Below are positions 1 to 37,180 of a stretch of 37,180 nucleotides of DNA, in pieces (positions within the stretch are counted from its first letter, which is position 1; every line of letters starts with the position of its first letter). Origin of the DNA: a virus; the IMG/VR virus record IMGVR_UViG_3300009408_000020, positions 1 through 37,180 of that record; one strand, written 5' to 3'. The notes below the pieces were generated by a model. The model had not been told where the DNA came from, made no database searches, and worked only from the letters and a program-made list of their open reading frames with translations. The position numbers and the translations under genes were made by a program.

Positions 1-1
1 G

Positions 2-43
2 TACCCAGTGTATAAAGCAAAGGGGCTAATACCCGACTTGTGA
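2..43 (+). CDS. Possible C-terminal end of an upstream gene (partial)
   Basis: The second frame is open from the left edge and reads YPVYKAKGLIPDL before a TGA stop. The composition looks protein-like, but only 13 residues are visible, so it could be chance. No function can be given. If TGA were read through, a TAG stop follows one sense codon later. The stretch from 44 to 88 has no gene and ends in the ribosome binding site of the next one. Confidence 0.3.
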   Translation, partial: YPVYKAKGLIPDL

Positions 44-88
44 GTGTAGTATCACTGACATAGTAGTAATATTAAATAAAAAGGAAAA

Positions 89-370
89 ATGATGAGTGTA
101 GAAAGCGACAGATTTGTAACTAGAGTACAAGATAACCGTGGAAAAATTAAGTCCCAAAGGCATTTAGATATGTTACATACAATTTGCCTAATGGGTAGTG
201 ATGCAAGTAAAGCTCAAGCTGAGCATAAAAAGATGCTTGGCATTGCTTTTATTGAGTCGGTAGTTGTACAGTTAAGTGAAGTAGAACAAGAAATGTTTTG
301 GGAAGACTTTATGGACTCACCAAATCAAAAAATAACAGATGCTAGGCTACTTCTTTTGAGGTATGTTTAG
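89..370 (+). CDS. Hypothetical protein, 93 aa
   Basis: This is a small, soluble, charged protein that I do not recognise. It is predicted to be mostly helical and has no membrane segment or metal motif. The start is an ATG-ATG pair preceded by AAAAGGAAAA, a good ribosome binding site. It lies just upstream of the MoxR/VWA pair and on the same strand. A naive longest reading of the next gene would overlap it by 8 nt, but the likely true start of that gene leaves a short gap. It is probably co-transcribed with the ATPase pair, which is the only clue to its role. Confidence 0.7.
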   Translation: MMSVESDRFVTRVQDNRGKIKSQRHLDMLHTICLMGSDASKAQAEHKKMLGIAFIESVVVQLSEVEQEMFWEDFMDSPNQKITDARLLLLRYV

Positions 371-392
371 TGAATTTAAACAGGAGTATATG

Positions 393-1778
393 ATGGAACC
401 ATTAGATACAAGTGAAGTAACAGAAATAAAAAACGCAGCAATAGGAGGTCTTAAAACATTTGCAGATGTAAAGACAGATTATGGAGTAGTATTAATACAA
501 GGCAAGTTGTATTATGGGTGTCACTTACGTGGTACACTTACAGAAAAAAGCAAGACAGCATTTAGTGTACTGTCTTCTTCAATTGATGATGTAGCTGATG
601 TTAAACTAGATACTTTTATCTTTGGTCAACTACAAGATGATAAACTTACTTTAGCAGAAATTGAAGCTGCTGAGTTGTATGATTGGTTCTTTAACTCAAG
701 TGCTTCAGCAACACTACCTGCTTTGTCGAAAGATGTAAAAGCAATTGTATTGAAAGATATTAATAAATGGAAAGGTATGTTTGATGGTCTTAAGGGCAGT
801 TATGGTACTTTTTCCCCTATGTCAACATTGTCTGATGAGTTAACACAAGTAGTTATTTCAAGTAACCAGTATACAGAAATGTGTAGTCAGTTGGAAACAC
901 TCGGTACACAATTAGCTACTGAATTAGCTAAAATTAAAAAAGAACTACAGGGTATTGGACTTGATGGATTTATTGAAAGATATGCATTTAAAGAGCATGT
1001 ACTTGTATCTGGTCCAAGTGGTGCATCTAAAACATACACTGTTGATAAATATGTACGTGAAAATGGTCATACTAAAGAGTTTATTGCTGGTCATGAAGCT
1101 ATTGAGTCAACTGACTTACTTGGTTACCCTATTCGTCATATTGATGGTTCATTTGTATGGATGGATGGTCCACTTACTGCTGCATTTAGAAATGCTATGG
1201 TTGAAAAAACTGTATTATTCATTGATGAACTTTTACGTATACCATCTAAAGAACTTAACATTCTTGTAGGTGCATTGACACCAAATTCAAATGGTGAGTT
1301 CGTTCTTAGAACCAATAGACTTGTAGACATTGAGCATGGTATTGGTAAATCAGAAACTTTAGTTGTACCTGTGGCAAACCTATGGGTAGTTGGTACTACA
1401 AATATGGGTGGTAACTATGATGTAAATGAAATGGACCTTGCATTAAATGACCGTTTTATGATTACTGATGTAACTATTGAGCAAGATACAATTGATATTA
1501 TTATACAAGCTTCAGATAGTAACAGCCTTGGTGAAATGATACAAAATAAGCTATCTAAACTATTCCAATTAGTTAATAGTCTGGTTGCTGCACAAGAGCT
1601 TACTTATAATATGAATATTCGTCATATTACTAAAGTACTCAGAAATACTGAAGATGTAAAACATATCAAATCTTACTTGCAGGACTTGGCTCCTCAAATT
1701 TGTAGTCGTACTACAGAAGGTAAATTAAATGCATCTGAGTATCAAATCTATAGAGATACTGTAGACTCTATATTCTAA
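393..1778 (+). CDS. MoxR-type AAA+ ATPase (N4 gp24-like)
   Basis: This is an AAA+ ATPase of the MoxR/CbbQ class; such proteins act as remodelling machines with a VWA-domain partner. Numbered from the chosen start, the Walker A is GPSGASKT at 207-214, Walker B is VLFIDEL with D278/E279, and the sensor-1 segment is VVGTTN ending at N337. An N-terminal region of about 200 residues precedes the ATPase module and is partly helical. The frame is open from 363, but AGGAG at 382-386 sits 6 nt before the ATG at 393 (3 nt before the ATG at 390), so I take 393. The VWA gene follows 10 nt downstream. N4 has the same pair as gp24/gp25; its role in the phage is unknown to me. Family assignment is firm, function is inferred. 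Confidence 0.85.
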   Translation: MEPLDTSEVTEIKNAAIGGLKTFADVKTDYGVVLIQGKLYYGCHLRGTLTEKSKTAFSVLSSSIDDVADVKLDTFIFGQLQDDKLTLAEIEAAELYDWFFNSSASATLPALSKDVKAIVLKDINKWKGMFDGLKGSYGTFSPMSTLSDELTQVVISSNQYTEMCSQLETLGTQLATELAKIKKELQGIGLDGFIERYAFKEHVLVSGPSGASKTYTVDKYVRENGHTKEFIAGHEAIESTDLLGYPIRHIDGSFVWMDGPLTAAFRNAMVEKTVLFIDELLRIPSKELNILVGALTPNSNGEFVLRTNRLVDIEHGIGKSETLVVPVANLWVVGTTNMGGNYDVNEMDLALNDRFMITDVTIEQDTIDIIIQASDSNSLGEMIQNKLSKLFQLVNSLVAAQELTYNMNIRHITKVLRNTEDVKHIKSYLQDLAPQICSRTTEGKLNASEYQIYRDTVDSIF

Positions 1779-1788
1779 AGGTTATATT

Positions 1789-3078
1789 ATGGAAGAAATA
1801 AACGAACAGAAAATGTTGTTCCAATCAGCAATACGTAAAAAGATATTTGCTGATTCAGAGCTTATGAAAGAATCATTACAGAATTCTAATTTTGTAGTTT
1901 CTAAACAATTTCCTACTCAAGTAATTATAATTGATGACAGACGTTATGTACGTGTAAATGAAGCAGACATTCATGAAGATTCTATTGATTCTTTACTATC
2001 TACTATGTTAGGTATTGATGAATTTAGAGATGAAGATATTGACTTAAATACGGTTTTACAAAAATCTATTAAGTTAAATCGTGAAATGGATGCAGTTGAT
2101 TGTACTAAAAATTTAATTGAGGTTGATGACTTCCAAAATATTACAAATTTAGATACAATTCCCATCCAAAAACAGATTATCGCTGTAACGGAAGAGGATA
2201 AGGAAAAAGAACGTGGCGAAACTAAGCAGGATGAGGAAGACGGTGGGGATGTGACAGAGCAAGCTAAACGTATGTCAAATGCTATGGATGCTTCTAACTC
2301 ACCTACAGATGATGCAGAGGGACCACAAATGTCTTACCAAGTAGAGCAGGAGTTAGAACAAACACTAGCCGAGGTTAAAATGCATAAGGGTAAATCCTAC
2401 TTTAGTTCAGATGAGTCAATGTTTAACCTAGAGGAACTCAATGAGCTAAAAAAGCAGGCTAATGTATTACTTAAAGCTTTCAGAGGAGCTAAAGGTAAAA
2501 CTAAACGTCTTTCACCCTCAAAGCGTATTTCTGCAAGAGATATGTCTATGGATAAAGATAAAGTGTATATCTCAAAGTTTACAGGGCAAGGTAAATTTAT
2601 TAACATGAATTTTCTAATTGATTGCTCTGGTTCTATGCACGGTTACCCTATAAGAAACGCAGTTGCTATTGCATATATCTTTAACCAACTAGCAAAGGCA
2701 GGACATGTAAAAATGACTATCTTATATAGTGAGTCCAGTCATAATCATAAAATTGTATTACCTGTTGAAGATTCTGAAATACTAGGATTATATTTAACTG
2801 GAGGTAGTGAAGGATTAACTAGAACTATCAATCAGCACGTAGACTGTATTAAAAATACAAATATGATTTGTTTAACAGATGGTAATTTAGCTGATGAAGG
2901 TATTGATAAGAAATTCTGGGATAAGAACAGAATTGTCAGTACAGGCGTATATGTAAATAAAAAAGCCAAGAAACTGACTGAATACACAGGAAGTCTAAGT
3001 AAATGGTTCAATCATTCAATCGTAAGAAAAGATGTAACTGAACTCATTCAAGCCCTAGTAAGAATAGGATTAAAATAA
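1789..3078 (+). CDS. VWA-domain protein (N4 gp25-like), partner of the MoxR ATPase
   Basis: A 429-aa protein with a C-terminal von Willebrand factor A domain. The metal-ion-dependent adhesion site is visible as DCSGS at 278-282, preceded by the hydrophobic strand MNFLI, with a later LTDGN segment fitting the third MIDAS loop. The middle of the protein, around residues 130-175, is a highly charged, Glu/Asp/Lys-rich linker. MoxR ATPases and VWA proteins commonly work as a pair in which the ATPase loads or remodels a target held by the VWA protein. AAAGGTTATATT before the ATG is a suitable ribosome binding site. The substrate is not evident from the sequence. Confidence 0.85.
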   Translation: MEEINEQKMLFQSAIRKKIFADSELMKESLQNSNFVVSKQFPTQVIIIDDRRYVRVNEADIHEDSIDSLLSTMLGIDEFRDEDIDLNTVLQKSIKLNREMDAVDCTKNLIEVDDFQNITNLDTIPIQKQIIAVTEEDKEKERGETKQDEEDGGDVTEQAKRMSNAMDASNSPTDDAEGPQMSYQVEQELEQTLAEVKMHKGKSYFSSDESMFNLEELNELKKQANVLLKAFRGAKGKTKRLSPSKRISARDMSMDKDKVYISKFTGQGKFINMNFLIDCSGSMHGYPIRNAVAIAYIFNQLAKAGHVKMTILYSESSHNHKIVLPVEDSEILGLYLTGGSEGLTRTINQHVDCIKNTNMICLTDGNLADEGIDKKFWDKNRIVSTGVYVNKKAKKLTEYTGSLSKWFNHSIVRKDVTELIQALVRIGLK

Positions 3079-3090
3079 AAAGGAGATAAT

Positions 3091-5238
3091 ATGGATTTTA
3101 GTAGTTTAAAGCATTTTGAACCAAGTGAACAACTAGTCACTGTGCTTAAGAACAAAAATCAATCTAGTGAAAATTTATTCTTTAGAGTAATGGTTGCATA
3201 CTACTTCACGAAAGTGTCGAGTATCATGCGTTGTTCTATCAAGACTTTAGATAGAGGTGTAATACCAACAAATATGTATGCTCTAAACTTAGCTACCTCA
3301 GGGTTTGGTAAGGGTAGAAGTATTAACATCATTGAGAATGATATTCTTAGTGGTTTCAAAAACAGATTTATGGACGACACATTACCTAAGATTGCTGATA
3401 AAAATTTAGCTAAGATTGCAATTGCGAGAGCGACAAAACTGGGTGTTGACCCAGATGAAATGTATACGAAGATACTATCTGAATATGCAAATACAGGTGC
3501 TTACCTATTTAACTTTGACTCAGGTACAAGTCCTGCTGTTAAACAATTACGTCACCAATTACTTTTAGCTGGTGCAGGTTCTATTAACCTTGAAATGGAT
3601 GAGGTTGGAGCCAACTTTAGTAACAATCTTGAAGTACTTAATACTTTTATTGAGCTGTATGATGTAGGTAAAGTTAAACCTAAGATTACTAAATCAACAA
3701 AAGAAAATGTTCGTAATGAAGATATTACTGGGGCAACTCCTGCTAACTTACTCTTATTTGGTACACCAAGTAAACTTTTAGATGGTGGAAGAACAGAAGC
3801 AGAGTTCTATGATATGTTGGATATGGGTTATGCTCGTAGACTACTATTTAGTTATGTTTCTAAAACTGAAACTAATACAGGTATGTCTGCAGAAGACTTA
3901 TTTGATTTAATGACTGATACATCTACTGACTTATTTATTAAAGGTCTACATGATGAGTTAGAGGACTTAGCTGAAGAGAAGTACTTTGATAAACAGCTAT
4001 TTATTGATAAGCCAACGACTATTGAGTTAATTAAGTATCAACAATACTGTCAAGAGAGAGCCAAAGATATGAGAGAACATCAAGAGATGGAAAAAGCAGA
4101 GATGACACACCGTTATTTCAAGACTTTAAAACTCGCTGGTGCTTATGCATTCATTGATAAATCTCCTGACGTAACTTTGTTACATATACAAGCAGCTATG
4201 AAACTTGTTGAAGAGTCTGGCTTAGCATTTGAGTCAATACTTAAACGTGAGAAACCTTATGTAAAATTAGCTAAATATGTAGCAGATGTTGAAAAGGAAG
4301 TTACTCATGTTGATTTAGTGGAAGACTTACCATTCTATAAAGGTTCTGAGAGCCAAAAAAGAGACTTACTTAACCTCGCCATTGCTTATGGGTACCGTAA
4401 TAATATCATTATTAAGAAATCCTATGTAGATGGAATTGAATTTCTCAAGGGTGAGTCACTACCTGAAACTGATTTAGGTAAATTGACAGTGTCTGCAAGT
4501 AAGGGTATTGCGTCTGGTTATGGTCATGATGTTGTATCATTTGAACAACTGAAAGACTTTGTTACTATGCCTGGGTTACATTTTACTACCCACCACTGGC
4601 AAGATGGTAATCGTAATAAATCTAATCTTATACCTGGTTTTAATCTAGTAGTCCTGGATATTGACCATGGTATTAAGCTAGACATTGCTAGAGGTTTACT
4701 GGAGGATTATACATATATTATGTATACCACTAAACGCCACACAGAGCAAGATAACCGTTTTAGAATTGTTCTTCCACTGTCTCATACTATTAGTCTTGGT
4801 TCAGATGAATATAGTAAGTTTATGGAAAACGTATTTAGTTGGTTACCTTTTGAAGCAGATGAAGCAACAAAAGATGTAGCACGTAAATGGATGACAAATC
4901 CAGGTGAAGTACATTCTAATGATGGAAAATTATTAGATGCTATGCAATTTATACCACAAACTAAGAAATCAGAAGAGATGACACTTAGGCGACAACAAGT
5001 TAGTTCAATGTCAAATCTTCAAGCGTGGTTCTTCCGTAAAATTGGTGAGGGTAACAGAAATAATATATTACTTAAATATGGGCATGTGCTTATAGATAAT
5101 GGTTATGATATTGATTCTGTACGTAATGCTGTTATTGATTTTAATAATAAGGTTACAGAACCTCTCCCTGAGGAAGAAATACACCGTACTCTAATGATTA
5201 CTATTACTAAGCGTATGGCTGAGTTAGGTAAACTTTAA
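3091..5238 (+). CDS. Two-domain replication primase: N-terminal ATPase-like, C-terminal AEP primase (N4 gp43-like)
   Basis: The C-terminal part carries archaeo-eukaryotic primase motifs: VVLDIDHG with D523 and D525 (motif I), TTKRH with H550 followed by DNRFRIVLPL (motif II), and FEADEATKD with D590/D595 (motif III). A helical PriCT-like domain follows at about 660-705 (RNNILLKYGHVLIDNGYD then LPEEEIHRTL). The N-terminal 450 residues resemble the DUF3987/helicase-like partner of phage primases, but the P-loop is degenerate: SGFGKGRS at 70-77 in place of GxxxxGKS/T. Its length of 715 aa fits N4 gp43. It leads the replication cluster (ATPase, SSB, RusA). It probably makes primers for phage DNA replication; whether the N-terminal part hydrolyses ATP is open. 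Confidence 0.85.
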   Translation: MDFSSLKHFEPSEQLVTVLKNKNQSSENLFFRVMVAYYFTKVSSIMRCSIKTLDRGVIPTNMYALNLATSGFGKGRSINIIENDILSGFKNRFMDDTLPKIADKNLAKIAIARATKLGVDPDEMYTKILSEYANTGAYLFNFDSGTSPAVKQLRHQLLLAGAGSINLEMDEVGANFSNNLEVLNTFIELYDVGKVKPKITKSTKENVRNEDITGATPANLLLFGTPSKLLDGGRTEAEFYDMLDMGYARRLLFSYVSKTETNTGMSAEDLFDLMTDTSTDLFIKGLHDELEDLAEEKYFDKQLFIDKPTTIELIKYQQYCQERAKDMREHQEMEKAEMTHRYFKTLKLAGAYAFIDKSPDVTLLHIQAAMKLVEESGLAFESILKREKPYVKLAKYVADVEKEVTHVDLVEDLPFYKGSESQKRDLLNLAIAYGYRNNIIIKKSYVDGIEFLKGESLPETDLGKLTVSASKGIASGYGHDVVSFEQLKDFVTMPGLHFTTHHWQDGNRNKSNLIPGFNLVVLDIDHGIKLDIARGLLEDYTYIMYTTKRHTEQDNRFRIVLPLSHTISLGSDEYSKFMENVFSWLPFEADEATKDVARKWMTNPGEVHSNDGKLLDAMQFIPQTKKSEEMTLRRQQVSSMSNLQAWFFRKIGEGNRNNILLKYGHVLIDNGYDIDSVRNAVIDFNNKVTEPLPEEEIHRTLMITITKRMAELGKL

Positions 5239-5307
5239 TACCTATGGACCAATATACTTGACTGTCCTTAAAAAAGCTAGTAAATTTTATAAACCTAAAG
5301 GAGCAAT

Positions 5308-6039
5308 ATGTCTACAGAAACAGTTAATGACGATTTAGTCTTAATATCTGGAGCATCTGCCACTGGTAAGTCGGCTAGTCTAATGAACATAGCAAACCCA
5401 GAAGGGGTAATGTACCTTAATTGTGAGAGCAATAAGAAGTTACCTTTTAAGAGTAAATTTATGGAACTTACTATAATTGACCCTTACCAAGTATATGAAG
5501 CGTTTGACCATGCAGAAACTCTGCCTGAAGTACATACGATTGTTGTTGATACTTCAACTTATCTAATGGATATGTTTGAAACACAATATATTATTGGTTC
5601 GGCTAATGGACAAAAAGCTTGGGGTGATTATGCACAATACTTTAAAAGATTGATGCAGTTCTACGTAGCCAAGTCTACTAAAAATGTTATCGTTTTGGCT
5701 CACACTAAACAAGTGATGAATGAAGCTGAAATGGTACTTGAAACTAAAGTTCCTGTTAAAGGTGCTTTAAACAATAATGGTATTGAAAGTTATTTCAGTA
5801 CAGTTATTTCGTGCAAGAAAATGCCCCTCAATAAATTGAAAGATTTCCAGAGTGAATTGCTAACGATTACTGAAGAAGAGGAAATGTTAGGTTACAAACA
5901 TGTATTCCAAACTCGTTTAACTAAAGATACGGTCAATGAGCGTATGAGAAGTTCAATGGGAATGTGGTCCATCAAAGAAACTTACATTGATAACAATGCA
6001 CAGTTAGTGATTAACCGACTTCACGAATTCTATGACTAA
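5308..6039 (+). CDS. RecA-like P-loop ATPase, AAA_24/Sak4-like (N4 gp44 position)
   Basis: A compact 243-aa RecA-fold NTPase. Walker A is GASATGKS at 15-22 and Walker B is IVVDTST with D81. The following AWGDYAQYFKRLM and NVIVLAHTK segments are typical of the AAA_24 family, which includes Sak4-type single-strand annealing and recombination proteins. Sak4 proteins usually act with an SSB, and here the next gene is the SSB-like protein. AAAGGAGCAAT precedes the ATG, and a 69-nt gap separates it from the primase gene. It probably acts in recombination-dependent replication or repair. The specific Sak4 label is an inference from size and context; the ATPase class is clear. Confidence 0.8.
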   Translation: MSTETVNDDLVLISGASATGKSASLMNIANPEGVMYLNCESNKKLPFKSKFMELTIIDPYQVYEAFDHAETLPEVHTIVVDTSTYLMDMFETQYIIGSANGQKAWGDYAQYFKRLMQFYVAKSTKNVIVLAHTKQVMNEAEMVLETKVPVKGALNNNGIESYFSTVISCKKMPLNKLKDFQSELLTITEEEEMLGYKHVFQTRLTKDTVNERMRSSMGMWSIKETYIDNNAQLVINRLHEFYD

Positions 6040-6074
6040 ATAAGCACTCTCACGAGGTTTAAATTAGTAAGGTG

Positions 6075-6118
6075 ACTCATTTACTGAGTTTAACATTACA
6101 GAGGCTCCTAGAGCTTCT
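6075..6118 (+). promoter_or_regulatory. Two hairpins in the leader of the SSB-like gene
   Basis: The 108-nt gap before the SSB-like gene holds two stem-loops. The first pairs ACTCA (6075-6079) with TGAGT (6085-6089). The second pairs AGAGGCTC (6100-6107) with GAGCTTCT (6111-6118) around a 3-nt CTA loop, 8 pairs with one G-T. Neither is followed by a T-run, so a simple intrinsic terminator is unlikely. N4 virion polymerase promoters are hairpins with a 3-nt loop and a purine at the loop centre; here the centre is T on this strand (A on the other). It may instead be an mRNA-stability or autoregulatory element. Confidence 0.4.
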
Positions 6119-6147
6119 TACACACATAATCAAAAGGAAAATTTATT

Positions 6148-6873
6148 ATGGATTTATTTAAAAAAGACGCTTCAATTGAACAAGAAAAAGACACACTAGG
6201 CGGTGGTGGTTTCGTATGGGACACTGGACTTTATGACGTAGTTATTGACTCAGTGTACATGGACCAATCAAAAGGTGGGGCTTACTCACTCAACTTTGTA
6301 TTTAAAACTGCTGAAGGTAAAGAGTTAAGAAATACTCAATATGTAACATCTGGTGCTGCTAAAGGTACTCGTAACTACTATGAAAAAGATGGTAAGAAAC
6401 ACTATCTACCTGGATTTACTGCTGCAAATGATATTGCCGTTGCTGCAACTGGTAAAGAACTTTCTGCACTTGAGATGGAAGACAAAATCGTTGAGATTTA
6501 CGACTTTGACCTTAAGAAGAAAGTACCAACTACAAAACCTGTGTTCATGGAAATGATTGGTAAAACTTTTAAACTTGGTGTTCAAAAAGTTAAAGAGTAC
6601 AAAAATATCAAAAATGATGCTGGTGCATATGTCCCAGGTCCTGATATTAAAGAGTTCAATGAGGTAGCTAAATCATTTAACACTGATGGTCTTACTTCTG
6701 TGGAAGCTAAAGCTGGTATCACTGAACCAGCATTTGTTAGTAAATGGTTAGAACGTAATGGTGCTGACTTTGTTAAAGACAAAACTAAAGGTGTAACTCC
6801 TACTGCTGGTGGTGGAGCTTCAGGTATGCCTACTGCAGGTACTGGTGCTGCTCCTTCGTTATTTAACAAGTAA
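6148..6873 (+). CDS. Single-stranded DNA-binding protein, N4 gp45-like
   Basis: A 241-aa protein in the position of N4 SSB (gp45), directly after the AAA_24 ATPase and before the RusA-like gene. It has a Gly-rich start (LGGGGFVWDTGLYDVVID), then a beta-rich core that fits an OB-type fold seen in phage proteins of unknown-function families related to SSB. The C-terminal tail is Gly/Ala/Thr/Pro-rich and ends SLFNK, without the acidic tip of cellular SSB. In N4 the SSB also activates host RNA polymerase at late promoters, so this gene may link replication to transcription of the leftward block. Assignment rests on synteny, size and composition rather than on a diagnostic motif. Confidence 0.65.
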   Translation: MDLFKKDASIEQEKDTLGGGGFVWDTGLYDVVIDSVYMDQSKGGAYSLNFVFKTAEGKELRNTQYVTSGAAKGTRNYYEKDGKKHYLPGFTAANDIAVAATGKELSALEMEDKIVEIYDFDLKKKVPTTKPVFMEMIGKTFKLGVQKVKEYKNIKNDAGAYVPGPDIKEFNEVAKSFNTDGLTSVEAKAGITEPAFVSKWLERNGADFVKDKTKGVTPTAGGGASGMPTAGTGAAPSLFNK

Positions 6874-6878
6874 TAAAT

Positions 6879-7337
6879 GTGAAAGCCTTAGTGCTTCCCA
6901 TTTACTATACTAAGTATTACAAACGTGGAAAAACCATGAAGCGTAAAAACAAGGATGGTAAAGTCATAACTAAGGTTGTGATGGAGCATACATTCCTTGT
7001 TGGTATGAATTGGTATAGAAATTCTGACCCATTTACAAATAATGAGGTTAAGACTTGGTATGCTGAATTGATTACAAAACAGTTAGGTGAGAATCCAGAC
7101 TTGACTGAACCTTTTCAGTATACTTTAAACTTGAAGTTGTATTATTCTAACCCCAGTTGTGATGGCTCTAACATATTTGCCCTTATGGAGAAATATGCAC
7201 TAGATGCTTTGCAAAAGTTAGGTTGGGTAAAACAAGACAATGTGAAATTTCACATAGGTACAACTACTGAAGTAGTTGGAAAAGATAGTGGTAACCCTAG
7301 AGTTATTGCTGAAATAATAAGGAAATTAGATGACTAA
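6879..7337 (+). CDS. RusA-like Holliday junction resolvase
   Basis: A 152-aa protein with the pattern of the RusA family. The early LVGMNWYRNSDPFTNNEVK segment matches the RusA N-terminal strand-helix, and CDGSNIFALMEKYALDALQ followed by VKQDN matches the Asp-rich active-site region (RusA uses three Asp residues). The start is GTG: the overlapping ATG hits a stop at once, and LPIYYTKYYKRGK before the first internal ATG looks like genuine family sequence. The ribosome binding site is weak, so translation may depend on the SSB-like gene ending 5 nt upstream. It probably cuts branched DNA before packaging or during recombination. Confidence 0.7.
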   Translation: MKALVLPIYYTKYYKRGKTMKRKNKDGKVITKVVMEHTFLVGMNWYRNSDPFTNNEVKTWYAELITKQLGENPDLTEPFQYTLNLKLYYSNPSCDGSNIFALMEKYALDALQKLGWVKQDNVKFHIGTTTEVVGKDSGNPRVIAEIIRKLDD

Positions 7338-7692
7338 GTATAAAGAAATACTTATAACTCATGTAACTAGCTTAGATGAACAGTTACGTAAGGTTGTAAT
7401 GGAATTAGCTAATACAACTGATTTTGAAAAAGACAGAATAGATATTTTATCTCAGATGGGTCTTATTGGTAAATTCAATTCTGACTTGGGTGACATGCTT
7501 ATGAGTAGTATACCTAAAGAGGTAATCATTAAGTTTGTTCAGGAATCACCTGAAGATATATATCAGGTAGAAGTATTAAAAAGTACATCTAGCAAACCTG
7601 CAGGTAAGTCTGTGGACCCAATTACAGAACTAGCTAATCAACTTGAAAACTTAACTGCGGTTACTCGTGAACTAATAAAAGCTCAATCATGA
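7330..7692 (+). CDS. Hypothetical protein, 120 aa
   Basis: I do not recognise this protein. It is soluble and mostly helical, with a Ser/Lys/Gly/Pro-containing break near residues 84-95 and a C-terminal helix (ELANQLENLTAVTRELIK) that could be a short coiled coil. It overlaps the RusA-like gene by 8 nt and shares an ATGA with the next gene, so it belongs to a tightly coupled replication-region operon. Its stop is TGA, followed in frame by a second TGA and a TAG within five codons. Confidence 0.65.
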   Translation: MTKYKEILITHVTSLDEQLRKVVMELANTTDFEKDRIDILSQMGLIGKFNSDLGDMLMSSIPKEVIIKFVQESPEDIYQVEVLKSTSSKPAGKSVDPITELANQLENLTAVTRELIKAQS

Positions 7693-7946
7693 AGGTGATA
7701 TTAGAAGAAGCAGAGATTCAAGCTGCAGTTAAAGCATACATGGGTACTGATTATGCCGTCAAGGACATTAAAGTTGTTGTTGGTAGAGCTAGAAGTGCTA
7801 CACGTATTGAAGTTGAAGTTGAGAAAACTACTCAAATTACTACAACAGCTACTGTTACACCTAGTGTAACTGAACCAATAGAAGAAGTACCTGCTGAGGC
7901 TAAACAACACTCAGGTCCTATCTTCTCAAAAATTGAGGAAGAGTAA
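7689..7946 (+). CDS. Small conserved-type phage protein, 85 aa
   Basis: The first 50 residues (MKVILEEAEIQAAVKAYM, then VKDIKVVVGRARSATRIEVEV) have the layout of small phage proteins in which an N-terminal helix is followed by strands containing a GR motif and an ExE-type end. The rest is a Thr/Pro/Glu-rich tail ending in SKIEEE, probably disordered. It starts at an ATGA overlap with the previous gene. Function unknown; the resemblance is from memory of similar proteins and has not been tested. Confidence 0.65.
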   Translation: MKVILEEAEIQAAVKAYMGTDYAVKDIKVVVGRARSATRIEVEVEKTTQITTTATVTPSVTEPIEEVPAEAKQHSGPIFSKIEEE

Positions 7947-7947
7947 C

Positions 7948-8151
7948 ATGAATATTGAAAATACTGTAGACAATGAGTCAATTGTTAATCTCAAAACTCT
8001 GATGGATAAATGTATAGCTGAGATGAACTCTTATTTAGTGACTCCAACGAAAGCTAGAAGTTTACGTATCAGAAAAATGACTACACAAATTGGGAAGAAT
8101 GGTCAATTCCTTAGAGCTGAGCTTATTGCCTTAGATAAAGACGGGTACTAG
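7948..8151 (+). CDS. Small basic protein with histone Hc1-like pattern, 67 aa
   Basis: The helical segment around residues 30-60 (TPTKARSLRIRKMTTQIGK, then FLRAELIALDK) resembles the N-terminal helical domain of bacterial histone H1-like Hc1 proteins, which is also found in small phage proteins. A role in DNA binding or in working with the neighbouring replication and reductase genes is a guess. The frame is open from a TTG at 7933, but AGGAAG at 7936-7941 lies 6 nt before the ATG at 7948, so I start there. It ends in TAG one base before nrdA. Confidence 0.6.
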   Translation: MNIENTVDNESIVNLKTLMDKCIAEMNSYLVTPTKARSLRIRKMTTQIGKNGQFLRAELIALDKDGY

Positions 8152-8152
8152 T

Positions 8153-9958
8153 ATGAAAGCTTGGGATGAATTACCTCGATTTAGTAGAGAGTTATACAAA
8201 GCTACCTACTTTAAAGAGCATGATGACTTTGAGTCTTGGTCACATAGAATATCTCATAAATATGCTAATGATGAAGCTCACGGTAACCGTATAAAGTCTT
8301 ACATCCAAAGAAAATGGTTTCATCCATCAACACCAATTGCCTCTGATAGAGGTTTACCAATCGCTTGCTATGTTTCACATGTAGGTGATAGTAATAAAAA
8401 TATCTTTGACTCATATCATGAAGGTGCCTGGTTAGGTGCTCTTGGTGGTGGTCGTGGTGTTTATTGGGGAGATGTTGGTGCTCAAGGTAGACCAATTGGT
8501 AAGTATGATAAACAATTTACTTGGCAAGAAATTCAAGACAATGATGATATTCCAAAAAGTCCTGGTGTAGTACCATTTCTGGGTGTATCTGATAGAGCAA
8601 CCTATGCAATCTCACAGGCAGGAACTAGACGTTCTACTGAAGCTGCTTATCTACCGATTTACCATGCAGATATTCTAGCATTCAAGGATATTCGTTTAGA
8701 AACTGGTTCAAGAGATAGACGGATGCCAAACTTACATCACGGTATAGCTATTACAGATGATTTCATGAGAGCTGTTAATTCACTAGGTACTTGGGACCTA
8801 ATTGAACCTCATACTGGATTAGTTGTAGATACTGTTGATGCTTTTGATTTATGGATGGATTTATTATTGATTCGTAAAACAGAGGCAGGTGAACCATATT
8901 TATTATTCATTGACACAGTCAATAAAGATAACCCTATTGAGTATACAAAAGAAGGTTATATGGTTTTCTCAAGCAATATATGTACAGAAATTGTTGGAGC
9001 TACTGCTCCTGATATGACTGCAGTATGTTGTCTTGCAAGTCTAAATGTTGAACAGTGGGATGACTATGCTGATGAAATTGAACAAGTAATGAAAGATATA
9101 TCTGATTATCTCTCCAATGTATTATTGTACACATTGAGAGAAACAGAGGGTAGACCTGAATTTGCTCGTGTTCAAAAGTTTATTGAGGACACAATGGAGA
9201 TTGGTATTGGTATTATGGGCTTAGGTTCATTATTTCAAAAACATCATATTCCATTTGAATCACCAATGGCTAAGGGCTTGAACCAACAAATTATGACTGC
9301 AGTGAAAAATGCAAGTGATAAGGTTCAGGCTGAAGTTAGTAAATCTGAGCGTTGTGGGCTTAGCAAGAAACATGATACACATAAGCGTAATTTACACTCA
9401 ATAGCTATTGCACCTACAATGAGTATTAGTACTCTAAGTGGGTTATGTAGTTCAGGGATAGAGCCATGGGTTGCTAACAGCTTCACTAAAAAAGTACCTA
9501 CAGGTAGTTATACTATACGTAATAAGTACTTAGAGCAGGTAATGATTAACCATATTAGTGAACGAGCTAACCAAGGGTTTCCTGAAGATACTAATTGGTA
9601 TGAAGACCAGTGGAAGTCTATCAATAAGCATGCTGGGTCAGTTCAACACTTGCAATGGATGTCGGACTATGATAAAGATGTATTTAAAACTGCATTTGAG
9701 ATAGACCAACGAGCAGTTATTAGTCATGCAGCTGATAGACAACGAATTATGATAAATGAGCAAGCACAGAGTATTAATATATTCATGCCTGCAGAAGTTA
9801 CTTATGAAGAGTTGTATGCAGTACACATGATGGCGTGGGAAGAAGGCTTGAAGTCTTTATACTACTTACGTTCTGAACCTGCTATACAAGCTGATGTAGC
9901 ACATAAAGAAAGACAACCAATTACGTTAGATGATGACGTATGTGTTGCCTGTACTTAA
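8153..9958 (+). CDS. nrdA: Class I ribonucleoside-diphosphate reductase, large (alpha) subunit
   Basis: Reduces ribonucleotides to deoxyribonucleotides for phage DNA synthesis, together with NrdB encoded downstream. Active-site elements are in place: C72 in IACYVS, the N275-I-C277-T-E279 triad, C292 in AVCCLASLN as the redox partner, the PTMSIST phosphate-binding turn, the YY pair in GLKSLYYLRS, and the C-terminal shuttle cysteines C597 and C600 in DDDVCVACT. At 601 residues it is shorter than the E. coli enzyme (761) and begins directly with the catalytic core, so it lacks the N-terminal ATP cone and is probably free of dATP inhibition. A tad2-like gene separates it from nrdB. Confidence 0.93.
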   Translation: MKAWDELPRFSRELYKATYFKEHDDFESWSHRISHKYANDEAHGNRIKSYIQRKWFHPSTPIASDRGLPIACYVSHVGDSNKNIFDSYHEGAWLGALGGGRGVYWGDVGAQGRPIGKYDKQFTWQEIQDNDDIPKSPGVVPFLGVSDRATYAISQAGTRRSTEAAYLPIYHADILAFKDIRLETGSRDRRMPNLHHGIAITDDFMRAVNSLGTWDLIEPHTGLVVDTVDAFDLWMDLLLIRKTEAGEPYLLFIDTVNKDNPIEYTKEGYMVFSSNICTEIVGATAPDMTAVCCLASLNVEQWDDYADEIEQVMKDISDYLSNVLLYTLRETEGRPEFARVQKFIEDTMEIGIGIMGLGSLFQKHHIPFESPMAKGLNQQIMTAVKNASDKVQAEVSKSERCGLSKKHDTHKRNLHSIAIAPTMSISTLSGLCSSGIEPWVANSFTKKVPTGSYTIRNKYLEQVMINHISERANQGFPEDTNWYEDQWKSINKHAGSVQHLQWMSDYDKDVFKTAFEIDQRAVISHAADRQRIMINEQAQSINIFMPAEVTYEELYAVHMMAWEEGLKSLYYLRSEPAIQADVAHKERQPITLDDDVCVACT

Positions 9959-9967
9959 AGGAAAAAT

Positions 9968-10411
9968 ATGGAAGCATATATTGGAACCAAGCTTATTAAT
10001 GCGAAAGCAATGAATAGATTGGAATATAATAAGTTTAGAGGTTGGGAATTACCCAAAGATGAGAATGGTACAGATGAGGGTTATCTTGTTGAATACACAG
10101 ATGGGGGAGAAGTAAATACTTCAGAATATGAAGGTTATGTTAGCTGGTCACCTAAAAATGTGTTTGAGAAAGCTTATAAAGCATCTGGAGAATTATCTTT
10201 TGGTGCTGCTATTGAGTTATTAAAACAAGGTAGAAAAGTTGCCCGTAAGGGTTGGAATGATATGTTCTTATTCCTTGATACTAGTTCTACATTTAATGTA
10301 AACAATCCACCTCAACCTTGTATTATTATGAAGACTGCTGATGGTAGAGTAGTACCATGGTTAGCTAGTCAGTCTGATATGTTAGATACTGGCTGGGTAA
10401 TTATATCATGA
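9968..10411 (+). CDS. DUF2829 / Tad2-like protein with an N-terminal extra domain (putative anti-Thoeris)
   Basis: Residues about 75-147 match DUF2829: LSFGAAIELLKQGRKVARKG, then MFLFLD, IIMKTADGRVVPWLASQSDM and a closing GWVII. Tad2, an inhibitor of the bacterial Thoeris defence that sequesters a signalling nucleotide, belongs to this family. The first 70 residues form a separate small domain ending in EGYVSWSPKNVFEKAYK, a module seen at the start of other phage proteins. AAAGGAAAAAT precedes the ATG, and the stop overlaps the nrdB start as ATGA. The family call is strong; an anti-defence role follows from Tad2 and is not proven here, since many DUF2829 proteins are untested. Confidence 0.8.
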   Translation: MEAYIGTKLINAKAMNRLEYNKFRGWELPKDENGTDEGYLVEYTDGGEVNTSEYEGYVSWSPKNVFEKAYKASGELSFGAAIELLKQGRKVARKGWNDMFLFLDTSSTFNVNNPPQPCIIMKTADGRVVPWLASQSDMLDTGWVIIS

Positions 10412-11042
10412 GTAATTTACTAAACCGCTCTACTGCACTACCCGTGTATAGAGAGGCCTCTGGGATGCACTATCCTTGGGCTGAGGATTTTACTAAAACA
10501 TTGATGGATATGTTCTGGAAATTTGACTCAATTGAGTTAGGTAAAGATGTAGAGGACTTTGCTAAGGCTAGTCCTAAGGAGCGTTCAGACATTATCAACA
10601 TACTTCGATTGTTCACACAAAATGAAGTTATGGTTGGTCATGGATATACAAAGCTTGCATCTATATTCAAACCAGAGGAAGTACTTAATTGGCTGAATTA
10701 TGCCAATGGTACTGAAGTGACACATAAGATGGCATATAGTCTGTTTACAGAAACTGTATTACCAAACACAAATGTGTACACTGAGTTCCTTGACATTAAT
10801 GTTATGGCTACTAAAACTACTTATCTTGATAAAGCTAAAGTACGTAAATGGGAAGACTATAAAGCTGTTGGTTTAACTGACGCTGAGGTAGACTTTGAAT
10901 TTCGTAGAGCTGTAGCTAGGATGTTAGCACTATATGGAGGTGGGACTGAATTAGTTTCACTGTATGCCCAGTTTGCAATATTACTAGCATATCAGATGGA
11001 TGGAAAGTATCCAGGACTATGTCAAATTGTGGAATACTCGAT
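10408..11042 (+). CDS. nrdB: Ribonucleoside-diphosphate reductase, small (beta) subunit, exon 1
   Basis: The first exon encodes the N-terminal 211 residues of NrdB, which houses the di-iron and tyrosyl radical centre. Visible ligands are the Asp of KDVEDF, Glu and His of GTEVTHKMAY with the radical Tyr four residues after the His, and the Glu of GGTELVSLY. The exon runs to ACTCGAT, with the last base at 11042 forming the U of the splice-site U-G pair. Without splicing, translation stops at the TAG at 11053-11055. Joined to 11376-11784 the protein has 347 residues, the usual NrdB length. Its start overlaps the stop of the tad2-like gene. Confidence 0.92.
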
Positions 11043-11375
11043 TAACTCCAACTAGTCGAGTTTAAAGAAATTGAATTGCTGGAAAGCCCTTAGAGCCTTG
11101 TAAACTACAACGTAACCTGTGAAGGTAAGCGTGAATGTTTGAAAATTACAAGGGTTGGGTAATCAGCAGCTAAGCTACTTACTATTAAGTTAAAGTAGAA
11201 AGTTCAACGACCATCGAAAACCTGTTTTCACAAGCAGAGTTAGTAGAGTACAGCCAAGTGGCTGGAAGCGGTTTCCTTCCTTTACGGGAAGATGATATGG
11301 TCTAGTCTTATGTGAAAGCATAAGCTGCAGGTAGAGCTGCGAATGTAAATTAACGACTTACATTGAATATAAACG
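11043..11375 (+). ncRNA. Self-splicing group I intron (IA2-like) in nrdB
   Basis: A 333-nt intron with no ORF of note. The 5' splice site is fixed by P1: exon ACTCGAT (11036-11042) pairs with the guide GTCGAGT (11055-11061), giving a terminal U-G pair. The intron ends in G at 11375, and joining there restores the codon ATA and the reading EYSI-RDEYVHG. Core elements resemble those of T4 td/nrdB-type introns: P-like AATTGCTGGAAA near 11074, Q-like AATCAGCAGC at 11161, R-like GTTCAACGACC at 11202 and S-like AAGATGATATGGTC near 11289. No homing endonuclease is encoded. Confidence 0.92.
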
Positions 11376-11784
11376 AAGAGATGAGTATGTCCATGGTATG
11401 GGTAACTGTAATTTATTTCGTGATTATATTTCTGAGAACCAAGATATTTGGGATGATGAGTTAAAGCGTGATATTTATGGCGGTATGAGAGAACTTGTAT
11501 CTTATGAAGAGGCCCTAGTTGATTATATTGACCCAGAGCATGTAGATAAAGATAAATGTAAAGAGTACGTTAGATACCAAGCAGACCAGGCTCTTAAAGA
11601 GTTGGGTATGAAGGCTAACTTTGATATTGAAGTAAACCCATTTCCATTTATGGAAGAGGTTACTGGTACAATACTTACTGATTTTTTCAGTGGTAAGGTA
11701 ACAGCATATAGTCGCAAAATGCTAGGTACTAGAGAAGGTCTTCGTGCGAAGATTAAATCCAAATTAGGGGAACCAAATGAGTAA
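11376..11784 (+). CDS. nrdB: Ribonucleoside-diphosphate reductase, small (beta) subunit, exon 2
   Basis: The second exon begins with AAGAGATGAG and supplies the RDEYVHG motif, whose Glu and His are the last two iron ligands. The C-terminal part (NPFPFMEEV, then TDFFSGKVTAYSRK) is typical of the NrdB end that docks on NrdA. An internal ATG at 11398 could be mistaken for a gene start, but the sequence before it is the conserved ligand motif, so this is an exon and not a separate gene. The end overlaps the next gene by 8 nt. Confidence 0.92.
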
Positions 11785-12085
11785 AACTAATGATGCAGGT
11801 GAAGCTACTGATTTATCAGTAGAAGAAACCCTAAAGCAACGAGGTAATCGTTATGGTGAATTTACTAATCACGCTGAGCTATCTCAGGGTTTAAAGAATA
11901 TGTTTGTACAACACGTTAAATTGTTTGGACAACCAGAAAACTTTACTGATAGTATGATAGAAGCTGCTGAGATGATTATGCACAAATTAGCTAGGATTGC
12001 CAATGGTGACCCAACTTATGATGACAATTGGCGTGATATTGCAGGTTATGCACAATTAATAGTTGATGAGATTAATGCAAAATGA
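11777..12085 (+). CDS. DUF6378-like phage protein, 102 aa
   Basis: The sequence LKQRGNRYGEFTNHAELSQG followed by MIEAAEMIMHKLARIANGDP and DNWRDIAGYAQLIVDEI is characteristic of a widespread small phage family (DUF6378). These are all-helical proteins of about 90-100 residues with a conserved RGxRYGxF start. Their function is not known; the position beside ribonucleotide reductase and a MazG-like protein suggests nucleotide metabolism. It overlaps nrdB by 8 nt and the next small gene by an ATGA, so it is translated as part of the same operon. Confidence 0.75.
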   Translation: MSKTNDAGEATDLSVEETLKQRGNRYGEFTNHAELSQGLKNMFVQHVKLFGQPENFTDSMIEAAEMIMHKLARIANGDPTYDDNWRDIAGYAQLIVDEINAK

Positions 12086-12258
12086 CAGATGCAGAAATTT
12101 ATAAAAAAATTGATGCGATAAAAATATCTGAGGCACCTATAGAAGTTAGAGAGAAAGCTATATTAGAATTAGAAGCTAGACTTAGTACTAACAACTCTTC
12201 TAATGTAGCACATCAACAACTTATAGATGGTGCACCAGATTACGATATTGATGATTAA
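12082..12258 (+). CDS. Small acidic protein, 58 aa
   Basis: A short gene that begins in the ATGA stop-start overlap of the preceding gene and ends in TAA. The protein starts MTDAEIYKKIDAIKISEAPI, continues with a helical Glu/Ala/Leu-rich stretch and ends in the acidic tail GAPDYDIDD. Coupling, frame and protein-like composition support it as real. I do not recognise the family. The acidic end could contact a basic partner, but no function is assigned. Confidence 0.65.
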   Translation: MTDAEIYKKIDAIKISEAPIEVREKAILELEARLSTNNSSNVAHQQLIDGAPDYDIDD

Positions 12259-12276
12259 AATATAAGGAACTAAGTC

Positions 12277-12738
12277 ATGAACTTAAACCCAATCAAACAG
12301 ATATATAAGTTTAACCAAGAAGCTGGTTTATTAGTGAAAGGTTACTCAGATGGACGTGAGTGTGCCTTCCCAATTGAAGAAGCTTTAGAAGGTTTTAATA
12401 CTACTGAACTATTAGGGCAGTTACAAATGGAATCTGGGTCAAGCCCTAAGGACATCTCAAGAAAGATTATTGATTTAACTATCAATGGTACAGACTTAGA
12501 AGATGTAGATAGACTTGATAAACACTTAGATACTATTGTATTTGCTCTTGGTTCAATTTACAAACTTGGTCTAAACCCACAAGAAGCTATGAAAGCTCTT
12601 GGAATTGTAGCTGATGCTAATATGCAAAAGCTAACTGTAGGTACTGATGAAGAGGGTAAACAAATGAAACCTGAGGGTTTTATACCACCTGAACAGCAAC
12701 TACAGAAACTACTTGATACTATCAAAGCAAGAAGATAG
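12277..12738 (+). CDS. MazG/PRA-PH-like all-alpha nucleotide pyrophosphohydrolase
   Basis: A 153-aa helical protein with the layout of phage phosphoribosyl-ATP pyrophosphohydrolase-like (all-alpha NTP-PPase) proteins: KQIYKFNQEAGLL at the start, DRLDKHLDTIVFALGSIYKL in the middle, NPQEAMKALGIVADANMQKL next, and a Lys/Pro-containing PEGFIPPEQQLQKLL end. Family members hydrolyse nucleoside triphosphates, and the N-x-x-K element (ANMQK) is typical of the substrate and metal region. A role in nucleotide-pool or alarmone control beside ribonucleotide reductase is likely. AAGGAACTAAGTC precedes the ATG. It is the last protein gene of the rightward operon before the hairpin-tRNA junction. Confidence 0.7.
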   Translation: MNLNPIKQIYKFNQEAGLLVKGYSDGRECAFPIEEALEGFNTTELLGQLQMESGSSPKDISRKIIDLTINGTDLEDVDRLDKHLDTIVFALGSIYKLGLNPQEAMKALGIVADANMQKLTVGTDEEGKQMKPEGFIPPEQQLQKLLDTIKARR

Positions 12739-12742
12739 TTAT

Positions 12743-12762
12743 AACCTAGGGTAACCTAGGTT
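12743..12762 (+). terminator. Perfect 8-bp hairpin after the rightward operon (terminator-like, no T-run)
   Basis: AACCTAGG (12743-12750) and CCTAGGTT (12755-12762) pair perfectly around a GTAA tetraloop, 4 nt after the stop of the MazG-like gene. The downstream bases are TGACTCCCCC, not a T-run, so it is not a classical intrinsic terminator for a bacterial polymerase. It could stop the phage RNA polymerase, protect the 3' end of the mRNA or separate the operon from the tRNA gene. Confidence 0.45.
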
Positions 12763-12777
12763 TGACTCCCCCATTAA

Positions 12778-12819
12778 GTGTTAGTAGGTACTAGTAGTCT
12801 TACGATATAAAACTAACAC
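12778..12819. repeat. 8-bp inverted repeat with 26-nt loop upstream of the tRNA
   Basis: GTGTTAGT (12778-12785) is repeated as ACTAACAC (12812-12819), so an 8-pair stem can form on either strand around a 26-nt loop. It ends 12 nt before the tRNA. It may be a bidirectional terminator stem between the converging blocks, a tRNA processing element or a protein-binding site; no T-run accompanies it. Confidence 0.4.
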
Positions 12820-12831
12820 CAGACCTTCAAT

Positions 12832-12907
12832 ATGCCCGTAACTCAGTTAGTAGAGTATCAGATTTCAAATCTGAAAGTCATAGGTGCAAATCCTATCGGG
12901 TATACCA
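12832..12907 (+). tRNA. tRNA with anticodon UCA (UGA-reading, suppressor-type)
   Basis: All parts of a 76-nt class I tRNA are present. The acceptor pairs ATGCCCG (12832-12838) with CGGGTAT (12897-12903), the D stem is ACTC/GAGT, the anticodon stem TCAGA/TCTGA is perfect, the variable loop is 5 nt, and the T stem is ATAGG/CCTAT with loop TGCAAAT. A discriminator A and an encoded CCA (12905-12907) follow. The 7-nt loop TTTCAAA fixes the anticodon as TCA (12865-12867), which reads UGA. It lacks the long variable arm of tRNA-Sec, -Ser and -Leu. The charged amino acid is unknown; Trp is possible, though bacterial Trp tRNAs usually have G73. Confidence 0.88.
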
Positions 12908-12926
12908 TCCATAAAAAGGTCCAATC

Positions 12927-13034
12927 ATGTTAGCTTTATTTACACCAGGCAAGATAAAAATTGCTGTTAATGTATTGATTTTAGTAGGAAGTATTCTATA
13001 TGAAGTCAACGCACAAAAGTATAGAGGGGCTTAG
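12927..13034 (+). CDS. Possible 35-aa single-span membrane protein
   Basis: A short ORF directly after the tRNA, with AAAAAGGT about 7 nt before its ATG. The product has a basic lead (MLALFTPGKIKI), a hydrophobic span of about 15 residues (AVNVLILVGSILYEV) and a short polar C-terminus, ending in TAG 8 nt before the converging end of the vRNAP gene. Topology and ribosome binding site suggest a real small membrane protein, perhaps lysis- or exclusion-related, but no family is recognised. Confidence 0.5.
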   Translation: MLALFTPGKIKIAVNVLILVGSILYEVNAQKYRGA

Positions 13035-13042
13035 AAACCTCC

Positions 13043-16000
13043 CTATCCAAATACTTTTGTAGGAAATACTACATCTAATCCTAAGTTAGGAGTATGAAAT
13101 ATATTTCGTTCAAAGATATTAGCATCAAATATAGTGGAACCTCCCCCGATATTTAGCAAATCATTTAACATAATTGTGAACATTGCATTTACAGGGTTAT
13201 TACGTAAACTTCTGAACATAATTCTCTGAATTCTTGATGTAAATGATATAAAACTCGTTACACCCGTTTGCTCTAGAAATCTAAACTCTCTAGGTATATT
13301 TACCTTATAGTCAATGAAGTTCTCTAAAGCTTCTTGTGCTGCAACATCACTCAATGCCTTCAACTCATCTGTAGAAGGTTTTCTCTTCTTGTCTTTAACA
13401 AAATTCTTAACCTTAACATCTATATTATTCTCATAGTCAACAACTTTAGCAACAACATCTACTGCCTGTACTGCTGCAGAACCTACTGCTACCATTGAAG
13501 TACCTGGCGTACCTAAATACTCTTGTATATAAGCACTAATGTCATCTCGCTCTTTAATATCTTTGATATGTTCACCCATCTCTTTTAAAGATGCTGCAAT
13601 GGCTTGAGGGCTTGCTGCTTTTGTTTTTGACCCAAGTTTGTTAGCAACTGCTATTAATAGGTCTTCACCATTAACACCAAACTTACTAAACTTCATTATT
13701 GACTTACCAGCTATATTTAAAGACCCTTTATCATCTTTAAATAGGTAGTTAAGTAATGAAGAAACATCATTATGTAACCCAGATAATGTATGTTCATTTT
13801 TACTAGATAACTCAATCGCTAGTGACTGTATAAACCCATTAAAGTGAGCTGCTGCTAATGGATGGTTTTTAATATCATTCTCTAGCTTATTGATACGTTT
13901 TACTAATGAGGGTGTACTCTTAATTCTATTTTGAAACTCTGCTTGAAGTAGATTCTCCCTAATAGTAGTTAAGTCTGCCATATCATTCATAACACGCTTA
14001 GTTTTCGTGTAAATAACATTCACAGGAACATTACGACTCATAAGGTAAGCTACATTAGATATTGCATCTCTAGCTATCTTAGTTGGTGCTGTAATTACCC
14101 AGTGAATCTTCTGTAACAATACGGATTTCTTAAGAATACTAAAGGCTTTATTTAGAGTTGTACCAGTTTCTCCAATTTGGATTTCCTTATACCCCTCAAC
14201 AAAATCTTTCATATCTTTACGAACCAAAGTAACTGAGTCACCAAAATCTCCTGCATCTGACTTAGCATGAGCTTCTGTGTATCTACCTTGTATTTCTTTA
14301 GGTAAATCAGCAAGTGTTACATCTTTAGGTAGTTTAATGTACCAAAGGTGTTCACCTTTCTTGATAGCTTTAACTATGTCTGCAGGCTTAGTCTTACTAT
14401 CATAAGTAAACTTATCTACAATCTCCTCACGGATTGACTGTGTTTCTAATAGCATCATTCTATGAGTATATGCTTTGACTAAACTATATACTGGGTTTCT
14501 TACATAACCAAGAGTATCTAACTCTTTATTCGATAAGATAAGTCTAGCTGGTGCATCAGTATTAGTGACTGCCTTATTAGCTAGTGGGTCAAATTGCCCT
14601 GGCAGTGATAAATTAATATTTGGGTCCATCTTGAGATTTACACCTGCACCAGATTGAAATGATATATCTCCAGCATCTCTATAAATGATACCTGCCTCAG
14701 TCTTAGTAGGTTTTCTAAGTACTTTCCAACCTAATCCGCTAGACATAGCTTTATTAATATTACCAAGAGTAACAACTCTAGTTTCATTATTATTCTTAAA
14801 TACCATGTGATTAAGATTACCTGTATGCTTATCTAATTGATAAGATATAGTTGCATCTAGCTCATTATCTAAAGACTTACTAGCAACAGAGATTTCATAA
14901 AGCTTAGTAAACATATCTGTATGCTTAGAGCTAGAGTTAATCTTAGTTAGTAAGCCATTGATATTAGGTACTTTTTCCATTGCATATAAAGCAGATAACT
15001 TACTTACTTTGTCAGATATACTCGCTGGCAGGTTCAGGTCTGTCTTGTACCCGTGCTTAGGTACTACTTTATCAACATAGTATCCAGCAAGGTCTTTGGC
15101 AATAGCTTTAGCATTTCTCAATTGACCAGCAGTTAACTTAGGGTCACTCTCTAAAGATGCTATCGCATCTGCAATAGTTACATTCCCTTTCAGTATATCA
15201 GTTAGCATACTTGGTTCCAGATTAAATAGTGGAGTTTCACTAAGTAATGCATGTAAACCTTTGATGTCATCTTCAGTATATACCTTAGTAATACCACGCT
15301 GTAATTCATTAATTTCTTTCTGCTCAAAAGAAGCTTTACGTTCCTCAGCATGCAAAGATGCAGTAATGATTTTATTCATTGCTTTATAGTCAAAGTTATC
15401 ATCTAAATTCATATAGATTTTTAACTTACTAATCAATGTATTCTCATCCCACTGACGAGCTATACCATTAAAAGTATCTTTATAGATGCGTGATTTCTTC
15501 ATCATTTTTTTATGATAATCTTTACCATTTAATTTATTAGCTGTAACATCAATAGATAAGTCTAGAGTACTCTGTATAAGTTTAGCCATCTTAGCATCTA
15601 CATTAATAAATGCATCTGATATTGGTTTAGTAATCTTATCTACCCCCTCAGCTTTTTTATCTGAAGGAGAATAAGGTTTATAGTCGTTATTCAGGACATC
15701 AACGAAACCCAATTCAATCTCTGGACTTTGTTTTTTCTCTGAGTACTTAGCATCATGTAATGAACCAAGCAAGTTACCGTAAACAGTATCAAACTCATTA
15801 GGAGATAATCCTAACATTTGCATAAATGCAGCTTTGAATTTATTCCAAATACGAGTACCTACAGGCACTTGCTTAAGTTGTGCAACAAACTTAGGATTAG
15901 TAAGTCCAAGAGTTATAAACTCGTGTAATCGTTCTTTGTTGCCCATACCCTCTAATTTGTCAATTACTGCTGTAAGCTCTGGGTTTAACTTACCTTTTTG

Positions 16001-19000
16001 CTTGTAAGCATATCTGTATAGATTAGTTATTTCTGCAGCAAACTCACTATCAGTTTCAATAGCTTGAGCTGTTGCTGCGTGCACTACCTCATGTGCTATT
16101 TGTTCACTAGTATGATTAGAACCAAAGTAAATAGTATTACTACCTAGGTCATATTTAGCTTTAACACCATTATATTTTTCATCAATCACAATATTAACAT
16201 CAGGATTTCTAGATAAGGCTACATAAGACAATTTAGCTAAGTTAGTATCTTTCATTCTACCAATAGCTGCTTTAACACGCTGCATAGTTTGTTCTTGATA
16301 CCCTTTACTAGGTGTATCTAATGGTTCTACTTTAGTGTCTTCCTTACTTACTTTATTATCCTTACCTCTATAAGTACTAACCTTCTCAGCAATACTTGGT
16401 TTAACACCAAATGATGTATCAATAACAGTATTACCAATAGCTTGTTTCTTAGCTGCAATGATTTCTTTTAACTCAAGCTCAGTCTTAGCTATGTGAGCAT
16501 CTACTTTAGCTCGTAGTGCCTTATCTTGGGTCATAGAACGTGCATACTTAAGTTCTCTAAGAGCAGCTTCTACAAAGTCATATTCTTTATTAACTTCAAG
16601 GATTTGTTTCTTATATTCTTCTTCCATAGCAATAGCAAAGTCAACTGTTGAACCAACACTATCATGATTAAGCATTAAGCCATTGGTGTAATCTTTGAAT
16701 TCTGGTCTAGCATAAACAGCTTCCATTGACTTAACCAGTATTGCAGCATCTGTCATGTGTTGTAATAGTACTTTAATTGAGTTTAAGTTAGGAAAGTGTT
16801 TCTTAATAGTTGTAAGAGTCTTATCTCCAGTTTCAACTACGGCTTCATGCCATTTCTCAATAGTAGCACCAAACTCTTCACGAGCATTCTTGTAACCCTC
16901 ATCAGTATCCATACCTTCAGTATCTAATGATGCTAGAGTGGGTACAATTCTAATTTGGTCATATAAACTACCCTCAGAAAATCTAATCTCTTCTAGTAGG
17001 TTATGCATATCTTCAAGTGCTTTAGATTGGTCGTTAAATAGTTTAGCTCCTGTTGACTCCTCAACAATACTTACTAGTTTATCTGCTACACCGTTCTTCT
17101 GTGCTAGTTTAGCAATTAGCTGTATACGAAGCTCATCACCCTCAGGTAAGACAGCTTTGCTATCAATACCCAGTATCTCACGCATTAGAGGTACTTTATT
17201 ACTGTCAATTATCTTACTAGTTATTTCTTTACTAATCTCAAGTATATTATTATATTTAGCTTGACCATAAATAAACTTAGTAAATGGTAGTTTCATAAGG
17301 TCACGGGGACCATTAATAACACCTATATTAGTATCAATTATTTTATTCATCATAGCAAATACTTCATTGTCTGCAGAACCTAATGCATCTAGTGAATTAG
17401 GCTTTTTATTCCCTTGCTTATCAAGTTCTTTAATAAGTACATGTGTAGATAGTTGATACATATCTGAAAATTCTTCAGGTACCTCAGAAGTCTTAGAGTC
17501 ATAAACTCTTTTACCTAATACTAAGTCTGCTACTACCTCTGCTGCTGCAGGAGTTCTACCACTAGCTTGAAGTACTGTAATAAGTGCCCCAGAAGCTGTA
17601 GCATCTGGTTTAACTAAGAAATGTGTATTAACTTCACCCTTATCAAAACCTTTACGGATGTCACTAATCGCATTGATATAGTTCGCTACATCCCAAGCAG
17701 ATTTAGCACCTCTAATTGGTTCAGTACCTTTCTCCATATCTTTACCAATACCAAGAACTAGACCCAACTTATTAGCAGATTTATCACTGAATGCTTCAAC
17801 GTATTCATTTAGTTTAATACCATCTTTAGTATTACTTTTACCGAGAATTTCATCCATAGATAAACCAGTTTCATCCATTAGGTATCCAACCATATAATCA
17901 ATTTCTTTTTCATTAAGTGTTTGTACCTCTGGTGAACCAAGAATAGGACGAGCAAACGCTGCATCAGTCTGATAGTTCAATGTCTGCTCAAATACATGTA
18001 GTCTGTTTTGTACAGCAGTCTGGTATGTATAGTGTAAGTTTGAATCAATCAATGTATCAAAGTCATCAAATAGTCTAACTATTGGTAGGACCTTAGATAT
18101 AGACTTACCAAACTGTTGGTTAAGCCCAACCATATCAGTCGTATACGTTTCATAAAGGTTAGTAGTATCTAGTGTACCAAATACAAATTTACTAGCCTTA
18201 CTACCTGATGCATACTTAGCTATACCCATTAGGTAATCATTAGTGGTTTGATAAGTACTATCTTCTTTAATCATACCTTTTAACTCAGTAAGAGCTTCAG
18301 CAAAGAAACCTTGTATTTTAAGACTAGATTTTTGAGCCTGTGTAATGACTGCACGAGTTTCTTCTGTAGTTTCAATGTCTTGTATAGCCTCATTGATTTC
18401 TTGAGCTTCAGAGCTAGGGATAGAGCTATTAGAAGGTAGTACCAGTTTACTTACAGCTTTCAACTTACTAAGAGAAGTTTCAAGGTCTTCATTGAACTCA
18501 GTAATAGACTCATAAAAGCCATTATCAACTGATATATTATTTTCATCAACTTCAACAGTTGGGAATAGTGAATTAAGTGTTACAGTTTTAATACCAGTTA
18601 CTAATTTAGTAGCTGTAGCTTTCTTAGAGTGTTCACTATACATATCAGGGGAACCATCACTCTTATGGAAGTGTCTATTAATTATAGCTCCATTCTCATT
18701 AATACTAAGTAGACCACGTTTTTCTAACATGGCTAAAGCTTGCTCACCAACTTTAATCTCTTGCTCAATTGCAAGTTTAACCCCCTCAGGGCTTTTAGGT
18801 ATAAGTCTGTAACCTCTTGACTTAAGTATATCTCTACCAATAGTTCTCGCCATATTTGAATATGAAGTATTATACTGATGTTTACCACCAGTTATATCAG
18901 TCATATCATTACCACTATCAGTAATTTGTGCACGCTCATCTGTAGACAGTTTATATTTTAATACTAAATCCTCTTCTGATTTTTGTACTGACATTAAGTG

Positions 19001-19318
19001 GTTAATTGCTATTGCAATAGGTCGAGCCTCACCTTCAGCTAAATCACCAATACGTTTACCAAATGGGTTCTTTTTAATATAAGTTCTAAGTGTGCGTGTC
19101 TTATCTCGTACTGAACGGAAACCAGATAGTAAGCCTTCTGAACCAAATAGATTATCCCATTGGTTTGCTACTTCAGTCTTATTACCTGTAAGGAGTGTAT
19201 GTAACATGCTGTCCTTAACCAGTGAGGCCTCATATCTAGTCTGCTTAACCTCTTTTTTACTGTTAAGTACTTTGACATCTGGTGTTATTTTTATAATTTG
19301 TACATCGTTACAAGCCAT
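13043..19318 (-). CDS. Virion-encapsidated single-subunit RNA polymerase with zinc metallopeptidase motif (N4 gp50-like)
   Basis: Injected with phage DNA, this enzyme would transcribe early genes. T7/N4-type motifs appear in order: QNRLHV with R439, motif A DATASG with D572, motif B R672-x3-K676-x7-Y684-G685, and motif C NHDSVGS with D886. N4 vRNAP has its counterparts at R424, D559, K670/Y678 and D951. After the polymerase part, AHEVVHAA places a zinc metallopeptidase HExxH at 1076-1080, with a possible third ligand E1133 in RLHEF. About 950 further residues follow, including a hydrophobic stretch near 1740 (KSVLLQKIHWVITAPTK). At 2091 aa it is much shorter than N4 gp50 (about 3500). It is the last gene of the leftward late operon, as in N4. 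The ribosome binding site GAAGGA overlaps the end of the previous gene. Confidence 0.9.
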   Translation of the reverse strand: MACNDVQIIKITPDVKVLNSKKEVKQTRYEASLVKDSMLHTLLTGNKTEVANQWDNLFGSEGLLSGFRSVRDKTRTLRTYIKKNPFGKRIGDLAEGEARPIAIAINHLMSVQKSEEDLVLKYKLSTDERAQITDSGNDMTDITGGKHQYNTSYSNMARTIGRDILKSRGYRLIPKSPEGVKLAIEQEIKVGEQALAMLEKRGLLSINENGAIINRHFHKSDGSPDMYSEHSKKATATKLVTGIKTVTLNSLFPTVEVDENNISVDNGFYESITEFNEDLETSLSKLKAVSKLVLPSNSSIPSSEAQEINEAIQDIETTEETRAVITQAQKSSLKIQGFFAEALTELKGMIKEDSTYQTTNDYLMGIAKYASGSKASKFVFGTLDTTNLYETYTTDMVGLNQQFGKSISKVLPIVRLFDDFDTLIDSNLHYTYQTAVQNRLHVFEQTLNYQTDAAFARPILGSPEVQTLNEKEIDYMVGYLMDETGLSMDEILGKSNTKDGIKLNEYVEAFSDKSANKLGLVLGIGKDMEKGTEPIRGAKSAWDVANYINAISDIRKGFDKGEVNTHFLVKPDATASGALITVLQASGRTPAAAEVVADLVLGKRVYDSKTSEVPEEFSDMYQLSTHVLIKELDKQGNKKPNSLDALGSADNEVFAMMNKIIDTNIGVINGPRDLMKLPFTKFIYGQAKYNNILEISKEITSKIIDSNKVPLMREILGIDSKAVLPEGDELRIQLIAKLAQKNGVADKLVSIVEESTGAKLFNDQSKALEDMHNLLEEIRFSEGSLYDQIRIVPTLASLDTEGMDTDEGYKNAREEFGATIEKWHEAVVETGDKTLTTIKKHFPNLNSIKVLLQHMTDAAILVKSMEAVYARPEFKDYTNGLMLNHDSVGSTVDFAIAMEEEYKKQILEVNKEYDFVEAALRELKYARSMTQDKALRAKVDAHIAKTELELKEIIAAKKQAIGNTVIDTSFGVKPSIAEKVSTYRGKDNKVSKEDTKVEPLDTPSKGYQEQTMQRVKAAIGRMKDTNLAKLSYVALSRNPDVNIVIDEKYNGVKAKYDLGSNTIYFGSNHTSEQIAHEVVHAATAQAIETDSEFAAEITNLYRYAYKQKGKLNPELTAVIDKLEGMGNKERLHEFITLGLTNPKFVAQLKQVPVGTRIWNKFKAAFMQMLGLSPNEFDTVYGNLLGSLHDAKYSEKKQSPEIELGFVDVLNNDYKPYSPSDKKAEGVDKITKPISDAFINVDAKMAKLIQSTLDLSIDVTANKLNGKDYHKKMMKKSRIYKDTFNGIARQWDENTLISKLKIYMNLDDNFDYKAMNKIITASLHAEERKASFEQKEINELQRGITKVYTEDDIKGLHALLSETPLFNLEPSMLTDILKGNVTIADAIASLESDPKLTAGQLRNAKAIAKDLAGYYVDKVVPKHGYKTDLNLPASISDKVSKLSALYAMEKVPNINGLLTKINSSSKHTDMFTKLYEISVASKSLDNELDATISYQLDKHTGNLNHMVFKNNNETRVVTLGNINKAMSSGLGWKVLRKPTKTEAGIIYRDAGDISFQSGAGVNLKMDPNINLSLPGQFDPLANKAVTNTDAPARLILSNKELDTLGYVRNPVYSLVKAYTHRMMLLETQSIREEIVDKFTYDSKTKPADIVKAIKKGEHLWYIKLPKDVTLADLPKEIQGRYTEAHAKSDAGDFGDSVTLVRKDMKDFVEGYKEIQIGETGTTLNKAFSILKKSVLLQKIHWVITAPTKIARDAISNVAYLMSRNVPVNVIYTKTKRVMNDMADLTTIRENLLQAEFQNRIKSTPSLVKRINKLENDIKNHPLAAAHFNGFIQSLAIELSSKNEHTLSGLHNDVSSLLNYLFKDDKGSLNIAGKSIMKFSKFGVNGEDLLIAVANKLGSKTKAASPQAIAASLKEMGEHIKDIKERDDISAYIQEYLGTPGTSMVAVGSAAVQAVDVVAKVVDYENNIDVKVKNFVKDKKRKPSTDELKALSDVAAQEALENFIDYKVNIPREFRFLEQTGVTSFISFTSRIQRIMFRSLRNNPVNAMFTIMLNDLLNIGGGSTIFDANIFERNIFHTPNLGLDVVFPTKVFG

Positions 19319-22300
19319 TTAGCATCCTTCATCTGTATTAATATCTGTTCCTGGTATATCTGTTACCACTTCAGTTTCTTTACCTTCAATCAAATCATTA
19401 AACATTTCTTTAACACTTTGATAAATTTCAAGTGAACTAGTATCACCATACTCTTTCTTAAATTTTTTGAACTGTTTCTTGAGTTCTATGTTACCCTTTC
19501 TCTTGGCAACAATAAGATTTGCTATTATAGTATTAAAATCTTTAGTAAGTTCTTTGCCTAACCCTGACTCTTTGATACTATCTATCTTGTCATTAACCTT
19601 AGTCTTGACAGTTTCCTCAGTCTGTTGTCTACCCTCAGGTGTTGTATTAGCTTTAACAGTAGATTTAGCTGACTCATAAGTCTTCTTAATAAATGCAGTA
19701 AATTTATCTTTAGTAAAGTCTGTGTTATCAAATTTCAAGTTATCAGGAAGTTTATCTAAGTAAGGTTGAACATCTTCTTTAGTTAAATTACCCATTTTAA
19801 CAGCTTTACCAAACAACTTAGCAACGAATACTCGCTCGTTGAGTGTCATCTTAGAGTCTACTAGTTTACCAAGCTTACCTAATGCATTCTTTATATCAGC
19901 TCTAGTTGTAGTCTTGGCTCCACTAAGAATAGTTGTACCTGTCTTTACAAAGGCTTTTCTAACTTCTTTTGGGTCTACATCTTTAATATCAGACTTACTA
20001 AATTTTTCTTGTATATCTTTCAATAGCTTATCAGCAAACTTCTTACCAAAGTTACCAGAAGCTACAAGTATATTAACAGCTTCCTCAATAATAGGTACAT
20101 CATCAATAGATATACTATCTAGGTCTTTACTAACATCTGCAACCATTTTCTGTGCAGTTTTTATAGTTTGTTTATCATCCTTAGTAGTTCGATTTTTATC
20201 AGTAGCTTTCTCATTCGGTTTACTCTGTTTCTCAGCCTTAGCTCTATCAGCAGCCTCTTTAAGTTTTTGTAATTTGTCTTTAGCAAAATCAACTATAGTT
20301 TCCTTCAATGTTTTATCAGGTGAATAAGTCTTCTTTACTTTTTTACGACTACTCTTAATACGTTTAGCTGTAGCTACTAGCTGTTCAGCTTTAGTCTGCT
20401 CTGGAAGTTTACGCATCTGTGCACGTAGTCTAGCTGCTTTACTTAGGTTTGGGTTAGCTAATATAGTTTTCTGCTTCTTAGCAGCAATATTTATAGCTCT
20501 ACTACCCTCTTTAATAATTTCATCAAGTGTACCATTATCATACTTCTGCATTTCAACTTCAGCTTCTGAAGGTTTAGCAATACCAAGTACACGTTTAACA
20601 ATACCTGCAGACTTACTATTTTTAGTTTGTCCAATATTTTTAGCACTGCTTTTAGCACTAAGAGGTTTAGCTTTTGACTTAGCATATTCAGAAGTTGATT
20701 TATTAATTGAACCAGCTCGATTAAGTTGGGCTTTTGCACTTTGGTAACTGACTTTAGTACCACCAGAACTTACTACCGCTGTAGCTTGCTTTTGTAGGCT
20801 TGTTTGAGCTGTGTTAAAGGCATCTTTAATCTTGGGTGACAAACTATCTGCATTACTAGCTAAGAATGCTCCTAGCTTCTGAAATGCACCTGCTCCTGGA
20901 CTATTCACAATATCTTGTAATGTTTGTTTATCCATCTTAGCTGCAAGAGTTTCATCTTGACTAATTTTATCTAGTAAAGTATTAGTTTCCTCTGAACCAA
21001 ACTGAGATACAAGTTGGTTAGTTCCACTATCTGTAGCCTGGGATGCTTCTTGCATTCTAGCTTGAGTATTCACCACTTTAGTATAATCATTATATTCAGG
21101 GTTATTATTAATAGCCCCTACGTCATTTTCGACAGCAGTAAGGTTATCAAAGTTCTCTTTAGCACTATTATAATTAGCGTCTAAAGTATCAATTTGATTT
21201 TGTTGGTCCTCTGGGTTAGCAAATCCTACATCAATATTTTTCTTAGGGTTATTATATAATTTGTTAAGCTTACCTTCTTTATTAAGCCCTTGCCTTAGTC
21301 CACTTAATTGGCTCGGTACACCCGTAACTAAACCTGCACCACCACCTAAGAACATAGCTGTTAGTGCTTCAAGGTTGCTACCTTTATTAAATACATCAAG
21401 AAAGTTCTGTGTATCTTTAGCCCCCCACTTAGCATTAACTAATTCACCCCAAGTTTGTACATACTCCTGTAATCCCTCTTCAGTCATATTTTTAGCACCA
21501 ACTAAAAGTGTCTTAGCTACCTGTTTAGTAACACCAAACCTAGATGCTTTATCTAAAGTACCCCATAGTTCTTTTATAACTGGAGCTTTGCTGAATTTAA
21601 CTATGTCTTTAAATGCCAGTTTATCTAGTGCGTTTAGGATTATATTTGTAGACCACACTCTTGCTGCAGTACCTAAAGTAACCTCACCACCATTAGCACT
21701 TAACTCTTCTAGGTGTTTTTGTGTTTGTATATTTGCAAAGTTAATAAGCCCTACATTCTTATTAGATATGTTTAATATCTTAGTATGTAGTGCTAACTGC
21801 TTACGTGCAGCAATTTTAGATGCTTTGACAGCTTGCTTAGTTGCTTTAGTACCTAACCCACTAGCTTTAGCTACTTTAAATGCAGCATTTCCAGCTGCTT
21901 GTACAGCTTTAACTTCACCTATACCAATGAAGTATGATGCCATCACTGGTAAACTATCAACAATAGTACCTGGGGCAGCTTTAAGTGCTGCAGTAGCTGC
22001 AGTACCGTAATTACCCTTATCAATGTTATCCATAACATTGGCTTGTTGGGCGTTAAGTCTGGTTCTATCATAACCAAAAGTTGCATCAGCATTCTTACCT
22101 GAAAATTGGTCAAAGAAATTTGTTGCAGTATTAAAGTCTTCTTGTGAGTAGAAATCACCACCAGTAGCATCTGACAGCCCTTTAACAGCATATGCCCCAC
22201 CAGTAGTAATTAAGTCAGCAGTATCAGCTAGTAGTGATTGTGTACCTGCAGCAAATTGACGACCAAAACCATCTGAAGTACTAGAGTTACCATCAGTAGC

Positions 22301-22546
22301 CCCATAAAGTAATTCATCTAAAGTAGGTGCATTATCTGCTTCATATTGGGCAGTACCTTGTATACTAATCTTTTTAGCTTCAGATGCTTGTTGTAATAGT
22401 TTAGCTTTTTCTTGGTAAAGTGGTGCTAGGAAACTACCTGTATCAGTGCTAGCTAAAGCACCATTACCAATGTCAAATCCTTGTTCAGCTTGTGTACCTG
22501 TGCCTAAGTCTAGTCCAACTAGACCATTAGGGTTTGTGTCATTCAT
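19319..22546 (-). CDS. Large internal virion / ejection protein, 1075 aa (N4 gp51 position)
   Basis: The N-terminal half is Ala/Gly/Thr-rich with amphipathic and weakly hydrophobic stretches (AAPGTIVDSLPVMASYFIGI near 190) and a conserved-looking MTEEGLQEYVQTWGELVNA near 370. The second half, from about 600, is very rich in Lys, Ala and Glu and is probably elongated helix or coiled coil. The middle has the Ser/Lys low-complexity part AKSKAKPLSAKSSAKNI. Such proteins are packed in podovirus heads and leave with the DNA. I see no transglycosylase motif. Its stop codon directly abuts the vRNAP start, so the two are probably made in fixed ratio. Confidence 0.7.
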   Translation of the reverse strand: MNDTNPNGLVGLDLGTGTQAEQGFDIGNGALASTDTGSFLAPLYQEKAKLLQQASEAKKISIQGTAQYEADNAPTLDELLYGATDGNSSTSDGFGRQFAAGTQSLLADTADLITTGGAYAVKGLSDATGGDFYSQEDFNTATNFFDQFSGKNADATFGYDRTRLNAQQANVMDNIDKGNYGTAATAALKAAPGTIVDSLPVMASYFIGIGEVKAVQAAGNAAFKVAKASGLGTKATKQAVKASKIAARKQLALHTKILNISNKNVGLINFANIQTQKHLEELSANGGEVTLGTAARVWSTNIILNALDKLAFKDIVKFSKAPVIKELWGTLDKASRFGVTKQVAKTLLVGAKNMTEEGLQEYVQTWGELVNAKWGAKDTQNFLDVFNKGSNLEALTAMFLGGGAGLVTGVPSQLSGLRQGLNKEGKLNKLYNNPKKNIDVGFANPEDQQNQIDTLDANYNSAKENFDNLTAVENDVGAINNNPEYNDYTKVVNTQARMQEASQATDSGTNQLVSQFGSEETNTLLDKISQDETLAAKMDKQTLQDIVNSPGAGAFQKLGAFLASNADSLSPKIKDAFNTAQTSLQKQATAVVSSGGTKVSYQSAKAQLNRAGSINKSTSEYAKSKAKPLSAKSSAKNIGQTKNSKSAGIVKRVLGIAKPSEAEVEMQKYDNGTLDEIIKEGSRAINIAAKKQKTILANPNLSKAARLRAQMRKLPEQTKAEQLVATAKRIKSSRKKVKKTYSPDKTLKETIVDFAKDKLQKLKEAADRAKAEKQSKPNEKATDKNRTTKDDKQTIKTAQKMVADVSKDLDSISIDDVPIIEEAVNILVASGNFGKKFADKLLKDIQEKFSKSDIKDVDPKEVRKAFVKTGTTILSGAKTTTRADIKNALGKLGKLVDSKMTLNERVFVAKLFGKAVKMGNLTKEDVQPYLDKLPDNLKFDNTDFTKDKFTAFIKKTYESAKSTVKANTTPEGRQQTEETVKTKVNDKIDSIKESGLGKELTKDFNTIIANLIVAKRKGNIELKKQFKKFKKEYGDTSSLEIYQSVKEMFNDLIEGKETEVVTDIPGTDINTDEGC

Positions 22547-22557
22547 ATTTGGTTCCT

Positions 22558-24468
22558 TTAGTATAGTCCGTGAGAAAGTTTTCTACGAAGCTGAGTAGGT
22601 AGATTAGAGTAATCTTGTAATAGTTTAATACGAGTGGCAGTTCCTATACCACTTATTCCTTCATCACTCATTTTATAGTATTTTTGTATTTCAGCTAAGG
22701 GTAGTTTAGCTTTAGCTTTTTTAGGTGCATAAACAGTTTTCTTAGGTGCAGTATATTTTCTACCTGCTCCATGACCACCACCTCTACTTGTTTGTACATT
22801 ACCTTGTGGTTGGTTAGCAGTAACTACTGGTTCCTCTTCTTTATTAACATCTTTAGAAGTACTACTAGATTTAACATACTTAGCAAGCATAGTTTTATAA
22901 GCTTTACTATTAGTATATGATTTAACTTTTAACTTCTCAGCAGGAGATAATTTTTTAACTGCAGCAAGATAAGCAGTAGGCTTATTAACTTGTAAATCAG
23001 CTAAGTCACTCTCACCAACTTTACTCGTAGTACTCATTGCTCTACTAATAGAATCTGAACCAGTGAATAGAGGTTTAGTCTGTGGCTTTTGGGCTTCTTC
23101 CTTTTCCTTTTCCTTATTCGTAACTGTAAGAGCTTTATTACTACTTTGTACTTTAGATGCTAGGAAAGCAGATACAATCTGTTTTTTACTTTTACCAGTA
23201 GCACTAGCGTATAAATTTTGTACATCAGATAGAAATGATTTACTATTAATATTAGCTTTTTTAAATGCTGCTTCATAAGTTTTATATTTAGCTTTTAGAG
23301 CTGCTGCTGTATTAACACCACCACCACCCCTAACTTTAGTAGATTGACTATCATGACCAAATTTTTTCATTGCATTAGCAATGGCTTGCTTCTGTTCTTT
23401 AGTACCAGTGAAAATTGTATCTGGAGCTTGTGCATCACCTATCATACCCTCTTTAATCGCACCATTCATAAATGCTCTGTACTGTGCAGGTGTTACATTA
23501 TACGTGTTTATATACTCTAGTTGGTTATTTCTAATGACATTTTGATTAATTGCTGTGTCACTACTGAGTGCAGCGGCACCTGCATCAAGAGGTCCACGAG
23601 TGTCATCAAATGTATTTAACCACTCAGCATTAATCTCTGGGTTATTCTTATCAGAAAATGTTGTATAACTACCATTAGCATTAGTTCTACCGCTAGTACC
23701 ATTAACCGTGATGTTTGTAGGGGACTTACCTGAGTTTTTCAAGTATGCTTCCATCATCTTAACATTACCTTTAAATACTTCCGTAAGTACTTTTTGTTTA
23801 CTCTTAAGAATAGCAGCACTAGGTAAAGCACCAAGTTGTCTATTGGCTTCAGCATTAGCTGCTGCAAGAGCAGTTGCAGGGTTAGAATATTTACCTGTAG
23901 CCATTAAGGCTTTGTAAGCTCTATCTACAAAACCCTTACGCTCAAATTGTTGACTAAGACCTTCTGGTAATGTATCATACTTATTAACCAATCCACCACG
24001 CATTTTATAAGACTTCATAACAGGTTGTTGTGTAGTTGGGTCTAACAGGGGGTTACCATCAGGTCCTGAAACAGCTTCAGTATAAACATCCCCCTGCACA
24101 TCAGTATAGCCTTGACCATCAGAGTAAACTCTTTGAGCTTTCAACTGGTTATTAACTTCGGTTCGCAGATTTGTTTGCCCAACGTTTTTTTCGTTGTTAA
24201 ATATATCACTAGCTTCTTGAGCGTTAACTTTATTACGGTCTGCACCTAAATCATATTGTGCTTGTTCAACTAATTGGTTACGTTTAGTAGTGTCCAATAA
24301 GTAAGCAGTCTGTAACTCTTTTTGCTTAGCATCAGAGGTCTTATTAATACTATCAACTAAACCCTTAGCCAAAGCACCTGCTTTACCAAATGACGCACTA
24401 GCCGTAGCCATTGCACTATTAACATCACTAAAATTTGCGTTGGTTTGTTGCCACGTCTGTGCTGCCAT
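22558..24468 (-). CDS. Internal virion / ejection protein, 636 aa (N4 gp52 position)
   Basis: A helical, Gln/Ala/Lys/Asn-rich protein typical of podovirus inner-core proteins. The first 130 residues are coiled-coil-like, a central part holds YNVTPAQYRAFMNGAIKEGM, and the C-terminus is basic and disordered (VYAPKKAKAKLP) before a final compact segment YYKMSDEGISGIGTATRIKL. No enzyme motif is visible. It is flanked by the 154-aa and 1075-aa virion proteins with gaps of 9-11 nt, as expected for a co-translated ejection set. Function is inferred from position and composition. Confidence 0.7.
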   Translation of the reverse strand: MAAQTWQQTNANFSDVNSAMATASASFGKAGALAKGLVDSINKTSDAKQKELQTAYLLDTTKRNQLVEQAQYDLGADRNKVNAQEASDIFNNEKNVGQTNLRTEVNNQLKAQRVYSDGQGYTDVQGDVYTEAVSGPDGNPLLDPTTQQPVMKSYKMRGGLVNKYDTLPEGLSQQFERKGFVDRAYKALMATGKYSNPATALAAANAEANRQLGALPSAAILKSKQKVLTEVFKGNVKMMEAYLKNSGKSPTNITVNGTSGRTNANGSYTTFSDKNNPEINAEWLNTFDDTRGPLDAGAAALSSDTAINQNVIRNNQLEYINTYNVTPAQYRAFMNGAIKEGMIGDAQAPDTIFTGTKEQKQAIANAMKKFGHDSQSTKVRGGGGVNTAAALKAKYKTYEAAFKKANINSKSFLSDVQNLYASATGKSKKQIVSAFLASKVQSSNKALTVTNKEKEKEEAQKPQTKPLFTGSDSISRAMSTTSKVGESDLADLQVNKPTAYLAAVKKLSPAEKLKVKSYTNSKAYKTMLAKYVKSSSTSKDVNKEEEPVVTANQPQGNVQTSRGGGHGAGRKYTAPKKTVYAPKKAKAKLPLAEIQKYYKMSDEGISGIGTATRIKLLQDYSNLPTQLRRKLSHGLY

Positions 24469-24477
24469 ATTTTATCC

Positions 24478-24942
24478 TTATCCGATTGCTGAAGTGTTTA
24501 CTTGTCTTGATTGAGCTGCTAATCTACTTGCTGCTTGTTGCTCAGAAGTTAATGTGTTACCTGCTAGTGCAAGACCAACATTATTTGAGTTAACAATATC
24601 ATTGTTAATAAGTTTACCTTGATTAGCAATATCTCTATTGGTAGCATTCTTTTTAAATGCGAACTCATCTTTAGCTAAACCAAGTGCTTGATACCCAGTG
24701 TATGCACTCATACCTGCTGCAGCAGCATTAAATACTTGTGCCCCAGTTGACAAGTAACCACCTGCTCCAGTCCAACCTGGGTTAGATTCTATACTATTAA
24801 TAGTACCATCCTTATTGTAAGTAAAAGTACTGTTACTTGGTAGTGTTAAACCTGGCTGTGCACCTGCATTAGTACTTTGTACATAATGAGGGTTCTTAAC
24901 AGCTGTGGATGTTGTTGTTGTTATATCTTTAGGTGGAGCCAT
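24478..24942 (-). CDS. Small virion protein, 154 aa (T7 gp14-like character)
   Basis: A Thr/Asn/Ala-rich protein with a mildly hydrophobic Gly/Ala stretch at about 60-90 (GGYLSTGAQVFNAAAAGMSA) followed by a helix and a C-terminus rich in Ala, Gln and Ser. Small proteins of this type at this place in podovirus genomes (T7 gp14 in particular) insert into the outer membrane during ejection. I infer a similar role here; sequence similarity to gp14 is not claimed. It has its own upstream gap with a possible promoter. Confidence 0.65.
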   Translation of the reverse strand: MAPPKDITTTTSTAVKNPHYVQSTNAGAQPGLTLPSNSTFTYNKDGTINSIESNPGWTGAGGYLSTGAQVFNAAAAGMSAYTGYQALGLAKDEFAFKKNATNRDIANQGKLINNDIVNSNNVGLALAGNTLTSEQQAASRLAAQSRQVNTSAIG

Positions 24943-24980
24943 AGTAAATCCTTTTAGTTAACTGTAGTTTTAATTTTATA

Positions 24981-25005
24981 ATTATACCCAATCTTTACTA
25001 GATTG
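24981..25005 (-). promoter_or_regulatory. Hairpin and perfect -10 box upstream of the 154-aa virion gene
   Basis: On the minus strand CAATCT and AGATTG (25005-25000 and 24994-24989) form a 6-pair stem around a 5-nt loop, at the end of the 800-aa gene. A perfect TATAAT lies just downstream at 24986-24981, with a weak -35 match GGTACA at 17-nt spacing. This may be an internal late promoter for the three ejection proteins and the vRNAP, or a weak terminator followed by restart. Confidence 0.4.
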
Positions 25006-27400
25006 TACCTAACCGTAATTGATTGCTTATATAGTCATCTTTATATATATTGTAGTCGAATAATGCATTAAACTCATACTGCATTGCACCTTTAGCCTGA
25101 TAATAGAATGCATCAACACTTCTAAGGTAGGCTTCTGGTATCTCTTTATTTACCAAGTCAACTACACCATATGTGTCTAATACTCCACCCATAACGAGTA
25201 AATCCTCTGCTGCAGTGAATGATTGTAATCTTTGGTCTGCTTGTTGTGAAAATTGTTCAGACTGTGCTTGTACTTTATCCATTTCTACTTGGGTATATAC
25301 TGCGTAAGCTTGAGTACCCATAACAACCGCACCTGCGACTCCACCGATAATTGAAGTAGCTGATGCTGTAGTTACAGCAGTTGTTAATTGTGATGCTGAT
25401 AGAAATTCTCCTTCAGCATAGGATACACCAGTATATATTACTGTAGCAATAATGATTGCAGCTCCAACAGCTTTCAACCAGTCAGGTGCATTAGACTCCA
25501 TCAGGAGTTTCATGGCGTACCCAACGGCTAGACCTATGGCGAGATTAACTATTAATGCCTGCAATATGGTTCCAATACTCGCACCAGTACCAACAGTAAT
25601 TACGGTTACAACGACAGTTACAATGATTGCAATTATTTGTAAGACTAAGCTAAATGCTGAAGTTTTATACCACTTTAAATATGTGATAGATGCAGCATAT
25701 ATACTGAGTTTTAAGGTATATGGGAATATATTAGTTTGCTCCTGGAAATCAAGACTATCAATAAAAAAGAATGCAAGAGGTAGTTCAACACCACCAACAA
25801 GATTTTGACCTACTGAACCAACTTGTGTGCCAAGTTGCCCAGTTCTGTCTATAAAGGTAAGACCAGTAACAGATGTCATTATATATTCAACATAGTACTC
25901 TTCAGCCTCCTGCTTACGCATAACTAAGTCACCAACACTATTAGTAGCTGTAGTGATTAGTTTTTGGTAAGTACCGACAGGACCAATTGAACCAGCTACT
26001 ACAGAACGAGTTTGTGTCTTCCAACCTAATGCTGTATTGTATGGCAGCTCCTTTATTGCAGCACTGTAACCACCAAGAGGTTTACCAGTTACCGCGTCTG
26101 TACCTTGGTCATTATATAAACCAGAGTCTTCAAATAATTGAGAGAAGGTTTCGTATACTAGCTTACTTATCTCTGGTGTGTTGTCAGATAAGTTAATACT
26201 AAAATGTATAAATGCATCAGCAACATTACCTATGTCAGGACTATCAGATATAGCGTCCGTCATTTCATCAAGGTCGACACCAACAGTTTTAAGTAGCTCC
26301 TGTGTTTCAAGATATGCCACACTAGTTTTATCAGCATTAGTATTAATGAAATTATTTCTCAGTACTGCAACAGGCATAAACTCAGAAGTACCATATACAG
26401 TAGCTGCGTCATCTAATACAGGGTAAGTACCAGTGCCAATTTTATAGAACCAATAGTACCAATCGTTATTACTAACTTCATAGTATTTTGCAATAACATA
26501 TAAGTCTGGTACATAAGCAACTACACTAATTATACCACTAGAAACTACTACAGTAGTTACTGATGTCGTAGTAGCTGATACTGTAGAGTCAACTTCTGAG
26601 CCAATAGGTATACTAGTAGCAATTGTTGATAGTGTAGTAGTTACATCACTTATAAGACCAGATACATCACCAGTGGTAATAGTCTGCTCTGTGATTACTT
26701 CGTTACGATTATCTGTAGTTGCATCAATGTTAGTAATAGTAACTGTAGTTGTAGTAATCACATCAGTAGTAACTATTTCATTTAACTGATAACTAACATC
26801 ATACTGGTCAGTTGTGTAGTTATAATCAATAGATGTAACATAATTATATACACCGTTAATTAGTAATTCATTAGTAGAAGGTTTAAACCCATTACTATTT
26901 TGCAACTGCCAAGCAACCCACGAATCTTTAGTTGGTTCATCTTTACTAGCAACAATTATTGTACTACTTATACCTAAATCAGTATCAAGAGCCGTCTTTG
27001 TAAGTGATAAAGACATTTTAGTGGTTCTGATATTAGTAGAGGGTAGACCTCTATAGTATGTATCTTTACCATAAGTATAATATTTCATGTACTTAGCACG
27101 CATCTCAGAGGCAACCTGGACGTAATGTTTGATTACACTACTGTTAGGGTCCTTTTGGTGATTTAGGGCTACTCCTACCATTGCTGCATTATATCCATCT
27201 ATATCATTAATCACACGTTGAGTTATTACTTCAGTACTAATAATCTCTTCGTCCTTAATGCCAAGGAAATTAAATATCGCTTCAAGTATAGGGTGACCAA
27301 TATACTCCCATGCATATTCTGTAACTACTACTACTGGAAATAATACGATTGTCAGAGCTGTACTAATAACATCAACGATTGTATTTACAATTCCTCCCAT
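24998..27400 (-). CDS. Large virion protein with hydrophobic segments, 800 aa (N4 gp54 position)
   Basis: The first 35 residues include an amphipathic-to-hydrophobic segment (STALTIVLFPVVVVTEYAWE). The middle, about 205-300, is extremely rich in Thr, Ser and Val (VTTDVITTTTVTITN and similar), probably beta-structured or extended. The region about 580-690 contains three or four membrane-type helices (LQIIAIIVTVVVTVITV, ALIVNLAIGLAVGYAM, VGAAIIIATVIYTGV). The last 100 residues are helical and soluble. This combination suggests a virion protein that enters or crosses the cell envelope during DNA ejection. No catalytic motif is seen. It starts 2 nt after the stop of the 171-aa gene. Confidence 0.65.
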   Translation of the reverse strand: MGGIVNTIVDVISTALTIVLFPVVVVTEYAWEYIGHPILEAIFNFLGIKDEEIISTEVITQRVINDIDGYNAAMVGVALNHQKDPNSSVIKHYVQVASEMRAKYMKYYTYGKDTYYRGLPSTNIRTTKMSLSLTKTALDTDLGISSTIIVASKDEPTKDSWVAWQLQNSNGFKPSTNELLINGVYNYVTSIDYNYTTDQYDVSYQLNEIVTTDVITTTTVTITNIDATTDNRNEVITEQTITTGDVSGLISDVTTTLSTIATSIPIGSEVDSTVSATTTSVTTVVVSSGIISVVAYVPDLYVIAKYYEVSNNDWYYWFYKIGTGTYPVLDDAATVYGTSEFMPVAVLRNNFINTNADKTSVAYLETQELLKTVGVDLDEMTDAISDSPDIGNVADAFIHFSINLSDNTPEISKLVYETFSQLFEDSGLYNDQGTDAVTGKPLGGYSAAIKELPYNTALGWKTQTRSVVAGSIGPVGTYQKLITTATNSVGDLVMRKQEAEEYYVEYIMTSVTGLTFIDRTGQLGTQVGSVGQNLVGGVELPLAFFFIDSLDFQEQTNIFPYTLKLSIYAASITYLKWYKTSAFSLVLQIIAIIVTVVVTVITVGTGASIGTILQALIVNLAIGLAVGYAMKLLMESNAPDWLKAVGAAIIIATVIYTGVSYAEGEFLSASQLTTAVTTASATSIIGGVAGAVVMGTQAYAVYTQVEMDKVQAQSEQFSQQADQRLQSFTAAEDLLVMGGVLDTYGVVDLVNKEIPEAYLRSVDAFYYQAKGAMQYEFNALFDYNIYKDDYISNQLRLGTI

Positions 27401-27402
27401 AC

Positions 27403-27918
27403 TTACCTCACTTTTTTTAGTTTAAATACCTTAACCATATTAATAAATGTTCTAGGTCTATGTTGGTTATGTGCTATGACGACATAATTGATTTTACCAC
27501 TATTATACAGTCTTAGACTTTTACCAGTAATCAGTGATTTAAACTGTAGCATGTTTCTACCATGTGGGTACATTATAATAGCTATATACTTAGATAAGTT
27601 AACTGCTAGAAGTAGTATTAGTAGAGCCAGAATGTCTTTAGGTATAGATAGACTACTTGCTACAAGCTTACCAGGGAACAGCTCATCAAATCTTAAATAC
27701 ATGAAACCTATTCTTACACCATTGTGGTTAATCGCATAAGCTAAACCTTGTGCTATAGATTCTTCCATATTAGCAGTGTATTCTACTACATCTTCTAGTA
27801 CCTCACCAACAGCTTTAAGGGCTAACTGGATAGTAACTAGGTCATTAGGTATATCTGCAAGTGTACAAGGTACTTTTGCATAGGTGCCTCTAATGCTTGT
27901 GTAGGATACAGCTTCCAT
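27403..27918 (-). CDS. 171-aa protein with one hydrophobic helix, coupled to ACP and KAS; possible acyltransferase
   Basis: I do not recognise this protein firmly. Residues about 70-80 (GVRIGFMYLRFDEL) could be a strand pair, followed by a very hydrophobic helix at about 91-108 (PKDILALLILLLAVNL), a strand IAIIMYPHG, a helix NMLQFKSLI and the strands SLRLYNSGKINYVVI, ending in a basic tail. This alternation weakly fits the distal half of a GNAT-type acyltransferase, which would suit an ACP/KAS neighbour; a membrane anchor is the alternative. Its start lies 29 nt inside the KAS gene with a very strong TAGGAGG site, so it is tightly coupled and well translated. Confidence 0.6.
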   Translation of the reverse strand: MEAVSYTSIRGTYAKVPCTLADIPNDLVTIQLALKAVGEVLEDVVEYTANMEESIAQGLAYAINHNGVRIGFMYLRFDELFPGKLVASSLSIPKDILALLILLLAVNLSKYIAIIMYPHGRNMLQFKSLITGKSLRLYNSGKINYVVIAHNQHRPRTFINMVKVFKLKKVR

Positions 27919-28756
27919 AGAAACCTCCTAAACCACTAGCAACACATAGAGTTGAACCAAGTACTTCAGGGTCATCAAGGGTCATACATATTTCAAGTAG
28001 TGCACTAGCTCCCTGTGTATGCCCAGTTGTATCTTTATAGTATACAGCTTTCCTATCTTTAACTAACTCTTCTTCAGCTTGGTTATTACTAGGTGTTCTA
28101 GTACCATGAGGTTTAACATTATCTATGGCTTTATCAGTGTCAACATGAGCATAAGCTTTACCTGTTGTTTGGAAAGGGTTCCTATCATAACTGTAGTGCC
28201 ATTTAGTATCAGTTACTTCATTACTAGTTGGTTCTAATGTTAGAGTAACCATAGCAAATGCATCACCGCAAGTAAGAGGTATTCTATGCTCCTTAAATAT
28301 TCTAAGAGTATTGAAACTAGTCCTCTCTTCAGCGATAATAATTACTTCTTCACATACACCTTCTTTAAGTAAACGCTCTGCTTCGTATAAAGCAAACATT
28401 GAGCTTGCACATGTGTTAGAATTTATAGATGCATAAACAACTAGTTCATTATTTTCCATCTCACCTACCCAGCGGTGTAAGCTATATGCAGTACTTTCTT
28501 TTACTAAACGCCCAGAAGGTTGGTGATTAACTGAACCAATATATCTGGGGTTCACATTTGTTACATCGCGGCTTTCTGATTGGTGTCCACTGAAACCACC
28601 TGTGAATAGTACAGCAGTAGTCTTAGTAAGTTTTGGTGCAGGAATACGAGCTATAAACTCTGGAGTGGTGTAACCTTCTCGTGAAAGACCTTCAATACCA
28701 ATATAGTCATTATTATCTAGTGTAGGTACTAGATACTCACAGTTTTTTATAAACAT
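27890..28756 (-). CDS. Compact beta-ketoacyl synthase (KAS, thiolase fold)
   Basis: All three catalytic positions of condensing enzymes are present: the nucleophile C116 in INSNTCASSM (compare TACATS of KAS I/II), H217 in VKPHGTRTPSNN (compare AHGTSTPLND), and H246 in KDTTGHTQGAS (compare KSMTGHLLGA) with the conserved Lys at 241. GDAFAMVTLTLE and the closing SGLGGFYGSCIL match the usual GEGA and FGFGG elements. With 288 residues it is far shorter than KAS I/II (about 410), lacking part of the N-terminal and dimer-capping regions. It starts inside the end of the ACP gene without a clear ribosome binding site, so it is translationally coupled to its probable substrate carrier. Catalytic competence is likely; the product is unknown. 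Confidence 0.85.
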   Translation of the reverse strand: MFIKNCEYLVPTLDNNDYIGIEGLSREGYTTPEFIARIPAPKLTKTTAVLFTGGFSGHQSESRDVTNVNPRYIGSVNHQPSGRLVKESTAYSLHRWVGEMENNELVVYASINSNTCASSMFALYEAERLLKEGVCEEVIIIAEERTSFNTLRIFKEHRIPLTCGDAFAMVTLTLEPTSNEVTDTKWHYSYDRNPFQTTGKAYAHVDTDKAIDNVKPHGTRTPSNNQAEEELVKDRKAVYYKDTTGHTQGASALLEICMTLDDPEVLGSTLCVASGLGGFYGSCILHKH

Positions 28757-28995
28757 TTGTCTACCAACTCACGGATAGTAAATGTGTTCCAGTCGATTGA
28801 TTTGAATGGGTCAACATCTGCAGGTACATCAGCAAATATCTCATACTTAGTATCCATATCTAAAAATAGAACAGTAGTACCAAAGCTATCTAAATCAGCA
28901 TCAAGTAAAGTACTATCTAGGGTAACTCTTGTACCTTTCTCTTCTCTAATAACTATATTAATATCAGCTAGTATGCCTTGTTCCATTTGGGTCAT
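28747..28995 (-). CDS. Acyl carrier protein-like, 82 aa
   Basis: The helical acidic protein has the carrier motif LLDADLDSFGTTVLFLDMDT, where S37 in LDSF stands at the place of the phosphopantetheine-bearing Ser of DSL in bacterial ACP. TKYEIF corresponds to the EEEFGI region, and TFTIRELVDKC to the TVGDLVDYI end. It would need a phosphopantetheinyl transferase, presumably from the host. The KAS gene begins within its last codons, and the virion protein gene upstream ends one base before its start. AGGAATATAAC precedes the ATG. Its place inside the virion operon implies late expression. Confidence 0.85.
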   Translation of the reverse strand: MTQMEQGILADINIVIREEKGTRVTLDSTLLDADLDSFGTTVLFLDMDTKYEIFADVPADVDPFKSIDWNTFTIRELVDKCL

Positions 28996-28996
28996 G

Positions 28997-29476
28997 TTAT
29001 ATTCCTAGTGGGTTAGTTGCTACAGTGATACCTAACTGGTCAAGAGCTGACTTAAGTGTACTATCAATGCTATCTACTTTAATTGAGTCTGGGATAGACT
29101 GTGCATCTTTTGCAACAGAATAAGCAACTGACCAACTGTCTAGTAACTGTTTAAGTAATTTGTTTTTAGCATCATCATCAAACCCTTGAGTTTGTCTGGT
29201 AATAAGTACTACTTTAGCAGCTTCACTATCAGTTTGTTTCTCAGCAATTTGTTGTTGAAGTACAAATCTCATAGACTCAGCAACTGCTGATTGCATTGCA
29301 CCTAGATATACAGTAGAGTAATCAGGACCTTTAATACGCCCTAACTTATACTGTGCATCAATATGCTTATTAATAGTTTCCATCATATCATCAAAGACGC
29401 CATTACCTGTTACAACATTGTTTGTATCTGCTGTGACATTCTGAGTAAAATTTGTAAACGGTATTGCAGTAGCCAT
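28997..29476 (-). CDS. Virion structural protein, 159 aa
   Basis: A helical protein with the pattern of a small virion protein found after the capsid genes of several podoviruses: MMETINKHIDAQYKLGRIKG, then YSTVYLGAMQSAVAESMRFV and LQQQIAEKQTDSEAAK. The start MATAIPFTNFTQNVT and the C-terminus DQLGITVATNPLGI are less conserved in character. It probably sits at the portal-tail connector or inside the head; no enzyme motif is visible. AAAAAGGATTAAT precedes the ATG. Confidence 0.65.
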   Translation of the reverse strand: MATAIPFTNFTQNVTADTNNVVTGNGVFDDMMETINKHIDAQYKLGRIKGPDYSTVYLGAMQSAVAESMRFVLQQQIAEKQTDSEAAKVVLITRQTQGFDDDAKNKLLKQLLDSWSVAYSVAKDAQSIPDSIKVDSIDSTLKSALDQLGITVATNPLGI

Positions 29477-29528
29477 ATTAATCCTTTTTGTTTAACTTAA
29501 TAAGACCCACCTAAGTGAATCCTATAAG

Positions 29529-30071
29529 CTAAGCTCTCGCTACACCATCTCTCATTAGCTGAGACTGTTTTAGCTCTGCAAGTTCTGAAGGAGTTAATGG
29601 AGGAAGTTCCTGCACATTATACTTCTTAATTTCTTTTGGAACAGTAATTGGTCTACCTTGCTCATCTTTAGATTTAACTGTGATTGTACAGTTTTGGTTC
29701 TTAATCACATCTAAGTAAATCTTAGAGATATGCCATTCAACACCAAATGGTACAGTAATTCTTGGAAGACTTAATACAGCATTACTTACATGTAAGTATG
29801 GAGTAGTTTCCCAATCTTTCATCTGAGGGTCATTACATGTCAAGATAATTCTTGTTAATGCAGTTTGCTCTTTTCTGAAGTCAGCTCTAACTTCATCTAC
29901 AGTTTTTTCACCCTTAGCTTGAACCTTGGGCTTCTCTACTTCTGGCTCAATCTCACCGTTTACTAACTCACGTAATTTGTCAGTTGAAATATTTTTCTTA
30001 TATTCTAGACCCATTAGGTCAGCTCTCTCAAATAGAGATTCTCTTTCAGTTTGTGTTTGTTCAGTACTCAT
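29529..30071 (-). CDS. Virion/head protein with N-terminal HeH/SAP-like helix pair, 180 aa
   Basis: The N-terminus (LFERADLMGLEYKKNISTDK, then LRELVNGE) fits a short helix-extended-helix domain as seen in phage head-associated proteins. After a Lys/Glu/Pro linker the core (LTRIILTCNDPQMKDWETT, then LSLPRITVPFGVEWHIS) is beta-rich and resembles proteins encoded just after podovirus capsid genes. The C-terminus is helical (LTPSELAELKQSQLMRDG). A role as capsid-associated or head-completion protein is inferred. A hairpin between it and the capsid gene probably lowers its expression relative to capsid. Confidence 0.65.
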   Translation of the reverse strand: MSTEQTQTERESLFERADLMGLEYKKNISTDKLRELVNGEIEPEVEKPKVQAKGEKTVDEVRADFRKEQTALTRIILTCNDPQMKDWETTPYLHVSNAVLSLPRITVPFGVEWHISKIYLDVIKNQNCTITVKSKDEQGRPITVPKEIKKYNVQELPPLTPSELAELKQSQLMRDGVARA

Positions 30072-30096
30072 AATATTACCTTTTTATTTTAATGGA

Positions 30097-30116
30097 AAGG
30101 AGGGCGATACCTCCTT
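30097..30116 (-). terminator. Stem-loop after the major capsid gene (partial terminator)
   Basis: On the minus strand AAGGAGG (30116-30110) and CCTCCTT (30103-30097) form a 7-pair G+C-containing stem around TATCGC, 46 nt after the capsid stop codon. TCCATTAAAAT follows, a poor T-run. It probably acts as an attenuator or mRNA-stabilising stem that raises capsid output relative to the genes beyond. The stem also contains an anti-Shine-Dalgarno-like CCTCC. Confidence 0.5.
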
Positions 30117-30162
30117 ATCTAGTGTTTAACCTCTATAGGCAAGTGTGTCTTACGACTAAAGG

Positions 30163-31371
30163 TTACCCTTTAGCCATTGTAAGAACTTTTGCAATCCACT
30201 CAGAACGAAGTACTAAAGTACCTTGCCAGAATTGAATTGAGCTATAACCAATTTTCTCAAATGGGTCATTCGGATTTGCGTAAGTACCAGGCTTACGAAC
30301 GATAATTCTAAACTTATCGTTAGACTTACCACTTGATTGGAACTTGATAGATGCAAATGCACCAGAACCAACTACTAACATTGGGTAAACATTGTATTTT
30401 GTACCATCATTTAAGTATGATAAATCTGCACCAACAGCTTCACCTTGACCAACATATTCCATCATCTCTGGAACTACAACGATACGGAAACCAGCGATTG
30501 CACCAACTTCACCATTAAGTGAATTTGTGTTGTTAGCCATGTACTTAGTATCAGCACCAGAGTTAGCATACTTCTCAACAGGAACAAATGCTTTGTTACC
30601 ATGGTAATCAGTCATTCTCATAAGAGTAGGAATAAGTTTAGACCCAACGAACATGTAACGAGCAGCTTTGATATTTAAAATATCAGTGTTTCTTGAACCA
30701 ACGATAGCTTTAGTGTCTTTAGGACATCTGTTATCATCAAGTGCAACACTTAGTTGAACGAAATCATTGTAAGTTACTTCTGAGTTAAGTAATGCACTAG
30801 CATTAAAACCAGTTGTAGCGATACTTGAAGCATCACCAGTGTAACGAATTGTACCAGCAGCATTCAACAGGTCTAATTGAAGTAAATCTTCAGATACTTC
30901 TCTTGCACCTCTAAGTGACTCACGGTTAATGTGCATGTGAAGTTCTTTATCTGTATCGAAATCCATAGAGTCTTTTGACCACTCATAGAAGAAACCATAC
31001 TGAGAAATTGAACCAGATACTTCAATACGTTTGAAACCAACACGGTTTTTTCTACCACCAGTTTCAGTAAGTGTTGGAAGTTTTCCAGCGATTACACCAG
31101 GGTCTTTACTTGAACCATAAAGGTTACCATTAGCACTTACTACACCAGCAGCATCAATACCTTGGTCATTGATATTTCTATCATCAAGTAAAGGAATGTA
31201 GTGAAACTTTTTCATAGTTTGACCATAATTCTTTGTTAGTGTTTCAACATCACCTAGTGGTGAAAAATATTCAGCTTGTGCTGAGTCAATAATTGCTTTT
31301 CTTTTGTACTCGTAAGTATTAAACTGTGCTCCAGTAGTACTATTCGTACCATCTCCATAAACTATACTCAT
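30163..31371 (-). CDS. Major capsid protein, N4 gp56 family
   Basis: A 402-aa protein matching the length of N4 gp56 (about 401). The N-terminus (FNTYEYKRKAIIDSAQAEYF, then MKKFHYIPLLDDRNINDQGI) and the long beta/alpha body with IAGFRIVVVPEMMEYVGQGE and the late KPGTYANPNDPFEKIGYSSI segment are typical of this HK97-fold capsid family. It starts 3 nt after the scaffold gene and is followed by a strong stem-loop, as usual for the most abundant virion protein. Codons look more optimised than in neighbours, with regular use of GTA, GCA and ACC. Confidence 0.88.
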   Translation of the reverse strand: MSIVYGDGTNSTTGAQFNTYEYKRKAIIDSAQAEYFSPLGDVETLTKNYGQTMKKFHYIPLLDDRNINDQGIDAAGVVSANGNLYGSSKDPGVIAGKLPTLTETGGRKNRVGFKRIEVSGSISQYGFFYEWSKDSMDFDTDKELHMHINRESLRGAREVSEDLLQLDLLNAAGTIRYTGDASSIATTGFNASALLNSEVTYNDFVQLSVALDDNRCPKDTKAIVGSRNTDILNIKAARYMFVGSKLIPTLMRMTDYHGNKAFVPVEKYANSGADTKYMANNTNSLNGEVGAIAGFRIVVVPEMMEYVGQGEAVGADLSYLNDGTKYNVYPMLVVGSGAFASIKFQSSGKSNDKFRIIVRKPGTYANPNDPFEKIGYSSIQFWQGTLVLRSEWIAKVLTMAKG

Positions 31372-31374
31372 GTG

Positions 31375-32505
31375 TTATCCTTGAATAAACTTTGCACCAG
31401 ATTCCATTAGCTTCATGAATTCATCATCACTCAACTTAGTTGGGTCATACTCTTTCACTGTATCAGCTTTTGTCTTCTGACGTACACCTGCTTGCTTTCG
31501 CTTCTCATTGAGAGCAGGGTTTTCTGTTTGAACTTCGGATGTACCTTCAACTTTTGGTTGAGGTTGAGCAGCAGCTTCTTGTTGGCTTAAGTTAGTTACT
31601 ATAGCTTGGTATAGAGCTAAATCATTTAACCCTTGGTCCTTACCTAGTAATCTTGACTGTTCCATCATAGCTGATACTTGCTCGAATCTACCCATAGCTA
31701 CTTCTTGATTAAGCCCAACAATTAATTGAGGGTTATCAAACATAGCTTGTCGGGAAGACTCATCCCATTGTTCCGACACAACTTTAGATGTAGTTTCAAA
31801 TTCTGGTGTATGTTCAATTGCACCAATAACTTCTTCAAACTCAATTTGAGCATCAGGAATTGTATGGTCAGTTGGTACATATCCAGCATCTTCATCTACA
31901 TCAATATCTAGTGGGTCTAATCCAGCATCCTGCAATGCTTTCTTAATAACCTCTGGGTTACGTGCTCTGAAGTCTAACATTTCGTTAAGCTCATCATCTG
32001 TAACATCTTTAAGCATTTTTACACGCTTAAGACTTGGTTTAAGTGCAGCAGTCTTTTGAGCATAATTACTCGCCATCTGTAATGCAGTTACCAAATCATC
32101 AGGACTCTTAATCCCTGGCATCATTTTGCCATTTGCTTTGTAATCAGATGTGACTTTCTCAAAGAAAGCTTTGTAGTCAGTTTCATCAGTAGTTTCAGGT
32201 TTACCACCATCTGTGTCATCTTCTGTGTTAACTTCATCTTCATTCACGTTGTCTTGAGATGCAGGTTCAAGTACTTCACCTTCACTACCTACAGTATCCG
32301 TTCCTTCTTCGTCAAGGTCTGTTTCTGTTTCTGTGTGAGAGTCAAGTTCAGCAGCTTCTACTGTGTCCTCAATAACTTCCGTGTCTTCCTCTGTCTGAGC
32401 ATTTTCAGCAGTAGGGTCTTCTTGAACTTCCTCAACCTCATCAGGTTGGTTGTTCATGTGATTATTAAACTCTTCATCTGACATAAGGTCTATGTTATCA
32501 GACAT
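31375..32505 (-). CDS. Capsid scaffolding protein, 376 aa (N4 gp57 position)
   Basis: The first 110 residues are extremely acidic (Glu/Asp/Thr repeats such as EEVQEDPTAENAQTEEDTEV), followed by a helical middle (ALQMASNYAQKTAALKPSLK) and a Gln/Ala-rich coiled region. The C-terminus, DPTKLSDDEFMKLMESGAKF, is basic-amphipathic, the usual capsid-binding end of scaffold proteins. It lies directly upstream of the capsid gene. An acidic, low-complexity, helical protein at this place is typical of a scaffold, which guides procapsid assembly and is then removed. Confidence 0.8.
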   Translation of the reverse strand: MSDNIDLMSDEEFNNHMNNQPDEVEEVQEDPTAENAQTEEDTEVIEDTVEAAELDSHTETETDLDEEGTDTVGSEGEVLEPASQDNVNEDEVNTEDDTDGGKPETTDETDYKAFFEKVTSDYKANGKMMPGIKSPDDLVTALQMASNYAQKTAALKPSLKRVKMLKDVTDDELNEMLDFRARNPEVIKKALQDAGLDPLDIDVDEDAGYVPTDHTIPDAQIEFEEVIGAIEHTPEFETTSKVVSEQWDESSRQAMFDNPQLIVGLNQEVAMGRFEQVSAMMEQSRLLGKDQGLNDLALYQAIVTNLSQQEAAAQPQPKVEGTSEVQTENPALNEKRKQAGVRQKTKADTVKEYDPTKLSDDEFMKLMESGAKFIQG

Positions 32506-32508
32506 AAC

Positions 32509-32844
32509 TTACTCCTCATCTTCTAAGGCTTCTTGAGCAACATAAGCTTCGTTGTCACGAATAGTTTGTTCCCCAGCCATTGAGTTCTGAGCGACTTGAA
32601 ATGTGTATCCAATAAAACTATTTACACCCTTAAGTAATTCAACAAGTTTATCTGAATCATACGCACCAGTATTAGTAGCAATTGCTTCACCTAATTCTTT
32701 TGGGTAGTCTTCCATAAAACCATTAGATACAATAAGTTGATAGTCTGGATTGTCAAGAAGTCGTTTAAGAGCTTCACCTTTGTCGATAGCAGCTTGTGCC
32801 TCTGTATTTGAGATTTCGATTAGTTCGAGTTCCTCATTTGTCAT
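32509..32844 (-). CDS. Small acidic head-region protein, 111 aa (N4 gp58 position)
   Basis: An acidic, helical protein of unknown function between portal and scaffold, with IDKGEALKRLLDNPDYQLIV in the first half and an acidic C-terminus (EAYVAQEALEDEE). A protein of similar size and position occurs in N4-like genomes. The stop lies 3 nt before the scaffold start. AAAAGGAAACATT gives a strong ribosome binding site. It may help scaffold or portal incorporation, but nothing in the sequence shows this directly. Confidence 0.65.
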   Translation of the reverse strand: MTNEELELIEISNTEAQAAIDKGEALKRLLDNPDYQLIVSNGFMEDYPKELGEAIATNTGAYDSDKLVELLKGVNSFIGYTFQVAQNSMAGEQTIRDNEAYVAQEALEDEE

Positions 32845-32959
32845 AATGTTTCCTTTTCGTTTCCTCTCTTGGTATAGAGAGATTTCATTTGGGTTTAAGA
32901 GCTTTTTTACAGACAGTCACTCTTTGGTCTGTGGAAGTATATCATAACTATTTACTAAC

Positions 32960-35113
32960 CTAAACTAAAGCTAACCCGTTGGTTGGGAAATTAGGTAACC
33001 CGTTATCAGGCTTAGCCATCATGTCAAACGCTTTGTTATCCAGATTAGCCATACGTGTCTGTTCCATCTTATCAAGATTTTCTTGATGTTCAGTACCTTG
33101 GTCTTTACGTAAGAAGTCTAAATCTTGCTGGTCTGATTTGCTATTAATATTTCTAGCTTTAGCTGACTCAACTTGTGCTTTACCTTGTTTAATTGGCAAG
33201 TCATTTAAGTATGCTTGTGTCTTAGCTTTATTCATTTCAATTTCAGACTGTATTTTAGCCATCTCTAGTTGTTGTAACTGTTGAGCACCTTGGTCAGGTT
33301 GTGGTTGGAATGTCTTAATCTCTTGAGCTAACTCTGGCATATTACGTAATTTAGCTATCTCAGCCCTAATCATTCTTACTTCTGCTGGGTCACTAGACTG
33401 TGCAGTTGTTTGTAACATGAAAGATAACTCTTGAGCTTTCTGGTTATCAGCTTCAGGTGTAGAAATAGATAGTTTAAGGTCGTAGTTACCTGCTAAGTCA
33501 TCACGTTTAATAGTTCTGAACTCTTTGTTTGTAACTCTAATTACTTCTTCATCAGATAAGAATACAGCATTCATAGCTACTATCTTACGACCAATCTCTT
33601 CGATACCCTTAGATAAACGTCTTAGGATACCTAACTCACGCTTAGATGCACTATCAAGTGCTCCTCTAGCTCCTGTAGCAGTAGAACCTAATGCAGCCCC
33701 ACTAATACCTTGACTAAATGCTTTTACACCAGTCATAGACTCTGCTTCCATATTTTGTAGCTGTACCATATCCATTGCACTTCTAGGTATTTCAGGATAC
33801 GTTTGCATGTGTATAGATGTTCTTGGGTCAAACCCTGGGTTGTAAAAGAAGTCATCACCATCTTGGAACTTTTTCGTATTAGCTGTATCAAGCATACCTT
33901 TTTGCATACCTTGCTGCCCATTAGCACTTCTACCCATAATATCAATCATACCACGAGTTACAGCACCTAGAATAGCTTGGTTGTCCTCTAGTAGTGCACC
34001 ATCAGGCTCACCATATAGTGACTTACGTTTTGGTAAATACTGAACCAAGACAAAAGGGAGTTTTCCATCAGGGAAAGGTAGTTCCTCAAGTTTAATCATA
34101 GTTGAACCAACATATACAGCACGGATAGGCTTAGTAATACCAGTCTTATCTATATCCCAGTAACCAACATACTCGTAAGCAGTAAATTTTTTACGTGGAG
34201 CATCTTTAAAGTCAAAGCTAGTATTTTCTTCATCATTGAATAGCTCTAGGAACTTAGAGTCTGCAGTGTCTGCATCAATAATATTATCCCCAGTACCAAG
34301 AAGCTTATCTAGGTTTTTATAACTAGTATCTCGCTTAAGTTCAGAGATAGAAGTTTCAAATGGTGAAATTACAAATTGAGCCTTAGATATATCACCCTCA
34401 CAAGTAGGGTCAATAACTAGCTCATCAAACTCACATACACGTAGAGTTGGGTGGTTATGTTTAGGTACAGTCTTCTTTACCTTTCTAGTTGCTATTTGAA
34501 TTGGTTCACCACTCTGAAGTTTAGCCATAGCCTCTTCTTGTGTCATAGCACCTTCTTGCACTTTCTTAAGCATAAGCATCTGTGCCTGCTCAGGAGTAGC
34601 CATAACTGGTACTTCAACCATACGTTCTTCTTCTTCATACTTCCAGCCAACTTGTACTATAACAGTACCTTCATCAACACCTGTACGGACGTACTCATCA
34701 ATGAATGCTGTCTTATCAAGCTTTATATTAAATTGGTAGTTAAGTAACATTTCATTATCTTCTGCACCCTCACCATCTTCATAGGTTCTAGGGTCTACAT
34801 TGAATAAGTCCTTACTAGCTAGAAATGGCTCTGACAATGCAGCATATCTCCACTCAGCTTGCTTACGGATTAGTTTAGGTTGTACTTGACTACGGTTCTT
34901 AGGTAATTTACCCTTAAGTCTACCCTCAAGATTGTGTAAGTAACCCATAACTTTTTTTACATGATTAGAATGAGAAGCTTCAGCAGAAGTTAAATCTGCT
35001 TTTAAATCATTAACGGTAGGGGGATTTTTCCATTCGGTCATTTCCTCAGCCACACCATCATCATCTTTATAAACAGATTCAATTGAAATTTCTTCTAGTT
35101 CATCTTTACTCAT
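32960..35113 (-). CDS. Portal protein, N4 gp59-like
   Basis: A 717-aa podovirus portal, forming the dodecameric DNA channel at one capsid vertex. Typical elements are RKQAEWRYAALSEPFLASKD near the start, DEYVRTGVDEGTVIVQVGWK, the loop DELVIDPTCEGDISKAQFV, LPFVLVQYLPKRKSLYGEPD and GVKAFSQGISGAALGSTATG. The last 130 residues are a long Gln/Lys/Glu-rich helical tail (barrel or coiled coil), as in P22 gp1-type portals. An extended -10 promoter lies just upstream, so this gene probably opens a late transcription unit that continues through capsid genes. Confidence 0.88.
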   Translation of the reverse strand: MSKDELEEISIESVYKDDDGVAEEMTEWKNPPTVNDLKADLTSAEASHSNHVKKVMGYLHNLEGRLKGKLPKNRSQVQPKLIRKQAEWRYAALSEPFLASKDLFNVDPRTYEDGEGAEDNEMLLNYQFNIKLDKTAFIDEYVRTGVDEGTVIVQVGWKYEEEERMVEVPVMATPEQAQMLMLKKVQEGAMTQEEAMAKLQSGEPIQIATRKVKKTVPKHNHPTLRVCEFDELVIDPTCEGDISKAQFVISPFETSISELKRDTSYKNLDKLLGTGDNIIDADTADSKFLELFNDEENTSFDFKDAPRKKFTAYEYVGYWDIDKTGITKPIRAVYVGSTMIKLEELPFPDGKLPFVLVQYLPKRKSLYGEPDGALLEDNQAILGAVTRGMIDIMGRSANGQQGMQKGMLDTANTKKFQDGDDFFYNPGFDPRTSIHMQTYPEIPRSAMDMVQLQNMEAESMTGVKAFSQGISGAALGSTATGARGALDSASKRELGILRRLSKGIEEIGRKIVAMNAVFLSDEEVIRVTNKEFRTIKRDDLAGNYDLKLSISTPEADNQKAQELSFMLQTTAQSSDPAEVRMIRAEIAKLRNMPELAQEIKTFQPQPDQGAQQLQQLEMAKIQSEIEMNKAKTQAYLNDLPIKQGKAQVESAKARNINSKSDQQDLDFLRKDQGTEHQENLDKMEQTRMANLDNKAFDMMAKPDNGLPNFPTNGLALV

Positions 35114-35137
35114 ATCTCATCCTTAATTTATTTTGGC

Positions 35138-35146
35138 ATTATAACA
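35138..35146 (-). promoter_or_regulatory. Extended -10 promoter (TGTTATAAT) before the portal gene
   Basis: On the minus strand the gap before the portal gene contains TGTTATAAT, an exact extended -10 element of bacterial sigma-70 promoters, 24 nt before the portal ATG. No good -35 box is seen at 17-18 nt, which suits extended -10 promoters or an activator. N4 late genes are transcribed by host polymerase helped by phage SSB, consistent with this site. Confidence 0.6.
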
Positions 35147-35148
35147 TA

Positions 35149-35232
35149 TTATGCGTAAAAGGTTTTAATCTTACCACTTATACGGTCACATATAGCAACA
35201 GCCATAACCACAACCACATCAACAAAATACAT
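35149..35232 (-). CDS. Possible 27-aa membrane microprotein
   Basis: The portal-endolysin gap holds a short ORF that begins after AAAAGGAAAGAAC, a strong ribosome binding site. The product has one hydrophobic stretch (MYFVDVVVVMAVAI) and a basic C-terminal part (CDRISGKIKTFYA), like a small type of membrane protein. A second ATG 5 nt earlier in another frame opens a 19-aa, Leu/Trp-rich ORF with the same ribosome binding site. I prefer the 27-aa reading for its charged tail; neither is certain. It lies next to lysis genes. Confidence 0.4.
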   Translation of the reverse strand: MYFVDVVVVMAVAICDRISGKIKTFYA

Positions 35233-35250
35233 ACCATTGTTCTTTCCTTT

Positions 35251-35667
35251 TTATGGTTTAAATGTAGTTATACCAGATTTCCCTGTGTATTTCAAATCTA
35301 TGTGCAACCAAGATACATCTTCTTCAATTCTTGTAATATGTGGAAACAAGTCACTATTATTTAGTATATACTGACGTACTTCCTCAGTTGTATATTCACT
35401 AAATATGATGTCTACAGCTTTACCAAGTGAGTGCTGGGAAGTTGGTGAGTAGTAAGAGCTATCTTTAGTTCTAAGTCCACTCCAACCTCTATCACCACCC
35501 CACATATAGTTGTTTATTGTCATTGAACCATGAGGAAATATTTCCTTGAGTTTATCAATAGTTTCAATGAGCCTATCATCAAGCATATCCCATAGTACAT
35601 CTGGGTGTATAGTATTAAATAGTCTTAATGGTACAAGCTCATGAATTTTAAATTTATTTGATTTCAT
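35251..35667 (-). CDS. Endolysin: M15-type zinc peptidase (D-Ala-D-Ala / L-Ala-D-Glu peptidase)
   Basis: A 138-aa enzyme of the M15 peptidase family that cuts the peptide part of peptidoglycan. The zinc ligands are H79 and D86 in SQHSLGKAVDI and H122 in WLHIDLK, with E115/E116 as likely catalytic base before them. The size and single-domain layout match small phage endolysins. No signal peptide is seen, so it should depend on the holin. In N4 the endolysin here is a glycan-cutting muramidase, so the enzyme type has been exchanged while the position is kept. It follows the spanin genes. Confidence 0.88.
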   Translation of the reverse strand: MKSNKFKIHELVPLRLFNTIHPDVLWDMLDDRLIETIDKLKEIFPHGSMTINNYMWGGDRGWSGLRTKDSSYYSPTSQHSLGKAVDIIFSEYTTEEVRQYILNNSDLFPHITRIEEDVSWLHIDLKYTGKSGITTFKP

Positions 35668-35679
35668 ACTAATCCTTTA

Positions 35680-35922
35680 TTATTGACACACTCTCTGATT
35701 ATGTTTCATATCTATAATGCACTCTAGGAGTGATGATATTACCTCAGTGTCAGTAACCTTACTAAAATCACAGGAAGCCTTCGGTACAACGCATTTAACA
35801 GGTACTTTAACCTCATAGGGTACATCAACATACTTAATCTCTGTCTTGGCTGCACAGCCTGGGAATAAGGCTAGTATAGTCGACAATACTATGATAGTTA
35901 GCCCTGCTGGTATATTTCTCAT
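35680..35922 (-). CDS. o-spanin-like outer membrane lipoprotein, 80 aa
   Basis: The N-terminus has one hydrophobic stretch (AGLTIIVLSTILALFPGC) ending at Cys23, which is a plausible though imperfect lipobox (FPGC). The mature part starts AAKTEIKYVDVPYEVKVPVK, and is Val/Pro-rich with three more Cys, as in Rz1-type proteins. It directly follows the inner-membrane spanin gene and precedes the endolysin. The two spanins would bridge the envelope and fuse the membranes after peptidoglycan is cut, which implies a Gram-negative host. Confidence 0.7.
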   Translation of the reverse strand: MRNIPAGLTIIVLSTILALFPGCAAKTEIKYVDVPYEVKVPVKCVVPKASCDFSKVTDTEVISSLLECIIDMKHNQRVCQ

Positions 35923-35931
35923 ATAATATCC

Positions 35932-36318
35932 TTATAGTGTGTCAAAATCAATTTGACGTACAGTATTAATAATACTTTTTACTTCTGGGCACTCATTAGA
36001 TTTAACTGTGCGTATCTTAGTAATAGTTTTATATTTGATTACAGCAGGTTTAGCCTTCCAATCACTTAGCTTAGTGTCAGCTAACTCTTTATCATGTTTA
36101 AGCCTTGTAACCTCTGCATTCTGTGTTTTAACAGCATTCCTGAGTAAGTCACTCTGTCTTTGCTCATTAGAGTACTTAACTTGCCATTGACCTACTTTAA
36201 TTTCAAGCTTATCTATTTGGGTCTTTAATGAACCAATGTAAAAAAATAGACCTCCGATAGCCATAACTATTAAGGCACCTGCAATAAGGTTCTTATAAAG
36301 TTTAATCTGTGCAAACAT
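35932..36318 (-). CDS. i-spanin (Rz-like), 128 aa
   Basis: One N-terminal transmembrane helix at about 11-29 (LIAGALIVMAIGGLFFYIG) is followed by a long coiled coil (QIDKLEIKVGQWQVKYSNEQ and onwards to about 85) and a basic C-terminal region with one Cys. This is the usual layout of an inner-membrane spanin that reaches through the periplasm to the o-spanin encoded 9 nt downstream. AAGGAGATAAT precedes the ATG and lies within the end of the 23-aa Cys-rich ORF. Confidence 0.8.
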   Translation of the reverse strand: MFAQIKLYKNLIAGALIVMAIGGLFFYIGSLKTQIDKLEIKVGQWQVKYSNEQRQSDLLRNAVKTQNAEVTRLKHDKELADTKLSDWKAKPAVIKYKTITKIRTVKSNECPEVKSIINTVRQIDFDTL

Positions 36319-36319
36319 A

Positions 36320-36391
36320 TTATCTCCTTCGTTCTAAGCAAACATCACATATAAGTGTGAGACAGTCGTCACCACAATCCTCACAGGTCAT
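36320..36391 (-). CDS. Possible 23-aa Cys-rich (zinc-knuckle-like) microprotein
   Basis: An ATG directly follows the TAG of the holin candidate and opens a 23-codon frame, MTCEDCGDDCLTLICDVCLE and three Arg, with two CxxC pairs (C3/C6 and C15/C18) and C10 between. It ends one base before the i-spanin start and its end contains the spanin ribosome binding site. A short CxxC peptide of this form could bind zinc. Such dense Cys spacing is unlikely to arise by chance in a leader. Confidence 0.5.
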   Translation of the reverse strand: MTCEDCGDDCLTLICDVCLERRR

Positions 36392-36598
36392 CTACTTACC
36401 TATTTTGATGTTGTCAATTAACTTTTCTAGCATGTTAGCTGTGAAGTCACTTCTGAACATCATGAATATAGAACTATATAGTGCTATAAAGCCTGTAGTT
36501 TCAATAACGCCATTTGGTTTAGTTGTCATAATAGCATACATATAGGTACCAATAAATATTAAGAACGCTAGTGTACTTTTCCAATTTTTACTTTTCAT
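36392..36598 (-). CDS. Holin candidate, 68 aa, two transmembrane helices
   Basis: A small membrane protein with a basic N-terminus (MKSKNWK), helices at about 9-24 (TLAFLIFIGTYMYAIM) and 32-48 (IETTGFIALYSSIFMMF), and a C-terminus with mixed charge ending in KIGK. Size, topology and the place next to spanins and endolysin fit a class II-type holin that opens the membrane at the end of infection. The start is in an ATGA overlap with the 27-aa ORF upstream and has AGAGGT nearby. Function is inferred from context. Confidence 0.7.
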   Translation of the reverse strand: MKSKNWKSTLAFLIFIGTYMYAIMTTKPNGVIETTGFIALYSSIFMMFRSDFTANMLEKLIDNIKIGK

Positions 36599-36678
36599 GA
36601 ACCATTACCTCTATTTTTATGTACTCTATTGTCTTTAAATACGAATGGTTTATTATCTGTGTCTGTGTAATATTTCAT
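36595..36678 (-). CDS. 27-aa coupled microprotein in the lysis cassette
   Basis: A short frame, MKYYTDTDNKPFVFKDNRVH followed by KNRGNGS, that overlaps the gene before and the holin gene after by ATGA at both ends. AAAGGAAG lies 5 nt before the ATG. The double overlap and strong ribosome binding site argue that it is translated. The peptide is polar and basic with no membrane segment; its role could be to couple translation of the holin to the upstream gene. Confidence 0.5.
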   Translation of the reverse strand: MKYYTDTDNKPFVFKDNRVHKNRGNGS

Positions 36679-37178
36679 ATAACTTCCTTTATTGTATAGC
36701 CGTTAGCCGTCATAGCTTCTACCACAAACTCAGGCAACTGCTCAATGAGAGCGTGCGTAAGACTATAATCTTTTATAACTATATTGTCTTTATCAAAGTC
36801 AAAGTATTTAGCATAAGTATTTAACCTAGTAACCATAAGACATGGTTCTTCCATACCTAAGGTATGATAGTCATAGCATATATCATCAAAGCTAATAAAG
36901 ACTTTCTCACCATTACTAAATGCTTCTAGCTCATGTAATTCAAATAGAGTATTCTTCATGACTGATACTAAGACTTTAGTAATATCCACCATGAATTGAG
37001 CAGGATTATCTTCTGGTAATTGTGCTATCTTAGCTTTTAAGTACTCATACATATAGCTATGAGCTTCTAGCCATACAGTTGTATACTTTTTATCGAAGTA
37101 CTCAGGATTCTCTTTCATAGTGCATACATATACCCGTTCTAGTCTATCGGAGATAACCATCGCTATCTCTTTAGCATT
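36675..37178 (-). CDS. Hypothetical protein, partial at the right edge
   Basis: A soluble, acidic, alpha/beta protein that I do not recognise. The frame stays open to the window edge: six codons (NAKEIA) precede the ATG at 37160 and look like part of the same helix as MVISDRLERVY, so the true start may lie outside. If 37160 is the start, AAAGAGAT could serve as a ribosome binding site and the protein has 161 residues. Notable parts are FDDICYDYHTLGMEEPCL and the closing VVEAMTANGYTIKEVI. It ends in TGA within an ATGA overlap at the head of the lysis cassette. Confidence 0.6.
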   Translation of the reverse strand, partial: NAKEIAMVISDRLERVYVCTMKENPEYFDKKYTTVWLEAHSYMYEYLKAKIAQLPEDNPAQFMVDITKVLVSVMKNTLFELHELEAFSNGEKVFISFDDICYDYHTLGMEEPCLMVTRLNTYAKYFDFDKDNIVIKDYSLTHALIEQLPEFVVEAMTANGYTIKEVI

Positions 37179-37180
37179 TA

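Follow-up and report, generated by a model that had tools for sequence, protein, structure and literature searches.

The window analysed here, 37,180 bases long, is the whole of IMG/VR record IMGVR_UViG_3300009408_000020, a phage genome fragment, and a contig from another metagenome (IMGVR_UViG_3300023500_000006, 47,265 bp; hereafter, G003) is 99.95% identical to it over the window and extends it by 10 kb. PHROG matches gave an N4-like gene order, in which DNA polymerase, primase, a Sak4-like protein and ribonucleotide reductase are encoded on one strand and a giant virion protein, the major capsid protein, the tape measure and the portal on the other. Compared with a core gene list for N4-like phages (Schitoviridae; PMC7650795), the N4 set of DNA polymerase, primase, portal, major capsid and tape measure is present, and the portal is at most 49% identical to those of N4-like phages of Klebsiella and Salmonella; the N4-type context proposed in an earlier reading of the window from its letters alone (hereafter, the sequence-only reading) is borne out by this gene set and portal identity. 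A tRNA gene with a UCA anticodon (Table 1) closes the plus-strand block, directly before the convergent minus-strand block; it is 100% identical in G003 and is the only tRNA in the 47 kb known from the window and G003 together, N4-like genomes spanning 59-80 kb. No host-bound relative was found when genome contigs were scanned for the giant virion protein, and no release factor or synthetase, TrpRS included, was seen among the scanned proteins of the known 47 kb.

Table 1. Features of the UCA tRNA locus, in window coordinates
Feature	Position	Strand	Description	Basis
Upstream gene	12277..12738	+	153 aa; immediately precedes the tRNA; locus marker in relatives; matches C-terminal part of PHROG 671 (nucleotide pyrophosphohydrolase)	
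tRNA gene	12832..12907	+	Anticodon UCA; 76 nt; CCA encoded; G3:U70; A73; A18/G55 elbow	ARAGORN, Rfam, fold, identical copy in IMGVR_UViG_3300023500_000006
G3	12834	+	Acceptor stem, partner U70 (12901); G3-C70 in relative	Position comparison
Anticodon	12865..12867	+	TCA; CCA in related tRNA-Trp of G002 (L003:16424-16499)	
U70	12901	+	C in related tRNA-Trp; makes G3:U70 pair	Position comparison; identity rules (PMC9976931)
Discriminator A73	12904	+	G73 in related tRNA-Trp; A73 in 17/18 surveyed Ala tRNAs	
Downstream ORF	12927..13034	+	Conserved, 35 aa; directly downstream of the tRNA; locus marker; present in four contigs	Pattern scan
Giant virion protein	13043..19318	-	2091 aa; late block; C-terminus homologous to N4 virion RNA polymerase; contains candidate UGA site	PHROG 2206 (E=6.6e-26); relatives' alignment
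Codon 2025	13244..13246	-	In giant virion protein; TCA (Ser) in window, TGA in G003; G to C at 13245 (+)	

In both the window and its close relative G002, the N4-type virion RNA polymerase region (13043-22546 in the window) comprises two ORFs (2091 and 1075 aa). Compared with the ~3500-aa N4-type virion RNA polymerase, the C-terminal part alone is recognisable in the 2091-aa protein, which carries a conserved HELVHA (HExxH) motif; PHROG and PDB searches found no polymerase core in the region. In a separate comparison, BLAST of a 7-kb stretch with annotated phages gave no match. Elsewhere in the window, a group I intron at 10964-11324 (Rfam RF00028, 64.9 bits) splits the ribonucleotide reductase small subunit gene into ORFs 10408-11055 and 11398-11784, and the close relative G004 also has a group I intron (L012:8466-8751). 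The DNA polymerase gene of a third close relative, G001 (IMGVR_UViG_3300026458_000070), contains ~930 bp of extra sequence between segments that are adjacent in G003 (L022, ~1916-2848), probably an intron or homing element. The window and G003 differ in 20 places, 12 of them within the final 270 bp (36910-37167), in or just past the gene at 36675-37160; either this gene is variable or the contig end is chimeric. Upstream of the tRNA, the stretch CCTAGGTTTGACTCCCCC (12749-12775) resembles by eye a leftover tRNA T-arm, although Rfam reports none.

ARAGORN called a tRNA with anticodon TCA over exactly the tabulated span, Rfam RF00005 matched it at full length with 67.6 bits against a cut-off of 29 bits (E=8e-13), and the RNA was predicted to fold into a complete cloverleaf (-20.9 kcal/mol, z=-3.9) that none of the shuffled sequences equalled in stability. 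It has stems of 7, 4, 5 and 5 bp, a variable region of 5 nt and a 7-nt anticodon loop, UUUCAAA. The sequence-only reading had described a complete tRNA gene with a UCA anticodon, the loop TTTCAAA and an encoded CCA; ARAGORN, which it had suggested as a check, assigned no other anticodon, and the Rfam match and the fold agree with it. Its description of all four stems as perfect holds in that every stem is paired, but acceptor pair 3:70 is a G:U wobble; decay with mismatched stems, which it had named, for copies in relatives, as a sign against its reading, is not seen in the stems of the window tRNA. ARAGORN labelled the gene 'tRNA-SeC' because of the UCA anticodon and nothing more: the anticodon is shared with tRNA-Sec, but a length of 76 nt, a 7-bp acceptor stem, a 5-bp T stem and a 5-nt variable region in place of a long arm rule that identity out.

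We located the same locus in relatives by the genes that flank the tRNA. In G002 it holds seven tRNAs, and the one nearest to the giant gene is a tRNA-Trp(CCA) with G73, to which the window tRNA is identical at 59 of 76 positions (78%); no other tRNA compared at that stage matched it at more than 51. G004 has a tRNA-Ile and a broken tRNA-Asn at this place, and in G001 an insert interrupts the anticodon loop of a tRNA-Trp. The UCA anticodon occurs in one population only; its close relatives carry tRNAs for Trp, Asn or Ile at this place, or lack tRNAs. Across 44 loci from wider N4-like relatives, most were without tRNAs and none had UCA, and two wide pattern scans of viral contigs found other UCA tRNAs (e.g., L035, L044 and L048), none of them with G3:U70 in a paired stem. 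One of these contigs, L048 (IMGVR_UViG_3300036781_000418; 342,591 bp, a huge phage), carries two different tRNA-UCA genes within ~200 bp.

The 17 differences between the window tRNA and the G002 tRNA-Trp comprise 12 in stems and five at positions 16 (variable), 18, 34, 55 and 73. Four anticodon-stem pairs (27:43, 28:42, 29:41 and 30:40) differ on both sides and remain paired, which argues that the structure has been maintained. Taken together, these sequence comparisons support the descent of the UCA tRNA from a phage tRNA-Trp(CCA) within the phage lineage. The insert in the G001 tRNA-Trp (L011:10861-11370) is 437 bp long, lies between positions 34 and 35 and contains a 129-aa HNH-type ORF, the HNH call being a weak Pfam match below the cut-off; it begins with TTGACT-17-TATAAT, by eye a sigma-70-like promoter, and no ribozyme was found in it.

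Two of the changes relative to the G002 tRNA-Trp, G18A and U55G (12849 and 12886), affect the elbow, where the loss of the G18-Psi55 contact could have been a mark of decay. That possibility was ruled out by the covariation of the two positions in phage tRNAs: over all fetched viral loci, A18 was present in 105 of 111 tRNAs with G55, and G18 in 273 of 292 with U55. The counts for the 18/55 combinations A/G, G/G, G/U and A/U were 84, 1, 24 and 0 in one fixed D-arm frame, and 56, 4, 273 and 3 when scan-selected tRNAs were dropped. A18-G55 is therefore a regular alternative elbow of phage tRNAs, and no account of it was found in the literature searched. The combination occurred in 105 of 413 CCA-ended phage tRNAs (about a quarter, a share inflated by the scan; 56 of 362 once those selected by the scan are set aside), spread over many isotypes with hardly any mixed cases (L213-L291 and other loci); such tRNAs cannot carry Psi55.

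The changes at identity positions relative to the G002 tRNA-Trp are C34U, C70U and G73A. The first is predicted to make the window tRNA a reader of UGA, and the other two alter the signals recognised by synthetases. In B. subtilis, the major determinant for TrpRS is G73 (PMC9976931), and the G3:U70 pair is the main determinant of alanine charging by AlaRS in all domains of life (PMC9976931; also PMC6451123). In our survey of phage tRNAs in the fetched loci, 16 of the 18 Ala tRNAs carried G3:U70, against 5 of the 434 others; among those five, the window tRNA alone has A73, and the other four keep G73. The window tRNA thus combines G3:U70 with A73, the alanine elements, and in place of the CCA anticodon and G73 of bacterial tRNA-Trp it has UCA and A73. 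From these elements we predict that it is probably loaded with alanine and not with tryptophan. Known prokaryotic tRNA-Ala has G1-C72 and G2-C71 (PMC9976931); because the window tRNA has A1-U72 and U2-A71, we do not file it as a tRNA-Ala, only as one probably charged like it. The sequence-only reading had foreseen neither the Trp ancestry nor the loss of G73 and the gain of G3:U70.

The phage uses the standard code, and TGA is one of its normal stops. The 35 called ORFs of the window contain 88 TGG codons and no in-frame TGA, and they end in TAA (21), TAG (10) or TGA (4), which rules out a genome-wide code 4 (UGA = Trp). We found no signal that the lineage avoids TGA stops: in G003, 9 of the 51 stops are TGA, and TGA stops are often common to relatives; G002, a relative without the UCA tRNA, likewise avoids TGA in its late genes. 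We looked for possible targets of the tRNA by setting G003 against relatives with code 4 applied, and disregarded TGA matches in shadow ORFs (opposite strand or another frame). A single in-frame TGA in a real gene emerged, in G003: one of the eight SNPs that separate it from the window outside the contig end converts codon 2025 of the giant virion protein to TGA. The standard code with Trp encoded by TGG, as the sequence-only reading had it, is thus upheld by the codon counts; its proposal that recoding be limited to particular UGA codons fits the lone TGA of G003, but the window itself holds none, and its suggestion to look for in-frame UGA beyond the window yielded this one case.

Residue 2025 is Ser in the window, G001, G002 and G004, and G, K, N or A in more distant relatives; it is never W, and alanine should therefore be acceptable there. 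The 66 residues that follow are 73-91% identical in the close relatives G001, G002 and G004, so truncation at codon 2025 should matter. The TGA could also have arisen by chance or as an assembly error, being a single base in a single assembly: under a neutral model, 0.97% of random substitutions in these genes create a TGA, giving a probability of 7% for eight changes and 16% for 18, and TGA makes up 21% of random nonsense changes. Our reading presumes that it is a real base in the G003 population.

We favor, on balance, an interpretation in which the gene encodes a UGA suppressor tRNA of Trp ancestry, probably charged with alanine, that allows the phage to tolerate sporadic UGA codons in late genes with no recoding of the genome. 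In the proposed sequence of events, C34U in a tRNA-Trp(CCA) of the phage lineage would have produced an anticodon that pairs with UGA and weakly with UGG, and C70U and G73A would have removed the bacterial Trp identity and conferred G3:U70 and A73, so that the host alanyl-tRNA synthetase could charge the tRNA with alanine. The tRNA would presumably be transcribed with the early/middle plus-strand block and, because it sits at the end of that block, would be in place when translation of the late minus-strand block starts. There it may decode UGA by inserting alanine, a small residue, at sporadic sites such as codon 2025 in the sister population. The effect would be tolerance of UGA codons that drift into late genes, as distinct from recoding. 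A stronger version, in which a natural switch of identity from Trp to Ala and of codon to UGA has produced an alanine opal suppressor acting at a few late-gene UGA codons, and with it the start of recoding, is one that we put forward tentatively and regard as somewhat doubtful. We know of no phage tRNA that reads UGA as alanine. Several considerations weigh against suppression: because TGA also serves this phage as a normal stop, strong suppression would add residues to several proteins; wobble reading of UGG as alanine would do harm; codon 2025 is TCA in the window; and the UCA anticodon is confined to one population.

A suppressor could instead insert tryptophan, with the ancestral charging kept and only the codon changed, as in code-4 phages. 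Descent from tRNA-Trp(CCA) and retention of A1-U72, which is common in phage Trp tRNAs, fit this idea, as does the fact that phage recoding of UGA is known to Trp (PMC10136315, PMC10746230). We nevertheless consider it distinctly unlikely because the Trp discriminator has been lost and the alanine identity pair gained: G73, kept in 15 of 16 surveyed phage Trp tRNAs, is gone along with C34, no TrpRS is present among the scanned proteins of the 47 kb, and W is absent at the candidate site. Relaxed selection offers a different account, in which a redundant tRNA-Trp drifted to UCA and G3:U70 and is of little or no use, the TGA of G003 being an error or a dead variant. The tRNA tract of the clade is indeed eroding, from seven tRNAs in G002 to the broken tRNA-Asn of G004 and the tRNA-Trp of G001 broken by its HNH-type gene, and C70U and C34U are simple transitions. 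Yet the tRNA-model score of the window tRNA (67.6) exceeds that of the sister tRNA-Trp (59.3), all of its stems pair, A18/G55 is a coupled change, and it is the sole tRNA remaining in 47 kb; an intact UCA tRNA that was expressed yet useless would, moreover, be expected to do harm. We regard drift as fairly unlikely.

Two further accounts invoke conflict with other genetic elements. C34U would destroy the presumed target of an HNH-type gene that inserts into the anticodon loop of tRNA-Trp, and the split between positions 34 and 35 of the G001 tRNA-Trp, by an insert in which no ribozyme was found, is in keeping with such a homing endonuclease; escape from it would leave C70U and G73A unexplained, and we judge it very improbable. 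Phage tRNAs with altered anticodon loops are a known form of counter-defence, and the window tRNA might in the same way serve as a decoy or a replacement when tRNA-Trp is cut by an anticodon nuclease or toxin of the host. A decoy of tRNA-Trp would be expected to retain CCA, however, and no host or defence system is known for this phage, leaving this explanation with scarcely any probability in our view.

The favored interpretation, a probably Ala-charged UGA suppressor of Trp ancestry, addresses the question of how phages start to use a stop codon as sense. Three stages can be seen side by side here: tRNA-Trp(CCA), the presumed ancestor, as present in a close relative; the altered tRNA of the window; and, in a sister population, a conserved gene that contains a single candidate UGA codon. 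If the alanine prediction is true, a switch of synthetase identity through a single G:U pair, familiar for many years from engineered tRNAs, would have occurred in nature, and UGA would be suppressed with alanine, compared with the Trp (PMC10136315, PMC10746230) or Gly (PMC13037316) of the phage UGA recoding that those papers describe. The case also cautions that a UCA tRNA is not always a tRNA-Sec or a tRNA-Trp.

Like Zeta crAss-like and other code-4 phages, the window phage encodes its own tRNA-UCA (PMC10136315, PMC10746230), and suppressor tRNAs without genome-wide recoding have already been described in other phages, some Zeta crAss clades among them having such tRNAs without reassignment, as here (PMC10136315). 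Unlike the recoding phages, it is N4-like, shows no genome-wide recoding, has Ala and not Trp identity elements in its tRNA, and has no release factor or synthetase among the scanned proteins of its known 47 kb. The engineered tRNAs of Hou and Schimmel (1988) and McClain and Foss (1988), as they are cited in PMC7373986, became alanine-accepting when G3:U70 was placed in other tRNA bodies, a change that in the window tRNA arose naturally. Of standard-code bacterial genomes, 0.3% carry suppressor tRNAs that have been described as decoders of stops created by nonsense mutation (PMC13092985); these tRNAs are likewise natural stop readers without genome-wide reassignment, but the present case lies in a phage genome and involves a predicted identity switch. 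The UAG-to-Ala tRNAs of chlorophyte mitochondria (PMC7609411) also combine stop reading with alanine identity elements; unlike them, the window tRNA would read UGA, belongs to a phage, appears to descend from tRNA-Trp and would be used sporadically.

Follow-up and report, generated by a model that had tools for sequence, protein, structure and literature searches.

How do the ejection proteins of podophages, soluble while packed in the capsid, come to form channels in membranes? The window analysed here, the whole 37,180-nucleotide stretch of IMG/VR virus record IMGVR_UViG_3300009408_000020, raises a question of its own: what are genes for an acyl carrier protein (ACP), a ketoacyl synthase (KAS) and a third, 171-aa protein doing among virion genes, directly before the gene of a presumed ejection protein? 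If the three act together on their neighbour, an acylation module beside the ejection gene would be a chemical answer to the first question, and one that can be checked by mass spectrometry; cultured Alteromonas phages with the ACP and the acyltransferase-fold (GNAT) core of such a module exist.

We confirmed the three open reading frames on the minus strand of the window, overlapping one another inside a virion operon as the sequence-only reading had described. The ACP and KAS genes share 10 bases, the KAS and 171-aa genes share 29, and a gap of 2 bases separates the 171-aa gene from the 800-aa gene. In the order of transcription of this late operon, with the virion RNA polymerase last, the features are:

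28997..29476, minus strand: virion structural protein, N4 gp54-like, 159 aa, phrog_2050 (1.8e-32), directly upstream of the ACP gene
28747..28995, minus strand: ACP, 82 aa, Ser37 in LDSF (...DADLDSFGTT...), pI 4.05
27890..28756, minus strand: compact FabF-like KAS, 288 aa, Cys116-His217-His246
27403..27918, minus strand: GNAT-fold acyltransferase candidate, 171 aa, pI 9.6, conserved Asp95 and His119
24998..27400, minus strand: N4 gp53-like protein, 800 aa, phrog_2220, putative ejection protein and putative target of acylation
13043..19318, minus strand: virion RNA polymerase, 2091 aa, phrog_2206 (6.6e-26)

The strong ribosome binding site claimed for the third gene was also seen, an AGGAGG-type site (TTTAGGAGGTTTCT-ATG). 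Upstream of the ACP gene come the phrog_2050 virion protein, then phrog_2130, the major head protein (phrog_1357), the tape measure and the portal (phrog_1216), and downstream of the trio lie the gp53-like protein and, further on, the virion RNA polymerase. We assigned the window to the N4-like group because of this polymerase (phrog_2206). Its length is far below the ~3500 aa of the N4 enzyme and near the 2083 aa reported for Alteromonas phage R22Y (PMC11705849). In phage N4 itself the gp54 and gp53 genes are directly adjacent, with no gene in between; the trio is thus an insert at a conserved junction.

The first gene had been read as an ACP with Ser37 in an LDSF motif. Indeed, Ser37 is present, and a DS motif was found in 104 of 104 distinct relatives, counted with an ACP HMM on the genes neighbouring KAS. 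The window protein carries 17 acidic residues, and pI ranges from 4.0 to 4.8 across the family, the GNATs being mostly basic. Although the window ACP has no Pfam or NCBIfam match, 8 of 35 family members match Pfam PP-binding (PF00550; best 1.1e-5), and so does the ACP homologue of Alteromonas phage PT11-V19 (5e-4). We class it as an ACP by its conserved DS(L/F) serine in a small acidic protein. A search for a phage-encoded PPTase of the ACPS family found none in 12 phage records, with the control positive in 10 of 14 genomes.

The second gene encodes a divergent, compact FabF-like enzyme with weak Pfam and NCBIfam matches (2.5e-8), while P22-like relatives match FabF at 2.5e-31. We call the KAS FabF-like and not FabF because the scores lie far under the NCBIfam FabF cut-off of 493.75 bits (15.7 for the window KAS, 108.8 for the relative L076). 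It shares with FabF/KAS II the Cys-His-His triad and the HGTGT and GHTxGAS motifs, and its relatives show FabF homology, but at 288 aa in N4-like and ~370 aa in P22-like phages it is shorter than the 407-413 aa of FabF models. The catalytic set that had been called complete is intact in every relative covering these positions, with Cys116 aligned in 73 of 73, His217 in 74 of 74 and His246 in 74 of 74. Matches of 24-28% in Listeria and Enterococcus 'phage' records were set aside, as they look like host contigs.

For the third gene we turned to structure. An AlphaFold2 model of the 171-aa protein, built from 9 sequences (pLDDT 81.8, pTM 0.76), has the GNAT topology b1-a1-a2-b2-b3-b4-a3-b5-a4-b6(-b7), and a Foldseek search against the PDB, the kind of structure-based search proposed by the sequence-only reading, returned 27 matches at E<=1e-3, all of them GNATs (probability 1.00, with modest TM-scores of 0.40-0.54) and SbzI among them. 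Asp95 is conserved in 10 of 11 and His119 in 11 of 11 family members, the cultured phages being among those that keep His119. The pyrophosphate-binding Q/RxxGxG/A CoA motif was found in 0 of 9 members, so we class the protein as a GNAT fold and not as a CoA-dependent acetyltransferase. In P22-like loci this position, after ACP-KAS and ahead of the first of the presumed ejection genes, is taken by a 143-aa protein. Its AlphaFold2 model (pLDDT 93.6, pTM 0.87) also has GNAT topology, with b1 not seen; the best 50 of its 69 Foldseek matches at E<=1e-3 are acetyl- or acyltransferases, and the Q/RxxGxG/A motif at the b4-a3 junction was found in no member of the family. Neither the 171-aa nor the 143-aa protein has informative sequence relatives in Pfam, PHROG or the PDB, and both are placed by fold prediction. 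At E<=1 the 171-aa protein of the window had no Pfam match of any kind, and none of nine members matched the Pfam HlyC family. Since HHalign detected no similarity between the 171-aa and 143-aa families, we claim no common descent for them. By predicted fold, then, the third gene is an acyltransferase-fold (GNAT) protein occurring in two families without detectable mutual sequence similarity, where the earlier reading had seen no acyltransferase of known type. The label 'membrane-associated' was dropped: the hydrophobic stretch at residues 97-115 maps to helix a3 of the predicted fold and on towards strand b5, and several homologues show no such hydrophobicity there.

To see how far this gene order extends, a KAS profile search was used, which placed relatives on at least 429 viral contigs, and 80 loci were kept. 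Three arrangements of ACP-KAS were seen. In the N4-like arrangement, ACP and KAS are followed by a GNAT of ~165 aa and a gp53-like protein of ~800 aa. The P22-like arrangement runs from a gp10-like gene and an ~80-aa gene through ACP, a KAS of ~370 aa and the ~143-aa protein to putative ejection genes; in locus L001 one of these has matches among internal virion proteins that contain an endolysin domain. The third lies outside the virion region, where a helicase-like gene is followed by ACP-KAS and then by small genes; no GNAT was found near these early-region pairs, most of whose contigs are fragments. One early-region locus, L072 (IMGVR_UViG_3300032267_001036), has a FabZ/FabA-type dehydratase directly after KAS (L072:10761-11192; Pfam FabA 5.8e-30).

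The recurrence of the trio, which the sequence-only reading had proposed to survey, was borne out: the order ACP, KAS, third gene, ejection gene recurs in relatives, and the triad is not randomly lost. With the 143-aa GNAT as bait, 71 of 75 loci had KAS directly upstream (66 of them also with ACP, the remaining 5 cut off upstream), and the other four had none. Two of these four, L120 and L121, still have a decayed remnant of KAS just ahead of an intact GNAT gene, so KAS has been lost there, apparently together with ACP. The remnant spans L120:1700-1792 and the matching positions of L121, and the position of the active-site His is no longer His. On the contig shared by L037 and L170 (IMGVR_UViG_3300032234_000483), the early region carries ACP-KAS, and ~20 kb away the GNAT occupies the ejection slot, after gp10-like and 84-aa genes. 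Two cultured Alteromonas phages, R22Y and PT11-V19, carry ACP, GNAT and a gp53-like gene, and a search of their whole records detected no KAS; their GNAT is homologous to that of the window (24%). At L010:9745-12965, ACP and KAS come directly before a 726-aa presumed ejection protein starting MGGG, with no GNAT detectable between. Because the GNAT and ejection genes stay paired where KAS alone, or ACP together with KAS, is absent or has moved, we regard this pair as the most persistent part of the locus and ACP and KAS as its supply line. Median dN/dS was 0.067 for KAS, 0.084 for ACP and 0.075 for the 143-aa GNAT, a set from which the 171-aa family was excluded as it offered no sequence pairs close enough. 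A gene order that recurs in both N4-like and P22-like contigs under such strong purifying selection is not a matter of chance. A scan of bacterial genomes with the 143-aa GNAT gave no relatives, and therefore no prophage host was found; a viral contig scan with the single PT11-V19 GNAT protein likewise gave none.

The 800-aa protein resembles the gp53-like proteins of LIT1, LUZ7 and others and, from its position, is presumed to be an ejection protein. It starts MGGIVNTIVDVIS and has hydrophobic residues at 1-30 and 578-662. Across loci, the gene immediately following the GNAT encodes a protein that begins M-G or M-S in 42 of 50 cases. Residue 2 is Gly in 24 of 50 against 10 of 264 control genes from the same loci, and Ser in 18 of 50 against 28 of 264, counts whose Fisher values are descriptive only because the sequences are not phylogenetically independent. 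In an enlarged set residue 2 is G or S in 85 of 94, with the consensus M(G/S)AVV followed by a helix that is hydrophobic and probably also amphipathic. Both groups have this pattern, as in MSAVVKFFSDV (L003) and MSAVVEKVKDV (L066). However, the canonical Schitoviridae gp53 of N4, LIT1, VBP47, D505 and EcP1 also begins MG with neither ACP nor GNAT next door, and Gly2 may thus have a different purpose. The gp53-like proteins of N4 (L088), LIT1 (L090), D505 (L092) and EcP1 (L093) start MGLFS(S/K/R), which resembles the eukaryotic N-myristoylation pattern.

From the observed gene identities and folds, conserved catalytic residues, linkage, purifying selection and N-terminal pattern we infer an acyl group, its transfer, its target and the residue that receives it, and we give an even chance to the trio being a phage-encoded acyl-transfer module that acts on a virion protein. 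A host PPTase would turn the phage ACP into its holo form by phosphopantetheinylation, and the phage KAS would condense or extend an acyl chain on it. Host FabG, FabZ and FabI would reduce the chain, or the beta-keto group would stay. The GNAT would then move the acyl group from the ACP onto the neighbouring ejection protein, possibly at its N-terminus, and acylation would be expected to affect membrane insertion of that protein. The tag on these DNA-delivery proteins may perhaps be a fatty chain. A co-encoded ACP and the missing CoA motif are suggestive, though only that, of acyl-ACP as the donor, and the gene position points to the ejection protein next door as the target, ahead of envelope lipids; for the acceptor itself, the N-terminus, a lysine and another molecule are all kept under consideration. 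An acyl group made by ACP and KAS and transferred by the third gene had been suggested before, and the GNAT models, the conserved and intact trio and the lack of any SDR-type (FabG-like) reductase in 14 records (control positive in 13 of 14) support it.

Known systems offer partial parallels. Eukaryotic N-myristoyltransferase and N-terminal acetyltransferases favour Gly or another small residue at the N-terminus once Met has been removed. They have a GNAT-type fold, and the presumed phage target starts M(G/S)AVV, but they use acyl-CoA and no sequence relation to the phage GNATs was found. A far-reaching form of our proposal is that many uncultivated podophages use their own ACP to build a group that is then attached to the N-terminus of an ejection protein. 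This would be a counterpart of N-myristoylation that helps to insert the DNA-delivery machine into the host envelope and has arisen or been recruited more than once; we hold it to be possible but doubtful. ApxIC, an acyltransferase of GNAT-like structure, lacks CoA-contacting elements, and the RtxC proteins characterized so far draw on acyl-ACP (PMC8339906), while CdiC lipidates an effector of contact-dependent inhibition that binds another cell's envelope (PMC8510554). SbzI, a GNAT that receives its acyl group from a carrier protein, is a further precedent for the proposed transfer (PMC6331615). With HlyC, ApxIC and CdiC the phage protein would share small size, an acyl group taken from ACP and a gene beside a target that acts on the envelope of another cell (PMC8339906, PMC8510554); it differs from them in having no Pfam HlyC match, its own ACP and usually its own KAS, and an internal virion protein as its presumed target.

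Published reports have read such genes differently. The ACP of R22Y, which stands in the same ACP-GNAT-gp53 arrangement, is presented in the available part of that report as an auxiliary gene serving the fatty-acid metabolism of the host, and the adjacent GNAT goes unmentioned there (PMC11705849), and the acpP, fabF and fabG genes of roseobacter prophages are taken in the same way (PMC8224337), in contrast to the virion acylation proposed here. On that account the phage ACP and KAS would boost or alter host fatty-acid synthesis, for membrane fluidity or lipid supply, and their place among virion genes would be incidental; the early-region ACP-KAS pairs and the FabZ adjoining KAS in L072 fit it. 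We nevertheless consider it unlikely, as it leaves unexplained the overlapping GNAT and the ejection gene, the common slot in N4-like and P22-like phages, and the ACP and GNAT without KAS in R22Y and PT11-V19, and neither the SDR reductase (14 records) nor the PPTase (12 records) was found. The earlier suggestion of a local change of the host membrane is less favoured, since no complete fatty-acid pathway was seen and the GNAT-ejection pair outlasts KAS or ACP and KAS together.

The position of the GNAT gene also invites a structural role, in which its product would help to assemble or scaffold the ejection proteins without catalysing a reaction and the ACP would be its structural partner. P22 gene 14 and T7 gene 13, whose products have been proposed in such a role, hold the same position before the ejection genes; T7 gp13 is labelled a probable scaffold in Pfam, and the P22 gp14 record says head morphogenesis. 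The Cobavirus GNAT has already been linked by position to T7 gp13 and to virion morphogenesis (PMC6775973), and loss of the CoA motif could equal loss of catalysis. ORFS of Vibrio phage VpV262 at the ejection slot is annotated as a GNAT (PF00583). T7 gp13, P22 gp14 and VpV262 ORFS/SIO1 pc40, small proteins whose genes come, as here, just before those for ejection or internal virion proteins, have no neighbouring ACP or KAS, and T7 gp13 retains an RxxGxA motif, unlike the GNATs of the phage module. A scaffold would leave the fully conserved KAS triad and the ACP serine in every member unexplained, and Asp and His are conserved in the 171-aa family, so we think it less probable still. Least probable to us is that the product of the module is a small acylated compound, such as an N-acyl amino acid or amine, which acts on the host or membrane, and that no protein is modified. 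SbzI is a GNAT shown to take an acyl group from a carrier protein (PMC6331615), FeeM, cited in that paper, is another GNAT making small molecules from a carrier-bound acyl group, and natural-product enzymes, AmcF for one, are among the relatives of the KAS; against this, the GNAT is fixed beside an ejection gene whose product shares an N-terminal pattern, and it stays at the ejection slot where ACP-KAS moved or was lost.

A literature search that left most subscription papers and preprints outside its reach turned up no account of ACP, KAS and GNAT genes as a module beside ejection genes, and in the main text of a large survey of N4-like viruses the words acyl, ketoacyl and fabF do not occur (PMC10654107). 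If the acyl-transfer reading is true, phage-encoded ACPs would move from auxiliary metabolism to virion maturation, and small proteins in the same slot, such as T7 gp13 and P22 gp14, would gain a possible enzymatic role. Among the early-region loci, a conserved protein of ~100 aa follows KAS in L021, L029, L037, L042, L064 and others, and its C-terminus looks helix-turn-helix-like by eye.
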